DNA of 64,000 bases, from the NCBI RefSeq assembly GCF_002024165.1, contig NZ_MWQN01000001.1:1426001-1490000 (forward strand), written 5' to 3'. The notes under the pieces were generated by a model. That model worked only from the letters and a program-made list of their open reading frames with translations, had not been told where the DNA came from and did no database searches. Of this stretch, positions 1 through 64,000 are shown one piece after another. Both the position numbers and the translations under genes were made by a program. Positions within the stretch are counted from its first letter, which is position 1; every line of letters begins with the position of its first letter. Source of the stretch: Embleya scabrispora (GTDB lineage Bacteria > Actinomycetota > Actinomycetes > Streptomycetales > Streptomycetaceae).

Positions 1-1025
1 GTGAGCACCTCGGGATCCGTATTCGGCAACACCCCATGCCCCAAATTGAAGATGTGCCCCTCCGCACCACGCCCCGCCACCAACACCTCGTCGGCCTTGG
101 CCCGAACCGCCTCCCACGGCGCGAACACCACCGCCGAGTCCAGGTTCCCCTGCAACGCCCGCCCCGGCCCCACCCGCCGCGCCGCCTCGTCCAGCGGGAT
201 GCGCCAGTCGACGCCCACCACGTCCGCCCCGGCCTCGCCGAACATGCGCAGCAACTCGCCGGTGCCCACCCCGAAGTGGATCCGCGGCACGCCGTAGTGC
301 TCGACCGACGCCAACACCTTCGTGCTCGCCGGCAGCACCGACGCCCGGTAGTCCGCCGCGGACAGCGCCCCGGCCCACGAGTCGAACAGCTGGATCGCCG
401 ACGCGCCCGCCTCGATCTGTACCTTCAAAAACGCCGACGTGATCTCCGCGAGCCGGTCCACCAGATCGGCCCACAGCCGCGGGTCGCCGTACATCAGCGC
501 CTTGGTGCGCTCGTGGTTCTTCGACGGCCCGCCCTCGACCAGGTAGCTCGCGAGGGTGAACGGCGCACCGGCGAAGCCGATCAGCGGCGTGGCACCCAGC
601 TCGCCGACGAGTTGGCCGACCGCCTCGGTGATGTACGGCACGTCGTCGGGCGTGAGGTCGCGCAACTGCGCGAGGTCGTCGCGCGAGCGGATCGGATTCG
701 CCACCACCGGACCGACGCCCGGCTTGATGTCGAGATCGATTCCGATCGCCTTGAGCGGGACCACGATGTCGCTGAAGAAGATCGCCGCGTCCACCCCGTG
801 CCGCCGCACCGGCTGGAGCGTGATCTCGGTGACCAGGTCCGGCCGCATGCACGAGTCGAGCATCGCGGTGCCCTCGCGCAGCTTGCGGTACTCGGGCAGC
901 GAACGGCCCGCCTGACGCATGAACCACACCGGGGTGTGCGGGACGGGTTCGCGCCGGCAGGCGCGCAGGAAGGCCGAGTCGCGGACGGTGGCGTGCGGAA
1001 GGCTCGTTTCGGTCACGTCCGCCAT
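1..1025 (-). CDS. hemE: Uroporphyrinogen decarboxylase (3'-truncated by window edge)
   Basis: Cytoplasmic heme-pathway enzyme that decarboxylates the four acetate side chains of uroporphyrinogen III to give coproporphyrinogen III. The minus-strand reading frame contains the family signature [11 protein letters not shown] near the N-terminus, FFSDIV..PLKAIG, a glycine-rich [16 protein letters not shown] stretch and the C-terminal GHIFNLGHG motif. The ATG at 1025 gives MADVTETS, a normal N-terminus. About 341 codons are present and the frame is open at base 1, so only some 10-20 C-terminal residues are lost at the window edge. The gene is divergent from the DUF3000 gene across 92 bp, an order I recall from Streptomyces. 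Identification is secure; the exact start is less so because no strong ribosome site is visible. Confidence 0.95.
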
Positions 1026-1104
1026 CGTCCCAGACGCACGCGGGCGGCCCAGACGGAGCACCCCGCCCGGCGCGTCGCCCGGGCCCGACCCCCCCGACGC
1101 GGCC

Positions 1105-1117
1105 TAGGCTGCCAGGC
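1105..1117 (+). promoter_or_regulatory. TAGGCT -10-like hexamer directly before DUF3000 start
   Basis: TAGGCT (1105-1110) fits the streptomycete -10 pattern TAGNNT and lies only 7 nt before the ATG at 1118. No Shine-Dalgarno sequence is visible in between. If used, transcription would begin at or next to the ATG, giving a leaderless message. No convincing -35 hexamer is seen, so this is tentative. Confidence 0.35.
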
Positions 1118-1714
1118 ATGGCAGGAGTCGGCGAGACCGAGGAGCCCGAGGAGTTCCGGCAGGCACTGGCCGGATGGCGGGCCGCGGTCCTGCGTCCGGA
1201 GATCGTGCTGGAGGAGATGGCCCGGCCGCGCGGCCTGGCGCCCTACTCCGCCGCGTTCACCGCCGAGGTGGCACTCGGCGAGGACGAGGACGAACTCGCC
1301 GGCGGCCGGATCGTGCTGCTGCACGACCCGGCGGGCCACGAGGCGTGGGAGGGCACGTTCCGCGTGGTCACCATGACCCGCGCCGAACTCGAACCCGAAC
1401 TGGCGATGGACCCGCTGCTGCCCGAGGTCGGCTGGACCTGGCTGACCGAGTCGCTGTACGCGGTCGGCGCGACCTATCGCGCCCCCAGCGGCACGGTCAG
1501 CCGCAGCACCTCGCAGGGCTTCGGCGGCCTGTCCGGACAGATCGCCCGCACCGAGATCGAGATCAGGGCGTCGTGGACTCCGGCCGACGACGAGTTGTCG
1601 CCGCATCTGCTGGCGTGGACCGAACTGCTGTGCACCTGTGCCGGTTTGCCGCCGGTGACAGCCGGGGAGGGCGTCGTCGCCATACCGCGCCGGCCCTCGC
1701 GACCCGGTTCCTGA
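1118..1714 (+). CDS. DUF3000 domain protein
   Basis: A 198-residue soluble protein of the DUF3000 family, which in actinobacteria typically lies next to hemE. Its biochemical role is unknown to me. The sequence has the familiar pattern of the family: an N-terminal EEFRQALAGWR helix, a PYSAAFTAEV strand, a GWTWLTESL segment in the middle, a Gly/Ser-rich SQGFGGLSGQ segment and a C-terminal LLAWTELLCTCAGLPPV helix. No signal peptide or membrane segment is present. The ATG at 1118 is preceded by a -10-like TAGGCT rather than a ribosome site, suggesting a leaderless transcript. Function should not be inferred from the hemE linkage alone. Confidence 0.85.
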   Translation: MAGVGETEEPEEFRQALAGWRAAVLRPEIVLEEMARPRGLAPYSAAFTAEVALGEDEDELAGGRIVLLHDPAGHEAWEGTFRVVTMTRAELEPELAMDPLLPEVGWTWLTESLYAVGATYRAPSGTVSRSTSQGFGGLSGQIARTEIEIRASWTPADDELSPHLLAWTELLCTCAGLPPVTAGEGVVAIPRRPSRPGS

Positions 1715-1893
1715 CACGCCGGATCACCGTCGCGATACCCCTCGGTCACACATCCGGGTCAACGTCGCATAACGGATTTGGATCTTCCTCTAAAGCCCGG
1801 CGCCATATGTGCCGAAGGACAGGGTGACCACCCCGAAGGAGTAGCTGGTCGGGCCGCTTCTTCGGGAATCGCGATCACTGCGCAGGAGGCCCG

Positions 1894-2562
1894 GTGTCGG
1901 TACTTCTCGATCACCCTGCAAACCTGCTTGCCTATCGTCCTTCCAAGCCCACGGCGATGGTCGTCGTCGCGGACCCCCGGGTTCGCGACGCCGTCATCCG
2001 CCACCTGTGGGCCCTCGGTGTACGCGACGTCGTCGGGGCGTCGACCATCGCCGAGGCTCGCTCCCGTGCCGGCACGCCGCGCGACCTGTGTGTCGCCGAC
2101 GTGCACCTGCCGGACGGCTCCGGACTCACGCTTCTCACCGAGATGCGCGCGTCCGGGTGGCCGAACGGCCTGGCACTCTCCGCAGCCGACGACATCGGTG
2201 CCGTTCGCTCCGCGCTTGCCGCGGGTGTTCGGGGCTACGTCGTGACCGGCGCGCGAGCGGGACTGAACCCTGGACACGCACGGCAAGCCGGAATGCACCA
2301 CGGGATGCCCCAGGCAAACCGCATGCGTCCGTCGGAACAGCGCGGGACGGAGCCCGGCTCCGGCGTCCGGGAGCTTTCGGCGCGCGAGATCGAGGTCCTG
2401 CGCCTCGTCGCGGAGGGCCGGTCCAACAAGGCGATCGGTCAGGCGATGGGCCTGTCGGCGCTGACCGTCAAGAGCCATCTCGCCCGCATCGCCCGCAAGA
2501 TGGGCACGGGCGACCGGGCCGGCATGGTGGCCCTCGCGTTGCGGGCGGGCATCATCAGCTGA
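1894..2562 (+). CDS. Orphan LuxR-type response regulator with degenerate receiver
   Basis: A 222-residue two-domain transcription regulator. Residues ~20-120 form a receiver-like domain in which D69 (in VADVHLPDG) matches the phosphoacceptor. The acidic pair is reduced to one Asp (VVVADP), and the lysine expected near residue 120 is not obvious (VVTGARAG). Residues ~158-220 are a LuxR/NarL helix-turn-helix (ELSAREIEVL ... NKAIGQAMGLSALTVKSHLARI). The GTG start has AGGAGG at 1884-1889, 4 nt before it, and gives a normal N-terminus. No histidine kinase is adjacent, so it is an orphan; the missing residues suggest phosphorylation-independent or altered control. A strong terminator follows at 2638-2681. 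Confidence 0.88.
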   Translation: MSVLLDHPANLLAYRPSKPTAMVVVADPRVRDAVIRHLWALGVRDVVGASTIAEARSRAGTPRDLCVADVHLPDGSGLTLLTEMRASGWPNGLALSAADDIGAVRSALAAGVRGYVVTGARAGLNPGHARQAGMHHGMPQANRMRPSEQRGTEPGSGVRELSAREIEVLRLVAEGRSNKAIGQAMGLSALTVKSHLARIARKMGTGDRAGMVALALRAGIIS

Positions 2563-2637
2563 CCCTGGTCGGCACCGATCGGCCCCGAGTCGGCGGAGCA
2601 TCAGGACACCTCATCAGGTGACACATCATCAGGTACA

Positions 2638-2681
2638 GCCGAATCCCGGCGGGTGAACCCACCCGCCGGGATTCGGCTTTT
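2638..2681 (+). terminator. Rho-independent terminator after the response regulator
   Basis: An 18-bp perfect inverted repeat (2638-2655 and 2660-2677) with loop AACC is followed by TTTT. It separates the response-regulator transcript from the RNase D gene. Confidence 0.9.
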
Positions 2682-2807
2682 CCGGGAGTGGACCCTCCGG
2701 TTCCGCGCGCGATTTCGTACGGTTGCGACCGCCCTACACCCGCCGTGGCACGCCCACCTTGGCGGGGACCTGCCCGGTCGGCCGGCCGGGCGGGTTATTT
2801 TGGTGGG

Positions 2808-4088
2808 GTGACCGACGCCTCCTTCGAAACCTCATCCGAACTTCCGGCGCCGGTCCCCCCGGCGCCGGTCCCGCTCCTGGCACCTCGCGAGGGCGTTCCG
2901 CCGGTCGTGGCGGACCCGGAGGCGCTCGCCGAGACCGTCGCCGCCTTCGCCGCCGGAGCGGGACCGGTCGCCGTCGACGCCGAACGGGCGTCGGGCTACC
3001 GCTACGGGCAGCGCGCGTATCTGATCCAGCTGCGCCGGGCCGGCGCGGGCAGCGCCCTGGTCGACCCGGCGGCCTGCCCCGACCTGTCCGCGCTCGGCGC
3101 CGCGATCGTCGACGCCGAATGGGTCCTGCACGCCGCCTCCCAGGACCTGCCCTGCCTGGCCGAGGTCGGCATGGTCCCCCGGCGCATCTTCGACACCGAG
3201 CTGGCGGGCCGGCTGGCCGCCTTCCCCCGGGTGGGCCTGGGCGCGATGGTGGAGACCGTACTCGGCTTCTCGCTGGAGAAGGGGCACTCGGCGGTGGACT
3301 GGTCCACCCGTCCGCTGCCCGAGCCCTGGCTGCGCTACGCGGCGTTGGACGTCGAGGTGCTGATCGAGCTGCGCGACGAGCTCGAGGCGACGCTGACCGA
3401 GCAGGGCAAGCTCGACTGGGCGCTGCAGGAGTTCGCCGCGATCGCCGCCGCGCCGCCGCCCGCCCCCCGGGTCGACCCGTGGCGCCGCACGTCGGGGCTG
3501 CACCGGGTGCGCCGCCGCCGGCAGTTGGCCATCGTGCGCTCGTTGTGGCAGGCCCGGGACACCGTCGCCCGCCAGAAGGACGTCTCGCCGGGTCGGGTCA
3601 TCCCGGACACCGCGATCGTCGAGGCCGCGCTGAACGGGCCCGCTTCGGTGGCCGCCCTGCTCGCGCTGCCCGGCTTCACCGGCCGGGACAGCAGACGCCA
3701 GGCCGGCGTGTGGCTGGCCGCTATCGAGCAGGCCAGGGCGCTGCCCGAGGCCGAGCTGCCGATGTCCACGCTGCCGCACGAGGGCCCGCCGCCGGCGCGC
3801 GCGTGGACCGACAAGGACCCGGCCGCCGCGGAGCGGCTGACCGCCGCCAAGACGGCGGTCGCGGCCATCGCGGACGAGCACACGCTGCCCACGGAGAACC
3901 TGCTCGCGCCGGACTACGTACGCCGGTTGGCCTGGGCGCCGCCTTCGGCCCCCTCCGCGGACGCGATCGGCGAGGTACTGCGCGAGTTCGGCGCCCGGCC
4001 CTGGCAGATCGCGCTCACCGCGCCGGCCCTGTCCGGCGCGTTCCTGCGCCTGGCCGCGCACGCCGCCAACGGCACCGCCGGGGCCTGA
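2808..4088 (+). CDS. rnd: Ribonuclease D-like 3'-5' exonuclease with HRDC domain
   Basis: A 426-residue DEDD-family exonuclease expected to trim RNA 3' ends in the cytoplasm. Exo I is seen as D57 and E59 in VAVDAER, Exo II as HAASQDL around residues 108-114, and Exo III as Y187 xxx D191 in YAALDVEV, which is the DEDDy type. An HRDC nucleic-acid-binding domain follows (~225-300, around ARDTVARQKDVSPGRVIPD), then a second HRDC-like C-terminal part. The frame is open upstream to 2688, but that part is low-quality sequence; the GTG at 2808 gives MTDASFE, matching relatives I remember from Streptomyces. A proline-rich N-terminal 30 residues precede the nuclease. It stands alone between a terminator and the iron-regulated efeU. 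Confidence 0.9.
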   Translation: MTDASFETSSELPAPVPPAPVPLLAPREGVPPVVADPEALAETVAAFAAGAGPVAVDAERASGYRYGQRAYLIQLRRAGAGSALVDPAACPDLSALGAAIVDAEWVLHAASQDLPCLAEVGMVPRRIFDTELAGRLAAFPRVGLGAMVETVLGFSLEKGHSAVDWSTRPLPEPWLRYAALDVEVLIELRDELEATLTEQGKLDWALQEFAAIAAAPPPAPRVDPWRRTSGLHRVRRRRQLAIVRSLWQARDTVARQKDVSPGRVIPDTAIVEAALNGPASVAALLALPGFTGRDSRRQAGVWLAAIEQARALPEAELPMSTLPHEGPPPARAWTDKDPAAAERLTAAKTAVAAIADEHTLPTENLLAPDYVRRLAWAPPSAPSADAIGEVLREFGARPWQIALTAPALSGAFLRLAAHAANGTAGA

Positions 4089-4269
4089 GTCACCCGCCGG
4101 GGCCTGGGAAAGGGGAGCCTGGGAACAACCGCCGCGAGCCGGGCGCAACGGTCCCGGCGCGGCGCGCTCTTGGTCGCCCGCGGGCGACCCGCGAGCCTGC
4201 GGCCGGCCGCCCGTACCGCCTTACCCGAGCTTTGCTTTGTCCGCATTGACGCCTGATCCCTGCGAATGG

Positions 4270-4288
4270 TTTGGTGAGGCTCGCCTAA
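4270..4288. promoter_or_regulatory. Iron box (DmdR/IdeR-type) upstream of efeU
   Basis: The 19-mer TTTGGTGAGGCTCGCCTAA matches the streptomycete iron-box consensus TTAGGTTAGGCTCACCTAA at 16 of 19 positions. It ends 35 bp before the efeU GTG. Iron-bound DmdR/IdeR repressor would be expected to block transcription here when iron is plentiful. Confidence 0.8.
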
Positions 4289-4323
4289 TTTCTCACCATG
4301 TGTTCGAGCCTGCGGGGTGGCCT

Positions 4324-5175
4324 GTGTTCGCCAACTATCTGATTGGCCTGCGCGAGGGCCTGGAAGCGGCCCTGGTGGTCAGCATCCTGATCGCCTACCT
4401 CGTCAAGACCGGTCGACGCGAGGCACTGCCGGCGGTGTGGGTGGGGATCGGTGCGGCCGTCGCGATGAGCGTGGCCCTGGAGGCCGCCCTCGAACTGACC
4501 TCGGCGGAGATGGACTTCAAGCAGCAGGAGGCGTTCGGCGGTTCGCTGTCCGTCTTCGCGGTGGCACTGGTCACCTGGATGATCTTCTGGATGCGGCGTA
4601 CCTCGCACGCGCTCAAGGCGGAGTTGCAGGGCAAGCTGGACCACGCGCTGGCGATGGGCACCGGTGCGCTGGTGCTGACCGCGTTCCTGTCCGTGGGCCG
4701 CGAGGGCCTGGAGACCGCGGTGATCGTGTGGGGCACGGCCCGCTCCACCGGCGAGAACACCGAGCCGATGATCGGCGTCGCCCTCGGCCTGGCCACCGCC
4801 GTCGTGCTCGGCTACCTCTTCTACGCCGGCGCCATCCGGATCAACCTCGCCAAGTTCTTCCTCTGGACCGGCGCCGGACTCGTGGTCGTCGCCGCCGGCG
4901 TACTGGCCTACGGCGTCCACGACCTCCAGGAGGCCGACTACCTCCCGGGCCTGTCCGACCGGGCGTTCGACATCAGCGACACCATCCCGCCCGACACCTG
5001 GTACGGCACCCTCCTCAAGGGCATCCTCAACTTCCAACCCGACCCCACGGTCCTCCAGGTCACCGTCTGGCTCCTGTACCTGATCCCGGTCATGGCGCTG
5101 TTCTTCCTCCTCCCCAAGGGCGGCCCGAGGAAGACTCCGTCGGCGGCGCCCCGGGAGACGACCGCCGCCGCCTGA
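4324..5175 (+). CDS. efeU: FTR1-family high-affinity iron permease EfeU
   Basis: Integral membrane permease of the EfeUOB iron uptake system (oxidase-dependent ferrous/ferric import). The 283-residue form starting at the GTG at 4324 begins MFANYLIGLREGLE, as FTR1 proteins do. Both REGLE iron-ligand motifs are present, at residues 10-14 and 126-130, each within a membrane helix, and about seven hydrophobic segments can be counted. The frame is open to 4237, but that extension would run through the iron box. It is transcribed alone on the plus strand and converges on efeB-efeO, instead of lying in the usual efeUOB operon. Control by the iron box at 4270-4288 is likely. Confidence 0.92.
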   Translation: MFANYLIGLREGLEAALVVSILIAYLVKTGRREALPAVWVGIGAAVAMSVALEAALELTSAEMDFKQQEAFGGSLSVFAVALVTWMIFWMRRTSHALKAELQGKLDHALAMGTGALVLTAFLSVGREGLETAVIVWGTARSTGENTEPMIGVALGLATAVVLGYLFYAGAIRINLAKFFLWTGAGLVVVAAGVLAYGVHDLQEADYLPGLSDRAFDISDTIPPDTWYGTLLKGILNFQPDPTVLQVTVWLLYLIPVMALFFLLPKGGPRKTPSAAPRETTAAA

Positions 5176-5201
5176 TCCCGGGCGCGGCGCGACAACACGG
5201 G

Positions 5202-5244
5202 CGAGGGGCCCGATCCGAAGCGGTGCTTCGGACCGGGCCCCTCG
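5202..5244. terminator. Bidirectional hairpin between convergent efeU and efeB
   Basis: A 20-bp inverted repeat (5202-5221 and 5225-5244) has one A/C mismatch and a 3-nt loop. It sits between the 3' ends of the convergent genes efeU and efeB and could stop transcription from both sides. No T-tract is seen. Confidence 0.75.
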
Positions 5245-5281
5245 GTGTACCGGGCACTCGGTGTATCGGCCGCCGGGTCGC

Positions 5282-6562
5282 TCAGGCGAACAGTGCCTTG
5301 CCCCAGTAGTCGTCCGCGCCGCGCACGCCGCCCGGACACGCGAACAGGGCCGAGCCCACGTGCTGGATGTACTCGTTCATCGCGTCGTTCGCGGCCAGCC
5401 GCTGCTGGACCGGGATGAAGCCCTTGCGCGGGTCGCGCTGGTAGGCCAGGAAGAACAGGCCCGCCTCCAGTCGGCCGAGACCGTCCGAGCCGTCCACGAA
5501 CGAGTAGCCGCGACGCAGGATGGTCGCGCCGTTGTTCGTATCGGGGTGCGACAGCCGCACGTGCGACTTCTCCGGCAGCGCCTTGAGCGGCACCACGTCG
5601 TGTTCGCCGGTCGCGCCCTGCGGTGCGCCCACACCCTTGTTGCGGCCGATCACGTCCTCCTGCTCCTGCAGCGAGGTGCGATCCCAGGTCTCGATGTGCA
5701 TCCGGATCCGGCGCGCGACCAGGTAGGAGCCGCCGGTCATCCACGCCGGGCCCTCACCGGCCGGCACCCACACGTGCTCGCGCAGCCGGTCGGTCTCGGT
5801 GCCGGCGATGTTGCGCGTGCCGTCCTTGAAGCCGAACAGGTTGCGCGGGGTCATCGCCTCGGGCGTGGTCGAGGACGTCTTGCCGAAGCCGAGCTGCGAC
5901 CAGCGCACCGACACCACGCCGAAGCCGATCCGGGCCAGGTTGCGGATCGCGTGTACCGCGACCTGGGGGTCGTCGGAGCAGGCCTGGACGGCGATGTCGC
6001 CGCCGGAGCGCTGCGGGTCGAGCTTGTCCCCGGGGAACGCGGGCAGTTCGGCCAGTGCCTCCGGCTTCTTCGCGGCGATCCCGAAGCGGTCCCGGCCGTC
6101 CTTGGTGAACAGCGTGGGACCGAACCCGACGGTGAGCGTCAGGTTGTTCGGCGGCAGCCCGACCGCCTCGCCCGTGTCGTCGGGCGGCGACTCGGGCACA
6201 CCGCTGTCGGCGCCGGTCCCGATCTGCTTGCCCGCGGTCATCGCGGCCGCGGCGGCGGTCCACTGCTGGAGCATGCGCACCAGCTTGGCGCGGTCGTCGG
6301 TGATCACGTCGAACACGCAAAAGTGCAGCCGGTCCTGGACCGGGGTGGCGATGCCGGCCTGGTTCACGCCGTGGAAGTCCACCGAGCCGAGGGCCGGCGT
6401 GGACGACTTGTCCTCGGTACCGGTGACCGCGGTGGCCACCCCGCCCGCCGCGGCGGCGCCGACCACGAGCGCGCCACCGGTCCAGCCCAGCAGCGCCCGC
6501 CGACTGAATCCGTCGCCCGACGACGGTTCGACCGCCTCGGCGACACGATCGGTCTCGGTCAT
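5282..6562 (-). CDS. efeB: Tat-exported DyP-type heme peroxidase EfeB
   Basis: Periplasm-side/extracytoplasmic heme peroxidase of the Efe iron system (deferrochelatase/peroxidase). The 426-residue protein starts with a twin-arginine signal: SRRALLGW at residues 20-27 followed by a hydrophobic Ala/Gly/Val stretch to ~45. The DyP signature GFKDGTRN is at 244-251, with the distal Asp and later Arg/His residues in the C-terminal half (e.g. SHVRLSHP) that typically surround heme. It ends 38 bp from the efeU-efeB terminator and lies 95 bp downstream of efeO, so efeO-efeB probably form one transcript from the iron box near 7973. The start has an AGGGAGGG ribosome site. Confidence 0.93.
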   Translation of the reverse strand: MTETDRVAEAVEPSSGDGFSRRALLGWTGGALVVGAAAAGGVATAVTGTEDKSSTPALGSVDFHGVNQAGIATPVQDRLHFCVFDVITDDRAKLVRMLQQWTAAAAAMTAGKQIGTGADSGVPESPPDDTGEAVGLPPNNLTLTVGFGPTLFTKDGRDRFGIAAKKPEALAELPAFPGDKLDPQRSGGDIAVQACSDDPQVAVHAIRNLARIGFGVVSVRWSQLGFGKTSSTTPEAMTPRNLFGFKDGTRNIAGTETDRLREHVWVPAGEGPAWMTGGSYLVARRIRMHIETWDRTSLQEQEDVIGRNKGVGAPQGATGEHDVVPLKALPEKSHVRLSHPDTNNGATILRRGYSFVDGSDGLGRLEAGLFFLAYQRDPRKGFIPVQQRLAANDAMNEYIQHVGSALFACPGGVRGADDYWGKALFA

Positions 6563-6657
6563 GGGCCCTCCCTAGGCTCGTTCGGTGCCGTGCGGTTCGG
6601 TGCGGTCGGCCCGGTCGGTTCGTGGTTCGCGACGGCGGGCGATGTCACGGGGCGACG

Positions 6658-7797
6658 TCACTGGGCGACGACGCCGGCAAGCTTCGACAGCGGCTCGCCG
6701 AGCGCGTTGACCGCGTCCGAGAGTTCCTTGCGCTTGGCCTCGTCGACCGTGTCGTAGGAGACGTAGCCGTCGCCCTGCTTGTACTTGAACAGCAGGCCCT
6801 GGATCTTGGCGAATTCGGCGTCGAGGGTGCCGGTCAGCGCCGCGTCCTTCTCCGCCACGTACGGCTTGAGCAATTCGAAGGCCTTCTTCGCGCCGTCCAC
6901 GTTGCCCGCGAAGTCCCACAGGTCGGTGTGGCTGAACGCCTCCTCCTCGCCGGTGACCTTGCCGGTGGCCACCTCGTCGAGCAGGCCCTTGGCGCCGTTG
7001 GCGATCGAGGTCGGAGTGATATCGACGGTGCCGACCTTGGACTGGAGCGTCTTCAGGTCGGCCATCAGGCGGTCGGCGTAGCCCTTCTCGACGTCGGTGA
7101 TCTGCCCCGTGGTCCACAGCGCCTTCTCGATCCGGTGCCAGCCGGACCACTCCTGGCCGGGCTCCAGGTCCGCCTCGCGCGCGTCCATCTGCGGGTCGAG
7201 GTCGCCGAAGCTCTCCGCGACCGGCTCGATGGTCTCCCAGCCCAGACGCGACTTCGGGTAGTACTCCTTGGCCTTGGCCACGTCTCCGGCCTTGACCGCG
7301 TTCACGAACTCGGTCGCGAGCGGCAACATCTGCTCGACCGTGGTGTTGGTGAAGGTCCGGTAGTGCGCCACGGCCTCGGCGAGCCTGGGGTCGATCGGCT
7401 TCTCGGCGGGGGTGCCCGCGACGGTGACCTTCTGCCGGATGCCGTCGCCCTTCATACCGGGCTTGCAGGCGACCTCGTAGGTGCCGGCCTTGATCTCGAA
7501 GTTCAGCGTGGCCGAGGTGCCGGGGCCGATGTTCTCCCGCTCGGTGACGATCCGGTCGCCCTGGGCGTAGACGTAGAGCTCGGTAACCTGGCTGCCCTTG
7601 TTGGTCACCTTGATGCTGTTCTTGCCCGCGGGCCAGTCCTTCTTGGCGACGTCGCAGGACTTGTCCTTGGCGGTCACCTTGACCGCGTCGCCGGAGGAGT
7701 CGTCGCTGTCGCACGCGGTCAACGCGAGCGGCAACGCCAGCAACAACCCGACACCCAACGCGCGGGTGGTGGCGGGGCGACGACGGACGACAGACAT
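6658..7797 (-). CDS. efeO: Iron-uptake lipoprotein EfeO (cupredoxin + M75 domain)
   Basis: Extracytoplasmic iron-binding component of EfeUOB. With the ATG at 7797 the protein has 379 residues, and a lipoprotein signal (Arg-rich start, LLLALPLALTAC) places the lipidated cysteine at residue 29. Residues ~35-127 form a cupredoxin-like domain (CDV..., EVACKPGM with conserved Cys/Met); residues ~135-375 form the M75 imelysin-like domain with the HxxE motif HRIE at 221-224. The frame runs open to 7980, but the upstream part is repetitive (CTSCTSR-type), overlaps the iron box and lacks a ribosome site; GGGAGAG precedes 7797. It is first in the efeO-efeB unit and under probable iron control. Confidence 0.92.
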   Translation of the reverse strand: MSVVRRRPATTRALGVGLLLALPLALTACDSDDSSGDAVKVTAKDKSCDVAKKDWPAGKNSIKVTNKGSQVTELYVYAQGDRIVTERENIGPGTSATLNFEIKAGTYEVACKPGMKGDGIRQKVTVAGTPAEKPIDPRLAEAVAHYRTFTNTTVEQMLPLATEFVNAVKAGDVAKAKEYYPKSRLGWETIEPVAESFGDLDPQMDAREADLEPGQEWSGWHRIEKALWTTGQITDVEKGYADRLMADLKTLQSKVGTVDITPTSIANGAKGLLDEVATGKVTGEEEAFSHTDLWDFAGNVDGAKKAFELLKPYVAEKDAALTGTLDAEFAKIQGLLFKYKQGDGYVSYDTVDEAKRKELSDAVNALGEPLSKLAGVVAQ

Positions 7798-7972
7798 GGA
7801 CTCTCCCGGGGACGAAACAGGTGAAGACGGGTCGAAGCCCGGCAGACTGAGCAACGGCAGATCGCGGGACGTGCAGGACGTGCGGGATGTACAGGACGTG
7901 CAGGACGTTGCGGGATATGCGGGACACACGAAGGGCGTGGCAGTGCCGTACAAAACGGACGAAGGGTAATTA

Positions 7973-8002
7973 TTAGGCAAGGCTAACCAAGCCTAGGCTT
8001 GG
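7973..8002. promoter_or_regulatory. Iron box plus overlapping palindrome upstream of efeO
   Basis: TTAGGCAAGGCTAACCAAG (7973-7991) matches the DmdR/IdeR consensus at about 14 of 19 positions. It overlaps a perfect 16-bp palindrome CCAAGCCTAGGCTTGG (7987-8002). Together they could bind two repressor dimers. The site is 176 bp upstream of the efeO ATG, so a long leader (7798-7972) would follow; that leader carries imperfect GACGTGCAGG repeats at 7867-7910. Confidence 0.7.
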
Positions 8003-8356
8003 CTTATTTTGTCAGCCGAATGACCCCATACAGTCAAGGCGAAGTAAAGGCCCCTCGCGGCGAACGTGGATCACATCACGTCCCGTTCCGGACCGTTGGC
8101 GCGCCCAGACCCGGGGCTCGCTCCGGCGCCCCGATCGGGCCGCGTTCGACGCCGCGGCGCCGGTCGGGTACGGGCCGAGCGCGGTGCTCGCCGCGGCGTA
8201 CTCGGTTCGGGCGGTGGTCGGGTCCGGCCGACCGGTGGGCCGGCCGAGTGCGGTACCGCTCGCGACCGGCGGCCCGACGCACCCGTGGCCGCCCCGCCGG
8301 CGACCGCCGCAGGGACGCGCCGACGGGCCGATGGGGACCGAGGGCTAGGCCACGTG
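8003..8356. other. Gap between iron box and fadA operator; no gene seen
   Basis: The first ~40 bases are AT-richer and probably belong to the efeO promoter. The remainder is GC-rich sequence whose open frames have shadow-like composition (Arg/Pro/Gly strings) and no ribosome sites. I see no RNA gene or repeat of note. Confidence 0.5.
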
Positions 8357-8372
8357 GTTACCCATGAGTAGC
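8357..8372. promoter_or_regulatory. Inverted-repeat operator candidate before fadA-fadB
   Basis: GTTACCCATGAGTAGC contains the near-palindrome TACCCATGAGTA (10 of 12 symmetric positions, centred on CATG), 38 bp before the fadA GTG. Its place and form suit a TetR- or GntR-type repressor of fatty-acid oxidation, but I cannot assign the protein. Confidence 0.4.
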
Positions 8373-8409
8373 ATGGGGCCCGTACCCATCGGTGGAGGAG
8401 TGTGCGCTC

Positions 8410-9657
8410 GTGCCTCGTAACGTCCGGGACGTCGTCTTCGTAGACGGCGTCCGTACCCCCTTCGGCAAGGCCGGCCCCAAGGGCATCTACCACGAGACGC
8501 GAGCCGACGACCTCGTCATCGCGTGTATCCGTGAGCTGATGCGCCGCAACCCGTCGCTGCCGCCGGCGCGCGTGGACGAGGTCGCGATCGCGGCCACCAC
8601 GCAGATCGGCGACCAGGGCCTGACCATCGGCCGCACCGCGGCGCTGCTGGCCGGCCTGCCGCGCGAGGTGCCCGGCTATGCGATCGACCGCATGTGCGCG
8701 GGTGCGATGACCGCGGTCACCACGGCCGCCGGCGGCATCGCCTTCGGTGCCTACGACGTGGTGGTCGCCGGCGGTGTCGAGCACATGGGCCGGCACCCCA
8801 TGGGCGAGGGCGCCGACCCGAACCCGCGGATCATCTCCGAGCAGTTGGTGGACCCCTCCGCACTGGTCATGGGCAACACCGCGGAGAACATCCACGACCG
8901 CTTCCCGCAGCTCACCAAGGAGCGCGCGGACCGGTTCGCCGTGGGCAGCCAGGAAAAGGCCGCCAAGGCGTACGCCGACAACCTGATCCAGCCCGACCTG
9001 GTGCCGGTCGCGGCCCGCTCGGTGGAGCAGGGCTGGGGCCTGGCCACGGCGGACGAGCCGATGCGCCCGGGCACCACCCTCGAGGGCCTGGCCGCGCTCA
9101 AGACCCCGTTCCGCCCGCACGGCCGGGTCACCGCGGGCAACGCGGCCGGCCTCAACGACGGCGCGACCGCGTGTCTGCTCGCCGCCGAGGACACCGCGCG
9201 CGAGCTGGGCCTGCCGATCAAGATGCGCCTGGTGCAGTTCGCGTTCGCCGGCGTCGAGCCCGAGGTGATGGGCATCGGCCCGGTCCCGGCCACCGAGAAG
9301 GCGCTGGAGCGCGCCGGGCTGAGCATCGACGACATCGGCCTGTTCGAGTTGAACGAGGCGTTCGCGGTCCAGGTGTTGTCCTTCCTGGACCACTACAAGA
9401 TCGCCGACGACGACCCGCGCGTGAACAAGTACGGCGGCGCGATCGCCTTCGGCCACCCGCTCGCCTCCTCCGGCGTGCGGCTGATGACCCAGCTCGCGCG
9501 CCAGTTCGAGGCGCACCCCGAGGTCCGCTACGGCCTGACCTCGATGTGCATCGGGCTCGGCATGGGCGGGACCGTCATCTGGGAGAACCCGAACTGGACC
9601 GGGGCCGACGCGGACGCCACGGCCGCCGGCGCGAACTCCGAGGGGAACGACAAGTGA
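8410..9657 (+). CDS. fadA: Acetyl-CoA acyltransferase (thiolase), beta-oxidation
   Basis: Thiolytic cleavage of 3-ketoacyl-CoA to acetyl-CoA and a shortened acyl-CoA, the last step of beta-oxidation. The 415-residue protein has the active-site cysteine C96 in RMCAGAM, the GHP histidine around H349 (AFGHPLASSG) and the second cysteine around C380 (CIGLGMGG). The GTG at 8410 is chosen because GGAGGAG lies at 8394-8400, 9 nt upstream; an ATG at 8392 would overlap that site. It is translationally coupled to fadB by a 4-bp GTGA overlap, so the two subunits of the trifunctional complex are probably made in equal amounts. A candidate operator precedes the gene. Confidence 0.95.
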   Translation: MPRNVRDVVFVDGVRTPFGKAGPKGIYHETRADDLVIACIRELMRRNPSLPPARVDEVAIAATTQIGDQGLTIGRTAALLAGLPREVPGYAIDRMCAGAMTAVTTAAGGIAFGAYDVVVAGGVEHMGRHPMGEGADPNPRIISEQLVDPSALVMGNTAENIHDRFPQLTKERADRFAVGSQEKAAKAYADNLIQPDLVPVAARSVEQGWGLATADEPMRPGTTLEGLAALKTPFRPHGRVTAGNAAGLNDGATACLLAAEDTARELGLPIKMRLVQFAFAGVEPEVMGIGPVPATEKALERAGLSIDDIGLFELNEAFAVQVLSFLDHYKIADDDPRVNKYGGAIAFGHPLASSGVRLMTQLARQFEAHPEVRYGLTSMCIGLGMGGTVIWENPNWTGADADATAAGANSEGNDK

Positions 9658-11771
9658 GCGACCTGACGCGACTGGCCGCCGAGGTCTTCCCGGACGAGCT
9701 GGTCTCGCACTTCCCGGTGCGTGTACTCGACCTGCCGAACGGCGCCGGAAAGTTCGCGCTGATCACCATCGACAACGGCTTCGACCACACCAAGCCGAAC
9801 ACCTTCGGCCCGGCCGGCCTGGCCGAGCTCGGCGCCGCGATCGACACGATCGAGGCATTGGCCGCGGCGGGCGACATCGTCGCGGCCGGGGTGACCGGCA
9901 AGCCGTTCATCTTCGCGGTCGGCGCCGACCTCAAGGGCGTCGAGAAGGTCACCAACCGCGACCACGCGCACGCCATCGGCAAGGCCGGCCACGACACGTT
10001 CAAGCGGCTGACCGCGTTGTCCGTGCCCACCTTCGCGTTCTACAACGGCGCGGCGATGGGCGGCGGCGTCGAGATCGGCCTGGCCTGCACGTACCGCACC
10101 ATCTCCACCGCGGTGCCCGCCTTCTCGCTGCCCGAGTGTTTCCTGGGCCTGGTCCCGGGCTGGGGCGGCTGTGTGCTGCTGCCGAACCTGATCGGTCCGG
10201 ACAACGCGGTCACGGTGATCATCGAGAACGCGCTGAACCAAAACCGTCAGCTCAACGGCCCCAAGGCCTTCAAGCTCGGGATCGCGGACGCGCTGGTGGA
10301 CTCGGCCGACTTCCTGGCCCAGTCGCTGGTGTGGGCCGCCCAGGTCGTCTCCGGCGAGATCGTGGTCGAGCGCCCGGAGATCGACCGCGGCGCCGGCTGG
10401 GACGCGGCCGTCGCGCGGGGTCGGGCGATCGCCGACTCGAAGGTGCACGGCGCCTCCCCCGCGCCGTACCGCGCGCTGGAGATCATCGACGCGGCCCGCG
10501 ACGGCGACGTCCAGGCCGGTTTCGACGCCGAGGACGACGCACTCGCCGACCTGATCATGGGCGACGAACTGCGCGCCGGCCTGTACTCGTTCAACCTGGT
10601 GCAAAAGCGCGCCAAGCGACCGGCGGGTGCCCCCGACCGGGGGCTCGCCCGCCCGGTCACCAAGGTCGGCGTGGTCGGGGCCGGACTGATGGCCTCCCAG
10701 CTCGCGCTGCTGTTCGCGCGCCGCCTGCGGGTGCCGGTCGTGCTGACCGACATCGACCAGGAGCGAGTGGACAAGGGCGTCGGCTACGTGCACGACGAGG
10801 TCGACAAGCTGCTGCTGCGCGGGCGCGTCTCGCCGGACGCCGCGAACCGGCTCAAGGCGCTGGTGACCGGCTCGTTGACGAAGGACGCGTTCGCCGACGC
10901 CGACTTCGTGATCGAGGCCGTGTTCGAGGAGATGGCGGTCAAGCAGCAGGTGTTCGCCGAGGTGGAGGCGGTGGTCTCGCCGACCTGCATCCTGGCCACC
11001 AACACCTCGTCGTTGTCGATCACCGAGATGGCCTCGAAGCTGGCCCACCCCGAGCGGGTCGTCGGCTTCCACTTCTTCAACCCGGTCGCGGTCCTGCCGC
11101 TCCTGGAGATCGTGCGCGCGGAGCAGACCGACGACGGTGCGCTGGCCACCGCGTTCGCCGTCTCCAAGCAGTTGAAGAAGACCTCGGTCCTGGTCAAGGA
11201 CGCCCCGGCGTTCGTGGTCAACCGCGTGCTGACCCGCTTCCTGGGCGAGGTGCTGGCCGCGGTCGACGAGGGCACCCCAATCGAGGTCGCCGACAACGCG
11301 CTGGCCCCGCTGGGCCTGCCGATGTCGCCGATGGTGCTCCTCGAACTGGTCGGCCCGGCGATCGCGGCCCACGTGGGCGGCACCCTGCACGGCGCCTTCC
11401 CGGACCGGTTCGGCGTGTCCCCGAACCTGGAGCGCGTGGTCAAGGCGGGCAAGCGCTCGTTCCTGACCTGGGCCTCGGGCGCGCAGGAGGTCGACCCGGA
11501 GGTGGTCGCGCTCTTGGAGGTCGGCGACTCGCCGTCCACGGAGGAGCAGGTCCGCGACCGCGCGCTGGCGGCCCTGGCCGACGAGATCGACCGCATGCTC
11601 GCAGAGGGCGTCGTCGCCGCCCCGCAGGACATCGACCTGTGCATGATCACCGGCGCCGGCTGGCCGTTCCACCTGGGCGGCATCACCCCGTACCTGGACC
11701 GCGCGGGCGTCACCGAGAAGACCCTCGGCAAGCGCTTCCTGCCGGCGGGAGCGGCTTCGGTTCCGCGGTAG
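9654..11771 (+). CDS. fadB: Enoyl-CoA hydratase / 3-hydroxyacyl-CoA dehydrogenase FadB
   Basis: Bifunctional beta-oxidation subunit: hydration of enoyl-CoA, then NAD-dependent oxidation of 3-hydroxyacyl-CoA. The 705-residue protein has an N-terminal crotonase domain (~1-300, with NGAAMGGGVEIGLA for the oxyanion region and SLPECFLGLVPGWGG with the catalytic Glu). The dehydrogenase part starts near residue 336 (KVGVVGAGLMASQLALLF, Rossmann motif) and includes NTSSLSITEMA and GFHFFNPV. The start GTG at 9654 overlaps the fadA stop (GTGA) with AGGGG upstream. The open frame extends far upstream inside fadA, but that part is a shadow. It pairs with fadA as the trifunctional enzyme, and a hairpin terminator follows. 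Confidence 0.95.
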   Translation: MSDLTRLAAEVFPDELVSHFPVRVLDLPNGAGKFALITIDNGFDHTKPNTFGPAGLAELGAAIDTIEALAAAGDIVAAGVTGKPFIFAVGADLKGVEKVTNRDHAHAIGKAGHDTFKRLTALSVPTFAFYNGAAMGGGVEIGLACTYRTISTAVPAFSLPECFLGLVPGWGGCVLLPNLIGPDNAVTVIIENALNQNRQLNGPKAFKLGIADALVDSADFLAQSLVWAAQVVSGEIVVERPEIDRGAGWDAAVARGRAIADSKVHGASPAPYRALEIIDAARDGDVQAGFDAEDDALADLIMGDELRAGLYSFNLVQKRAKRPAGAPDRGLARPVTKVGVVGAGLMASQLALLFARRLRVPVVLTDIDQERVDKGVGYVHDEVDKLLLRGRVSPDAANRLKALVTGSLTKDAFADADFVIEAVFEEMAVKQQVFAEVEAVVSPTCILATNTSSLSITEMASKLAHPERVVGFHFFNPVAVLPLLEIVRAEQTDDGALATAFAVSKQLKKTSVLVKDAPAFVVNRVLTRFLGEVLAAVDEGTPIEVADNALAPLGLPMSPMVLLELVGPAIAAHVGGTLHGAFPDRFGVSPNLERVVKAGKRSFLTWASGAQEVDPEVVALLEVGDSPSTEEQVRDRALAALADEIDRMLAEGVVAAPQDIDLCMITGAGWPFHLGGITPYLDRAGVTEKTLGKRFLPAGAASVPR

Positions 11772-11787
11772 TCGCGAGGCATCTCAC

Positions 11788-11819
11788 GAAGGGGCGGCCC
11801 GCTTGCGGGTCGCCCCTTC
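11788..11819 (+). terminator. Hairpin terminator after fadB
   Basis: A 14-bp stem (11788-11801 with 11806-11819, one G-T pair) and a CTTG loop begin 17 bp after the fadB stop. No T-run follows, as is common for actinomycete terminators. Confidence 0.75.
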
Positions 11820-11984
11820 GGCGTACCTGTCGATCCATCGGTCTCGGCGGGGCCGCGGGCGTGGAGGGGGTCGCGTCGGGGCACGGGCGATGTGGCGGGC
11901 GCGGGGGCGGTGGATGCGGGCGCAGGGGTGCGGCGGGCGCGGGGGCGCGGGGGCGCGGCCTCGGCAGCGGCGACAATGGTGATC

Positions 11985-12488
11985 ATGAGTGATGCGATGC
12001 GTGGGGCCTCGGTGCGCGACCTGGAGCGGTTGCGGGAGATCGAGGTCGCGGCCGGGGTGCGCTTCCTGGATGCGGGGATGCCGGAGATCGCGGCGGACGA
12101 GCCGCCGTCCGTCGAGGAGTTGGACGCGTATCGGACCGGCGGACGCTGTCTGGTGGTCGGGGAGCCGGCGCTGGCCTACGTGATCTGGGACCTCGTGGAC
12201 GGGGCCGCGCACATCGAGCAGGTCTCGGTACACCCGGACGGTGCGCGGCGCGGCCTCGGGCGGGCGATGATCGATCGGGTGCAGGCGGACACCGGGCTCG
12301 CGTTGACGTTGACCACGTTCCGGGATGTGGCCTGGAATGCCCCGTACTACGCGCGGATCGGGTTCCGCACGCTCGATCCGGCCGAAGTGACGCCGGGTTT
12401 GGCCGCGATCCGGGCGCACGAGGCGGCGCTCGGACTCGATCGTTGGCCCCGGGTATGCATGCGCCGCCCGATCCCGGATCTGCACTGA
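11985..12488 (+). CDS. GNAT-family N-acetyltransferase
   Basis: A 167-residue cytoplasmic GNAT acetyltransferase of unknown acceptor. The acetyl-CoA-binding motif A is seen as VSVHPDGARRGLGRAMIDRV (~residues 84-103), followed by a beta-4/5 region (LTLTTFRDVAWNAPYYARIGF) that contains the typical YxxxGF near the C-terminus. ATG codons at 11976 and 11985 are both in frame; 11985 gives MSDAMRGAS. No ribosome site is visible, only a GACAAT hexamer just upstream, so translation may be leaderless. The gene is preceded by ~120 bp of GCGGGCGCGGG-type repeats. It reads toward the LCP gene, 49 bp away. Confidence 0.85.
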   Translation: MSDAMRGASVRDLERLREIEVAAGVRFLDAGMPEIAADEPPSVEELDAYRTGGRCLVVGEPALAYVIWDLVDGAAHIEQVSVHPDGARRGLGRAMIDRVQADTGLALTLTTFRDVAWNAPYYARIGFRTLDPAEVTPGLAAIRAHEAALGLDRWPRVCMRRPIPDLH

Positions 12489-12525
12489 TCCGCGAATCCC
12501 CTGCCGTTTCCGACAGTTGGTCCGC

Positions 12526-12537
12526 TAACTTCTGCGC
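12526..12537 (+). promoter_or_regulatory. TAACTT -10-like hexamer directly before LCP gene
   Basis: TAACTT (12526-12531) lies 6 nt before the ATG at 12538 and no Shine-Dalgarno sequence is present, again suggesting a leaderless start. The -35 region is unclear. Confidence 0.3.
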
Positions 12538-13656
12538 ATGAAGGATGCGCCGGATGCGACGGGCGAGTCGGCCGAGGCCGACGAAGCAGACAGAGCAGGC
12601 GAGTCGGCCGACGCCGGCGAGGCCGACAGAACGAACGATTCGGCCGACGGGGCCGAGGCCCACATCGAGCCGGCCCCGGCACCCGCGCGCAAGCCGTGGT
12701 CGCGCCGGCGCAAGGCGGCCGTCGCCCTGGTCGGTCTGCTGACCCTGTCGCTGCTGGTGGTCGGCGGGTGTACGGCTTGGCTGCTGTACTCGCTGAACTC
12801 CAACATCAAGCGGATCGACGGCGTGTTCGACCGGTCGGGCATCCCCGCCGCGGGACCGCGTCCGCCGGCCGATCCCGCCGCCGGCCGGGCGCTGAACATC
12901 CTGCTCGTCGGCATGGACGCGGCGGCGCCCGGCGCCGACCCGGAGGCGCTCCAGGGACGCCGCAGCGACACCATGATGATCCTGCACCTTCCTGCGGGCC
13001 GAGCGTCCATCTCGGCGATCTCGCTGCCGCGCGACGCGTGGGTGTCCATCCCGGGACGCGGCGAGGCCAAACTGAACGCCGCCTTCTCGTGGGGCGGACC
13101 GGCACTGCTGGTGGCCACGATCGAAAACCTGACCGGCGTACGGATCGACCACTACGCGGCGGTGGACTTCGGCGGCTTCAAGGGCATGGTCGACGCCCTC
13201 GGCGGGGTGTCGGTGGACGCCGACCAGGGCCGGACCAGGCTGGACGGCACCAAGGCGCTGGAATTCGTCCGGCAGCGCTACGGGTTGCAGCGCGGCGACC
13301 TGGATCGGGTGGCACACCAGCAGCAACTCCTCGGCGCGATCGCGAAGCAGATCACCGCGGAGGGGGTCCTCGGCAGTCCGCTGCGCACCGAGAACCTGTT
13401 GCAGTCGCTGACCAAGTCGCTGACGGTGGACGACAACCTGAATTTCAGGGCACTGCTCGGCCTGGCCACCGACCTCAAGGGCATCGACGAGTCCGACCTG
13501 GCCTTCCGCACGGCGCCCGTGGCCGGCTTCGCCGAACGCGGCGGCGGCCAGAGCGTGGTCCTGCTCGACGACAAACGCTGCAAGGAACTCTTCGCCGCCG
13601 TCCGCGCCGACATCCCGTGGCCGGAGCCCGCCCCCGGCGAACTCTGGCGACCGTGA
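12538..13656 (+). CDS. LytR-CpsA-Psr (LCP) family cell-wall polymer ligase
   Basis: A membrane-anchored LCP enzyme that in this family transfers lipid-linked glycopolymers onto peptidoglycan outside the membrane. Residues 1-60 are a charged Ala/Glu/Asp-rich cytoplasmic tail, one transmembrane helix is at ~60-85 (AVALVGLLTLSLLVVGG), and the LCP domain occupies ~115-300. Family residues are visible: RRSDTMMILHL, SLPRDAWVSIPG with the catalytic Arg/Asp pair, the AKLNAAFSWGG segment and the FVRQRYGLQRGDLDRVAHQQQ block near the end of the domain. The length of 372 residues is normal. It converges on the 1043-residue gene with only 4 bp between stops. Confidence 0.92.
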   Translation: MKDAPDATGESAEADEADRAGESADAGEADRTNDSADGAEAHIEPAPAPARKPWSRRRKAAVALVGLLTLSLLVVGGCTAWLLYSLNSNIKRIDGVFDRSGIPAAGPRPPADPAAGRALNILLVGMDAAAPGADPEALQGRRSDTMMILHLPAGRASISAISLPRDAWVSIPGRGEAKLNAAFSWGGPALLVATIENLTGVRIDHYAAVDFGGFKGMVDALGGVSVDADQGRTRLDGTKALEFVRQRYGLQRGDLDRVAHQQQLLGAIAKQITAEGVLGSPLRTENLLQSLTKSLTVDDNLNFRALLGLATDLKGIDESDLAFRTAPVAGFAERGGGQSVVLLDDKRCKELFAAVRADIPWPEPAPGELWRP

Positions 13657-13660
13657 GCAC

Positions 13661-16600
13661 TCAGCGCAAGCGGTGCAGGGCGCGGCGGGCGGCACCGGCG
13701 ACTGCGGGGTCGGGGTGGGTGGTCTCGGCGAACCGCAGGACGTCCTCGGCGCAGGGGTGGCCCATCGTCGCCAGTTCGCCGAAGACCACGTCGGCGCCCG
13801 GGCCCTGACTGCCCGTCACCTCGGTAAGCAGGCCCAGCACCGCCGCCTCGTGTCGGCCGAGCAGCGCCGCGGCGGCGTTGTCGGCGGTGAGCCAGGCGAG
13901 CGTACGCAGCGTCGCGGGCGGTACGTCGCGGTCGTGGGTCAACCGCCAATTCCACACGTGCGGGGCGAGCGTGGGGTCGGCGCCGGCGTCGGCGAGGGCT
14001 TGTTCGACGGCGGCCTCGGGGAGGTCGGCGTCACCCACGTGGGCGAAGAGCATCAGCCGCTCGGTGGGGCCGGCGGCCCCCGCGACCGCGCACAGCTCGG
14101 ACAGCGCGGCGTCGATCGGGCGGCAGCCGATCCAGCTCGCGAACGTACGCGTGGCGATCGGTCGCGGCCACGCCCCCATCGCGCCGAGCAGGCGGGCGCC
14201 CGAGGCGGCGGTGTAGTCGTCGACAGTGGCGACCGGCAGGCCCTGTTCGCGGAACATCCGGTGCACGAGGGTGCCGCCCAGGCCGGTGAGGGTGATGCCC
14301 TCGGCGGTGCGCCGGACGATGCCCAGCGCGGCCAAGCGGTCTGCGAGCAGGATCACCCCCGCCCGAACCCGGGCCAACACCTCGCCGGACCACTCGAGAG
14401 AGGAGGCGAACGCCCCCAACGCAGTCGCCGGCGCCTGCGGGGGCAACGGCGGCGGCAAGGCGGTCGCGGGTGCGGCCGCAGGCATCGGCGGGTGCGGGGG
14501 CGACGGCGAGGCGGTCCCGGGCACAGACGCGGTCGCCGGCGGATGCGGGGGCGACGGCGAAGCGGTCCCCGACGCAGGCGCGGTCGCCGGCGGATGGGGG
14601 TGCGCGGGCGACGCAGTCGCCGGCGGATGCAGGGGCGACGGCGAAGCAGTCCCCGACGCAGGCGTGGCCGCCTGCGGATGCGGGGGTGACGGCGAGGCGG
14701 TCCCGGGCGCAGGCGCGGTCGCCGGCGGGCGCGGGTGCGGGGGTGACGCAGTCGCCGGCAGGTGCGGGTGCGCGGGGGGCGGGGACGCAGTCCCGGGCGC
14801 AGGCGCGGTCGCCGACGGGTACGGATCCGGGGGCGACGGTAGGGTTGGCGCGGTCGCGGGTTCGGGTGACGGCGCGGCCGGCGCGGTGTCGGGGCCATCC
14901 GACCCGCACAGGCAACCCATCTCGCGGACCAGGTCGGGGGCGTCCAGGATCCGTCCCAGCGCGAACGCCTCGTCGTCGGCGGGCGGCTCGGGCGGCAACA
15001 TCCGAACCACGTGGTCGAGGTCGCGACGCACCGCGAGGCCGACGAACAGCGACACCGGGAGCGGCCCGCCGAGTTGCACCAGCCCGGTGAACAGCGACGC
15101 GGCCAGCCCCTCGGGGACGTCCCAACGCTCGTCGTGCGCCTCTCCGAACGTCGCGTTGTCCTCGGCCACCACCACCATCGCGCGCGCGGCGAGCGCGATC
15201 AGCTCGCCGTCGTCCCCCTCACGCCACACCCGCAGGCCGTCGGCAGCCCGCACCGCACCGTCGTTGGACACCAGCAGCCCGGTGCCGATCGCAAGCGTCC
15301 ACCGCCGGTGCAGCGCATGCTCGTCCCGCGCGGTACGAGGCGGCCCCTCGGCTCGCGACGGCTGCCGAGGAATGCCGAGTTCGGCCATGACGCAGTCGGC
15401 GACCGCGGTCGCCAGTACCCCCTCGTGGGTGATCGGCAACGGCCCGTGCCGCTCGACGTACTCCGCGAGCGCCGCCGCCTGCGCCATCAGCGGCGACATC
15501 CGGGCGGCCAACGCGCACTCGGAGCGGGGCGGCACGTACAGCGGCGGCAGCGCGGGTTCGTCACAACCGCCCGGGCCGGTGAGCGGGGCGGGCACGCCCA
15601 GTTCCAGGAAGCGGGTACGCAGCCCGTACATCCCCAGCGGAGTCAGCCGCACCGCCATGAACGGCGCCCCGCCACCCACCAACTCACGGATCTCCAGCAC
15701 GCCGAACGCCCGCAGGTCATCCATCTGATGCGCCAACGACAAACCGGTGAACAGCGCCGGGTCGGCGACCGAGGGCGACCGGCGCCGCCCGTCGGGTGTG
15801 TAGGAGAGCAATTCGAACAACCCGCCCATCGGCACCCACCGACCCGCGTGGTCGTACAACTCCCGCAACAACTCGCGGATCACATCACCACCGCGCAGTA
15901 CATACGCGGCGCGCCGCACCTCGGGTCGCCCGGTGGCCTCGCCGACCGCAACCCCCTCCCACAGGCTCGACCACACCCGCAGAACATCGCCCGGTCGCCC
16001 GACCGCCAGCACCCGGGCAAGCTCCCCGGCGGTCGCGACCCTACGCCCGACCTCGATCAGGCCGGCCGTACACGCGATCGACCACACCTGGTGCAACGGC
16101 TCCACGTCGCGCGCACTGCGCACGCCGGCGACCGGTTCGTCGATGCCGAGCAGCCGCACCGCCTCCGCCGCGGGCGCCAGTCGCAGCACCCCGGTCGCGG
16201 TCACCGGACGCCCGCGACCGACCCAGCGGGCGAGGGTGAGGGCGGCTGCGAACAACGGCGCGGCCGAGGCGGCCCGAGCCAACTCCCGCTCGTCCGGCAG
16301 CCGCACCGCCGGCAACGCCCGCCCGCGCCCGGGCCCGGTCGCATAGCCCGCCACGAACAACTTCTTCGCCGAGCCCCACCGCCGCGAGTCGGCCATCCTC
16401 GCCGGCAGTTCGCCCTCGTGTCGATCCAGCACCTCGAGCATCGGAACGAGCCGGTCGCTGTCCGGGTGCAGCGGACCCTGCTCGCGCAAAAACTCCAGGA
16501 ACAACCGCAGCGCGGGCACCACCAGCGCCACCGTGTCCTCGCGGGGCAGCGCGACATGCGCCGGCACCAGCGTCTCGAGCAGCGCGTTCAGATCGCCGGC

Positions 16601-16792
16601 CCGCCATCGGGTGTGATCGTCGAGCCGCAGGCACGCGACCCGCAGATCGAGCAGGGTGCCGAGGACATCGATCATCCGCTCGGCATCCGAGGCAGGCCGA
16701 CCGACCCGCGCGAGCCACGTTCCGAAGTCGGCCACGATGCCGCAGGAATCGGGAGATAGCGCCACGTCGCAGAGCGTAGTGAGCACCATCAC
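13661..16792 (-). CDS. Large modular protein of unknown function with Pro/Ala repeat linker
   Basis: A 1043-residue protein, not recognised as a defined enzyme. It has two related N-terminal modules: one around residue 186 (LARWVGRGRPVTATGVLRLA ... AVRLLGIDEP) and a second around 444 (LAEYVERHGPLPITHEGVL ... CVMAELG). This WVG.GR.VT.TGVLR pattern recurs in actinobacterial hypothetical proteins, some linked to the plasmid pRiA4b ORF-3 group; I do not claim that fold here. Residues ~641-784 are a Pro/Ala/Ser/Thr linker built from degenerate GTASPSPPHPPATA units. A C-terminal segment (~785-1043) is helical. There is no signal peptide or membrane span. The start at 16792 (ATG ATG) is the longest; later starts are possible. 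It is monocistronic and convergent with the LCP gene. Confidence 0.75.
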   Translation of the reverse strand: MMVLTTLCDVALSPDSCGIVADFGTWLARVGRPASDAERMIDVLGTLLDLRVACLRLDDHTRWRAGDLNALLETLVPAHVALPREDTVALVVPALRLFLEFLREQGPLHPDSDRLVPMLEVLDRHEGELPARMADSRRWGSAKKLFVAGYATGPGRGRALPAVRLPDERELARAASAAPLFAAALTLARWVGRGRPVTATGVLRLAPAAEAVRLLGIDEPVAGVRSARDVEPLHQVWSIACTAGLIEVGRRVATAGELARVLAVGRPGDVLRVWSSLWEGVAVGEATGRPEVRRAAYVLRGGDVIRELLRELYDHAGRWVPMGGLFELLSYTPDGRRRSPSVADPALFTGLSLAHQMDDLRAFGVLEIRELVGGGAPFMAVRLTPLGMYGLRTRFLELGVPAPLTGPGGCDEPALPPLYVPPRSECALAARMSPLMAQAAALAEYVERHGPLPITHEGVLATAVADCVMAELGIPRQPSRAEGPPRTARDEHALHRRWTLAIGTGLLVSNDGAVRAADGLRVWREGDDGELIALAARAMVVVAEDNATFGEAHDERWDVPEGLAASLFTGLVQLGGPLPVSLFVGLAVRRDLDHVVRMLPPEPPADDEAFALGRILDAPDLVREMGCLCGSDGPDTAPAAPSPEPATAPTLPSPPDPYPSATAPAPGTASPPPAHPHLPATASPPHPRPPATAPAPGTASPSPPHPQAATPASGTASPSPLHPPATASPAHPHPPATAPASGTASPSPPHPPATASVPGTASPSPPHPPMPAAAPATALPPPLPPQAPATALGAFASSLEWSGEVLARVRAGVILLADRLAALGIVRRTAEGITLTGLGGTLVHRMFREQGLPVATVDDYTAASGARLLGAMGAWPRPIATRTFASWIGCRPIDAALSELCAVAGAAGPTERLMLFAHVGDADLPEAAVEQALADAGADPTLAPHVWNWRLTHDRDVPPATLRTLAWLTADNAAAALLGRHEAAVLGLLTEVTGSQGPGADVVFGELATMGHPCAEDVLRFAETTHPDPAVAGAARRALHRLR
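14440..14870. repeat. Degenerate ~51-bp repeat array inside the 1043-residue gene
   Basis: The DNA encoding the Pro/Ala linker consists of imperfect tandem units, with recurring blocks such as GGGGGCGACGGCGAAGCGGTC followed by CGCAGGCGCGGTCGCCGGCGG variants. Typical spacing is about 51 bp (17 codons), with longer variants. All units keep the frame, so expansion or contraction changes linker length only. This is not a CRISPR array: the units are degenerate and there are no unique spacers. Confidence 0.75.
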
Positions 16793-17250
16793 CGGTCCGC
16801 ATGGATTTCGGACAATCCATCCGAACCACCGACGCGGCCCCCGCCCTCACCGGCAACCGAGCAACAAAGGCGCCCCCAAACACCGGCCCGTACACACGCA
16901 GCCGAACTACTCATACACCCGTAGGCGCAACCCCAAGCAGCCCCAGTCAGCCGCCGACCGCCCCCGCAGGGGCGCAAGGTCGATCTCAGGCACAACCGGC
17001 CCCGGCACCCGGGCGCCGCCCCCCGGCGGGTGGTGCCCGGCGAGTGCGCCCGTAGGGGCGACCTCGAACGTCCCGGCGCCCGCACTCCCGAACGGATGAC
17101 CCACCGACGCGCCGATAAGAGCGACTGCGGGAGGAGGGCATCGCACCTGCGGCAACGGCTTCAGGCAACCACCGCCGGCGCGCGCCGGACGGAAGACGGA
17201 TGCGCACGCAGGACACCCTCGAGCGGGCGGCAACCAAGCCTGTCGGAGCG
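16793..17250. other. Intergenic DNA without recognisable gene
   Basis: This region lies upstream of the 1043-residue gene. The first ~120 bases may hold its promoter. The remainder is GC-rich with scattered GACCTCG / GCGACTGC words that anticipate the repeat block beginning at 17251. Open frames on both strands are Arg/Pro/Ala-rich and lack ribosome sites. Confidence 0.5.
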
Positions 17251-17611
17251 GCCTCGGACAGGTGACGACCGCACTCGCCGGCAGGCAGCGCCCGCAAAGA
17301 CGACCTCGCACGACTTGCGGCCGCTCCCGCAACCACAACAACGCCCGCGCACGTGGCCTCGGACAGGTGGCGACTGCACGTGCGGGCAGGACCGCGAGGG
17401 CAACCTCCGACTGCCAGCGGTTGCCAGGGCGACCTCGGACAGGTGACGACAGCACTCGCCGGCAGGCGGCGCCCGCAAAGGCGACCTCGCGCGACTTGCG
17501 GCCGCTCTCGCAGACAGACGACGCCCGCGCCGCCGTGTCCTCGGGCGGGTGGCGACTGCGCTTGCGGGAGGAGGAGGACACGAGAGCGACCCCTGGCTGC
17601 CGGCAGCTGCG
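17251..17611. repeat. Two-copy ~180-bp direct repeat in non-coding DNA
   Basis: Copy A starts at 17251 and copy B near 17432. Both run CCTCGGACAGGTGACGAC, then GCACTCGCCGGCAGGC, GCGCCCGCAAAG, CGACTTGCGGCCGCTC, ACGCCCGCGC, a GTGGCGACTGC segment and a GACCTCCGACTGCC-like end, with the period drifting between 180 and 181 bp. Within copy A the opening CCTCGGACAGGTG recurs about 104 bp later, so a smaller sub-unit is also duplicated. Copies differ at many positions, so the duplication is not recent. Confidence 0.7.
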
Positions 17612-17810
17612 GACGCGACCTCCGACTGCCGGCGGCTGCAGGACGACTATGGCCGCTTGTGGTCGCCCGCGCCTGCGGGCATGGCCCCGACCCCGGGCCC
17701 GACCCGGCCCGGCCCGGGCACGATCGCGGGCGCGGGCGCGGGCGCGGGCACGATCGCGGGCACGGGCACGGGCACGATCGCGGGCGCGGGTGTGGGCGGA
17801 GTGTGGTCGT
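17612..17810. repeat. GCGGGC/ACGATC simple repeats upstream of the SDR operon
   Basis: After a transition zone, 17700-17800 is built from GCGGGC, ACGGGC and CACGATCGCGGGC units repeated in tandem. Such hexamer runs recur elsewhere in the window, in gaps and inside genes. No gene is supported; DNA from 17811 to 18065 probably contains the promoter of the SDR operon. Confidence 0.65.
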
Positions 17811-18065
17811 CGGCGTGCGGGCGGGAGTGCGGGCGTGGTCGCGGGGGTGTCCCTGGCCGGTGATGTCCGCCACTTTTGGCTAACACACCGTCAGATCACC
17901 TGCGGGCCTGCGGCGACACCGGCGCCCCGGAGCGGAAAAAGACGCCTGTCTCCCTTCAGGTGACGGGTCGTCAGGTGGCATGGTGACCCCAGCGCAGAGC
18001 ACGGCCCACGACGGGCGGCTCCGCGCCGAGGCGACAACGTACGCGATCCACAGTGAGGTGCCCCC

Positions 18066-18875
18066 GTGCTGCTCGACCCTTCCGCCGCCCTGCTCACCGA
18101 TCGAGTGGCCGTGGTCACCGGCGCGGCCCGGGGCATCGGCGCGGCGACGGCCCTCGCACTCGCCAGGTTCGGCGCCGACGTCGCCGTCTGCGACCGCGAG
18201 CCCACCGGCCTCCGGGAAACCGTCAAGGCGATCGAGGCCACCGGCCGGCGCGCCTTCGCGGTGGAACTCGACGTCCGCGACGGCGACGGCGTCGAACGTT
18301 TCCTCCACGACGCCCACGCCGCCCTCGGCCCGCTCGACATCCTCGTCAACAACGCCGGCGGCGGCTTCTGGTCGCCGTTCCTGGATGTCCGCCCCAAGGG
18401 GCAGAGCGCCCTGGTCGACGAGAACTTCACCTCCGTCACGCACGTGATCCGACACGGCGCCCCGCTTCTGCGCGACGGCGGCTCGATCGTCAACGTCACC
18501 AGCATCGAGGCGTTCCGCGCCGCGCCCGGCTTCGCGGTGTACGCCGCGATGAAGGCCGCCGTCGAACAGCTCACCAAGTCGCTCGCGCTCGAACTCTCGC
18601 ACCGCCGCATCCGGGTCAACTGCGTCGCCCCCGACGCCATCCCCACCCCCGGCGACGCCGATCTCGCGGAGACGTTCGAAACGGCCGACGGCGCGTACGA
18701 CTACGGCGCCAAAGTGCCCCTGGGTCTCGGCGAGGCCGACGACTGCGCCGCCCCGATCGTCTTCCTCGCCGGCGACCTCGCCCGCTTCGTCACAGGCACC
18801 ACCTTGCACGTCGACGGCGGCACCATGGCCGCCTCCGGCTGGGTCCGCCGCCCGGACGGCACCTTCACCCCCTGA
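18066..18875 (+). CDS. Short-chain dehydrogenase/reductase
   Basis: A 269-residue classical SDR, an NAD(P)-dependent cytoplasmic oxidoreductase of unknown substrate. The cofactor motif TGAARGIG is at ~20-27, the NNAGG motif (LVNNAGGGFW) near residue 95, the catalytic Ser in NVTSIEAF and the YxxxK pair in VYAAMKAA, all in normal order. The C-terminus ends with a standard VTGTTLHVDGG segment. The GTG at 18066 follows a GAGGTG ribosome-like site. It is the first gene of a three-gene plus-strand group (SDR, flavin monooxygenase, alpha/beta-barrel protein); a common pathway is likely but its substrate is not evident. Confidence 0.9.
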   Translation: MLLDPSAALLTDRVAVVTGAARGIGAATALALARFGADVAVCDREPTGLRETVKAIEATGRRAFAVELDVRDGDGVERFLHDAHAALGPLDILVNNAGGGFWSPFLDVRPKGQSALVDENFTSVTHVIRHGAPLLRDGGSIVNVTSIEAFRAAPGFAVYAAMKAAVEQLTKSLALELSHRRIRVNCVAPDAIPTPGDADLAETFETADGAYDYGAKVPLGLGEADDCAAPIVFLAGDLARFVTGTTLHVDGGTMAASGWVRRPDGTFTP

Positions 18876-19015
18876 CCCCGCCCCACCGCCCGCACCCGCC
18901 GGCGCCCGCCACAGCCCGCCGGCGACCCCTCACGACCGCCACCCCACCCAACCCGCCCCGAACCACCCGAGCGCACCGACCGACCACCCGCCCCGACCGC
19001 GGAACTGGGAGTGCA

Positions 19016-20134
19016 ATGGAATTCGGCATCTTTCTTCAGGGCTACAACCCGGCGTTCCGACGCGAGGGAAACCCGAACGCCGAACACGAAGCCCTGATGA
19101 ACGACATGGACTTCGCGATCGCCGCCGACCGGGCCGGATTCAAGTACGCGTGGCTGAGCGAGCACCACTTCCTCGACGAGTACTCGCACCTGTCGGCCAA
19201 CGACGTCATGTGCGGCTACCTCGCCCACGCGACCGAGCGCATCCACATCGGCTCCGGCATCTTCAACCCGCTCCCCCAGGTCAACCACCCGGCCAAGGTC
19301 GCCGAACGCGTCGCGATGCTCGACCACCTCACCCGCGGCCGCTTCGAGTTCGGCACCGGACGCGGCGCCGGCAGCCACGAGATCCTCGGCTTCCTCCCCG
19401 GCATCGAGGACATGTCCGAGACGAAGGCGATCTGGGAGGACGTGATCCGCGAGTTCCCGAAGATGTTCCTCCAGGACGTCTACGAGGGCTACCAGGGCAC
19501 CTACTGGCAACTCCCGCCGCGCCGGATCCTGCCCAAGCCGTACGGCACGTCGCACCCGGCCATGTGGTACGCCGCCGGCAGTCCGCCCTCCTACGTGATG
19601 GCCGCACGCATGGGCCTGGGCGTCCTCGGCTTCTCGATCGGCGACCCGGCGAGCGCCGAGCAGCTGGTCGCCGGCTACAAGCGCGAGATCGTCAACGCCG
19701 AACCGATCGCCGACTTCGTCAACGACAACGTACTCGCGGTCAGCACCGGCTTCGTCGCGGAAACGAAACAACGGGCCATCGCCAACGCCGTCGCCGCCCG
19801 GCCGATGTACCTCACCAGCAACGTCTTCCGCTACCACGACACCTTCCCGCACCCCGAGGGCATCCCCTACTGGCCCGAGACGATGCCCGACCTGACCCCC
19901 GAGCTGGTCGAGTTCGCCGCCGACGCGGGCGCGTTGATCTGCGGCGACCCGGACGGTGTCCTGGACGCGGTACGCGCCTACGAATCGGTCGGCGTCGACC
20001 AACTCGTCCTCGGCCTCGGCTGCGACGACCGCGAGAACACCCTCAAGACCATCGAACTGTTCGGCCGGCACGTCATCCCCAAGCTCGACACCGACCCCGA
20101 ACACCGCACCACCCGCTTCCGCCGGCAAGCCTGA
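19016..20134 (+). CDS. Luciferase-like (LLM) flavin-dependent oxidoreductase
   Basis: A 372-residue bacterial-luciferase-type TIM-barrel monooxygenase that would use reduced FMN or F420 and act in the cytoplasm. Family features are MEFGIFLQGYNP at the N-terminus, YAWLSEHHF near residue 43, HIGSGIFNPLPQVNHP, and FEFGTGRGAGSHE, the conserved flavin-side loop. The start ATG at 19016 has GGGAG 7 nt upstream. It lies 140 bp after the SDR and 127 bp before the third gene. No flavin reductase is nearby, so reducing equivalents must come from elsewhere, or the enzyme is F420-dependent. Family identification is firm; substrate is unknown. Confidence 0.92.
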   Translation: MEFGIFLQGYNPAFRREGNPNAEHEALMNDMDFAIAADRAGFKYAWLSEHHFLDEYSHLSANDVMCGYLAHATERIHIGSGIFNPLPQVNHPAKVAERVAMLDHLTRGRFEFGTGRGAGSHEILGFLPGIEDMSETKAIWEDVIREFPKMFLQDVYEGYQGTYWQLPPRRILPKPYGTSHPAMWYAAGSPPSYVMAARMGLGVLGFSIGDPASAEQLVAGYKREIVNAEPIADFVNDNVLAVSTGFVAETKQRAIANAVAARPMYLTSNVFRYHDTFPHPEGIPYWPETMPDLTPELVEFAADAGALICGDPDGVLDAVRAYESVGVDQLVLGLGCDDRENTLKTIELFGRHVIPKLDTDPEHRTTRFRRQA

Positions 20135-20193
20135 CCACCGGCAGCCCCGGCCACCGGCCCCGGTCCCCCGACCGACCACCCCACCCCACCCCA

Positions 20194-20223
20194 TCCCGTC
20201 CCGTCCCGTCCCGTCCCGTCCCC
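20194..20223. repeat. (CCCGT)n pentanucleotide run upstream of the third operon gene
   Basis: Five to six uninterrupted TCCCG units follow CCCCA units. The tract lies about 40 bp before the ATG at 20262, in the leader between the LLM gene and the alpha/beta-barrel gene. Being a multiple of five, it can change length by slippage without touching a coding frame. Confidence 0.8.
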
Positions 20224-20261
20224 GACACGAGTCACCGCACGACCCGAAAGGCAGTCACGTC

Positions 20262-21056
20262 ATGAGCTTCGCCGAATACCCGATCCGGGTGGGCAGCATG
20301 CTGTTCACCGCCGTGGACCCCGAGCGCGGCCACGAGGTGAGCTACAACCGCTGGTACGAGCGCGACCACTACTACGCCGGCTGCATGATCGGCCCCGGCC
20401 TGCTCGCGGGCAGCCGCTGGGTGGCCACCGCCGACCTCAAGGCGTTGCGCTTCCCGGAAGACAGCGACGTCGTACCCGCCATCGGGGCCGGCTCCTACGT
20501 CGCGATCTACTGGATCAACGACGGCCAGTTCGACGAGTGGAACGCGTGGGCCGTCGACCAGGTCAACTGGCTCTACGGCAACGACCGCGGCTTCCAGCAC
20601 CGGGTGCACGCGCACACCGCCATGTACCTGCACGACAACCGCTGGTACCGCGACGAGGACCCGGTCCCGCTGGAACTCGCGCTCGACCGCAACTATCAGG
20701 GCCTGGTCTCGCTCGCCGTACAGCGCGAGGAGGGCGTCTCCCAGGAGGACCTGGAGAAGTGGTTCTCCACCCACCTGCCGGACTTCCTGCGCGAGTCCCC
20801 GATCGCCTCGGTCGCCGCCTGGACCGCGGTCCCGCTCAAGGACGACGCGCCCGCCTTCGTCCCGCGCGACCCGAACGCCGCCACACGCAGCATGCAGCTC
20901 TACTTCCTCGAGGGCGACCCGCGCGAAAGCTGGGACACCTTCCGCGAGTGGGCCGCGCGCATCGACGCCTCCGGCATCGGCCGGGTCACCTACTGCGCCC
21001 CATGGATCCCCACCGTGGTCGGCACCGACACCTACACCGACCGACTCTGGGACTGA
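20262..21056 (+). CDS. Tandem dimeric alpha/beta-barrel (EthD-like) protein
   Basis: A 264-residue cytoplasmic protein that looks like two dimeric alpha/beta-barrel (DABB/EthD-like) modules in one chain. Module 1 (~1-110) includes NRWYERDHYYAGCMIGPG; module 2 (~150-240) includes EDLEKWFSTHLPDFLRE and an IASVAAW strand. The W.ER.H and WF.THLP helices are the parts that resemble DABB helix 1. Such proteins act as small monooxygenases, isomerases or helper proteins beside oxidoreductases. The ATG at 20262 has an AAAGG site. It is third in the SDR-LLM group and is followed by a hairpin shared with the convergent permease gene. Fold assignment is by pattern only. Confidence 0.7.
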   Translation: MSFAEYPIRVGSMLFTAVDPERGHEVSYNRWYERDHYYAGCMIGPGLLAGSRWVATADLKALRFPEDSDVVPAIGAGSYVAIYWINDGQFDEWNAWAVDQVNWLYGNDRGFQHRVHAHTAMYLHDNRWYRDEDPVPLELALDRNYQGLVSLAVQREEGVSQEDLEKWFSTHLPDFLRESPIASVAAWTAVPLKDDAPAFVPRDPNAATRSMQLYFLEGDPRESWDTFREWAARIDASGIGRVTYCAPWIPTVVGTDTYTDRLWD

Positions 21057-21073
21057 CCCACACCCCCTCCCGC

Positions 21074-21114
21074 GCCGTCGACGGACTCGGACCCGAATCC
21101 GACCCGTCGACGGC
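21074..21114. terminator. Hairpin between the SDR-LLM operon and the permease gene
   Basis: An 11-bp perfect outer stem (21074-21084 with 21104-21114) and an inner CGGA/TCCG stem close a CCCGAA loop. It lies between convergent genes and may serve both. Confidence 0.75.
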
Positions 21115-21133
21115 ACGGCGACCGACCCAAGCG

Positions 21134-22603
21134 TCAACGCAGTCGGCTGTGCCTGGCCCCGTAGAAGAAGTAGACGGCGAACCCGGCCACCATCCACACC
21201 AGGAACCGCAGCCACGTCTCGCCGCTGAGGTTGATCATCAACCACAACGTGGCCAGCATCGACAGAATCGGCAACCACGGCACCAGCGGCACCCGGAACG
21301 CACGCGGCAACTCCGGCCTGGTCCGGCGCAGGATCAATACGCTCGCCGCGACCACCAGGAACGCGAACAGCGTCCCGATGTTGACCATCACGTCGATCTC
21401 GTGGATCGGGGTGAACCCGGCGATCGCCGCGACCACCACCGCGATCAGCATCGTACTGACATGCGGCGTGCCGTACTTGGGATGCACCCTGGCGAACAGC
21501 GGCGGCAGCAGCCCGTCCCGGCTCATCGCGAAGAAGACCCGGCTCTGCCCCATCATCAAGATCATGCACACCGTGGTCAGCCCGGCCACCGCGCCGATGC
21601 TGATGATCGTCGCGATCCAGCCCTTGTCGACCGACCGGAACGCCTCCGCCAACGGCGCGGCGGAGGACAACATGTCGTAGCGCTGCATCCCCACCACGAC
21701 CAGGGACACCGAGACGTACAGGATCGTGCAGATCACCAGCGAGCCGAGGATCCCGATCGGCATGTCGCGCTGCGGCTTGCGGGTCTCCTCGGCGGCGGTG
21801 GCGACCACGTCGAAGCCGATGTACGCGAAGAACACCAGCGCCGCGCCGGAGAAGATCCCCATCGCGCCGTAGATCTGCGGCTCGAACCCGAACAGGGTCT
21901 GCACCAGCGGCGCCTTGAGCCCGCCGTGACCCGACGACGGCGGCTGCGAATCGGGCACGAACGGGTTGTAGTTGCCGGACTTGACGAAGAACAGCCCGGC
22001 GAAGATCACGAGCAGCACGATCGCGATCTTGATGGTGACCATCACGAGGTTGAACCTCGCCGACAGCTTGACCCCGAACACGAGGATCGCCGCGACGCCG
22101 AGCACCAGCAGCAGCGCCGGCAGGTTGACCTTGCCTCCGTCGCCCGGCGCGGCGGTGATCGCCTCGGGCAGTTCGAGGCCCGCCTGTGAGAGCAGCGAGT
22201 TCAGATACCCCGACCAGCCGATCGAGACCACCCCGACGCCGAGCGCGAGTTCGAGGATCAGGTCCCATCCGATGATCCACGCGGGCAGTTCGCCGAGCGT
22301 GGTGTAGGAGAACGTGTACGCGGAACCCGCCACCGGGACCGTGGACGCGAACTCGGCGTAACACAGCGCGGCGAGCCCGCAGACGACCCCCGCCAGCACG
22401 AAGGACAGCGCGACCGCGGGGCCGGCGTAGTCCTTCGCCGCCGTGCCGGTGAGCACGAAGATGCCCGTGCCGACCACCACGCCGACCCCGAAGACCATCA
22501 GGTCCAGGGCGGACAACTCCCGGCGCAGGCCGTGCCCTTCGGGTTCGTCGGTGTCCTGGATGGACTGTTCGATGTTCTTGGTCCGAAACAAAGCGTTGGC
22601 CAT
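21134..22603 (-). CDS. APC-superfamily amino-acid permease (cationic transporter type)
   Basis: A 489-residue, ~12-13-helix inner-membrane amino-acid transporter. The first helix has the GVGVVVGTGIFVLTG consensus for substrate binding, followed by AGSAYTFSYTTLGE and GWDLILE in helix 3, and FFAYIGFDVVATAAEE in helix 6, all typical of the CAT/YfnA-like APC branch. The C-terminal half keeps RVPLVPWLPILS. The start is supported by a perfect AGGAGGT 6 nt before the ATG. It stands alone, convergent with the SDR group and upstream (in transcription direction) of the shared hairpin. The substrate could be a basic or neutral amino acid. Confidence 0.9.
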   Translation of the reverse strand: MANALFRTKNIEQSIQDTDEPEGHGLRRELSALDLMVFGVGVVVGTGIFVLTGTAAKDYAGPAVALSFVLAGVVCGLAALCYAEFASTVPVAGSAYTFSYTTLGELPAWIIGWDLILELALGVGVVSIGWSGYLNSLLSQAGLELPEAITAAPGDGGKVNLPALLLVLGVAAILVFGVKLSARFNLVMVTIKIAIVLLVIFAGLFFVKSGNYNPFVPDSQPPSSGHGGLKAPLVQTLFGFEPQIYGAMGIFSGAALVFFAYIGFDVVATAAEETRKPQRDMPIGILGSLVICTILYVSVSLVVVGMQRYDMLSSAAPLAEAFRSVDKGWIATIISIGAVAGLTTVCMILMMGQSRVFFAMSRDGLLPPLFARVHPKYGTPHVSTMLIAVVVAAIAGFTPIHEIDVMVNIGTLFAFLVVAASVLILRRTRPELPRAFRVPLVPWLPILSMLATLWLMINLSGETWLRFLVWMVAGFAVYFFYGARHSRLR

Positions 22604-22800
22604 GGCAACACCTCCTGGTGGCGGAGACCGTTGCCATGATCGGGGCTTTCACTCCTGTTTACGGGGGACCGATCCTCGGCGCGTCAGGGTGATCTCCATA
22701 CTCGTCGCCGTCGCGCCCCGAAGTCGCCGCCCGCACTCGCACCTCGAAGCCGCCGCCCGCGCTCGCCCCCAAAAGGCCTCCCACTCGCATCCGAACACGC

Positions 22801-22862
22801 AAAAACGGCCCCGGGGCGCGGAACGGGAAGGTGTACCCCTCCAGTTCCGCGCCCCGGGGCCG
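22801..22862 (-). terminator. Rho-independent terminator of dxs
   Basis: A 19-bp perfect stem (22844-22862 with 22806-22824) and a 19-nt loop are followed on the minus strand by TTTTT (22805-22801). It starts 25 bp after the dxs stop. Confidence 0.93.
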
Positions 22863-22886
22863 TCGTGGCGCGAGCCGTGCCCTCGG

Positions 22887-24821
22887 TCAGGCCGTCGTCT
22901 CGTGCTGCTCGGCGTCGGCGTCGGCGGTCTTGGACGCGATCTCCTCGACCACCTGGCGCGAGATGTCCTGGGCGTTCAGCCCGATCCGCGCCAGCACCTC
23001 GTCCCGCTCGGCGTGGTCCAGGAACTCCTGCGGGATGCCGAAGTCGCGCAGCGGCACGTCCACCCGGGCGTCGCGCATCGACTGGGCGATCGCCGCGCCG
23101 ACACCGCCGGCGCGGCCGTTGTCCTCGATGGTGACCACGAGCCGGTGCCGGGCCGCGAGCGGCGCGAGGCCGGCCGGTACGGGCTTGACCCAGCGCGGGT
23201 CGACCACGGTCGCCGCGATGCCCTGGTCGGCGAGCCGGTCGGCGACCTCGATCCCGGTCTCGGCCATCTGCCCGACGGTCACGATCAGCACGTCGCCGCC
23301 CTCGCCGCCGCCGTTGCGCTCGGGGCCGGTGCGGCGCAGTACGTCCATGCCGTCGATCCGGCCGATCGCCTCGATGTCGGGGCCCACCGCGCCCTTGCCG
23401 AAGCGCACCACGGTCGGCGCGTCGTCGACGTCCATCGCCTCGCGCAGTTGGGCACGCACCTGCGTGGCGTCACGCGGCGCGGCCAGCCGCAGCCCCGGGA
23501 CGACTTGGAGGATCGACATGTCCCACATGCCGTTGTGGCTGGCCCCGTCCGGCCCGGTCACCCCGGCGCGGTCGAGCACGAACGTCACCCCGCACCGGTG
23601 CAGCGCGACGTCCATCAGCACCTGGTCGAAGGCGCGGTTGAGGAAGGTCGCGTACACCGCGACCACCGGGTGCAGCCCGCCGGTTGCCAGGCCCGCCGCC
23701 GAGGTGACCGCGTGCTGCTCGGCGATTCCGACGTCGAACACCCGCTCGGGATACTTCGCGGCGAACTTGTGCAGCCCGACCGGGATCAGCATCGCGGCGG
23801 TGATGCCCACGACGTCCTCCCGCTCGTCGGCGACGGCGACCATCTCGTCGGCGAACACCGACGTCCACGACGCGCCCGACTTCTTCACCGGCAGGCCGGT
23901 CTCGGGGTGGATCACGCCGACCGAGTGGAACTGGTCGGCCGCGTCGTTGACCGCGTGCGCGTAGCCCTTGCCCTTTTGGGTGATCGCGTGCACGATCACC
24001 GGCCCGCCGAAGCCGCGGGCCCGACGCAGCGCGTTCTCCACGGCCTCGACGTCGTGCCCGTCGATCGGGCCGACGTACTTCAGGCCCAGGTCCTCGAACA
24101 GGCCCTGCGGCGCGACCGCGTCCTTGAGGCCCTTCTTGGCGCCGTGCAGCATGTCGTAGACCGGGCCGCCGACGACCGGGGTGCGGCCCAGGACGCCCTT
24201 GCCCCACTCCAGGAACCGCTCGTAGCCGCGCGTGGTGCGCAGCGTCGCCAGGTGGTCGGCCAGGCCGCCCTGGGTGGGACCGTAGGAGCGCTCGTTGTCG
24301 TTGACGACGATGATCACCGGCCGGTCCTTGGCCGCGGCGATGTTGTTCAGCGCCTCCCATGCCATGCCGCCGGTGAGCGCGCCGTCGCCGATCACCGCGA
24401 CCACGTGCCGGTCGCTCTGGCCGCGCACCTGGTGGGCCTTGGCCAGGCCGTCGGCCCAGGACAACACCGTGGAGGCGTGCGAGTTCTCGATCACGTCGTG
24501 CTCGGACTCGGCGCGGCTGGGGTAGCCCGACAGGCCGTCGGCCTGACGGAGCCGGTCGAATCCGTCCTTGCGACCGGTCACGATCTTGTGCACGTAGCTC
24601 TGGTGTCCGGTGTCGAAGAGGATCTTGTCGCGCGGGGACTCGAACACCCGGTGCATCGCGATGGTCAACTCGACCACACCGAGGTTGGGACCCAGGTGTC
24701 CGCCGGTCTTGGCGACGGACTCCACCAGGAAGGTGCGGATCTCGTCCGCGAGCTGTGCGAGCTGCTCGGGCGAGAGGGCTTTGAGATCACGGGGTCCTCG
24801 AATGCCGTCCAGCAGGGCCAC
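22887..24821 (-). CDS. dxs: 1-deoxy-D-xylulose-5-phosphate synthase
   Basis: Thiamine-diphosphate enzyme that condenses pyruvate and glyceraldehyde 3-phosphate, the first step of the MEP isoprenoid pathway. The 644-residue protein shows [26 protein letters not shown], the ThDP motif [16 protein letters not shown], the transketolase-like [16 protein letters not shown] with catalytic Glu, and [10 protein letters not shown]. The GTG at 24821 is chosen because AAGGAGG (24827-24833) lies 5 nt upstream and relatives start just before [11 protein letters not shown]; the frame is open to 24884. It is monocistronic, with a strong terminator downstream. Confidence 0.96.
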
Positions 24822-24957
24822 CCGTTCCTCCTTCATCGGATCCGTCACCGCCCCCACGGGTGTGCGTGCGGGAGAGGCGTCCATCGAGTCTAGACGCGGC
24901 GGTGCCGGCGGATGGTTCGCATCGGCCCACCGCGCCGCGCCATCCGTGCGGCGCGGC

Positions 24958-26208
24958 TCACATCGCGGCGCCCGCGATCTGCGGCTCGGACGTGCGTTCG
25001 ATCGCGAAGGGGGTCATCTCGCTCATCACCATCGCCATCGCGCCCAGCACCTCGGCGCGCTCGCCGAGCGAGCCGGTGACCACGGACAATCGGCGCGAAG
25101 CGCTGGGGATGGCGTAGCGGCCGACCGACTCGACGATCGGCGCGATCAGCAGGTCGCCGGCGCCCGCGAGGTCGCCTCCGAGGATGATCCGTTGCGGATT
25201 GAGCAGGTTCGTCAGGCTGGCCACGCCCACTCCGACGTGCCGGCCGGCGTCCGCGACCACCCGGCGACACCCCGCGTCGCCGGCCCTGGCGAGTTCGATC
25301 ATGCGTTGGATGGTCAGGTCGGTGCCGTGGCTGCCGCGCAGCAGGTCCAGGAGGTAGGAGGCGTTGGTGAAGGTCTCCAGGCAGCCCCGGTTGCCGCAGC
25401 GGCACACCGGGCCGGACTCGTCCAGCGTTATGTGACCTATCTCGCCCGCCGTACCGCCGGGGCCGCGATAGAGCCGGCCGCCGATCACCAGACCCGCGCC
25501 CACGCCGCCGGACACCTTGAGATAGGCCATCTCGGTACATCCCACGCCCGCACCCCACACCAGTTCGCCGAGCGCGCCGAGGTTGGCGTCGTTGTCGACC
25601 AGGACCGGCAGGCCCAGGCGCTCGCCCATCGCCTCCCGCGGGTGGCAGCCCACCCAGCCCGGCAGGATCGTGGTCGAGCCGAGCGCACCGGTGTCGATGT
25701 CGATCGGGCCGGGAACGCCGAGGCCGACCCCGGTGACCTCGGAGCGGACCACACCGGCCCGGTCGAGAAGCACCCCCAGCAGCCGATCCGCCAGGGCGAA
25801 GCCCTCGTCGGCGGAGGAGTCGACGTCGATCGGGACATGCTCCTCGGCGAGCACACGGTGCGCGAAGTCGCCGATCGCGACCCGCAGGTGGCGGTGTCCG
25901 AAGTCGATGCCGACGACCACGCCCGACGCCCGGCTGAGCGAGACGGCGCGGGCACGCCGTCCGCCGGAGGAGGTGGGAGTGACCTCGACCATGTCGAGGG
26001 CCTTCAACTCCCGTACGATGTTCGACACCGTCGCCGCGGACAGGCCGGTGCTCCTGGCGATCTCGGCCTGCGTGAGCGCCCCCGCCATCCGCACCGCGTG
26101 CAGGACGCGGTCGAGATTGCCCCGATGCAGCGAGGACTGGGACCCCGACGAGTGCGATCCCGGCGACTGGGCCTCCGGAAAGCGGGCCCCCGTCATGCCG
26201 TCGGACAT
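24958..26208 (-). CDS. ROK-family transcriptional repressor
   Basis: A 416-residue NagC/XylR-type ROK regulator, likely responding to a sugar. The N-terminal winged helix (~25-90, [27 protein letters not shown]) is followed by a ROK sugar-kinase-like domain: [16 protein letters not shown] as the ATP-site strand, [12 protein letters not shown], and the structural zinc motif [10 protein letters not shown] near residue 277. The ASKHA DFG-type and GGVGAG motifs are kept, so sugar or nucleotide binding is plausible. It lies upstream of dxs on the same strand, 136 bp away, and has no sugar transporter next to it, so the regulon is elsewhere. Confidence 0.9.
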
Positions 26209-26431
26209 CTGCGTTCCCCTCGCCCCGGTGCATCTGAAGCACGTGCTGTGTGCAAGTCCTGAACTCTAATGCGCCCTCTGCCGACACAGAAGAGTCAAAC
26301 CTGAACGCAAGCGTCACGATCGGGCCGCTATCGGCCACTGCGCGCACCCGCCGCGCGGGGAAGGCGGCAAACACCCCTTTCGCCCCCGGGCGGCCGCCGC
26401 GCCTCGACCGCCTTCCGAGCGGTCGCCGGCG

Positions 26432-26899
26432 TCACAGCCTCGGCTCCCACCGCTCGCCGCCCAGCGCCTCCTCGACGAGGCGGACCGCGCGTTCGGTGGC
26501 CGCCGCACGCGAACCCTCGTACTCGTACATCCGCAACGTCGCCTCCAGCGCGTGCACGGGCACCGCCTCCTTGAGGTCGACGCGCGCCGTGCCGTAGCCA
26601 TGCCGTGCCGCGGCCAGCGCCGCCGCCACGTGCTGGCGGGCCATCCGCGCCAGGATCACCGGATATTTGCGCAGTACCTCATGGCTTCGATAACCGGGCG
26701 GACACAGGTCGTACAGCCATGCGACGGCGGTGTCCTCCCACCCCGGTACCCCAGGCGGTCGAACACCTCGCGGCCAGCCCGCCGGCGCGATTCCGTCCTT
26801 CCCGCGCGGCCTGGCCTGCGCCTCGTCCCCCGTCGCCGCATGCGCGAAACGACCCGGCCGCTCCCATGCCGGGGTGTCCCGATCGCCATTGCCGTACAT
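26432..26899 (-). CDS. Conserved actinobacterial hypothetical protein
   Basis: An ~155-residue protein (ATG at 26899; the frame is open to 26989). The first ~55 residues are low-complexity Arg/Pro/Gly. The conserved-looking core begins at RPPGVPGWEDTAVAWLYDLCP and continues with YRSHEVLRKYPVILARMARQ, ARVDLKEAVPVHALEATLRM and VRLVEEAL, all amphipathic helices. I recall similar proteins in Streptomyces with the pattern 'RVEL.E..PP.AV..VL..Y', but no function is known to me. No signal peptide or membrane helix is seen. It is divergent from the asparaginase gene across ~130 bp. The start is uncertain because no ribosome site is evident; a later GTG is possible. Confidence 0.7.
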   Translation of the reverse strand: MYGNGDRDTPAWERPGRFAHAATGDEAQARPRGKDGIAPAGWPRGVRPPGVPGWEDTAVAWLYDLCPPGYRSHEVLRKYPVILARMARQHVAAALAAARHGYGTARVDLKEAVPVHALEATLRMYEYEGSRAAATERAVRLVEEALGGERWEPRL

Positions 26900-27029
26900 A
26901 TGTTCGATTATGCGCGGTGGTCGGCCGAGAATGCACACGTGGATCATGGAGGGGTACACCCCCGCACCCACGTTCGACCGACGCCGCACCCCGGCCCCTT
27001 CGGGCCGCCCGCCAACCTACGGAGGATCC

Positions 27030-28028
27030 GTGACTCAGGCCGCCCGCTCCGGCGACGAGGCCGCCTTCGCCCACATACCGCTGGTCGGCGTGTGGCGCAA
27101 CGGCTTCCTGGAATCGGTACACCACGGCACGGCCGTACTGACCGGCACCGACGGGTCGGTGGTCGAGGGCCACGGCGCGGTCGACGCGCCGATGTTCCCG
27201 CGCTCGGCCAACAAGCCCTTCCAGGGCCTCGCGATGCTGCGCAACGGACTGGACCTGGACGGCGAACTGCTCGCCCTCGCGTGCGCGAGCCATTCCGGCG
27301 AGGCGTTCCACCTGGAGGGAGCCCGGCGCATCCTGGCCCGGGCGGGCCTGCCGGAGAGCGCGCTGCGGTGCGTACCGGACCTGCCCCTGGGCGCGGCGCA
27401 GCGCGACGCGTGGCTCGCGGGCGGCCGCGGTCCCGAGCGGATCGCGATGAACTGCTCGGGCAAGCACGCGGCGATGTTGCTCACATGCGTGCGCAACGGC
27501 TGGTCGACCGAGGACTACCTGGCGCCGGAGCACCCGCTGCAAAAGGCCGTCCGCCGAGCGGTGGAGGACGTCGCCGGCGAGCCGGTCGCGGCGGTCGGCG
27601 TGGACGGGTGCGGGGCGCCGCTGTTCGCCATCTCGCTCGCCGGCTTGGCCCGCTCGTTCGGGCGCTTCGCGGGGGCGGCCGAGGGCACCCCCGAACGGCG
27701 GATCGCGGACGCGATGCGGGCGCACCCGCAGTGGGTCGCGGGCACCGGTCGCGACGTGACGGACCTGATGCGGGCGATCCCGGGACTGCTCGCCAAGGAC
27801 GGCGCGGAGGCGGTGTACGCGGTGGGCCTGCCGGACGGCCGCGGCGCCGCGGTCAAGATCGCGGACGGGGCGACGCGGGCACACATCGTCGCGATCGCGG
27901 CCCTGCTGTGGCGCATGGGCGCGGACGAGCAAACCCTCGCCCCGTTCACGCAGTCGCCGGTGTACGGCGCAGGCGAGGTCGTCGGCGCGATCCGCGCCTT
28001 CCCTCGTTTGAGTGAACCGGCGCGGTAG
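27030..28028 (+). CDS. L-asparaginase II (AnsA-type, Rhizobium etli family)
   Basis: A 332-residue amidohydrolase of the Rhizobium etli AnsA-like family (distinct from the E. coli enzyme), converting L-asparagine to aspartate and ammonia. Family landmarks are FPRSANKPFQ with the Ser/Lys pair near residues 53-58, SHSGEAFH, the second Ser-x-x-Lys motif NCSGKHAAM around residue 138, DGCGAPLF, and AGTGRDVTDLM. No signal peptide is present, so it is cytoplasmic. The GTG at 27030 is selected because GGAGGA precedes it by 3-4 nt; in-frame ATGs upstream would overlap the divergent gene. A GAAA-loop hairpin follows. Confidence 0.92.
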   Translation: MTQAARSGDEAAFAHIPLVGVWRNGFLESVHHGTAVLTGTDGSVVEGHGAVDAPMFPRSANKPFQGLAMLRNGLDLDGELLALACASHSGEAFHLEGARRILARAGLPESALRCVPDLPLGAAQRDAWLAGGRGPERIAMNCSGKHAAMLLTCVRNGWSTEDYLAPEHPLQKAVRRAVEDVAGEPVAAVGVDGCGAPLFAISLAGLARSFGRFAGAAEGTPERRIADAMRAHPQWVAGTGRDVTDLMRAIPGLLAKDGAEAVYAVGLPDGRGAAVKIADGATRAHIVAIAALLWRMGADEQTLAPFTQSPVYGAGEVVGAIRAFPRLSEPAR

Positions 28029-28066
28029 CCCTGTCGCCCACACGGGCCGAACGCAACACTGACCGT

Positions 28067-28094
28067 GCGGCCGGTTGGGAAACCAACCGGCCGC
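28067..28094 (+). terminator. GAAA-loop hairpin after the asparaginase gene
   Basis: A 12-bp perfect stem (28067-28078 with 28083-28094) closed by a GAAA tetraloop lies 38 bp after the stop codon. Confidence 0.85.
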
Positions 28095-28352
28095 GCCATT
28101 GTCTGCGCCCGTGTACCTGACGCTCGTGCTCGTGCACCTGCGCGCGTACACCCGCGCCCGCGTCCGTGCGCCTGCGCCTGCGGGGCCGCTGCGCCCGCAG
28201 GCGCGGCCTCACCCGGGCGCACCCGCCAGGACACCCGCGTCGAGACCGCCCGCCGGCGAGGGGGCGGCTCGGGTGCGAGGGCCGACGACGCATGCGAACC
28301 GACCCCGACGACGCGCCGAACAGCGCCGGCGAAACCGGCGGCGGAACACGAA
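28095..28352. other. Gap with CGCCTGCG-type repeats, no gene seen
   Basis: 28115-28230 consists of short CGCCCGCG, GCGCCTGCG and GCAGGCGC words, including the inverted pair CGCCTGCG / CGCAGGCG. The remaining ~120 bases show no coding pattern. It lies between the convergent asparaginase and aconitase genes. Confidence 0.5.
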
Positions 28353-28388
28353 CACCGGGCCGGACCCCCGAAAGAGTCCGGCCCGGTG
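28353..28388 (-). terminator. Terminator of acnA
   Basis: A 13-bp perfect stem (28376-28388 with 28353-28365) and 10-nt loop lie 57 bp after the aconitase stop on the minus strand. Confidence 0.8.
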
Positions 28389-28445
28389 CGTGACCACCGC
28401 GAGGCCGCGACCGCGAAGCGGTGCCCGCCCTCGATCGGTGTGCGA

Positions 28446-31163
<2,718 letters not shown>

Positions 31164-31236
31164 GACGGTCTCCCTTGATCTTGTGCGTTTCTCCCGCATC
31201 CTGCCGACACCCACTCGACCTTCGCCAAGCAAGGTG

Positions 31237-31290
31237 ACCCTAAGTAGGGGATGCCGGGGTCTGCGCCCCGCAGATATCTTGATGTCAAGA
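31237..31290. promoter_or_regulatory. Paired palindromes in the acnA upstream region
   Basis: Two inverted repeats lie in the acnA / oxidoreductase divergent region (31164-31516, otherwise featureless): CCCTAAGTAGGGG near 31238-31250 and TCTTGATGTCAAGA at 31277-31290 (6-bp arms TCTTGA/TCAAGA, 2-nt centre). The second is well formed and unusually AT-rich for this genome. It looks like an operator, but I cannot assign the regulator. Confidence 0.5.
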
Positions 31291-31516
31291 CAAGTCTAGC
31301 CCAGGCGCCGACTCCCCCGTGCGGGTACCCGTCTTGGACGCGCCGAAAGGTCGCTCGGGATTCGTCCCGACGATCTCTCCCCCGCACGCGCGTGCGCCCC
31401 TAACATGCGGGACAGCGATTCCGGTACGGCCCACCGTGTGGGTCCGGAGCGTGGCCTCGGGAACACGCCCGGGGCATGAGCGCATCGGGTGGGATGGCGA
31501 CGAGGGGAATGACGCC

Positions 31517-32539
31517 ATGAAGCGGATCCGGATCGGGATACTGGGCGCGGCTCGCATCGCGCCGGCCGCGCTGGTCAAGCCCGCGCGGCTGATCCCGGAG
31601 GTACGGGTCGCCGCGATCGCCGCGCGCGATCCGGCCCGCGCCGACACCTTCGCCCGGCGCCAGGGCATCGCGCGCGTGCACGCGAGCTACGCCGAGTTGA
31701 TCGCGGATCCCGAACTGGACGCGGTCTACATCCCGCTGCCCAACGCGCTGCACGCGCACTGGACGATCCGGGCGCTGGCGGCCGGCAAGCACGTGCTGTG
31801 CGAGAAGCCGATGGCCGCCAACGAGACGGAGGCGCGAGAGATCGCCGACGCGGCGGAGCGCGCGGGCCTGGTCGCGATGGAGGCCTTCCACTACCGCTAC
31901 CACCCGCTCGCGGGGCGGATGCGGGAGATCGTCGACGACGGCGAACTGGGCGAGATCCGCCGGATCGACACCTCGATGTGCTTCCCGCTGCCGCTGCCGG
32001 GAGACATCCGCTACCGCTACGACCTCGCGGGCGGATCGCTCATGGACGCCGGATGTTACGCCGTACACCTCATGCGGGTGCTGGCGGGCGACGACGGCGA
32101 CCCGATCGAGGTCCTGGGCGCGCGGGCGCTCACCGTGCCCCGCGACCGCCGGGTGGACCGCGCGATGTCGGCCCGGCTGCGGCTGCCGGGCGGCGTCCTG
32201 GGCACGGTGCACGCGTCGATGTGGTCGCGGCGCCTGCTCGACATGCGTGCGCACGTGGTGGGCACGCGCGGCGAGATGCGCGTATTCAACTACCTGATGC
32301 CGCACCTGCCGCACCGATTCACCGTGAGCGTGGGCAAGCGGCGGCGGCACGAACACCTGGGCGAGGCCGCGAGGACGCCGACCTACCGCCTGCAACTCCA
32401 GGCGTTCGCGGACGCGATCCGACTCGGCCGGCCGACCCTGACGCCCGCGGCCGACGCGGTGCCCACCCTGCGCGTCATGGACGCGATCTACCGCGCGGCC
32501 GGCCTGCCCCTGCGCGGGGAGGCCACGGCCACACGCTGA
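31517..32539 (+). CDS. Gfo/Idh/MocA-family NAD(P)-dependent oxidoreductase
   Basis: A 340-residue cytoplasmic oxidoreductase related to glucose-fructose oxidoreductase and inositol dehydrogenase; probably acts on a sugar or polyol. The Rossmann N-terminus IRIGILGAARIAP replaces GxGxxG with GAARIA, as in some members. The EKP motif (CEKPMAANE, residues ~97-105) supplies the conserved Lys, and the C-terminal domain has the GGSLMDAGCYAVHLM block with the catalytic-type Asp/His. The ATG at 31517 has AGGGG upstream and is the first start whose sequence matches the family; the frame extends to 31319. It converges on the PH-domain gene with 9 bp between stops. Confidence 0.9.
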   Translation: MKRIRIGILGAARIAPAALVKPARLIPEVRVAAIAARDPARADTFARRQGIARVHASYAELIADPELDAVYIPLPNALHAHWTIRALAAGKHVLCEKPMAANETEAREIADAAERAGLVAMEAFHYRYHPLAGRMREIVDDGELGEIRRIDTSMCFPLPLPGDIRYRYDLAGGSLMDAGCYAVHLMRVLAGDDGDPIEVLGARALTVPRDRRVDRAMSARLRLPGGVLGTVHASMWSRRLLDMRAHVVGTRGEMRVFNYLMPHLPHRFTVSVGKRRRHEHLGEAARTPTYRLQLQAFADAIRLGRPTLTPAADAVPTLRVMDAIYRAAGLPLRGEATATR

Positions 32540-32548
32540 GCGAGCGGC

Positions 32549-32923
32549 TCAGTGCATGATGTAGTGCAGGATGACGTCGTGCACGTGTCGGCCCTTGTCG
32601 TCGCTGCGGAACTCCACGCTGTAGGTCTGCGTACCGACGTGGATCGCTATCTCGCTGGAGCTCAGGTAGGAGCCGGTGAAGCTCTTGTTGGAGACCATGC
32701 TCACGCTGCTGATCTTCGAATAGGGCAGCGAGGTGATCGCGACCTTCTTGCCCACGAAGCTGTTGTCCTGGATGATCGCGCGCCGATCGGTCAGGCCGAT
32801 GAACCCGGTGCCGACGCCCTTCGCGTCGTAGACCGCGATGATCTGCTCGCCCGGGAGCAGACCGCTTTGGATCTTCTCCAACTGCTCACGCTTGTCGAAG
32901 ACGACGTTTCCCGCCCCGCTCAT
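32549..32923 (-). CDS. Small bacterial PH-domain protein
   Basis: A 124-residue cytoplasmic protein that appears to consist of one bacterial pleckstrin-homology-like domain: alternating strands with GEQIIAVYDAKGVGTGFIGLTDRRAII, a basic loop, LPYSKISSVSM and a final amphipathic helix. Such small bPH proteins have no known catalytic role and may bind partners or membranes. The ATG at 32923 has GGAGGAGC upstream; an earlier ATG at 32953 is in frame but less likely. The gene lies 49 bp downstream of the Cds1-like gene on the same strand and could be co-transcribed with it. Confidence 0.75.
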   Translation of the reverse strand: MSGAGNVVFDKREQLEKIQSGLLPGEQIIAVYDAKGVGTGFIGLTDRRAIIQDNSFVGKKVAITSLPYSKISSVSMVSNKSFTGSYLSSSEIAIHVGTQTYSVEFRSDDKGRHVHDVILHYIMH

Positions 32924-32972
32924 CCCGTGCTCCTCCCGGTCGACCTGCGACACCCAGACTACGGCCGCCCGA

Positions 32973-34073
32973 TCAGCGCCATTCGCCCGTGTCGTGGAAG
33001 TGGGTCAAGGTTGCCTCGTACGCGGTCAGATCCAACTCCCGGCGGGCCAACCACTCGTCCGAGTAGTACGAGTGCGCATAGCGCTCGCCGCCGTCGCACA
33101 GCAACGTCACGACAGAGCCGCTGCGCCCCGCGGCGCGCATCTCGGCGACCAGGCGCAGCGCGCCCCAGAGGTTGGTGCCGGTCGAGCCGCCGGCCTTGTG
33201 GCCGGTGCGGCGGTGCAGTTCGCGCATCGCCGCCACCGACGCGGCGTCGGGGATCTTGATCATGCGGTCGACGATGTTCGGCATGAAGCTGGCCTCGACG
33301 CGCGGCCTGCCGATGCCCTCGATCCGCGACGAGCATGCCTCGGCGTACGCCGGGTCGTGCGTGCGCCACCCCTCGAAGAACGCCGAGTTCTCGGGGTCCA
33401 CGACGCAGATCTTGGAGTGGTGTCGGCGATAGCGCACGTAGCGGCCCATCGTCGCGCTGGTGCCGCCGGTGCCGGCGCCGACCACGATCCACTCGGGGAT
33501 GGGGTGGCGCTCCTGCGACATCTGCTCGAACACCGACTCGGCGATGTTGTTGTTGCCCCGCCAGTCGGTGGCGCGCTCGGCGTAGGTGAACTGGTCCATG
33601 AAGTGGCCGCCGGTCTCCGCCGCGAGCGAGCGCGAGACGTCGTAGACCGTGGCGGCGTCGTCGACGAGGTGACATCGCCCGCCGTGGAACTCGATCAGTT
33701 CGATCTTCTCGGGGCTGGTCGTGGCGGGCATGACCGCGACGAAGGGCAGGCCGATCTGGTTGGCGAAGTACGCCTCCGAGACGGCCGTGGAGCCCGACGA
33801 CGCCTCGATCACGGTGGTGCCCTCCTCGATCCACCCGTTGCACAGGGCGTAGAGGAACAGCGACCGCGCGAGGCGGTGCTTGAGCGAGCCCGTGGGGTGG
33901 GTGGATTCGTCCTTGAGGTAGAGGTCGATGCCCCACTCGGTGGGCAGCGGATAGGCGAGCAGGTGGGTGTCGGCGGAGCGGTTCGCGTCGGCGCTCACCT
34001 TGCGGATCGCCTCGTCCACCCAGTCCCGGGTCTTCGCGCTGTAACGGTCCACATCGTTGCCCACCGGCGTCAC
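32973..34073 (-). CDS. cds1: Cds1-like PLP-dependent cysteine desulfhydrase/synthase-family enzyme
   Basis: A 366-residue fold-type II PLP enzyme. PLP binds the lysine of TGSLKHRLA (~residues 62-70); the phosphate cup is [12 protein letters not shown] (~198-209) and the [12 protein letters not shown] loop near residue 93 binds substrate carboxylate. The N-terminal region ([12 protein letters not shown]) and RGNNNIAES block resemble the mycobacterial Cds1 (Rv3684) branch, which degrades cysteine to sulfide, pyruvate and ammonia, rather than CysK. The GTG start has AGGGGAG upstream. It is first in a possible two-gene unit with the PH-domain gene. Distinguishing desulfhydrase from synthase activity is not possible from sequence alone. 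Confidence 0.85.
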
Positions 34074-34233
34074 GTCGACTCCCCTGGCTGGTTCCTGTCC
34101 CCCGTGCCGGGTGTGGATGACGAGGGCTGTGGGATCGATGGTGATCGATCGCCGCCCAGGCTACGGGCCGACCCGTCATCCGCGGGACCAACCCCTTGAA
34201 AGGCCTATGAGCTGCACATACGTATTCTCGGCC

Positions 34234-34259
34234 GGAACGTGTGACGTGTCGGGGGGTCC
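34234..34259 (+). promoter_or_regulatory. ECF-type promoter candidate before the sigma gene
   Basis: GGAAC (34234-34238) and GTCC (34256-34259) are separated by 17 nt, a pattern like ECF/SigE-dependent streptomycete promoters (GGAAC-N16/17-GTC). They lie 53 bp upstream of the sigma-factor ATG, so the gene may activate itself. Confidence 0.35.
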
Positions 34260-34312
34260 GCCGCGTCTATGGGGTGGGTACGCGCGAGGGCGCGTAGGGA
34301 CGAGGAGGGCCT

Positions 34313-34822
34313 ATGGCGGGCTTCGACGCTGAGCCGGCCGATTTCCTGGAGTTCGCCAACGCGTGCAGCGGTCGGCTGTTCCGAACGGCGTGGCTCCTGT
34401 GCGGCGATTGGCATCTCGCCGAGGACCTCGTGCAGACGACGCTGGGCAAGTTGTACCGGGCCTGGAAGCGGGTCAGTCGGGCCGACAGCCCGGAGGCGTA
34501 CGCGCGCACCGTGCTCACGCGCACGTATCTGTCCCATCGACGCAGGCTGAGCAGCACCGAGCAGCCGTACGCGGACCTGCCGGAGGGCGCCGGTCCCGAG
34601 GAGGACCAGGCGTTGCGACTGACCCTCCTGAAGAGCCTGGCCGAACTGCCGCCCAAGGACCGGGCGGTGTTGGTCCTGCGCTACTGGGAGGACCTGAGCG
34701 TGGAGCAGACGGCACGGCAGATGGGCGTGTCCGAGGGAGCCGTGCGCAGCAGGTCCATGCGGGCGCTGGAGAAGTTGCGGAGTCTGCTCGGGAGCGAGTC
34801 CGGCTGGCTTTCCGCCGCATGA
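34313..34822 (+). CDS. SigE-family ECF RNA polymerase sigma factor
   Basis: A 169-residue extracytoplasmic-function sigma factor of the actinobacterial SigE family. Region 2 is LFRTAWLLCGDWHLAEDLVQTTLGKLYRAW (given here in parts: LFRTAWLLCGDWH, AEDLVQTTLGKLYRAW, residues ~21-50); region 4 is LPPKDRAVLVLRYWEDLS then EQTARQMGVSEGAVRSRS. The ATG at 34313 has AGGAGGG 4-5 nt upstream. The next gene, 89 bp downstream, encodes a single-pass membrane protein and is the natural candidate anti-sigma or signal partner. A GGAAC-type promoter candidate lies upstream. Confidence 0.9.
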   Translation: MAGFDAEPADFLEFANACSGRLFRTAWLLCGDWHLAEDLVQTTLGKLYRAWKRVSRADSPEAYARTVLTRTYLSHRRRLSSTEQPYADLPEGAGPEEDQALRLTLLKSLAELPPKDRAVLVLRYWEDLSVEQTARQMGVSEGAVRSRSMRALEKLRSLLGSESGWLSAA

Positions 34823-34911
34823 GGGGTCGACGAGTACACCGCCGGCACGGCCGTACGGCTGGTGAGCGAGACGACCCGGGTTCATCCGGATGGCGAGGAG
34901 ACGGTACGTCT

Positions 34912-36006
34912 ATGGGGTCCGAGGAAAAGGAACTGGCGGCCGCGATGCGGACGTCGGCGTCGGGGCTGGTGCCCCCGACGGGATTGGTCGCGGGCGGCAT
35001 CGCCCGAGGCAGACGGATGAAGCTGGTCCGCCGTCTCCAGGTGGGCGCGTCCGCCGCGGCGGTGCTCGTCGTGGCGGGCACGACCGTCCTCGCCGTCTCC
35101 GGCGGAGACGACGGCGGAGGCCGGCATGTCACAGGCCCGGCCGGCATCGCGACGGAGATTTCCGCCCCGCCGACCGCGACGGCGCTCAAACCCCGACCGA
35201 CCCTGTCCGCACCGACCGGACTGGTGCCCGCCATGCCGCCCGTGCTGCTGCAAAGCCTCCTGCAGCGTCTGCCGCAGGGCCTCGTGCGCTCCGCGGTCAC
35301 CGGATCGGATCAAACGACCAAAACCTCCGCGGGCATCCACAGCGCGGGCGCGTCGGTGTCGTTGGTCCTCGACGACTCGTCCGGCCCCACCTGGTTCTCG
35401 GTGTCGGTACGCCAGGACGCCGAGAGATCCGACGAGGACTGGTGCCCGCCGCAGGACGGCAGCGTCAAGGCCACGTGCACGGACCACAAGACGTCCAACG
35501 GCACCCGGGTGATCGAGCGTCAGGACTGGGTCTACCCCGCGTCGGCGGACACCCCGGAAAACCGTGCCGATGGCAAGGCCGGTCCGTCGGGAAGAGGACC
35601 GAAGGACTGGTCTGTGCGCGTCGAGCGCCCCGACGGCGTCGTGGTCGTGATCAGGGAGATCGCCTCCCCCGAGGAAAAGGGCCCCATCAGCCGGGAGACG
35701 CCGATCTTCCAGATGGACGCGTTGCGCGGGTTCGCACTCGATCCGGTCTGGAGGGCATGGGTCCCATCCGAGATCAACAAGATCGCCGACAACGCCCTGC
35801 CGGTATTCGTCAACACTTCGTCTTCGGGCGCGAAGTACGAGCAGCAGCCGCCGGCGAACGCGCCGTCCGGTCCGACGGGCGGCGGTGCGACGACCTTCCC
35901 GCCCGCGGAACCGTTCGTCGGGACGTGGTCGCAACACACTCGTGACAACGTGCCGGGATCCGCTTCGCCCAGCACGTCGACCCCCGGCCCCGGAAGCGGC
36001 GGCTGA
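34912..36006 (+). CDS. Single-pass membrane protein, putative sigma-factor partner
   Basis: A 364-residue protein with a short basic cytoplasmic segment (~1-42), one transmembrane helix (~44-64, AAVLVVAGTTVLAV) and a ~300-residue extracytoplasmic part rich in Pro/Thr/Ser. It lacks the Hx3Cx2C zinc anti-sigma motif, and the cytoplasmic part has no Cys. Two cysteines in the exported part (DWCPP and ATCTD) could form a disulfide. Position after the SigE-type sigma gene suggests a regulatory partner, as is usual for this family, but function is inference. GAGGAG lies ~12 nt before the ATG. Confidence 0.75.
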   Translation: MGSEEKELAAAMRTSASGLVPPTGLVAGGIARGRRMKLVRRLQVGASAAAVLVVAGTTVLAVSGGDDGGGRHVTGPAGIATEISAPPTATALKPRPTLSAPTGLVPAMPPVLLQSLLQRLPQGLVRSAVTGSDQTTKTSAGIHSAGASVSLVLDDSSGPTWFSVSVRQDAERSDEDWCPPQDGSVKATCTDHKTSNGTRVIERQDWVYPASADTPENRADGKAGPSGRGPKDWSVRVERPDGVVVVIREIASPEEKGPISRETPIFQMDALRGFALDPVWRAWVPSEINKIADNALPVFVNTSSSGAKYEQQPPANAPSGPTGGGATTFPPAEPFVGTWSQHTRDNVPGSASPSTSTPGPGSGG

Positions 36007-36061
36007 AGATCTCCGCCGCCTGTCGGGCATGACCCGGCGGTGTCCGGGCAGGCGCCGGACG

Positions 36062-36109
36062 TCGAGCCCCCGAGCGCCTCTGACTCCCCCTCACGCTTCG
36101 GGGGCTCGA
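36062..36109 (+). terminator. Hairpin after the sigma-factor operon
   Basis: Arms TCGAGCCCCCGAGCG (36062-36076) and CGCTTCGGGGGCTCGA (36094-36109) pair with one bulged A and a 17-nt loop, 55 bp after the stop. No T-run follows. Confidence 0.6.
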
Positions 36110-36187
36110 TGCCGCCCATGGCCGGGCGTCTGGGATCCTGACGCGGGGTCCTGCCGACCCCGCGGATACTCGAGAGAGGCGGTCGCG

Positions 36188-37558
36188 ATGACCGGGGGCA
36201 TAGGTATCGGTCTGGGCGGCGTGGGGTTCGAGGGTGGCTACGCGCAATACGGCCCGACGGACGCCGAGGAGCGTGCCCGGCACATCCTGCACGTCTTCGA
36301 CCGCGCCTTCGGCGCGCTGATCGACGGCGACCCGGCGGCGTTCCGGGTGAAGTTCCGCAAGATGGCCGCATCGGCGTTCGCGTTCTACCGGGGCACGGCC
36401 TGCCTGTTCTACGCCGACCTGGACGGCCGGGAGGATCCCTTCCTCGACGAGCGCACCTCGCGGGTGTGGATCCACGGCGACCTGCACGCGGAGAACTTCG
36501 GCACGTACATGAACGCGGACGGCAAGCTCGTGTTCAACGTCAACGACTTCGACGAGGCGTACGTCGGCCCCTGGACCTGGGACGTCAAACGGTTCGCCGC
36601 CAGTCTCGCGCTGATCGGGCACGGCAAGGCGCTGAGCGACGACACCATCGCGTCCCTGGTCGCCGCCTACGGCGCGGCCTACCTCGACCAGCTTCGCCTG
36701 CTGACCGACAAAACCACGCCACAGGAGGCCGCGCTGACCCTGGCGACGACCGAGGGCCCGCTGCTCGAGGTCCTGCGCCGGGCCCGCCTGCAGACCCGCA
36801 TCGGATTGCTGCGCTCGGAGACGGTCGTGGCCGACCACGAACGGCGGTTCGCCATGTCCGGCGGCGCGTTCGAGCTGGCGGACGACGTCAAGGCGACGGT
36901 CCTGGAGGCGTTCGACCGCTACCTCGACACACTGCCCCCCGCGACCCGGCAGCGGCCGGACACCTACGACGTCAAGGACGTCGTGGGTCGGCGCGGAGTC
37001 GGCATCGGCAGCGCTGGTCTGCCCTCGTACAACCTGCTGATCGAGGGGAACACGGAGGCGCTGGAGAACGACGTGATCCTGTACATGAAGCAGGGCCAGA
37101 CACCTTCGGTCAGCCATCACGTCACCGACCCCGAGGTGCGCTCCTACTTCGAGCACGAGGGACACCGCACGGTCATCTCCCAGCGGGCCCTGCAGGCGCA
37201 CGCGGACCCGTGGCTCGGCTACACCGACATCGACGGAATCGGGCAACTGGTCGCCGAGGTCTCGCCCTACGCGAACGACCTGGACTGGTCCGACCTCAAC
37301 GAGGTGGACACGATCACGGAGGTCGTGGAGTACCTGGGTCGCGCCACCGCCACAATGCACGCCGTCGCGGACGAGGAGAGCGGTCACACGCTTGTACCCT
37401 TCTCGACCGAGGACGCCATCCGCACGGCGATCGAGCGCGACGAGGAAGGCTTCATCACGTCGCTGGTGGACTTCGCACACGCCTACGGCGCACGCGCTCG
37501 GGCCGACCACGCGATCTTCGTGGACCTCTTCCGCAACGGTCTGATCCGGGGTCTGTAG
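36188..37558 (+). CDS. DUF2252 protein (kinase-like fold family)
   Basis: A 456-residue cytoplasmic protein of the DUF2252 family, uncharacterised in function but with motifs of the phosphotransferase/kinase-like fold. It contains FYRGTACLFY, the HGDLHAENFGTYMNADGKLVF block (HGDLHxxNF resembles the catalytic loop, DFDEAYVGPW the metal-binding DFD), and LPSYNLLIEG and the VKDVVGRRGVG region later. Length is normal for the family (430-460). The ATG at 36188 has GAGAGAGG 8-10 nt upstream. It stands between the sigma operon and the alkylation-repair pair; no operon link is obvious because 86 bp separate it from the repair gene. Confidence 0.9.
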   Translation: MTGGIGIGLGGVGFEGGYAQYGPTDAEERARHILHVFDRAFGALIDGDPAAFRVKFRKMAASAFAFYRGTACLFYADLDGREDPFLDERTSRVWIHGDLHAENFGTYMNADGKLVFNVNDFDEAYVGPWTWDVKRFAASLALIGHGKALSDDTIASLVAAYGAAYLDQLRLLTDKTTPQEAALTLATTEGPLLEVLRRARLQTRIGLLRSETVVADHERRFAMSGGAFELADDVKATVLEAFDRYLDTLPPATRQRPDTYDVKDVVGRRGVGIGSAGLPSYNLLIEGNTEALENDVILYMKQGQTPSVSHHVTDPEVRSYFEHEGHRTVISQRALQAHADPWLGYTDIDGIGQLVAEVSPYANDLDWSDLNEVDTITEVVEYLGRATATMHAVADEESGHTLVPFSTEDAIRTAIERDEEGFITSLVDFAHAYGARARADHAIFVDLFRNGLIRGL

Positions 37559-37644
37559 CCCGCCTCGAGGCCGGCACGGGCGCCACGCCGGCGTCCGATT
37601 CCCGCCGGCCCCCATGTCGGGAACAGGTGACACTGGTCGACGTG

Positions 37645-39105
37645 ATGGACGACGAGCAGTGCTACCGAGCGTGCAGCAGCCGGGACAGTAGGTTCGACGG
37701 CTGGTTCTACATGGCGGTCACAAGCACCGACATCTACTGCCGGCCGAGTTGCCCCGCGGTCAAGCCGAAACGGGAGAACGCGAGGTTCTACCCCTCCGCG
37801 GCGGCGGCGCAGGCGGCGGGTTTCCGGGCGTGCAAGCGTTGCCGTCCGGACACCTCGCCGGGATCGCCTGAGTGGGACGTGCGCGCCGACGTGGTCGGCC
37901 GGGCAATGCGTCTGATCGCGGACGGCGTCGTGGACCGCGAAGGCGTGGGCGGCCTGGCGGGCCGCCTCGGCTACAGCGATCGCCAACTGAATCGTCTGCT
38001 GATGGCCGAGGTCGGCGCGGGCCCTCTCGCGCTGGCCCGGGCTCGGCGGGCGCAGACGGCCAGGATCCTGTTGGAGACCTCCGATCTGCAGATCGCCCAG
38101 GTCGCGTTCGCGGCCGGCTTCGCGAGCGTGCGCCAGTTCAACGACACGGTGCGCGAGGTGTTCGGGCGCACCCCGACGGAGGTGCGCGGCCGTGCCGGCG
38201 CGCGAGGCGTCGAGCCCGGCGAGATCCGGCTGCGCCTGCCCTACCGGGAGCCGATCGCACTCGGACACACGCTGGACTTCCTGGGTCTGCGGGCGGTGCC
38301 CGGCGTCGAGGAGTACGTGGACGGCGTCTACCGCAGGGTGCTCTCACTCCCACACGGCACCGGAGTGGTCGAACTCTCCCCCGGTCCTTCCTGGGTGTGG
38401 TGCCGTCTAGTCCTGGCCGATCTGCGCGACCTGGGCGCCGCCGTGCAGCGCTGCCGCCGTCTGCTCGACCTGGACGCGGACCCGCTCGCGGTGGACGAGG
38501 CGCTGGGCAACGCCGAACTCGCCGGCGGCGCTCTGACCGCCCTGGTGCGAGCCACGCCCGGGCTGCGCTCGCCGGGCCACGTGGACCCCGACGAACTCGC
38601 CGTGCGGGCGGTGCTCGGCCAGCAGGTCTCGGTCGCCGGCGCGCGCACGATCGCGGGTCGGCTGACCTCCCTGTACGGCAAGCCGCTGTCCGCGCCCCAG
38701 GGCACACTCACTCATGCCTTCCCGACGGCCGCCGCGCTGGCGGACGCGGATCCGGCCGATCTGCCGATGCCCAACGCGCGCAAGAAGGCGCTCTTCGCGC
38801 TCACCGGCGCACTCGCGTCCGGCGCCGTCCGCCTCGATCCGGGAGTCGATCGTCGGGCCGCAGAGGTGGCTTTGTTGGCCCTTCCGGGCATCGGCCCCTG
38901 GACGGCGTCGTACATTCGACTGCGGGCACTCGGCGATCCGGACGTGTTCCTGCCGACGGATCTGGGCGTCAAGCACGCGCTCGCGGGCTTGAACCTCTCG
39001 ATCTCGGCGGCGCAGTCGTGGTCCCCGTGGCGCTCGTACGCACTGCACCACCTGTGGGCGAGCCTGTCCGCAACGTCCACCGTCTCGGTGAAGGAAGTCG
39101 CATGA
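37645..39105 (+). CDS. alkA: Ada N-domain/AraC-HTH/AlkA DNA-3-methyladenine glycosylase fusion
   Basis: A 486-residue DNA-repair and regulatory protein. Residues ~1-75 form the Ada zinc domain (Cys ligands in IYCRPSCP and ACKRCRP) that senses methylphosphotriesters; ~80-185 is an AraC-type double HTH ([31 protein letters not shown]); ~195-480 is the AlkA glycosylase with the HhH-GPD element ([22 protein letters not shown] and catalytic Asp in LPTDLGVK). It removes alkylated bases and probably activates its own operon. The methyltransferase domain of enteric Ada is absent and is supplied by the next gene, whose ATG overlaps this stop (ATGA). An in-frame GTG at 37627 is an alternative start. 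Confidence 0.93.
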
Positions 39106-39656
39106 ACCAGGACGCCCTGTTCGAGGCCGTCGAGGCGCCCGACCCCAACGTGCCTCCCGCCGTGTTCAACACCCCCCTCGACGGCCCCCGTCGATACGCG
39201 ACGATGGACTCCCCCGTCGGCGAGTTGCTCATGATCGGCGACGGCCACTCGCTCACCGCCCTGTTCATGGGCGCGACGCCGGAAGCGGACTGGGTACACG
39301 ATCCCGGTGCGTTCGGCGAGACGAAGGCGCAGTTGAGCGCTTACTTCGCCGGCGAACTGCGCGAGTTCGACCTGCCGTTGGCGCCGGTCGGCACGGCCTT
39401 CCAACTCAAGGTCTGGTCGGCCCTGACCACCATCCCGTTCGGGCACACCATGTCCTACGGCGGCCTGGCGACGCGGTTCCTCGGCCAACCGACCGCCTCG
39501 CGAGCCGTCGGGCTCGCCAACGGTCGCAACCCGATCAGCATCGTCATCCCGTGCCACCGGGTGATCGGCGCGAACGGCACGTTGACCGGCTACGCCGGCG
39601 GTCTGCCGCGCAAGCAACGCCTGTTGGCCCTGGAGAACATCCGCGTCACGGGGTAG
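39102..39656 (+). CDS. ogt: Methylated-DNA-protein-cysteine S-methyltransferase
   Basis: A 184-residue suicide enzyme that removes O6-methylguanine or O4-methylthymine lesions. The active-site PCHR motif ([10 protein letters not shown], Cys ~152) is present with the DNA-binding HTH before it ([22 protein letters not shown], written in part) and the C-terminal [16 protein letters not shown]. The N-terminal ~90 residues are the usual beta-rich domain. Its ATG overlaps the alkA stop by 4 bp, so translation is coupled and both repair activities would be induced together. It ends 39 bp from the convergent AbiEi-like gene. Confidence 0.95.
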
Positions 39657-39694
39657 TGAGACCGCTTTCGACGACACCACCGCGGCCATGGGGC

Positions 39695-40606
39695 TCATGA
39701 CTGGAACGCTCGCCGCACGAGCCCGGCCACTCGTCCCCGGCGGAGCGTGTCGTGCCAGGTGAAACGCAGTACCAGGGCGCCCACGAGGGCGAGTTCGTTG
39801 GCCCTGGCCCGATCGCGATACAGCGCGTCGGGCCGCGAGTGCACGTCCACGCCGTCCGCTTCCGCGAAGACGGGCCGCAAGCCGGTGAGCCACGCGAGGT
39901 CCACCCGGGCCCGACCGCCGCCGGGTAGGGCGACCTCGTGCTGCAACTCGTCCGGCGCGACCCCGCCGCGCACGCAGTCGAGCCGTACCCGCGACTCCAA
40001 CGGGCTCTCGGCTCGACCGTCCGCTATCGCGAGCAGTGGTCGCACCCTGCCCGCGCCGGGACGGCCCGCCGACGCCCGCTCGATCCGCGCGAGGTCCGCC
40101 TCCCGCACCAGCCCCAGGTGCAGCGCCGAGTCGAGCACCGCGAGACCTTCCTCGGGTGACAACCTCGGGACGAGGTCGGCGAGGGTGCGCACCGGCGTCG
40201 TCACCGGCAGGCCGTCCACCATCACGATCTCGTCGGCTCGCAGCCGGCGGCGATACGCCACGATCCCCGGCCCGCCACGACGCGAGGCGGTGTCGGGCGT
40301 CGCCACGTGCACACATCCCTCGGGTGGCACGCCACGCATCCCGTGCAAACGGGCCGCACTGTGCAATACGGCGACGGCCCGCTCCCCATACGCCGCGAGC
40401 CCGGCGCGCAACCTCCCGCGCGAGGAGAGCACACATCGATCGGCATCGACGAGCCCCACGCCGCGTGCGATCTCGCGCACCTTCCCAGCATTCACGAGCC
40501 TTCGCCACACCTGTCCGGATACTCCGGCGGATGTCGCTCGATCCCGTGTCACCACTCCGTCGTACTGCCATGCCAGCTCCCGCAGGATTCGTAGGGCCTC
40601 TTCCAT
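39695..40606 (-). CDS. AbiEi-like winged-helix / DUF559 nuclease-fold protein
   Basis: A 303-residue protein of the actinobacterial AbiEi-DUF559 type. The N-terminal ~80 residues have a winged-helix/AbiEi-like pattern (GVVTRDRATSAGVSGQVWRRLV). Residues ~185-300 resemble the Vsr/DUF559 endonuclease fold: ESPLESRVRLD, GRARVDLAWL, FAEADGVDVHS with the catalytic-type Glu-Asp, and YRDRARANEL then VLRFTWHD. In this fold Asp/Glu residues coordinate metal for DNA cleavage. No cognate AbiEii toxin gene is adjacent. ATG at 40606 fits the N-terminus, though the ribosome site is weak. Its upstream region holds two perfect DnaA boxes. Function could be phage defence, mobile-element remnant or repair; unproven. 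Confidence 0.7.
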   Translation of the reverse strand: MEEALRILRELAWQYDGVVTRDRATSAGVSGQVWRRLVNAGKVREIARGVGLVDADRCVLSSRGRLRAGLAAYGERAVAVLHSAARLHGMRGVPPEGCVHVATPDTASRRGGPGIVAYRRRLRADEIVMVDGLPVTTPVRTLADLVPRLSPEEGLAVLDSALHLGLVREADLARIERASAGRPGAGRVRPLLAIADGRAESPLESRVRLDCVRGGVAPDELQHEVALPGGGRARVDLAWLTGLRPVFAEADGVDVHSRPDALYRDRARANELALVGALVLRFTWHDTLRRGRVAGLVRRAFQS

Positions 40607-40657
40607 TCCCGGATCCTGGTCCGTACGGCCGGTCGCGGGGTGCCGGCGAGGGGGAGC

Positions 40658-40684
40658 TGTGGACAACCGGGCACTTGTGGACAA
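40658..40684 (-). promoter_or_regulatory. Two perfect DnaA boxes (TTGTCCACA) upstream of the AbiEi-DUF559 gene
   Basis: TGTGGACAA occurs at 40658-40666 and 40676-40684, the exact complement of the actinomycete DnaA box TTGTCCACA, 18 bp apart centre to centre. A partial third copy (TTGTGGCGC) follows at 40686. They lie in the 214-bp gap between the AbiEi-DUF559 and metallophosphoesterase genes. No AT-rich unwinding region or replication gene is adjacent, so this is not oriC. Confidence 0.7.
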
Positions 40685-40820
40685 CTTGTGGCGCGCTTTG
40701 CCGGATTCGCGGATGATCTTCAGCTGCTCGACACCTTCATGATCATCGAGGGCCGCCGAACGGCCGGCCCCAACCGGTGTGATGGACGCGTCCCCACCGC
40801 CTCCCGTCCCGAGGATCGCC

Positions 40821-42025
40821 ATGCCCGACATCCGCAAGCACCGGCGCATCGCCGCCGTGTGCGCCGCGCTCGCCCTCACCGCCGGCGCGAGCGCCGCGTA
40901 CGCCGAGAGCCGCCCCGCCCCCGCGCGGCCGCCCCCGCGAGCACGGCCCCCGCCGCACCCGCCAAGGTGTCCTTCAACGTCGTCAGCGACGTACAGGGCG
41001 ATCTGGCGGACTTCGGCCGGGCGCTCGACCAGATGAAGGTCGTCAACCCCGACAGCCGCGCGCTCGTGGTCAACGGCGACATCACGCCGCGCGGCTACAA
41101 GGCCGAGTACGACCAGGTGAAGCAGGTCCTGAACTCGCGTCCGCATCCGGCGAACACGTACTTCACGATCGGCAATCACGAGTTCTACGTGCCCAAGTAC
41201 TGCAACCCGGACAAGCTGTGCCAGGACACCTGGCCGAATGGCACGACCGAGCAGTCGCTGTTCCAGAACTTCTACGACTTCACCGGGCTCGACAAGGTCT
41301 ACTACGAGCGCGTCGTCGACGGGGTGCCGATGTTGTTCCTCGGCACCGAGAAGTACATGAAGTACAGCGATCCGACCAAGTGGGACGAGGTGTGGTTCAG
41401 CGAGGAGCAGCTGACCTGGCTCGAGCAGCGGATGAACTACTGGGAGGCGCAGGGCAAGCCCACGTTCGTGTTCTCGCACCACGTCCTTCCGGACACGGTC
41501 TCGGGCACGCGCAACAAGCTCTACAAGTCCGACTACCTCCAGGCCGACCGGCTCATGAACATCCTGGGCGCCCACAAGGACGCCGTACTGTTCACGTCCC
41601 ACACGCACTGGGATCTGAATCTGTCCGACTGGGCCGTGCGCAAGGTCGTACCGGGGACCGGCAACCTCGAAGGCTTCACGGTCGTCAACACCGGCGCCGT
41701 GCAGACCCAGTGGACCGACAACGGCACCGGCGGCGAGAGCGCGCTGGACGGGCTGGAGAACAGCGGGCTTCAGGTCGAGGTCGCGAACGACCGGGTGACG
41801 ATCAAGGCGCGCGACTTCCGGCGCAACCAGTGGATCAAGGAGCTGAACGTCCCGCTCCACACCAAGTGCGCGGCGGCCAAGCCGTGGACGGAGTCGATGA
41901 CGTACAGCAACGGCGACACCGTGGTGTGGAACGACCGCACCTGGCGCGCCAAGTGGTGGACACGCGGCGAGACGCCGGGCACGACCGGGCCGTGGGGTGT
42001 GTGGGAGGACCGCGGCGCCTGCTGA
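40821..42025 (+). pseudogene. Secreted metallophosphoesterase with CBM5/12 tail, apparent frameshift
   Basis: Two reading frames join into one recognisable protein. The first, from the ATG at 40821, gives a Sec signal peptide (RKHRRIAAVCAALALTAG, cleavage after AYA around residue 28). The second frame, from about 40940 to the stop at 42025, gives a metallophosphoesterase domain (FNVVSDVQGD, LVVNGDI, TIGNHEF, VFSHHVLP, FTSHTHWD: the metal-binding Asp, Asn and His set) and a C-terminal ~50-residue carbohydrate-binding module (CBM5/12: WTESMTYSNGDTVVWN, AKWWTRGE). The frames switch within a C/G-run region around 40905-40940. Either a sequencing/assembly error or a real 1- or 2-base indel would explain this; in the latter case export is lost. 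Confidence 0.75.
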
Positions 42026-42046
42026 TCAGCGGCGACCGAGCCGATT

Positions 42047-42080
42047 GGGGGTGGGACCGTACCTGGGCGGTCCCACCCCC
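42047..42080. terminator. Hairpin between convergent phosphoesterase and PP2C-like genes
   Basis: A 13-bp perfect stem (42047-42059 with 42068-42080) closes an 8-nt loop, 22 bp after the phosphoesterase stop and 86 bp from the minus-strand stop. Confidence 0.8.
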
Positions 42081-42165
42081 GTCCGCGGCGCCGAATCCCG
42101 CGGGCAGCGGCGCGGCGGCGGCTCGGGCCAGGTGGTGTGCGCGTCGGGTCGAGCGCACATGAGCG

Positions 42166-43113
42166 CTACCGGGCCGCCCCGGCACGAGGTCCGGCCGTTG
42201 TCGCGCCGGGCTGCGCGTGCAGGCCTGCCGCCGTGAGGGCCGGCTCCGCGTCGGAGGTCGAGGTCGCCGGCAGCCGAGGCGGCCCGATGGTGGGATCGAC
42301 CCGCACGAGGGTGAGGTCGCCGTCGGCGAGCACGCCCGCCCGCCGACGCGCGGCCACCCATCGGGCGAGTCCCGAAGGGCCACTTGCCGCCGGTTCCCGC
42401 AGTTCCTCCCACGGCCGCCCGCCCGCCAGTGCCGTGCGCAGGAACCACGCGCCCGCCGTGTCGTTGGCGACGTACAGCAGGTCGCGGTCGGTCCAGGTGC
42501 CTCGCGCGCACCGCACCCGTCGGGCGACCGCCGCAGGATCCGCGCCGTTGCTGGTCGCGACATCCATCCGCCGAGAGGTCGGGAACACGCGCCAGAGTCG
42601 GTCGCCACGAACCTGGAAGAGGTACGCGTCGCCGAGCACGGCCGCGGCCCACTGGCCCCGTCCCGACAGCCATGGATGCGGTGCGAGGTGCGCGGCGAGG
42701 ACTGCGGACGCGTGCGCTCCTCGGGTCAACTTGCGGAGCTCGTAGGGCTGTACCGGCATCCCGCGCCGCTCCCGTTCGACCAGGTAGCGCCTGGTCAGGT
42801 CGGGCCATCGGTCCGCCGCTCGCGCCAACACGTCCGCGAAGCCCGTACCTGCGCACAGCAGCGGTGTGGGCGCCGCCCCGCAGGCGCGGACCAGGAGTTC
42901 GGCCCAGCGCCGTGCGAGCAGGCTCTCTGCGGCACCGTCCGCGAGCGCGACACGCAGTGCACCGGGGCGGTCCACCCGGGCCCTCCTGCAGGCCGGCCCG
43001 GCCGGGGTCAAAAACCCCCGGCCGGCGCCGTCACCGATCCAAACCGCGTCCTCGTACTCGAGTGGTTCGCCTTCGTGCCGGTGCAGCGCCAGGACCGTGA
43101 CGTTCGCGCGCAC
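42166..43113 (-). CDS. PP2C-like (protein phosphatase 2C fold) protein, putative
   Basis: A 315-residue cytoplasmic protein with the landmarks of a divergent PP2C phosphatase: acidic YEDAVWIGDGAG (residues 20-31), VALADGAAES (55-64, cf. the family's VADGxGG) and GDAYLFQVRG (161-170). The C-terminal metal aspartates are unclear, so activity is uncertain. GTG at 43113 has AGAGGAGA 8 nt upstream, which decides the start; the frame is open to 43275 inside the siderophore gene. It follows that gene on the minus strand, 34 bp after its stop, so the two are likely one operon. Its partner kinase, if any, is not visible here. Confidence 0.55.
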   Translation of the reverse strand: MRANVTVLALHRHEGEPLEYEDAVWIGDGAGRGFLTPAGPACRRARVDRPGALRVALADGAAESLLARRWAELLVRACGAAPTPLLCAGTGFADVLARAADRWPDLTRRYLVERERRGMPVQPYELRKLTRGAHASAVLAAHLAPHPWLSGRGQWAAAVLGDAYLFQVRGDRLWRVFPTSRRMDVATSNGADPAAVARRVRCARGTWTDRDLLYVANDTAGAWFLRTALAGGRPWEELREPAASGPSGLARWVAARRRAGVLADGDLTLVRVDPTIGPPRLPATSTSDAEPALTAAGLHAQPGATTAGPRAGAAR

Positions 43114-43147
43114 CGTGCCGTCTCCTCTGTGGTGGTACGAGAACCTC

Positions 43148-45061
43148 TCAGCCGCGTACGTCCGCGATCGGGTTGGGGATGTCGACGTAGACGGACTGGG
43201 TCTCCAACGGGACTTCGAGTTCGTCGAGACCCGCGACGCGGGTGAGCAGGTTGGCTTTGCACCGCAGTGTGGCACCGTCGAGGAGGCGGTCCACCAGCGG
43301 GCGTCCGGCGGGGTGATCCGTGCGGGTGCGCACCAGTCGATCGCGGAAGATCGCGATCAACGCCTGTTCGTCCGCCAGTCCTTGCGCACCCATCGCGCCC
43401 ACGAGGCCGAGCACGTTGTTGATCGCCAGGTAGTAGCCGAGCCGTTCGTCGATCACACGGTCGGAACACCACGTGCCCAGGTCCCGACCCGCGCCCGGGA
43501 GCCAACGCGCCAGACGGGCGCCGCGCTCGGCGGAGAAGTAGTAACCCTGATTGCCGCGATAGCGACCACCGATGGGGCGGCCGTCGGTGTCGAGCACGAC
43601 CATCGTGTTCTGCTGATGCGCCTCCAGACCCAGGCCGTATTCACCGTGCAACCACAGGATCGGCGCGACCAACACGTCCAGATAGCGCCGGAACCACGAC
43701 TCCGCCGTCTCCCGAAGGGGTGTCGCGGTACGCGCGGCGAGCGTGTACAGCACATCGGCGAGCATCGACCGGCCCCGCGCCAGATCCGGGCGCGGAGCGG
43801 CCAGGCCCGCGATGCAGTGCACGCGATCGCGCGCGCCGAACGGGTTGTCCCGCACCACGAGTTCGAGGCCCGACTCGCCACGCCCACCCGGGATGTCGAC
43901 GGCGATCCAGCCCAGGTCGCGCAGCACGTCGAAGCCGGGATGGGCGGAATGCATGACCCGCTTGAGACCGGCGTCGAGCATCCGGTGCACCGCGAGACCG
44001 CGGCGCAGTTCACCGCGGTGGTTCTCGCGCCGGGAGTTGGTGATCTCGACGCCGAGCGAGGTCTTGAGCATCACCGGCGCGCCGGAACGGTACACCGTGC
44101 GCAGCGAGGACGTCGCCGACCAAGCGGGACCGCCGGGCCCCAGGTCGCGCAGCAGGCCGCGATCCAGAAGGGCCGCGACGCCCGGGCGGGCGAGCACGTC
44201 CCGGGCCTGCCACGGGTGCGCCGGCAGCGCGACCATGCCCGGCGGCAGGTTCACGTCGCCTTCGGCGAGGCCGGCGAGGACGACCGGCACAGGCCGGCCC
44301 AGGTCACCGTCGTGAACCGCGACCGAGGGGTCGACGGCGAACCAGTGCAAGGGGAACGAGCCGCGGAGTTCCGGCGAGTAGCGCGGCGAGGAGGGCCCGT
44401 ACATGCCCTGCCGGGATGCCGGTGAGGGGTGCATCGGGTGACCGAGCACGATCGACTGCTCGGTGCTCAGGAACGGTGTGGTTCCGGCAGTGTCCTCGGG
44501 CGACTTGCGCCGCTCGGAGAGGTGGTGTGCGATCCGCCGGGTGGAGTCGATGACCCGGTCCGTCATGTCGGCGATCGCGGTGATCGAGCCGACGCGACCG
44601 TGCGCGGCCTCGATCGCGAGCAGGACCGCCAGCGTGGTGGCGTCCAGTGCGACGCCGCTGCTCAGTCGGACCGGTCCGAATCGGTGCATGCCCGTCTCGG
44701 ATCGATACAGGATCGGCGCGACGACGGTGCTGGCGGTCGCGGGCAACGGAAGCCGTAACGGGCCGTCCGCCGGTACCACCGTTCCGCTTTCGCGGATGCG
44801 GCAGCGCAGCAGATTTTCTATGGCCGCGTGATCGGCGGCGCGCGCCGGCACGGGATCGAGCAGCGGATCGGTCGAGACCCGGTCACCGGGTCCGGAGTGC
44901 CGCGCCGCGCCGAGTACCGCGCCGGTGCGCGGGTGTTCGGGTTCGACGTGGGCCGGATGGTCGCGCGCCGGCGAGGGTTCGTCGCCGGCGGGCCCCGGGG
45001 TGGGCTTTCGAGGGCTGCCCGGTCGCGCCGGCTCCGGAAGCGCCTCCGCGGATGTCGACAT
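43148..45061 (-). CDS. IucA/IucC-family NIS siderophore synthetase
   Basis: A 637-residue NRPS-independent siderophore (NIS) synthetase that would ligate a carboxylate (citrate type) to an amine or alcohol using ATP. After a ~70-residue disordered N-terminus the core shows ALPAHPWQ, LKTSLGVEITNSRRENHRG (ATP/carboxylate site), LHGEYGLGLEAHQQNTMVVLD (family signature) and GYYLAINNVLG. The ATG at 45061 has GGGGAGG 12 nt upstream. Together with the PP2C-like gene it forms a minus-strand pair. No transporter, decarboxylase or second synthetase is adjacent, and no iron box is seen upstream, which is unusual for a siderophore gene. Confidence 0.88.
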   Translation of the reverse strand: MSTSAEALPEPARPGSPRKPTPGPAGDEPSPARDHPAHVEPEHPRTGAVLGAARHSGPGDRVSTDPLLDPVPARAADHAAIENLLRCRIRESGTVVPADGPLRLPLPATASTVVAPILYRSETGMHRFGPVRLSSGVALDATTLAVLLAIEAAHGRVGSITAIADMTDRVIDSTRRIAHHLSERRKSPEDTAGTTPFLSTEQSIVLGHPMHPSPASRQGMYGPSSPRYSPELRGSFPLHWFAVDPSVAVHDGDLGRPVPVVLAGLAEGDVNLPPGMVALPAHPWQARDVLARPGVAALLDRGLLRDLGPGGPAWSATSSLRTVYRSGAPVMLKTSLGVEITNSRRENHRGELRRGLAVHRMLDAGLKRVMHSAHPGFDVLRDLGWIAVDIPGGRGESGLELVVRDNPFGARDRVHCIAGLAAPRPDLARGRSMLADVLYTLAARTATPLRETAESWFRRYLDVLVAPILWLHGEYGLGLEAHQQNTMVVLDTDGRPIGGRYRGNQGYYFSAERGARLARWLPGAGRDLGTWCSDRVIDERLGYYLAINNVLGLVGAMGAQGLADEQALIAIFRDRLVRTRTDHPAGRPLVDRLLDGATLRCKANLLTRVAGLDELEVPLETQSVYVDIPNPIADVRG

Positions 45062-45824
45062 GTGCGGTACGTACCTCCCCTGGTCTGCACGGCCGTGGGT
45101 CGGACTACGGTTCGGATCGTGGACGCGGTCCATTCGCCACCGCTCCGAGGGACGTTCACCGTACGGCAATCCGCCGGTTATCAGAATCATGTCCCGCAAC
45201 GGGCCCGCGTGTGCGGGCTTTGCGCGATGGCAACCCCTCGTCATGATCCGCGACGCCGGCGGGCACGGCATCGGCGGCGGATGCGAACCGCCGCCCGAAA
45301 CGTCGTCACCGAGCGGTCCGGAGGACTCCTCCGCACGATACGAACCTCCCGGTAAGAGCGGCGTCAACGGCCGGAACAGGCGGCTCCGGGCCGGTTTTCC
45401 GTCCGCCTGCGCCGGCCCGCGAACATGCCGGCGGGCCTGGGGCGGATCCGTCCGTCCGCCGGCGTGGCGATCGGGACGGACGAGAGGAAGCCGCGCGGCG
45501 CACCCCTCACTTCCACAAGGAGCTTGCACCACTTCGGGACGCCTCGGGGCACTTGTGGAGGATATCGCTGGGATGATCGCGTGATCCGCGGATCGCCATC
45601 ACGCATCGTCGTCATGCGGTTACGATACGAACGCCCTTGTCCGCAGGCACCGAGAGTCGCACGCGAAGGGAGTCACCCGTCCCATCCGCGCGTCCGCGTC
45701 AGAGCCCGCACCCGCAGGCGACTCCTTCACCGTCCGACTCGGCCGATCTCGGCTACCCATGCGACGAGTTCGACCGCACGTGGTCGCCGTGGGCGCGGTA
45801 CGCCCGCACGGGCCGGGGAGGGGG
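45062..45824. other. 763-bp region without recognisable gene
   Basis: This is the upstream region of the siderophore gene plus the tail end of the HATPase gene. Nothing coding is supported on either strand. A small plus-strand hairpin (GCCCGC-GTGT-GCGGGC then TTT, 45203-45221) lies 140 bp upstream of the NIS gene start; it is weak and could be chance. Slightly AT-richer stretches occur at ~45580-45650. Confidence 0.5.
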
Positions 45825-46247
45825 TCAGGCGACCGGCCACGGCAGGATCACCCACAGCGTCTTGCCGTCCGGGTGGGCCTCGATGTGGATCTGACCGGCG
45901 AGTTCGGTGACGATGTTGCGGACGATCAGCAGGCCGCGGCCCGACGTGTCGTCGACCGTCTCCAACAGGGCGACCGGGCGGTAGGGATGGCGGTCGCGAA
46001 CGCCCAGCCACAGCCAACCGTCGTGCACGGTGCACGTCACCGAGACCTCCGGCGACAGTACGGCCGCGTGTTCGACGGAGTTGGTGATCAGTTCGGAGGC
46101 GACCAACTTGAGGGCGTAGCCCAGGTCGTGCCCGTAGGGCAGTCCCCAGTAGGTCAGATGGTCGGCGAGGGCACGCCGGGCCTGTGCGACGGAGGCGGGT
46201 TGGGCGGGCAGGGTGAACCAGCAGGATCGCTCGTATCCCGTTCCCAT
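45825..46247 (-). CDS. HATPase_c (RsbW/anti-sigma-like) ATP-binding regulator
   Basis: A 140-residue protein with the GHKL ATPase fold of Streptomyces anti-sigma-type ATP-binding regulators. The N-box region is KLVASELITNSVEHA, with the conserved Asn binding Mg-ATP; the G1-like loop DRHPYRP and G2-like TSGRGLLIVRNIV follow. No sensor domain is present, so it acts by protein interaction, typically with a sigma factor or anti-anti-sigma protein. The start has AAAGGGG 5 nt before the ATG. No STAS partner is adjacent. Confidence 0.88.
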   Translation of the reverse strand: MGTGYERSCWFTLPAQPASVAQARRALADHLTYWGLPYGHDLGYALKLVASELITNSVEHAAVLSPEVSVTCTVHDGWLWLGVRDRHPYRPVALLETVDDTSGRGLLIVRNIVTELAGQIHIEAHPDGKTLWVILPWPVA

Positions 46248-46486
46248 GTCACCCCTTTCGGCACCGCGCCTCAGCGTACTGACCGGCGCGCTTGCGGGCG
46301 CGCGGTTGACGATTCGTCACATCGCTACGATTCGATGATCGGTCGCGTGTGTGAGCGAAGGTCGACATGGGCAAGACCATCGCAGTCCACGTCCCTCCCG
46401 GCGTGTGATTGTGAGCGCCGAACAACGGCATTCCTTCGTGAATGACCGGATTGTGCACGGTGCGGATTCCAGAAGGGTGACTACCT

Positions 46487-46984
46487 GTGGTGGAAGATCT
46501 CGATGCCGTCGAACAGGCCATGCTGGCCAATCTCCTCGACGGTCGGCGGCCTCGTCGGCGCAGTTCGGAAACGCCGACCCGGTCCAATCGACAACACCAG
46601 CCGCCGCAGCAGCGCCGTCAGGCGCAGTCGGTGCCGCGCGCTGTCATCCCGGCGCCGGCGCCCGCCGCGGCTCCCAATCGGGACGCTACGCGCGTACTCG
46701 ACATCGGTCGGGTGATCAAGCAGATCGACCCCAGGACCACCCCCGAGCAACGCCACGCGATGGCGACGAGTTGGACGCAGCTGGACCTGACGGCGGCCCA
46801 GGTGTTGGCCTGGCTGACCGCCGGCATCCTGCCCACCGAGTACAAGCTCGCGGCCGCGTGCCTGGAGCGCGGCCTGACCCCGCAGGACATGAAGACCCGC
46901 CTCGAGGGCGTACGCGTGGTGGAGCGGCTGCGCAGCGAGGGCGTCGACGGGGTGGTGGCGCTGCTGCGCAGCGGTGCCGCGTAG
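46487..46984 (+). CDS. Hypothetical protein, 165 residues
   Basis: Not recognised. The N-terminal ~60 residues are low-complexity Arg/Gln/Pro/Ala. The C-terminal part (~65-165) is helical: IGRVIKQIDPRTTPEQRH, AAQVLAWLTAGILPTEYK, AAACLERGLTPQDMKTRLEG and a VVERLRSEGVDGVVALL helix. GTG at 46487 has an AAGGG site 9 nt upstream. No signal peptide. It is divergent from the HATPase gene across 239 bp and lies upstream of the MFS gene with its own promoter between. Confidence 0.55.
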   Translation: MVEDLDAVEQAMLANLLDGRRPRRRSSETPTRSNRQHQPPQQRRQAQSVPRAVIPAPAPAAAPNRDATRVLDIGRVIKQIDPRTTPEQRHAMATSWTQLDLTAAQVLAWLTAGILPTEYKLAAACLERGLTPQDMKTRLEGVRVVERLRSEGVDGVVALLRSGAA

Positions 46985-47028
46985 AGACCACATCGAGGCA
47001 CATCGCGGGCCCGGGCCGTGGATGATCA

Positions 47029-49129
<2,101 letters not shown>

Positions 49130-49198
49130 GCGATGTATTGGAGCGGAGTGTCGCGTTGCCACGCCCTGCGATCACTCGAACGAGGGACACTGTGTCGC

Positions 49199-49719
49199 GT
49201 GAACGAGTGGGAGCTGTGGCGCCAGGACGACAATGGCGCGCGTTTGCGGATCCGGGGTCACGCCGACCGGGTCGCGCGATCGCCGGGCGGTGGGTGATCG
49301 AGTCCGGGATGCCGCACAAGCAGGTGTCCTGGGTGGCCGGGCCACGCGTCCCGACCTGTCCGACGCCGGCCGACACCGCGGACCTGACCCAAACCCTGTC
49401 GGCGGATCCGGAGCCGTCGGGCACCGCGTTCCTCTCCGCGTTTCGGCGGGTCGGCGGGTCATTGCGGGACGACGGTCGGTTGGAGCCCGACACCATCGCG
49501 GCCGTGTTCCGCGCCGTGTGGGACACCGCCGAACCCGCCGTCGGAGACCGGGAGTCGGGGTCGGACACCGAACCCGGGCATGCCGATGAGCCCGTGTCCG
49601 CACCCGGCCGGGCCCGGGGCCATCTCACTCACGCCGCCGTCATGTTGCGGATTCGGGACCCGCACGCGGTCATGCGCCGGCAGGATCTGCTCGACCTCGT
49701 GACGCACGTGCCGCGCTGA
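49199..49719 (+). pseudogene. Small SPOR-like gene with apparent frameshift
   Basis: Two frames join into one plausible protein. From the GTG at 49199 the first frame gives VNEWELWRQDDNGARLRIRGH, the start of a family of short Streptomyces proteins (WELWRQDDNG). It stops at 49297. The other frame continues from about 49280 with IAGRWVIESGMPHKQVSWV, which is how relatives go on, and runs to the stop at 49719. A single base near 49276-49284 (GTCGCGCGATC) missing or in excess explains the switch. The C-terminal part has a helical LTHAAVMLRIRDPHAVM segment. GAGGGAC lies upstream of the GTG. Sequencing error and genuine decay are both possible. Confidence 0.6.
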
Positions 49720-49797
49720 CGGCGGTCGCCGGGCAGCTGATCGACCGGGGGGTCGGCGTCGCGGGGGCAGGGACACCCATCGACTCAGGGGGAATCG

Positions 49798-51669
49798 ATG
49801 CGCGAGCTCCAGGCCGGCGATCCGACGCGGATCGGGCCCTATACGATCCATGGCCGACTCGGCGCCGGTGGTATGGGGCGGGTCTATCTGGGCCGATCGC
49901 CCGGTGGGCGGCCCGTCGCGGTGAAGGTGATTCACGCCGAGCTCGCCCAGGATCCCGACTTCCGGGCCAGGTTCCGGCGCGAGATCGATGTCGCCCGACG
50001 GGTGCAGGGCTTCTTCACCGCACCCGTGCTGGACGCCGATGCCGACGCCGACGAGCCGTGGCTGTCCACCGCCTACATACCCGGGCCGTCGTTGCACGCG
50101 GCGGTCGCCGAGCAGGGACCGCTGCCTGTCGAGGCCGTGCGGGTGTTGGCCGGCGGCCTCGCCGAGGCCTTGGCCGCCCTGCACACCGCAGGCGTGGTAC
50201 ATCGGGACCTGAAGCCGTCCAACGTGCTGTTGGCCGAGGACGGTCCGCGCGTGATCGACTTCGGCATCTCGCGGATCGGCGAGCAGACCGCGCTCACCCG
50301 CACCGGCAGCACCATCGGCTCCCCCGGCTATCTCGCCCCCGAGCAGGCGCTCGACATCGAAGTGGGACCCGCGGGGGACGTGTTCGCGCTCGGCGGTGTT
50401 CTGGCCTACGCATCGACCGGCCGACCACCCTTCGGAGGCGGCCGTGTGGAGGCCGTGGTGTTCCGCGTCGTGCACGGCGAGCCGGATCTGGACGGTGTTC
50501 CGCGCGAACTCCGGGGCCTGGTCCAGTCCTGCCTGGCCAAGGCACCCGAGGACCGCCCACCCGCCGCACAGGTACTGACCTACCTCCAAGCGCTCGGCGT
50601 GGACGCACATTCGGCCTCGGACACATGGCTCCCCGAAGCCGTCACCACGATGCTTCCCGCACACCAGGCCCCCGCCCGCTCCTTACCCACCCCCGCGCCG
50701 TCCGGCCCGCCCACGCCGGCTCCCCCGCCCTACCTCCCTCCCCCTGCCGGCGACTCGCGCCCGTCGACCACCCACCCGCTGCCCGCGCACTCACCGCACG
50801 ACACGGCCGCCTCCGCACCGCCGCCGAGCCACATACCGACCTACACGTCCTCGCCCTGGACGGTGCCCTCCGCCGAACCCCGCAGGCGTGGCCGCGCCGG
50901 TCCGATCGCGGCCGCCGTCGTGGCCTGCCTGCTGGCCGTGGGCACGGCGGTGGCCGTGCCCAGGCTTGTCCACGACGACTCCCCCGCCACCCGTCGGACC
51001 GACCAGTCGACCACGGGCACCCCCTCGACCCGTCCCTCCGCCGCAGGGCGCGTGCCATCGAGCAGCGGCACCCCCGGTGGTACCGCTGCCACCGCCGCGG
51101 CCGTACCCACGACCACCTGGACCCGCGCCACGACCGCCCCGCCGAGCTCCGGCGGTGAAACGCGGCACAGCCTCCAGGGCATCACCTTCGCCGTGCCGGC
51201 GGGCTGGACCGTCGAGCAGGGCGCGGACGGCCCGAACGTGGTGTGCGTGTTGCCGCCCACCGCGCTTTTGGGTCGCCCCAACGACGGGTGCGCGGTGGAC
51301 GGTGTGGAAATTCGCCTGCCCGACCCGCCCGGTGACGAATGGGGGCGGGCGCTGGACCTCGAATCCGGCTCCGGGTGGGTCTGGCAGGGCGACGCGTGGT
51401 GCCGCGGCACCGTCCCTCACGGCAGCGCGCTGACCACGTCCTCGACGATCGTGGAACGAGGTCTGCGCCCGGTCGGGAACAAGTCCGCCGACTACCGGCG
51501 CTGGACGGCCGGTTGCGACAACGGCTCCTCCTATCACCCACGCGTGTGGTGGTTGCCGGTCACGAAACTCTCGATCGAGACCTTCGCGATGCCGCCGAGG
51601 TTGGACGCGACGGTCGATCGGATCGCCGCGTCCTTCGACTTCTCGGGTTACTCGGGCACCCAGGGGTGA
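49798..51669 (+). CDS. Receptor-type serine/threonine protein kinase
   Basis: A 623-residue PASTA-less Hanks-type kinase. The N-terminal catalytic domain (~12-265) has GRLGAGGMGRVYLGR, the lysine in VAVKVIH, HRDLKPSN (~135) and DFGIS (~154). A Pro/Ser/Thr-rich juxtamembrane linker follows, then one membrane helix (~369-391, AAAVVACLLAVGTAVAV), a Thr/Ser/Pro linker and an exported ~150-residue domain (~460-620) with paired cysteines (VVCVLPP, DGCAVDG, AWCRGT, TAGCDNG) as sensor candidates. The ATG at 49798 is preceded by GGGGGAA. It converges on the I36 inhibitor gene with 19 bp between. A stress- or ligand-sensing role is typical. Confidence 0.93.
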   Translation: MRELQAGDPTRIGPYTIHGRLGAGGMGRVYLGRSPGGRPVAVKVIHAELAQDPDFRARFRREIDVARRVQGFFTAPVLDADADADEPWLSTAYIPGPSLHAAVAEQGPLPVEAVRVLAGGLAEALAALHTAGVVHRDLKPSNVLLAEDGPRVIDFGISRIGEQTALTRTGSTIGSPGYLAPEQALDIEVGPAGDVFALGGVLAYASTGRPPFGGGRVEAVVFRVVHGEPDLDGVPRELRGLVQSCLAKAPEDRPPAAQVLTYLQALGVDAHSASDTWLPEAVTTMLPAHQAPARSLPTPAPSGPPTPAPPPYLPPPAGDSRPSTTHPLPAHSPHDTAASAPPPSHIPTYTSSPWTVPSAEPRRRGRAGPIAAAVVACLLAVGTAVAVPRLVHDDSPATRRTDQSTTGTPSTRPSAAGRVPSSSGTPGGTAATAAAVPTTTWTRATTAPPSSGGETRHSLQGITFAVPAGWTVEQGADGPNVVCVLPPTALLGRPNDGCAVDGVEIRLPDPPGDEWGRALDLESGSGWVWQGDAWCRGTVPHGSALTTSSTIVERGLRPVGNKSADYRRWTAGCDNGSSYHPRVWWLPVTKLSIETFAMPPRLDATVDRIAASFDFSGYSGTQG

Positions 51670-51688
51670 CCAGCGGTCCCGACCCCGG

Positions 51689-52075
51689 TCACGGCTTCTC
51701 CCAGATCTCGAACGCCCGTACCGTGTACGGCACATCCGGGACGTAGACGCCCTCGCCCGGGTAGGTGCTGAAGTCGCCTTCCGTGGCGCACTCCCGGCTC
51801 TGATACATCGTCACGTAGCGATCCATGCGGTTCGCGAAGGACAGCGCGTCGACCCCTTCGGGAAGGGATACACACTGCTCCACGTTGGAGTCGGCCAACT
51901 CGAAGCTCGCCATCGGTGCGCCCGCAAAGCCCGGAGAGGGCCAGAAGCACACCTGCCCGGGCGCGCACGCGGACGCGGCGGCGGTATCGGCGGATGCGCC
52001 GGGCGCTGCCACCGCGGTCAGCAGGCTCGTGGTCAAGGCCAGCGCGCAGACAAAACGACGTCGCTTGCGGTTCAT
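51689..52075 (-). CDS. Secreted peptidase-inhibitor family I36 protein
   Basis: A 128-residue exported protein. Residues 1-30 are a Sec signal (NRKRRRF then a hydrophobic ALTTSLLTAVAAPG core, cleavage after ASA). The mature part has the CAPGQVCFWPSPGF motif and later Cys residues that fit the disulfide-stabilised beta/gamma-crystallin-like fold of I36 inhibitors of Streptomyces metalloproteases. The ATG at 52075 (MNRKRRRF) has GGGGAA 8 nt upstream and yields a proper signal peptide, unlike the longer frame to 52153. Many relatives are not shown to inhibit proteases, so function is tentative. Confidence 0.8.
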   Translation of the reverse strand: MNRKRRRFVCALALTTSLLTAVAAPGASADTAAASACAPGQVCFWPSPGFAGAPMASFELADSNVEQCVSLPEGVDALSFANRMDRYVTMYQSRECATEGDFSTYPGEGVYVPDVPYTVRAFEIWEKP

Positions 52076-52268
52076 GGGATGTTCCCCGTTCGTCGAATCC
52101 GTGCCCCGGTTCCGACGTGCTTCCACGGTCGCTCGTGGAGGGGGAAAACGCATGTGAATGGCGATGAATTAGCTCTAAAGAGTGCACTGAAGATCAATAT
52201 CCCGCATCCGGGAACCGAGGTGCGAAACGTTTCGTCGGTGTGGGTATCGGCTTTACTCGGAGGCTGTC

Positions 52269-52769
52269 ATGGCTGTTGTGTCCATCCCTCGTCGCCATCT
52301 CGTCCGCTCCGCGCTCGGTGTCGCCGCCGTCGTCGGCATCGCCGCGACGACCGTGTTGTCCGGAACGGCGCAGGCCGCCGGCGCCACCTACCTCACCAAC
52401 ATCCGCACTGGGGAACACGCCACCTACGACCGCGTGGTCCTCGACTTCTCCGCCGGCGTTCCCGCCTACGGGAGCACCACGAGCAACGAGCTCTACCAGT
52501 GCGCGAGCGGGAAGCCGATCAGCTTCCCCAACAGCGCCGAATACCTCGAGTTGGACATCGCGAGCGCCGCCCACGACGACAACGGCAACCCCACCTACAC
52601 GGGCCCGCGCCAGGTGACGACCAACCTGCCCTCGCTCACCGGATACGCGATCACCTGCGACTTCGAAGGCAAGCTCAAGGTCGGCATCGGCTACAAGAGC
52701 AACGTGCACCAGGTGGTCACATCCGTTCTGACCAACCCGAGCCGCATCGTGATCGACGTCCGGCGCTGA
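52269..52769 (+). CDS. Secreted AMIN-like domain protein
   Basis: A 166-residue exported protein: Sec/Tat-like signal (RRHLVRSALGVAAVVGIAATT, cleavage after AQA ~36), then a beta-rich domain with YDRVVLDFSAG, YQCASGKPISF and PSRIVIDVRR, the AMIN-like pattern seen in actinobacterial envelope proteins. Two cysteines in the mature part (QCASGK and TCDFEG) may form a disulfide. GGAGG lies 5 nt before the ATG. It converges on the BCCT transporter gene, with a hairpin between. Peptidoglycan or polysaccharide binding is possible but not shown. Confidence 0.75.
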   Translation: MAVVSIPRRHLVRSALGVAAVVGIAATTVLSGTAQAAGATYLTNIRTGEHATYDRVVLDFSAGVPAYGSTTSNELYQCASGKPISFPNSAEYLELDIASAAHDDNGNPTYTGPRQVTTNLPSLTGYAITCDFEGKLKVGIGYKSNVHQVVTSVLTNPSRIVIDVRR

Positions 52770-52845
52770 TCGACGTACGGCGCCGATCGGGCGTCGACCG
52801 CTCGGTCGCCGCGACCGGCTCCCGGTCACGTGGTCATCCGCCGTT

Positions 52846-52872
52846 CGACCGCCGCCGGTTCGGCGGCGGTCG
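52846..52872. terminator. Hairpin between AMIN-like and BCCT genes
   Basis: A 12-bp perfect stem (52846-52857 with 52861-52872) and a 3-nt loop lie between the convergent stops. Confidence 0.65.
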
Positions 52873-52939
52873 ACACCATCGGCGGCGGACGGTACCCGCA
52901 TGCCTGCCACGGCGCCGGCAGCGAGTGGTACCGGCGCGC

Positions 52940-54577
52940 TCAGATTCCGCCGTGGTGTCGGTGGAAGGCCTCGGCCTCGACACCGTCGTCTTCGGCGCCG
53001 ACCGCCGTGCGTACCGCGTCCGACAGACCGCGCGCCCGCATCCGCCGCGGCCCCGCGGCGACCGTCGGATCGCTGTTCAGGTCCTTCAACAGCGCGACAC
53101 ACAACGCCATCATCACCAACACGAACGGCAGCGCGACCAAAATGGTCGCCTGCTGGAGGGACTCGAGCCCGCCCGCGACCAGGAGTACGGCGGCGACCGC
53201 GCCGATCAGGGTTCCCCACACGACCACCAGCAGGCGACCCGGCCTGAGCGAGCCCCGGCTGGTCAGCGAACCGAGCACCAGCGACGCCGAGTCGGCCCCG
53301 GTAACGAAGTACAGCGCGACCAGGACCATCGTCACGGTCGCGGTGACGCCGTACAGGGGTAGTGCGTCCAGCATCGCGAACAGCCCCGATTCCGGCCCCT
53401 CCGCGACCTTCGCCACCAGGTCGGCCGTGCCGGTCTGCTGCATCCGCAGCGCGGTCCCGCCCATCACCGCGAACCAGACGGTGCTCGCCCCGCTGGGTAC
53501 GAGCAGTACGCCGATCACGAACTGGCGGACCGTCCGGCCGCGCGAGATGCGTGCGATGAATGTCCCCACGAAGGGGGCCCAGGAAAGCCACCATGCCCAG
53601 TAGAAGATCGTCCAGGAGCCCATCCACGCGTCGCCGCCGAAGGTTCCGGTGCGGGTCGCCGTGGTCAACAGGTCGTTGAGGTAGCTGCCGACCGAGGCCG
53701 GCAGCACGCCGAGGACGTACACCGTCGGGCCGACCACGAAGACGAACAGCATGAGCACCAGCGCGAGCAGCACGTTCGCGGTGCTGAGCCACTTGACGCC
53801 GCGATGGATCCCGCTGAACGCGGACACCACGAACGCGGCCGTCAGGGCCACGATGATCACCACGTGCAGTGTGGAGGTGTCCTCGATGTCGGTGGTGAGG
53901 TCGAGGCCCTTGGCTACCTGGAGGGCGCCGAGGCCGAGGCTCGTGGCCGAGCCGAACACGGTCGCGAAGATGGCCAACAGGTCGATCGCCCGGCCCGCCG
54001 CACCGTCCGCGTGCCGGCCCAGGAGCGGTACGAATGCCGCGCTGACCCGATTTCCCCGGCCACGCCGAAAGGTCGCGTACGCGAGGGCGAGGCCGGCGAT
54101 CGCGTAGATGGCCCACGGGTGCAGCGTCCAGTGGAACAACGTCCATTCGAGCGCCGCGCCGGCCGCGCCCGGGGTCTCCGGGACCGCCCCCGAGGCCGGT
54201 GGCGGCGTGGTGAAGTGCTGGATGGGCTCGGCCACGGCATAGAACATCAGCCCGATGCCCATGCCCGCGCTGAACATCATCGCGACCCAGGCTCCCGTGC
54301 CGAACTCCGGTTCGTCGTCGTCTCGGCCCAGCCGGATCCGGCCGTACTTCGACAGGGCGATGAACACGGCGAGCACCAGGAAGATGTCGGCGGCGACGAC
54401 GAACAACCAGCCGAAATTGCGGATCGTCCAGTCGAGGCCGGTCGATGCCGCCGTATCGAGCGAATCCTTCGCGAAGACGCCCCAGAGGACGACGGCGAGA
54501 ACGGCGGCGAAACCGATGCCCGCGACGACCGGGTCCACGCGAGGCGCGGCTGCGGCGTCCCGGCTCGATCCGCTCAC
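52940..54577 (-). CDS. BCCT-family betaine/choline/carnitine transporter
   Basis: A 545-residue, 12-helix sodium- or proton-coupled osmolyte transporter. The family signature segments are WVAMMFSAGMGIGLMFYAVAEP (given in parts: MFSAGMGIGLMF, YAVAEP) near residue 92-115, the LFHWTLHPWAIYA helix and WTIFYWAWWLSWAPFVGTF with the Trp-box of the binding site. N- and C-terminal tails are short and charged, and the C-terminal tail may be the osmosensing part. GTG at 54577 has AAAGGA 9 nt upstream. It is monocistronic, 92 bp downstream of the helicase gene's stop on the same strand. Confidence 0.93.
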   Translation of the reverse strand: MSGSSRDAAAAPRVDPVVAGIGFAAVLAVVLWGVFAKDSLDTAASTGLDWTIRNFGWLFVVAADIFLVLAVFIALSKYGRIRLGRDDDEPEFGTGAWVAMMFSAGMGIGLMFYAVAEPIQHFTTPPPASGAVPETPGAAGAALEWTLFHWTLHPWAIYAIAGLALAYATFRRGRGNRVSAAFVPLLGRHADGAAGRAIDLLAIFATVFGSATSLGLGALQVAKGLDLTTDIEDTSTLHVVIIVALTAAFVVSAFSGIHRGVKWLSTANVLLALVLMLFVFVVGPTVYVLGVLPASVGSYLNDLLTTATRTGTFGGDAWMGSWTIFYWAWWLSWAPFVGTFIARISRGRTVRQFVIGVLLVPSGASTVWFAVMGGTALRMQQTGTADLVAKVAEGPESGLFAMLDALPLYGVTATVTMVLVALYFVTGADSASLVLGSLTSRGSLRPGRLLVVVWGTLIGAVAAVLLVAGGLESLQQATILVALPFVLVMMALCVALLKDLNSDPTVAAGPRRMRARGLSDAVRTAVGAEDDGVEAEAFHRHHGGI

Positions 54578-54669
54578 TGAGTCATCCTTTTCGTCCGCGT
54601 ATGCCTCACATCACATCGTGCGGGCTCGCGGATCGGGAGGAGAGGGACGCGCCGAGTCGGACGTCGGTG

Positions 54670-57600
54670 TCACTCCTTTGTCGCAGCCATGCCTACGGCC
54701 TGCGCTGTCGACCGGTGAAGCGTCACGATCCGGCGAATCTGCGCGTCGGGGTCGGAAATCCAGTCCCCGCTCCAGAGGCGATACACAACCCAACCGCGCC
54801 GCTCCAGACGGGCCGTCCGCAGCCACTCACGCTCGCGGGCGGAGGGCGTCGCGAGGTAGACCGTGCTGCGATCCGTCTCGATCGCGACGAGCATCCGTCG
54901 CGAGCACCGTCCGCACCCTGCGGCTGCGTTCGTCGATGTCGCCGAGGCCGCGCCTGCGGACACGGGTGCGCCGGCGCGCGCGATCTCGACTGCGTCCTCA
55001 CCCACATGCGCGGTGTCGCCGATGCGGGCTCCGAGGCAGTCGCCGGCGCCCGCGAGTGCGCCTGCGGGCGGGGTTGTGGAAGATGCGCTGGTGGCTGCGG
55101 TGGGAAGTCGGTCGCGGCTTCCGCCCCTGTCGACAACGGCATCCACCTCCACTCGCTCGCAGGCGCCCGCGTCCGCACCCGCACCCGCACCCGCACCCGC
55201 ACCCGCACCAAGGTCTGCCGGACGGTCGGGGAGCGCAATCACGACACCCGCAGGTCCCCCGAATTCGTACATCGGGTCGAGACCGGCCGCCCTCAGCCGA
55301 TCGAGGACGTCCGCATGAAACACGTCCGGACTGTCAACGTCGCACCCGTTGCCGCCGAGCCGCACACCCGCGACCGCCTCCACACGCGCCGGCGCCCCCG
55401 TGCCCGCTTCCTCGCCTTCGGATCTCCCACGACCGCACCCGCACCCGCCCGAGGCCGCGTGCCGCAACACCGCCCGCAACAGCCGGGCGCCGTGTGCGCG
55501 CAGTCGGGTGGGGTCGAGTTCGCTCGCCTCGAAGGCGGTCACCACGATCAGTCGCCGGCGTGCACGGGACACCGCCGACGCCACGAGTGCGTCCCCACCG
55601 GGCATGGTCGCCGCGCCGAATCGATGGATCAGCCGACCCTCACGATCCCGCTTTGCCCCGACGCTGAGGAGCACCGTGTCCCACTCACCCCCATGAAGGG
55701 CCGCCGCGCGACCCACCACGAGGTCCGGGTCCGAGCGCCCCGCCGGCAGCACGGCCCGGATACGGCGCGCCTGCGACCCACCCAGGGTGACAACGGCAAC
55801 GCTCTCGTCGGGATGGCGCGCCCGGTACTCTCGCACCATCTCGACCACTGCCGCGACATCGTCCTCGACCGACACGATGTGCCGCACGGCCACCTCCCCG
55901 CGCACGCCCGAAAGTTCGGCGGCGGCCGCCCCGCCCGGGGGCACCGCGAGCCGTTCGTCGAGGGCACGGTGCGGGTAGCCGATCCGGATCGGCTCGACGA
56001 ACCGGCTCACCGACGCGAGCACCGACCGCAGGTCGCCTTCGGAACCGGGGTCGCCGGGTTCGACGGGACCGTCCGGATCGCCGAACCCCGGCCCCAGGGG
56101 GTCACCGATCACCACGACCCGATCCGCCCGCAACAGCGCCGGGATCGCGTCGCGTTCGCTCACCGTCCCGGCATCGTCCACCACCACCAGGTCGAAGTGC
56201 GCACTGTCCGGCAATTGCCGCGCCGCACGCGGCGACGCCACGTGCACCGGCGCGCTTGCCGGCATCGCCTGCGACCACATCCACCCACCCGAAATTGCTA
56301 CCGGCCCGGCTCCTCCCGCGCTCGCGGTCGCCGCCGCCCTCGTCCCGAAGCGATGCGCGTGCGCCTGCAGGCCCACCACCCCGCCGGGGTCGCCGGCGGT
56401 CGCGGCGTGTGCGAGTGAGGTGTACAGGAATCGCTCGTACTCGTCCGCGACCTCTTCCGCCGGCACCGTCCGCGCCGTCAGGTTCGCGACGAACGGGGCG
56501 AGGCCGGCGGTCGCCAGTCGGGCATACGAGCGACAGCGGTCCGCGAGTACCTCCGGCGACACGCCTTCCGTCGAGATCGATCGGGCGAGCCGGTCGAGGT
56601 GGGCCGCGATGTCGGGCAGTGAAGTGTCGGCAGCCAGGCCCAGGATCGGGAACAGGGTTTCGGTGTACGCCGCGAGCGCCTGCCGTTCGTGCTCGGAGTC
56701 GGCCCACGCCGGTACCATCGCCCGCAGGAACGCCGCCTCGGGCAGTCCGCCCGGCTGCTCACGGAAGAGCCGACGCAGGGCCCGCGCCTCCGCCAGCGCG
56801 AGTCGCGTCCCGCCCCGATCGATGCGGAAGCGAGTGTGCTCGCGCAGATGGCGGCGGACGGAGGGACGGCCGTACCAGTGCGTGGTCGCCAACAGTTGCC
56901 GGATCGAATACGGCCCGGCAAGGATCCCCGGATCGATGCCGACCGAGAACTCTCGCACCCGTTTGACGAGGGTCAGACACGCGGCCCACTCGGCCGGATC
57001 GCGTGGTTCGGGCCGATCGGGATGCAGCCGGGCGCGCCCCGCGGCCGCCCGAATCTCCTGGAAGCGGGCGCGTAGCTCGGCGAGTTCACCGACCGTGGTT
57101 CGCGCCTGTTCGGGAGTGTCGATCTTCACCCCATGCCAGACGCCGTCGCGCAGCCCGCCCGCGTGCGCGAAGCGCTCGAGGTCGCGCCCGAGCCGTCGCG
57201 CCTCGCCTGGATCGAGTTCCGCCGCGTGCCGGGGATCGAGTACAGGCCCACTCCACGGCGGCCGTCCGACGAGGTGGTCCTGGATTCCCCGCAGGGTCAG
57301 CCCCCAGGCGCCGAACGGCTCGACCATGGCGCGCCTGTGCCGATCCAACACCGCGCCGTCCTCGTCACCCGCCCCCTCGCCGGCGCCCCGCCTCCCGCCC
57401 GCACCCGCACCCGTACCCGCGAGTGGTACCCGTGCCCCGACCCCGGCATCGGCGAGCTCCGCCCACAACCGCCGCACGCCATACCGCTGTCGCGTCACCA
57501 CGAGCACACGACCGCCGGTGTCGATCTCCCGTCGGATGATCATCGCGGCGGTCCTGGTCTTGCCCGTCCCGGCCGCGCCCACCACCACGAGGGCGGGAGG

Positions 57601-57837
57601 ACGGGCGGACGCGGCGGCGAGGATCCGCAACTGGTCCGGGTCGGCGTCGCCCACCCACCCCGTCGCCTTCGCGTCGGGATCCGCCGCTCGCAGGGTCACC
57701 GTGGCCCCGGCCAAGGCCGCGACGACGCCCCCGCGAGCGGTGTACCAGCGATGCCCCGGATCGGCCGGCAACGGAAACCGTCCGTCCGCCCAACGCAGCA
57801 GCGCGGCACCGACGACCTCGTCCTCACCATGCGCCAT
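54670..57837 (-). CDS. SF1 helicase with C-terminal restriction-nuclease-like domain
   Basis: A 1055-residue superfamily-1 P-loop helicase/translocase. Motif I (Walker A) is VVGAAGTGKTRTAAM (GAAGTGKT at 87-94); motif II is VVVDDAGTVS (~555, DD rather than DE); VVIGDPLGPGF resembles motif III; HGGEWDTVLLSVG (~715) motif V; and AVSRARRRLIVV (~757) motif VI. The last ~70 residues (LVAIETDRSTV, LRTARLERRGWVVYRLWSGDW) fit the MTES_1575/Vsr-type nuclease domain often fused to such helicases. A ~100-residue Gly/Ala/Pro-rich insertion (~874-972) interrupts it. The ATG at 57837 has GGGAGGA upstream. Defence or DNA repair is plausible; no partner gene is adjacent. Confidence 0.8.
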   Translation of the reverse strand: MAHGEDEVVGAALLRWADGRFPLPADPGHRWYTARGGVVAALAGATVTLRAADPDAKATGWVGDADPDQLRILAAASARPPALVVVGAAGTGKTRTAAMIIRREIDTGGRVLVVTRQRYGVRRLWAELADAGVGARVPLAGTGAGAGGRRGAGEGAGDEDGAVLDRHRRAMVEPFGAWGLTLRGIQDHLVGRPPWSGPVLDPRHAAELDPGEARRLGRDLERFAHAGGLRDGVWHGVKIDTPEQARTTVGELAELRARFQEIRAAAGRARLHPDRPEPRDPAEWAACLTLVKRVREFSVGIDPGILAGPYSIRQLLATTHWYGRPSVRRHLREHTRFRIDRGGTRLALAEARALRRLFREQPGGLPEAAFLRAMVPAWADSEHERQALAAYTETLFPILGLAADTSLPDIAAHLDRLARSISTEGVSPEVLADRCRSYARLATAGLAPFVANLTARTVPAEEVADEYERFLYTSLAHAATAGDPGGVVGLQAHAHRFGTRAAATASAGGAGPVAISGGWMWSQAMPASAPVHVASPRAARQLPDSAHFDLVVVDDAGTVSERDAIPALLRADRVVVIGDPLGPGFGDPDGPVEPGDPGSEGDLRSVLASVSRFVEPIRIGYPHRALDERLAVPPGGAAAAELSGVRGEVAVRHIVSVEDDVAAVVEMVREYRARHPDESVAVVTLGGSQARRIRAVLPAGRSDPDLVVGRAAALHGGEWDTVLLSVGAKRDREGRLIHRFGAATMPGGDALVASAVSRARRRLIVVTAFEASELDPTRLRAHGARLLRAVLRHAASGGCGCGRGRSEGEEAGTGAPARVEAVAGVRLGGNGCDVDSPDVFHADVLDRLRAAGLDPMYEFGGPAGVVIALPDRPADLGAGAGAGAGAGADAGACERVEVDAVVDRGGSRDRLPTAATSASSTTPPAGALAGAGDCLGARIGDTAHVGEDAVEIARAGAPVSAGAASATSTNAAAGCGRCSRRMLVAIETDRSTVYLATPSAREREWLRTARLERRGWVVYRLWSGDWISDPDAQIRRIVTLHRSTAQAVGMAATKE
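54920..55215. repeat. GC-repeat insertion inside the helicase-nuclease gene
   Basis: The block encodes low-complexity Gly/Ala/Asp/Pro sequence between two halves of the C-terminal domain. 55155-55212 is a run of CGCACC/GCGTCC-type hexamers (CCGCACCCGCACCCGCACC). All changes keep the reading frame. The same word family occurs in the gaps at 17.7 kb and 62.4 kb. Confidence 0.75.
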
Positions 57838-58029
57838 GTCCCGTCCTCCCTGGGGAAGACTCTCCTCCCGGGTGGCACACGCCCGCAGCGGGCAATCCCT
57901 CAAACCGGGCCCCCGCTCGCCGATGCGGAACCCGCCCGGGCCACGGCGCGTCAATCGGCGCACGCACCGCGCCGGTGCCGCTCCCGAACGACCATCCGGC
58001 CCCGCTCCCAAGGCACCCCGACAGCCCCG

Positions 58030-59019
58030 TCACTCCCGATACAACCGCGCCACCACCTCCTCGATCGTCGGCTCGCGCACGGACACGTCCCGCAGTCCAC
58101 CGTCGCGCGCGATCCTGGCGATCAACTCCCCCGCGGGCACCCCGTCCAGCGCGAAGGTGACCCGGCGACCGTCCGCCTCGACGCCCTCGACCGCGACCCC
58201 GGGCATGCGCACGTCCAGTTCGCGCGCCTCGTCCAGATCGACCACCACTCGCCGGCGCGAGCCGTAGCGCGTGTGCAGGGCCTCCAACGTGCCGTCGTGG
58301 ACCACGCGCCCCCGGTCGATCACGATCAGGCGTCGGCACAGGTGTTCGATGTCGGCGAGGTCGTGGGTGGTGAGCACGGTCGTCACCTCGCCGCCGGCGC
58401 CGACGTCCGCAAGGAACGCGCGCAGCGACTGCTTGCTGACCACGTCGAGTCCGATCGTCGGCTCGTCCAGGAACAGCACGTCGGGTCCGTGCAGGAGCGC
58501 GGCGGTGATCTCGCCGCGCATGCGCTGCCCGAGGGAGAGTTGGCGCACCGGGGTGTCCATGAACTCGTCCAGTTCCAGCATCGCCCGGCATCGCTTCAGC
58601 CGGGCCTCGTGTTCGCCGCGCGGCACCGTGTACACCGCGCCCAACAGGCGGAACGACTCGCGCAGCGGCAGGTCCCACCACAGTTGCGAGCGCTGCCCGA
58701 AGACCACCCCGATCCGGCGGGCGAGCCGGCGCCGGCGGGGTACCGGCTCCAGTCCGCAGACGCGGATGTGGCCCGAGGTCGGGGTCAGGATCCCGGTCAT
58801 CATCTTGAGCGTGGTCGACTTGCCGGCCCCGTTGGGTCCGATGTAGCCGACCATCTCGCCCCGTGCAATGCTCAATTCGACGCCGTCGACGGCGGACACC
58901 GTCCGCGTTTCCCGCCGCACCCGGCCGATCTTGCGTTTGATCGTGAATTCCTTGCGCAGGTCGCGCACTTCGATCATCGTGTCGGTCTGGATCATCGTCT
59001 CGGTCGCGGTGTCGATCAC
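58030..59019 (-). CDS. ABC transporter ATPase subunit (ABC-2 exporter)
   Basis: A 329-residue nucleotide-binding subunit. Walker A is GPNGAGKST (~65), the Q-loop VVFGQRSQLWWDLP, the signature LSLGQRMRGEI (canonical LSGGQ altered to LSLGQ), Walker B LFLDEPTIGLD and the H-loop TTHDLAD. A C-terminal ~90-residue accessory domain follows. The GTG at 59019 is chosen because it overlaps the permease stop as GTGA and has AGGAG 9 nt upstream; a longer frame to 59058 would overlap more. Third in a tight operon with two permeases. An exporter of a small or lipophilic molecule is likely; the substrate is unknown. Confidence 0.93.
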   Translation of the reverse strand: MIDTATETMIQTDTMIEVRDLRKEFTIKRKIGRVRRETRTVSAVDGVELSIARGEMVGYIGPNGAGKSTTLKMMTGILTPTSGHIRVCGLEPVPRRRRLARRIGVVFGQRSQLWWDLPLRESFRLLGAVYTVPRGEHEARLKRCRAMLELDEFMDTPVRQLSLGQRMRGEITAALLHGPDVLFLDEPTIGLDVVSKQSLRAFLADVGAGGEVTTVLTTHDLADIEHLCRRLIVIDRGRVVHDGTLEALHTRYGSRRRVVVDLDEARELDVRMPGVAVEGVEADGRRVTFALDGVPAGELIARIARDGGLRDVSVREPTIEEVVARLYRE

Positions 59020-59825
59020 GATCCCGTACTCCTGTAGTGCCGAATCCCCGTCCGCCACACCAGCAGCGCGATCGTCCAGGCGAGTGCGGCGGCGGCCGGA
59101 GAGGTCCAGGCGAGCCAGTTCGGCCCGCCGAGCGGATCCGCGTGCCCCGTCAGGAACAGCGCGGGCTGATAGCCGACGAGCGCGAGGCCGACCCCGTACC
59201 CGAACACCCGACGCAGCAGCCCCGGGTAGATCGTCGCCGGATAGCGGGCGAACTCCTTGCCGCCGTAGGTGAACGCGTTCGCGATCTCGCCGGATTCGAC
59301 GAACCAGAACGCGACGCAGGCGCCCAGCAGGAACACCGCCGCGAACAACGCGCAGCCCGCGAGCGGGGTGAGCGCGAGCATCAGCGCGCGCGCCGGTGTC
59401 CAGTCGATGTCGGCGTATATGAGAACCGCCACCAGCAGCACCGACGACTGCGCCACGCGCCCGACGCGGCGCAACGCGAAGTCGGTGGCGAGCAGTTGCG
59501 GCAGTACGCGCAGCGGGCGGATGAGGATGGTATCGAGCGTGCCCTTGCGGACGTATGTGGACAGGCGTTCGATGTTCCCCACCAGCAGGTCCGCGAGGTC
59601 GAACGCGAAGGCCGCGAGCGCGGACATCACCAGCACTTCGCGCAGCCCGAATCCGCCGACCGTCGGCGAGACGCGGAACACCACCAGGACCACCGCGGCC
59701 TCGACGAGCGTGCCCAGCGCGCAGGACGCGACGTCGATGGCGAACGACAACCGGTACTGGGTCTGACTGCGGATCTGGGCCCGCACCAGGCGCGCGTACG
59801 CCTGTCCGCCTCCCGGTTCAGCCAC
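59016..59825 (-). CDS. ABC-2 type permease subunit
   Basis: A 269-residue, six-helix membrane subunit of the DUF990-like ABC-2 class. After a short amphipathic N-terminus (RAQIRSQTQYRLSF) the helices are visible as FAIDVASCALGTLVEAAVVLVVF, MSALAAFAFDLADLL, VLLVAVLIYAD, MLALTPLAGCALFAAVFLLG, and a C-terminal pair. The start GTG at 59825 overlaps the previous gene by 8 bp and its stop overlaps the ATPase start as GTGA. It pairs with the next permease as a heterodimeric pore. Confidence 0.88.
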   Translation of the reverse strand: MAEPGGGQAYARLVRAQIRSQTQYRLSFAIDVASCALGTLVEAAVVLVVFRVSPTVGGFGLREVLVMSALAAFAFDLADLLVGNIERLSTYVRKGTLDTILIRPLRVLPQLLATDFALRRVGRVAQSSVLLVAVLIYADIDWTPARALMLALTPLAGCALFAAVFLLGACVAFWFVESGEIANAFTYGGKEFARYPATIYPGLLRRVFGYGVGLALVGYQPALFLTGHADPLGGPNWLAWTSPAAAALAWTIALLVWRTGIRHYRSTGS

Positions 59826-60672
59826 CCTGGATCACCAGCCTGTCGGTGGCGGCGCGCTGCACGCGCCACACGAGCGGGATCAGGATGGCGACCCACACCA
59901 GTTGCAGGACGACGCTGCCGATCTGCTGTGCGGGGCCGGGACGTTCGACCAGCACGTCGAGCGGGATCTGGAACAACCCGGGGAACGGGGTGGCGAACCA
60001 CAGGATGGCCTGCCCCCACTCGGGCAGGAAGCGCAGCGGGAAGAAGGTGCCCGCGAACACCCCGGAGGCGAGCAGCCACACCGCGGTCAGGCCGCGCGCG
60101 TCGAGGAGCCAGAACGCGCCGAGGTTGACCAGATAGCGCAGGGTGAAGCTGAGCACTGTGCCCAGGGTCAGCGAGATCGCGAACAGCGGCACCGTGTAGA
60201 GGCGATGCGGGATGTACAGGGTGAACATCAGGCCGCCGGCGAGGACGGGGACGACCATGCGGGCGAGGACCGCGTAGGCGGCGCGCCCCAGATCGGCGGC
60301 CAGGAACGCTTCGAAGGGGTCGATGGGGCGCAGCAGATCGGCGGTCACGTCACCGCTGCGGACGCGGTCGGCGAGTTCGTTCCAGGACCACACGTGGACG
60401 ACGCTGAGGATGCCCTGGCCGACCCAGACGTAGGTGGCGAGTTGCGTGGTGTCGTAGCCGCCGGGCCGGCGGCCGTCGTCGGCCAGGGCGCGCAGCAGCG
60501 AGTAGATCATCACACCGAAGACGATGTTGGTGAACAGTCCGGCGAGCGCCGCCTGGCGGTACGTGGACCAGCGGCGAAAGCCCGCGCCGAACAGCGCGCC
60601 GAAGCGGTACAAGCGGGCCCGGCGATCGGGCGCGCGGTCGGGCCGCAGCGGGCGCGCGGAAGCGAACGACAT
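59818..60672 (-). CDS. ABC-2 type permease subunit
   Basis: A 284-residue, six-helix membrane subunit related to the viologen-exporter/ABC-2 group. It begins with a basic cytoplasmic tail (RPDRAPDRRARLYRF), then helices such as ALAGLFTNIVFGVMIYSLL and VWVGQGILSVVHVW, and a conserved NELADRVRSGDVTADLLRPIDPFEAF loop (in parts: RVRSGDVTADLLRP). ATG at 60672 is preceded by AAGGGA; an earlier GTG/ATG at 60726 is weaker. It is first in the ABC operon and is divergent from the TerD gene across 285 bp. Confidence 0.9.
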   Translation of the reverse strand: MSFASARPLRPDRAPDRRARLYRFGALFGAGFRRWSTYRQAALAGLFTNIVFGVMIYSLLRALADDGRRPGGYDTTQLATYVWVGQGILSVVHVWSWNELADRVRSGDVTADLLRPIDPFEAFLAADLGRAAYAVLARMVVPVLAGGLMFTLYIPHRLYTVPLFAISLTLGTVLSFTLRYLVNLGAFWLLDARGLTAVWLLASGVFAGTFFPLRFLPEWGQAILWFATPFPGLFQIPLDVLVERPGPAQQIGSVVLQLVWVAILIPLVWRVQRAATDRLVIQGG

Positions 60673-60957
60673 GGTGGAATCCCTTCCCCGGGCGGCGTGC
60701 GGCGTCGGCGGGGCCGAAACGGGCACGCGAGTCCGGGCATACCGGAGTGACCTCGGTCGGAGGCGTGGGGATGCTCACTCTTGGTTTCGTTGCGCCGAGT
60801 CTGATGCGTGACGAACGCCGACTCCGGCCCGCAACACCCCGGGCAAGGCGAGCAAGAATAGCGGACACGCGGGTACGTTTCACCCCGGTTTTACTCACCC
60901 GTCCGAGTGGGCACTCGATTTTTTTGCGCCAGGGGATGAACCGATCAGCCCACTCGT

Positions 60958-62286
60958 GTGACGATCGTGCCCATGGTGCAGCAGTTGGGCAAGGGACAGA
61001 ACACGCCGGTGACCCCCGCGAAGGTGCGCGCGGTCCTCGTCTGGCGACCGGGGCCGGGTACACCCGGTCTGGATGCGTCGGCGCTGTTGTTGGGTGCGTC
61101 CGGTCGCGTCGCGAGTGACGCCGACTTCGTGTTCTACAACCAGCCGGCCCATCCGTCCGGCGCGGTGCGACACGTCGGCAAGGATGAGGGGACCTGGTCG
61201 CGGGACGCGTTGGAGATCGATCTCGAGTCGATGCCGGCGAGCGTGGATCGGGTGGTGCTCGCGGCGTCGGCGCACAACGGCACCTTCGCGGGCATCCGGG
61301 ATCTGCACCTGCTGGTGAGCGACCCGGGGGCCGAGGTGGACCTGGTCCGGTTCGACATCGCGGACGCCACCGTGGAGACCGCGATGCTCGCGGGCGAGCT
61401 GTATCGCCGGGGCGGGGCCTGGAAGTTCCGGGCGATCGGGCAGGGCTACTCGACCGGCCTGGAAGGGCTCGCCACCGATTTCGGCATCTCGGTGACCGCG
61501 CCGCCGACGCCTCCCGCTCCCCCGCGGGTGCAGGCTCCGCCGCCTCCTCCGCCGGTGCAGCAGCCGCCGGCTCCGCCCCGGCTGAACGTCCGCAAGCCCG
61601 AGCCGGCGCCGCGGCCCGCCGCCACGCCGCCGCCGGTCACCCGGCAGTCGCCGGCCCCGAGCAACCCGGCCCGGCCGCCGGTGCGGCTGAGCAAGGTGAC
61701 GTTGACCAAGGCGTCGCCGATGGTCTCGCTGAGCAAGGAGGGCATCACAGGGAGTCGGATGCGGGTGAACCTGAACTGGGTTCAGGCCGCTCCCGGGCGC
61801 GGCATGCTCAAGCGGCTGATGGGGCCGACGGACCTCGACCTGTGCTGCCTGTGGGAGCTGGCGGACGGCAGGAAGGGGATCGTGCAGGCGCTCGGCAACT
61901 CGTTCGGCTCGGCCGACTCGCCCCCGTATGTGTACCTGGATGGTGACGACCGCACGGGCGCCAATGCCGCCGGCGAGAACCTGTTCATCAACCTCGACCA
62001 CAAGAGCAGCTTCAAGCGCCTGTTGATCTTCGCGTTCATCTACAAGGGTGTGACGTTCGACGACGCTCAGGCGGTGGTGACGCTGACGCCGGCGACCGGA
62101 CCCGAGCTGGAGATCAGGCTCGACGAGACCGGCGGCGCGGCGCGGTCGTGCGCGATCGCGCTTGTGCAGAACCAGGGTGGGGATCTGACGATTCAGCGCG
62201 AGGTGCGCTACATCAAGGGCAACCAGGAAAAGGTCGACCAGGCATACGGCTGGGGCCTGCAGTGGCGGGCGGGCACGAAGGACTGA
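60958..62286 (+). CDS. TerD-TerA fusion protein with proline-rich linker
   Basis: A 442-residue cytoplasmic tellurite/stress-resistance-type protein. Residues ~1-180 are a TerD domain (VRAVLVWRPG, DASALLLGASGRVASDADFVFYNQPAHPSG, DRVVLAAS). Residues ~185-250 are a Pro/Ala linker, and ~255-440 are a TerA-like domain (LCCLWELADGRKGIVQALGN, PPYVYLDGDDRTGANAAGEN, LLIFAFIYKG), with the Ca-binding-type acidic residues in DGDDRTG. GTG at 60958 gives MTIVPM, but no strong ribosome site is close, so ATG at 60973 is an alternative. It stands alone, divergent from the ABC operon. Roles of Ter proteins range from tellurite resistance to phage- and stress-linked signalling. Confidence 0.9.
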   Translation: MTIVPMVQQLGKGQNTPVTPAKVRAVLVWRPGPGTPGLDASALLLGASGRVASDADFVFYNQPAHPSGAVRHVGKDEGTWSRDALEIDLESMPASVDRVVLAASAHNGTFAGIRDLHLLVSDPGAEVDLVRFDIADATVETAMLAGELYRRGGAWKFRAIGQGYSTGLEGLATDFGISVTAPPTPPAPPRVQAPPPPPPVQQPPAPPRLNVRKPEPAPRPAATPPPVTRQSPAPSNPARPPVRLSKVTLTKASPMVSLSKEGITGSRMRVNLNWVQAAPGRGMLKRLMGPTDLDLCCLWELADGRKGIVQALGNSFGSADSPPYVYLDGDDRTGANAAGENLFINLDHKSSFKRLLIFAFIYKGVTFDDAQAVVTLTPATGPELEIRLDETGGAARSCAIALVQNQGGDLTIQREVRYIKGNQEKVDQAYGWGLQWRAGTKD

Positions 62287-62746
62287 CGCGGAAGCCGACG
62301 CCCGCGCCCGGCCTCGCGCACGTCGCGGGCACGGCCGCGGGCGCCTTCGCGATCGCGGACACGGTCGCGGGTGCGGGCGCCGTCCCGGTCACAGGGCGCG
62401 GGCGCGTCGGCGGTTGCGGTCGCGAGTGAGTCGGCGGTCGCGGGTGCGGGCGCCGTCCCGGTCACAGGGCGCGGGCGAACCACCGGCTCCGGGCGCGTCG
62501 GCGGTTGCGGGCACATCGCGGTCGTGGGCGGGTCGTCGTCGCGGGCGGGGGTTGGACACGGTCGCGGGCACTGTCGCGTTCACCCACGTGGGGGCGCCCG
62601 CAAGCGCAGGCGCAGGCGCAGGTGCGGACATGACCGCGGTCGCCGGCGCAGACGTATCCCCGTGCCCGCGGGAGCACCCTCGGGGCGGCCATACGGCACG
62701 TGCGGCCAAACGCAGTCGGCCTACGCCCACCCCGCCCCGTGCCCCC
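62287..62746. repeat. 460-bp gap with exact 42-bp direct repeat and GCGGGC words
   Basis: A 42-bp sequence is duplicated exactly at 62363-62404 and 62436-62477 (begins GGTCGCGGGTGCGGGCGCCG, ends GGGCGCGGGCG). A second word, GGGCGCGTCGGCGGTTGCGG, recurs at 62400-62419 and 62491-62510. Other short GCGGGCAC and CGCAGGCGCAGG units fill 62300-62690. No gene is supported; the TerD stop and the unknown gene's stop are convergent here. Confidence 0.8.
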
Positions 62747-63808
62747 TCACGCGTCGTCGGGGTGTGTCCCCTCCGGTCGTACGCCGATGCCCGGCAGGTC
62801 GACGTATCCGCCCGACGTCCATGCCCGGGTGCGCAGTCTGCGGACGCCGTCGATGTCCCAGTGGGCGAATGCCTCCAGGATCGACTCGGCGGCCGCGACC
62901 GCGTGTTCGGCGCCGGGGCGCAGCCAGACCTGGCGTCCGTTGCCCGGCATGTTGCCGAGTTCGAGCCGGTCCTGTCCGACCCGGATCTCGGCCGTGTGCG
63001 CGGGTTCGGCGACGTCGCCCAGGACCAGCAGTACCGGTTCCACCCATCCGACCAGCGGCATGTCCACCACCAGCGAGGTCAGTACGCGCGGAAGCGCGTC
63101 GCGGAAGTCGGCCCAGTCGCGCGGGTCCGGCCCGAACGGCAGGAACAGCTCGGCCAGGCTCATGTCGGGCCGGCTGACGCACCAGATGTACGGCAGTGCG
63201 GCGAGTGATTGCGCGGACTCGAATCCGCGCCGTTCGAAGGCCTCGCCGGCGCGGGTGGGGAACAACTCCATCACCAGCGCCTCGTTCGCGTCGTCGCGCG
63301 AGAGCCGCAGGGTGATCCGGCGCGACCGCCACCGCAACCACGCGGCCGGCCCGCCACGCCAGGGCGCGGGCCCCAGCGTCGCGGTGAGCGCCGCGCCGAG
63401 CCGGGTGTGCGCGGCATCCAACTCCCGCCCGCGGTCGCGGACGTACGGGACCGTGCCCCAGGCGCCGATCCCGCCGCCGCCGTAGGCGTACTGGCCGGGC
63501 ACCACGGGGCCGTGGAGGCCCGGTGTCGGCGGCGGCGGATCCACGCGGACCGGCAGCGGAGCGGTCAGGCGTACGCATGGCGCGCCCTCGGCGTGCTCGC
63601 CGGGATCGCCCCGGCACAGCAGTCCGGGGATGCCGGTCTCGATCACCAGGCGCCCGTCCTCGTCCCGGCGGGTCTCCCAGCCGAGCCGCCCGGCGGTCTC
63701 CTGCAGGGCTTCGACGGACCAGTCCCCCCACTCGGCGCCTCGGGCGGCGAGCAGCGTTCGAGCGAGTGTGTCGGCGGCAGGCATCACGGAGACGGCCATG
63801 CTCGACAT
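62747..63808 (-). CDS. Hypothetical protein, ~353 residues
   Basis: Not recognised. With ATG at 63808 (MSSMAVSVMPAADTLARTLL; the frame is open to 63982 but the extra part is Arg/Pro-rich) it begins with a helical region including AARGAEWGDWSVEALQETAG then RLGWETRRDEDGRLVIETG, the pattern of small actinobacterial hypothetical proteins. The middle is Pro/Gly-rich (VDPPPPTPGLHGPV); a mixed alpha/beta C-terminal part contains ALPYIWCVSRPDMSLAELFLPFG, VDMPLVGWVEPVLLVLGDV and ESILEAFAHWDIDG. No signal peptide or membrane helix. No operon partner. Function unknown. Confidence 0.6.
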   Translation of the reverse strand: MSSMAVSVMPAADTLARTLLAARGAEWGDWSVEALQETAGRLGWETRRDEDGRLVIETGIPGLLCRGDPGEHAEGAPCVRLTAPLPVRVDPPPPTPGLHGPVVPGQYAYGGGGIGAWGTVPYVRDRGRELDAAHTRLGAALTATLGPAPWRGGPAAWLRWRSRRITLRLSRDDANEALVMELFPTRAGEAFERRGFESAQSLAALPYIWCVSRPDMSLAELFLPFGPDPRDWADFRDALPRVLTSLVVDMPLVGWVEPVLLVLGDVAEPAHTAEIRVGQDRLELGNMPGNGRQVWLRPGAEHAVAAAESILEAFAHWDIDGVRRLRTRAWTSGGYVDLPGIGVRPEGTHPDDA

Positions 63809-64000
63809 GGTCACAGCACACGGGTCGATCGGACCAGACCCTTTACCGATCCGCGCTCGAAAAGATCGTCGACGAACCCGCGTTCCCGCGGGCCCGCCGC
63901 GTCCCGAACCACCCCGGTCGTCCGGGCCGACGACCGACCTTGGCCGCCGGCCGGCGACCGCGGTCCGCCGAGCCCCGGACACCGAAAACCAGGCACCGAG
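63809..64000. other. Window end, no gene assigned
   Basis: Upstream region of the unknown gene. The open frames here are Arg/Gly/Pro-rich with no ribosome site. A promoter is likely but none stands out. Confidence 0.4.

Follow-up and report, generated by a model that had tools for sequence, protein, structure and literature searches.

The window analyzed here is a 64,000-nt stretch (C1:1426001-1490000) of the genome of Embleya, which comprises 10.96 Mb in 8 contigs. On its minus strand, the window carries an intact gene for a predicted nuclease, and two copies of the DnaA box TTGTCCACA lie upstream of the start codon (Table 1). The encoded protein belongs to the AbiEi family (PF09407, 25.4 bits against a cut-off of 22.2) and is likewise matched as AbiEi by PADLOC (E 5.2e-25). 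In an AlphaFold model (pLDDT 93.5, pTM 0.89, 46 sequences), residues 3-196 align with the AbiEi antitoxin 6y8q_A (Z 11.3, rmsd 5.7, 184 aligned), residues 201-303 with the catalytic domain of I-Bth0305I (3r3p_A; Z 11.6, rmsd 2.4, 92 aligned), and residues 199-303 with the Vsr-DNA structure 1cw0_A (Z 9.8, rmsd 2.2, 97 aligned), all by VIA-align. The protein is thereby predicted to consist of an AbiEi-like part and a Vsr/I-Bth0305I-type nuclease. E204 does not vary across the 46 sequences, and D236, E249 and D265 hardly do. The Pfam model MTES_1575 aligns at E 0.13 (12.8 bits against a cut-off of 38.2), and NCBIfam has no family for the 303-aa protein.

The gene is under purifying selection, with dN/dS values of 0.17-0.30 among four same-genus copies. 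Its nearest named relative is found in Embleya hyalina (95% protein identity), homologues beyond the genus are 29-45% identical overall, and plasmid records yielded no homologue at 1e-8. The three neighbors that were scanned are of the ada/alkA, ogt and metallophosphoesterase types, and none of them is an AbiEii nucleotidyltransferase toxin. An AbiE toxin-antitoxin pair was rejected on this ground, and the defence role imagined in an earlier, sequence-only reading of this DNA loses its footing with the absence of the AbiEii partner from these three genes. A scan of the window against Rfam returned no RNA family.

Table 1 Features of the nuclease locus (window positions).
Feature	Position	Strand	Basis and remarks
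AbiEi-like + Vsr-like predicted nuclease gene (P0001)	39695..40606	minus	ORF and translation, which places the ATG at 40606; 303 aa; intact
Winged helix + AbiEi domain (codons 1-196)	40019..40606	minus	model and AbiEi structural alignment
Putative Vsr/EDxHD-type nuclease domain (codons 199-303)	39698..40012	minus	structural alignment and conserved acidic residues
-10-like hexamer CAGGAT	40613..40618	minus	six bases 5' of ATG; putative leaderless promoter
Proximal DnaA box TTGTCCACA, then G	40658..40666	minus	exact match; start -60 from ATG
Distal DnaA box TTGTCCACA	40676..40684	minus	exact match; start -78 from ATG

Conservation and frequency of the box pair

The window has just two exact copies of the 9-mer TTGTCCACA, both on the strand of the nuclease gene, where shuffling predicts 0.15; two copies were reached in 1 of 100 shuffles. 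The boxes are offset by 18 bp, which corresponds to a gap of 9 bp, and the sequence-only reading was accurate in placing two perfect boxes at this distance upstream of an AbiEi/nuclease gene. When four Embleya-type genomes are aligned, the spacer drifts while both boxes and the -10 region stay: the proximal box is exact in all four, the distal box is exact in three and has one base changed in the fourth, and CAGGAT is kept except for its first base. A partial third box had also been described. A CCACA-type remnant does lie just upstream, but it is not conserved across the four same-genus genomes, and a conserved third box was discarded. The gene, at C1:1.466 Mb, is indeed located far from oriC, with dnaA and dnaN at about C1:3.332-3.335 Mb. 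A role in local replication, which had been offered as an option, was dropped, since the window contains two exact boxes only and no origin-like cluster. What is found upstream of the gene is the pattern that was sought for a DnaA-controlled promoter, namely a consensus box that is near the promoter, present above chance and conserved.

Across the 10.96-Mb genome, single copies of TTGTCCACA are not over-represented (44 against 37 of the reversed motif), and its genome-wide over-representation was rejected; TTATCCACA is over-represented (14 against 4 reversed). The tandem arrangement TTRTCCACA N0-30 TTRTCCACA is present 5 times, compared with 0 in the control, and among 16 genomes same-strand pairs within 30 bp number 41, compared with 1 for the reversed control. 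The earlier claim that the pair exceeds chance is borne out by these counts. Of these 41 close pairs, 16 share the window's offset of precisely 18 bp. With up to 3 mismatches allowed, 15 places in the own genome fit the 18-bp pair pattern, compared with 7 that fit its reverse. The window is one of the three best matches, together with a site 5' of an ssb paralogue and one in the gap that separates purS from an lsr2-like gene. The pair in this last gap (C1:3133818-3133844; L039:1501-1527, also L224) is kept in the same-genus genome G001. Finally, a G directly follows 21 of 26 intergenic boxes compared with 8 of 18 boxes in genes, a count that covers 44 loci out of the 58 exact boxes in the genome.

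Boxes upstream of homologues of the nuclease gene

A check suggested with the earlier reading, whether other AbiEi/DUF559-type genes carry such boxes, gave a positive answer in two sets of homologues. Among 78 homologue loci from the own genus, family and class, an exact TTRTCCACA is present within 100 bp before the start in 21, compared with 3 of 200 neighbor genes, and the core TCCACAG in 33, compared with 4 of 200; gene starts and neighbor genes, here and below, come from a crude gene caller, and locus L051 is scored as a miss in these counts although it has boxes at -92 and -60 of its proper start. Within the 100 bp that precede the start, 24 exact boxes are found, 20 of them on the strand of the gene; the remaining upstream bins have 8, and none lies within or behind the gene. 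The second set, found by a separate route, consists of named organisms (Catellatospora, Streptomyces, Ruania, Promicromonospora, Antribacter, Aeromicrobium, Microbacterium and others), and 30 of its 37 loci were used, with 3 Embleya-type loci and 4 others left out. Here the exact box is present in 10 of 30 homologues and 1 of 129 neighbors, the single positive neighbor being another AbiEi-like gene, and the core in 22 of 30 and 3 of 129. Two named-set loci (L264 and L266) repeat loci of the first set (L053 and L052), and close relatives stand in both sets. Because related sequences are not independent, p-values for these enrichments, and for those at comEA and yraN described below, overstate the case.

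In a pool of 91 loci, TCCACA is absent within 110 bp in 36. The remaining 55 are not an unbiased rate, because after removal of the two repeats only 13 box-bearing or near named-set loci were added to the pool. Homologues from outside the class Actinomycetes gave a marked box in 0 of 17 cases. A second homologue in the own genome (L036, C1:4834858-4835586), 34% identical, is preceded at -50 by TCGTCCACA, read on the strand opposite to the gene. In Streptacidiphilus-type homologues (L052, L053 and L054), the RVD aspartate is missing and the nuclease half looks damaged; the box is kept.

Promoter layout

Most boxes of the pooled homologues that share the gene's strand begin between -49 and -53, between -57 and -64, or at about -70 and -78; most of those on the other strand begin between -48 and -50. 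These positions are phased, with a best period of 10 bp that was picked by scan (n=31, within-genus repeats having been removed for the named and Streptomycetaceae loci and mycobacterial-type loci counted singly). Of the 55 box-bearing homologues, 53% have an A at -11 and 62% a T at -7, the two bases that mark the -10-like NANNNT. Because the boxes are narrowly placed and phased, and the -10 hexamer ends six bases before the start codon, this layout suggests a leaderless message and an activator bound upstream of the -35 region. A box serving as the -35 element of a sigma factor was rejected, as its distance to the -10 is long and variable (box starts -48 to -78, -10 at -12).

The same element at DNA-uptake, recombination and other genes

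In the own genome, boxes are also present upstream of recA (-97), recQ (-50) and yraN (-65). The yraN gene lies directly upstream of a comM-like gene, and the operon presumably continues with dprA after comM. A box pair precedes the ssb paralogue, and a Tad/Flp pilus cluster opens with a gene that has another pair upstream, one box of which is degenerate; further boxes are found at dnaA, dnaB, crgA and dgt. In other genomes, recA has boxes in G033 and G259, recQ in G006 and G033, the first Tad gene in G259, and an EVE-domain-like gene in G447. The names recA, recQ, Tad and EVE-like were given to box-bearing genes from reading their sequences rather than from a domain search.

Two families were examined systematically in 18 genomes. 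For yraN (PF02021 search), YYRTCCACA is present in 11 of 18, exact in 6, compared with 0 of 46 neighbors. For comEA, stretches of the same 18 genomes were retrieved by a ComEC search (PF03772), the own-genome stretch being without comEA, and the counts were read by eye: YYRTCCACA stands in the gap preceding comEA in 11 of 17 stretches, 7 of them exact, compared with 0 of 36 neighbor starts. Within the 87.6 kb of these stretches, all 8 exact boxes fall in the gap before comEA. In well-placed cases of the comEA type, TTGTCCACA or TTATCCACA is positioned at -60/-61, and TAATGT or TAGCGT lies six or seven bases before the ATG. This is the layout of the window gene, which shares both the motif and the promoter arrangement of comEA-comEC and yraN-comM-dprA. 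The comEA gene of Embleya itself has a degenerate box pair only, and the comEA genes of two other Embleya genomes have no intact box.

The own-genome comEC is split in two parts about 54 kb apart (C1:4624628-4625510 and C1:4679975-4682420; L340:3628-4510 and L341:11975-14420), and phage-like genes and a serine-recombinase-like gene stand beside its 3' part. Judging from these genes, an integrative element seems to lie inside this DNA-uptake channel gene.

Some DUF222-HNH genes show an 18-bp box pair at about -79/-61. An exact box within 110 bp is present at 4 of 26 such loci, compared with 0 of 37 neighbors, where the 26 are those with listed places among 30 retrieved and their gene starts are uncertain. 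Several DUF222-HNH genes of mycobacterial type (L193, L194, L195, L206 and L208) are without DnaA boxes and have a LexA-like palindrome, TTCGAA..GTTCGA, over the -10; the label follows what we take to be the LexA consensus. Box-bearing copies keep one half of this palindrome.

Boxes are found at other loci as well. Two convergent copies of TTATCCACA adjoin crgA in the own genome (C1:3351244 and 3351275; L245:6245 and 6276) and in other genomes. This pair probably corresponds to the DnaA site Rv0010c-Rv0011c of M. tuberculosis, crgA being, we assume, Rv0011c. DnaA boxes are also clustered between pheA-like and serS-like genes of two Streptomyces-type genomes (L227, L236, L237 and L242; G011 C1:4406103-4406414 and G033 C1:4919594-4919906), where the cluster might conceivably serve to titrate or reactivate DnaA.

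The proposed binder and alternative explanations

An element of defined motif, position and conservation recurs at this set of genes. Its 9-mer is identical to the high-affinity DnaA box listed for Streptomyces coelicolor and M. tuberculosis (PMC4285127). DnaA is favored as the binder because boxes occur here at dnaA, dnaB and crgA, mycobacterial DnaA binds oriC, rpmH-dnaA, the region upstream of dnaB and Rv0010c-Rv0011c (PMC7738170), and a G mostly follows the intergenic box. In the class Actinomycetes a promoter type recurs for which the boxes are the proposed control site: a DnaA box on one helix face 48-78 bp upstream is combined with NANNNT six or seven bases ahead of the start codon and a putative leaderless message. 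Promoters of this type stand before comEA-comEC, yraN-comM-dprA, recA, recQ, the ssb paralogue and the Tad/Flp pilus cluster, and also two many-copy nuclease families, the AbiEi-Vsr-like genes and part of DUF222-HNH. DnaA, as the most likely binder, would activate from upstream of the -35 region, and expression would track the amount of free DnaA, as the sequence-only reading had proposed, and hence the replication state. As the promoter type is common to the uptake and recombination genes, the window gene is most likely a nuclease of that regulon. On balance, the sequence evidence leads us to favor a DNA-uptake and recombination regulon that is marked by DnaA boxes and probably activated by DnaA, with competence as the physiological state to which it would be linked. 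Several findings weigh against this reading: the mycobacterial DnaA maps name five other regions, the 9-bp gap departs from the 2-3 bp favored by E. coli DnaA, TCCACA is missing from 36 of 91 pooled homologues, none of the 17 homologues from outside the class has a marked box, and comEA is without an intact box in two other Embleya genomes. More tentatively, and less likely than not, the element may supply the regulatory site that is missing for a competence regulon in Actinomycetes: DnaA, or another protein of like specificity, would switch on the uptake, strand-processing and nuclease set when free DnaA rises, for example when replication stalls or ends, and the AbiEi-Vsr-like and some DUF222-HNH nucleases would ride along, either processing incoming DNA or, in the manner of homing nucleases, copying themselves during active recombination.

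Several other explanations were weighed. A dedicated further activator of DNA-uptake genes might read the TCCACAG core, with DnaA uninvolved at these promoters. Such a factor would fit the mycobacterial maps, in which DnaA regions are five (oriC, rpmH-dnaA, upstream of dnaB, Rv0010c-Rv0011c and Rv3843c-RVnc0040; M. tuberculosis in vitro and M. smegmatis by ChIP-seq) and in which, as far as the available part of that report goes, com, dprA, rec and nuclease genes are not named (PMC7738170). It would also fit the looseness of the first three box positions and the prevalent 9-bp gap, as opposed to the spacing of 2-3 bp that E. coli DnaA prefers for box pairs according to the portion at hand of a further source (PMC11317965); gaps of 3-4 bp occur in some homologues (Catellatospora, G259). 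We nevertheless regard this activator as unlikely, given that the motif is identical both to the high-affinity DnaA box of S. coelicolor and M. tuberculosis (PMC4285127, available sections) and to the boxes at dnaA, dnaB and crgA of the own genome, mostly with the G after them. The boxes could also be DnaA-titration sites without effect on the adjoining gene, for which Rv0010c-Rv0011c provides a precedent: it is bound by DnaA, and its flanking genes are unchanged in dnaA mutants, again from the part of the report available (PMC7738170). Titration is made improbable by the fixed distance to the start codon, the strand preference (20 of 24) and the 10-bp phasing, and also because unrelated loci show the box before the same gene families.

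Chance, or a general intergenic enrichment of the 9-mer, is hardly credible. The similar genome-wide numbers of TTGTCCACA and its reverse (44 and 37) speak for it, but chance as the sole explanation is refuted by the neighbor-gene controls in the same loci (3/200, 1/129, 0/36 and 0/46), and conservation argues against it as well. AbiE systems are autoregulated, and the protein, which has an AbiEi-like winged helix, might bind the boxes itself as AbiEi antitoxins do. We consider this very improbable, as the box is constant while the proteins diverge (29-45% identity beyond the genus) and the same box stands at comEA, yraN, recA and DUF222 genes, whose products are without such a domain.

Relation to known systems

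The window protein shares a winged helix and AbiEi domain with the AbiE type IV toxin-antitoxin systems, but its gene is without AbiEii among the examined neighbors and is fused to a predicted nuclease domain. With the Vsr and I-Bth0305I (EDxHD) nucleases and DUF559 it has a C-terminal fold in common in the model (Z 9.8-11.6), and it differs from them in the fusion of the putative nuclease to the AbiEi-like part. The DUF222-HNH (13E12-type) genes of mycobacteria are likewise many-copy nuclease genes, some of which have the 18-bp box pair; in contrast to the window family, they encode an unrelated nuclease, and most copies are without the pair, several having a LexA-like site.

In Micrococcus luteus, comEA-comEC and the Tad pilus, encoded in two tad clusters, are known actinobacterial uptake machinery; within the main text of the two competence papers, DnaA has 0 occurrences (PMC8467076, PMC4322843, as available). 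The abstract of one of these notes that competence development is poorly known in M. luteus and in every other actinobacterium (PMC8467076). A link of DnaA boxes to the AbiEi-Vsr-like family, DUF222 or actinobacterial competence genes was not found in the open-licence literature. The conserved promoter element common to the nuclease family and the uptake and recombination genes of Actinomycetes is real and, in that literature, undescribed; shared, replication-linked control of DNA uptake is probable. The shared DnaA-type element is a directly testable candidate, through which the replication state would control DNA uptake by way of DnaA, and, if this is true, abundant many-copy nuclease genes gain a place in the cell's program.

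A further close parallel is DnaA as a transcription factor in E. coli and others; in Streptomyces lividans and slow-growing mycobacteria, dnaA itself is autoregulated. There, in the available portions of the sources, the same 9-mer is promoter-proximal at replication and repair genes (PMC8203912, PMC11317965). Compared with this known regulation, the set described here is centered on DNA-uptake, recombination and nuclease genes, the gap between boxes is mostly 9 bp, and the promoters are putatively leaderless.

Follow-up and report, generated by a model that had tools for sequence, protein, structure and literature searches.

The gene at positions 54670-57837 (minus strand) of the window, the whole 64,000-nucleotide stretch of Embleya DNA analysed here, is probably a catalytically crippled descendant of a family of proteins that combine a DUF4011 domain, an SF1B helicase and an MTES_1575 nuclease. 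Judging from its sequence, it would belong, as an outlier, to a group of actinobacterial pseudoenzymes. The open reading frame encodes 1055 aa between an ATG at 57837 and a stop codon that ends at 54670, in agreement with the frame, strand and coordinates given in the earlier note. This start is supported by the orthologue in E. hyalina, with which the ATG is shared, and by a stub of the gene in a third Embleya genome (G002) that starts at the same position. The protein has a match to AAA_11 (27.3 bits; Pfam cut-off 27) and, at residues 980-1038, to PF18741 (MTES_1575 REase; 43.6 bits, gathering cut-off 38.2), which bears out the C-terminal nuclease fusion proposed earlier. The features of the gene and its flanks are as follows (residue numbers refer to the predicted protein).

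54670-57837, minus strand: putative SF1B (UPF1-like) pseudo-helicase with a degenerate MTES_1575 nuclease, 1055 aa (ORF, Pfam, fold prediction)
57556-57588, minus strand: motif I / Walker A, residues 84-94 (VVVGAAGTGKT), intact, Lys93 retained (residue alignments)
56281-57432, minus strand: helical domain from motif Ia to motif II, residues 136-519, homologous to the same domain of motif-intact relatives, dN/dS 0.25 (fold, dN/dS, profile)
56167-56187, minus strand: motif II / Walker B, residues 551-557 (VVVDDAG), Glu replaced by Asp (residue alignments)
56086-56118, minus strand: motif III region, residues 574-584 (VVVIGDPLGPG), lacking the Gln of GDxxQLPP (residue alignments)
55678-55698, minus strand: motif V, residues 714-720 (LHGGEWD), Gln replaced by His (residue alignments)
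55552-55584, minus strand: motif VI, residues 752-762 (VASAVSRARRR), arginines retained (residue alignments)
55336-55449, minus strand: low-complexity linker, residues 797-834, with 6 extra residues (ECGCGC) in E. hyalina (alignment, fold)
55219-55332, minus strand: first part of the nuclease fold, residues 836-873, FE replaced by FH and YRID by VVIA (residue alignment, fold)
54904-55218, minus strand: disordered Ala/Gly-rich insert, residues 874-978, in the loop between the two catalytic strands, differing in length between two species (alignment, fold)
55173-55209, minus strand: perfect hexamer array (GGTGCG)n, 37 bp, encoding GAGAGA (repeat scan)
54673-54903, minus strand: second part of the nuclease fold, residues 979-1055, E987-x-D989 kept, YHSS replaced by YLAT (Pfam, residue alignment)
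58030-60726, minus strand: flanking ABC-transporter ATPase and two adjacent ORFs (probable permeases, listed without a Pfam scan), syntenic in all four Embleya genomes
52940-54577, minus strand: BCCT transporter on the other side, with synteny in G001 and G003 and no copy found in the G002 stretch

The AlphaFold2 model of the protein (34 sequences, mean pLDDT 70.8) has an SF1 core whose best match in the PDB is Upf1 (Z 23.1, 384 residues), with Ighmbp2 at Z 22.9. In the model, the two RecA-like domains resemble those of UPF1-like structures, as is characteristic of the SF1B fold. A PDB sequence search with the query alone gives no match; a family-profile search matches UPF1, SMUBP2 and DNA2. 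UPF1, IGHMBP2 and DNA2 share the helicase core fold with the query (Z 19-23) but differ from it in having other accessory domains and intact catalytic residues. A long helical domain lies between motifs Ia and II, and the nuclease fold is broken by a disordered segment (residues 874-978, pLDDT about 28) flanked by strands at residues 865-870 and 982-988. An independent profile built from 24 motif-intact relatives matches all of the query apart from two regions, DUF4011 and the half of the nuclease that carries the insert. The DUF4011 domain was not found in the query, either by Pfam or with this profile, which is unmatched before position 282.

Catalytic residues were tabulated for about 120 homologue rows. 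Motif-intact members read KDEQQER in the helicase (Walker A Lys, Walker B Asp-Glu, motif III Gln, motif V Gln and Glu, motif VI Arg) and EDEDH in the nuclease. At the helicase positions the query reads K, D, D, gap, H, E and R. SF1 motifs I-VI are present, as the earlier note had proposed, including the unusual Asp pair of motif II (D554-D555), but they are not all canonical: the protein retains the Lys and Arg of an active SF1 helicase and has DD for DE, no Gln in motif III and His for Gln in motif V. At the nuclease positions it reads H, V, E, D and L, and an ungapped reading puts Ala868 at the Asp position. Set against the Glu, Asp, Glu and His of motif-intact members, it has H, A (V in one alignment), E and L, so that the Glu, Asp and His expected of an active MTES_1575 REase are missing and E987 and D989 are still present. 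The nuclease active site therefore appears to be gone and the motor impaired, with Walker A and motif VI remaining. Residual ATPase activity is possible, given that Walker A and motif VI still have their Lys and arginines and that an Asp is able to stand in partly for Glu.

The nuclease domain is interrupted by a disordered stretch of 105 residues, close to the 100 or so estimated in the earlier note. Its description as a Gly/Ala/Pro sequence made of GC hexamer runs fits in part: the insert is rich in Ala (30 residues) and Gly (19 residues) but not in Pro, and it contains the perfect array at 55173-55209 but is not a perfect hexamer array elsewhere. The suggestion that it is expanding is not borne out by the comparison with E. 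hyalina. Five indels separate the query from E. hyalina (-2, +6, -6, +4 and +12 aa in the relative); four of them fall within the linker or insert and the fifth at residue 141. All are in frame and they run in both directions. Insert length thus varies between the two Embleya species without direction. The dN/dS of the insert between the two is 0.64 (0.32-1.34), and the insert and nuclease tail are not distinguishable from neutral. The insert is not what disables the protein, because the same residues are missing in relatives that have no insert.

An origin of the insert as a genome-wide repeat of one kind was rejected, as the exact string (GGTGCG)4 occurs at just two places in the genome. Other GC repeats are present in the window. 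The 1043-aa ORF at 13661-16792 (minus strand) has a Pro/Ala/Thr/Ser low-complexity stretch with 51-bp and 135-bp GC-rich tandem repeats at 14448-14838, so such repeat-coded stretches are not peculiar to the helicase-nuclease gene. A further GC-rich tandem repeat (periods of 6, 24 and 73 bp) at 62309-62477 is apparently intergenic. Brachybacterium members of the family (L177, L183-L218) have a long Ala/Pro/Glu/Asp-rich stretch of their own immediately ahead of the nuclease domain, close to the site of the Embleya insert but not at the same position.

Four Embleya genomes were compared: that of the window (G000), Embleya hyalina NBRC 13850 (G001), G002 and G003. The gene is intact in two of the four, G000 and G001, where it sits between the ABC-transporter ATPase and the BCCT transporter. 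In G002 it is a frameshifted stub (residues 1-95 in two frames) in which the Walker A sequence GAAGTGKT has become GAVDTATT. An aldolase-like ORF lies beside the stub (L040, about 8100-9000), in the place taken in other Embleya by the BCCT transporter and the greater part of the helicase gene. There is no trace of the gene in G003, in which the BCCT and ATPase genes are about 1 kb apart. A small secreted-looking protein encoded at 52269-52769 (plus strand) of the window is conserved and syntenic in all four genomes. Between G000 and G001, whole-gene dN/dS is 0.35 (0.27-0.45), compared with 0.07-0.22 for the neighbours; by region, it is 0.12 for residues 701-800 (motifs V-VI) and 0.25 for the mid domain. 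Taken with the stub in G002 and the absence from G003, these values indicate that the gene is kept under relaxed selection and is dispensable.

A class-wide scan finds the family in 57 of 394 genomes and 26 of 138 genera. An identity search of the genome contigs with the query alone gives no relatives, and a profile of the query and Jiangellaceae proteins gives 78 named loci. The alignment rows fall into 39 that are motif-intact, 13 with an intact helicase and a degenerate nuclease, 69 with both degenerate and three cut by contig ends; these are counts of rows and not of genomes, as some genomes stand in both collections (for example G391/L201, G057/L205 and G001/L164), and the 69 include a few that are truncated as well. 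Motif-intact members include Dactylosporangium, Micromonospora and Salinispora. Degenerate members include Jiangella, Phytoactinopolyspora, Haloactinopolyspora and Brachybacterium.

Relatives that have lost both catalytic centres are kept as core genes across whole genera. In genus g80, the gene is found in 59 of 60 genomes (70-91% identity), the Walker A sequence is TLPGTGGTQT, with Gly for Lys, in all 20 aligned copies, and median pairwise dN/dS is 0.22. Both folds are kept in the structure prediction for a g80 member (pLDDT 86.2, pTM 0.73). The matched frame of several g80 copies (L130, L133 and L136) includes in-frame TAG codons, one or two per copy; these may reflect read-through of the start region or real disruption. 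All 12 Jiangella genomes carry the gene, with dN/dS of 0.15-0.24 for Jiangellaceae pairs; for core degenerate relatives overall, the value is about 0.1-0.25. From their sequences, the degenerate actinobacterial members look like conserved pseudoenzymes that are core genes in g80 and Jiangella. This clade of motif-degenerate relatives is the larger fact, and it lay beyond the view of a reader of the window alone. The query and the Jiangellaceae proteins have in common a GGPxG sequence with Ala for the nuclease Asp, and DDAG or EDAG in motif II.

Members from several families are surrounded by a recurrent set of genes, encoding MscL, an FmdB-type zinc ribbon protein, a SAF-domain protein, a GalU-type nucleotidyltransferase, a 5-FTHF cyclo-ligase, a GNAT acetyltransferase and a penicillin acylase. 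Neighbours of the mscL/fmdB/galU type occur in 37 rows and in 0 of the 39 motif-intact rows, within the limit set by flanks of 3-10 kb. A literature search found no paper describing these mscL-locus pseudo-helicase-nucleases. They resemble the query in the kind of motif II and nuclease Asp losses, and the tree tentatively groups the query with their Jiangellaceae members. They differ from it in having a conserved locus and an N-terminal region (about 1240-1600 aa in total), and each of them is without the Walker A Lys or the Walker B Glu, or without either; the shorter Embleya gene lies elsewhere in the chromosome and has kept the Walker A Lys. Embleya's own mscL locus, about 1.3 Mb from the window, has no family member. 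Brachybacterium members are degenerate, yet they too are away from the mscL locus.

In a tree built with the catalytic columns left out, the query and its G001 orthologue are grouped with a Frankiaceae MAG and the degenerate members of Jiangellaceae (98/99 support), and a tree in which the query joins the motif-intact proteins from its own family is rejected only weakly (p 0.037). The two Embleya proteins share a very long branch (2.36 changes per column), which raises a genuine concern that long-branch attraction determines this placement. Because the Embleya copy lies elsewhere than at the mscL locus, the case for its shared ancestry with the core pseudoenzymes comes from sequence and not from position. 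A second degenerate clade (f32, f46, f49, f47, f45, f5 and f38) is separate from the first, and the relatives with an intact helicase adjoin it. On this tree the helicase state has changed at least twice, which suggests that the ATPase residues were lost at least twice among the relatives.

The earlier note related this lone helicase-nuclease to phage-defence proteins, and that relationship is real but distant. In NCBIfam and PADLOC scans, the query matches only ProA (NCBIfam NF058533; PADLOC PDC-S37) at 126.1 bits, with a curated cut-off of 1500, and Hhe (NCBIfam NF042953) at 63.3 bits, with a cut-off of 2000. ProA is an anti-phage DUF4011 helicase-nuclease in which, as in the query, an SF1 helicase with a long helical domain is followed by an MTES_1575 nuclease; the query differs in lacking DUF4011, the C-terminal DUF3320 and the catalytic residues, and in having the disordered insert. 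Hhe, also a DUF4011 anti-phage protein, is matched in the helicase motif region and nuclease tail, and most of its 1797-position profile is unmatched. A literature search for PDC-S37 found no text. The same genome encodes a motif-intact 1680-aa DUF4011/SF1/MTES_1575/DUF3320 protein (L053:7006-12048, plus strand), which scores 1139.8 bits to ProA, also under the cut-off. In one study of P. aeruginosa (PMC10250203), a DUF4011 gene is used as the core marker next to a defence hotspot in all isolates.

The earlier proposal of a variant phage-defence system, which here would mean a functional one-gene form of ProA or Hhe, is very improbable. The distant homology, the intact Walker A and motif VI and the patchy presence within Embleya would be in keeping with it. 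Against this, the nuclease Glu, Asp and His are gone, DUF4011 is missing and both scores miss their cut-offs by an order of magnitude. Nor does the gene lie in a defence island, a setting rejected after a PADLOC scan of six neighbouring genes gave no defence gene and only weak matches from the ABC ATPase. Of the two options offered in the earlier note, a variant system or one in decay, the latter comes closer. Terminal decay, in which a once-functional helicase-nuclease is drifting to loss without present function in Embleya, is nevertheless unlikely. It would explain the stub in G002 with its destroyed Walker A, the absence from G003, a dN/dS higher than that of every neighbour, a third-position GC of 0.815 where neighbouring genes have 0.90-0.92, and an insert and nuclease tail indistinguishable from neutral. 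However, the frame is open in two species at a synonymous distance of 0.17, all five indels are in frame, and dN/dS is well under 1 for the whole gene, with low values for motifs V-VI and the mid domain.

Less probable still is a slow but active SF1 translocase that has lost the nuclease alone. Thirteen rows have just this combination, and the query keeps the Walker A Lys, the motif V Glu/Asp and the motif VI Arg; however, the Walker B Glu is now Asp, the Gln residues of motifs III and V are both gone, and its nearest relatives in the tree lack the helicase residues.

The proposed model for the family and its Embleya member, a crippled pseudoenzyme, is as follows. At one actinobacterial locus, the nuclease residues would have been lost first and the motor residues later, while the fold was held by selection. 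The Embleya gene, we infer, was relocated from the mscL locus rather than derived by transfer, and would be a shortened, loosely constrained member. Its product lacks both DUF4011 and the active site of the nuclease, and retains the predicted helicase fold, the Walker A Lys and the motif VI arginines. We also infer a loss of catalysis: the protein is most likely unable to cut DNA, and would hydrolyse ATP poorly if at all. At most it may bind nucleotide and nucleic acid, the latter by analogy with AddB and RecC, in which an inactivated SF1 helicase domain serves as a scanner of Chi sequences (PMC4824097). AddB and RecC resemble the query in retaining an inactivated SF1 helicase domain for another role, but they are UvrD-like and belong to multi-subunit complexes, so the comparison is one of analogy and not of homology. 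More tentatively, the gene beside mscL, fmdB and galU may be a vertically inherited core gene of Actinobacteria whose motor (at least twice independently) and nuclease were switched off and whose fold was co-opted for a non-catalytic cellular role, such as nucleic-acid scanning or scaffolding, the Embleya gene being a relocated member that is still shedding catalytic residues.

NCBIfam and PADLOC label the members of this family as anti-phage helicase-nucleases. If a large actinobacterial branch of it indeed lacks the catalytic residues, is core and is under purifying selection, a profile match in that branch would not imply a defence function. It would also add a case to those, such as AddB and RecC, in which a helicase fold is kept for a role other than unwinding. 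The genera that carry the gene throughout, Jiangella and genus g80, make this role directly testable.
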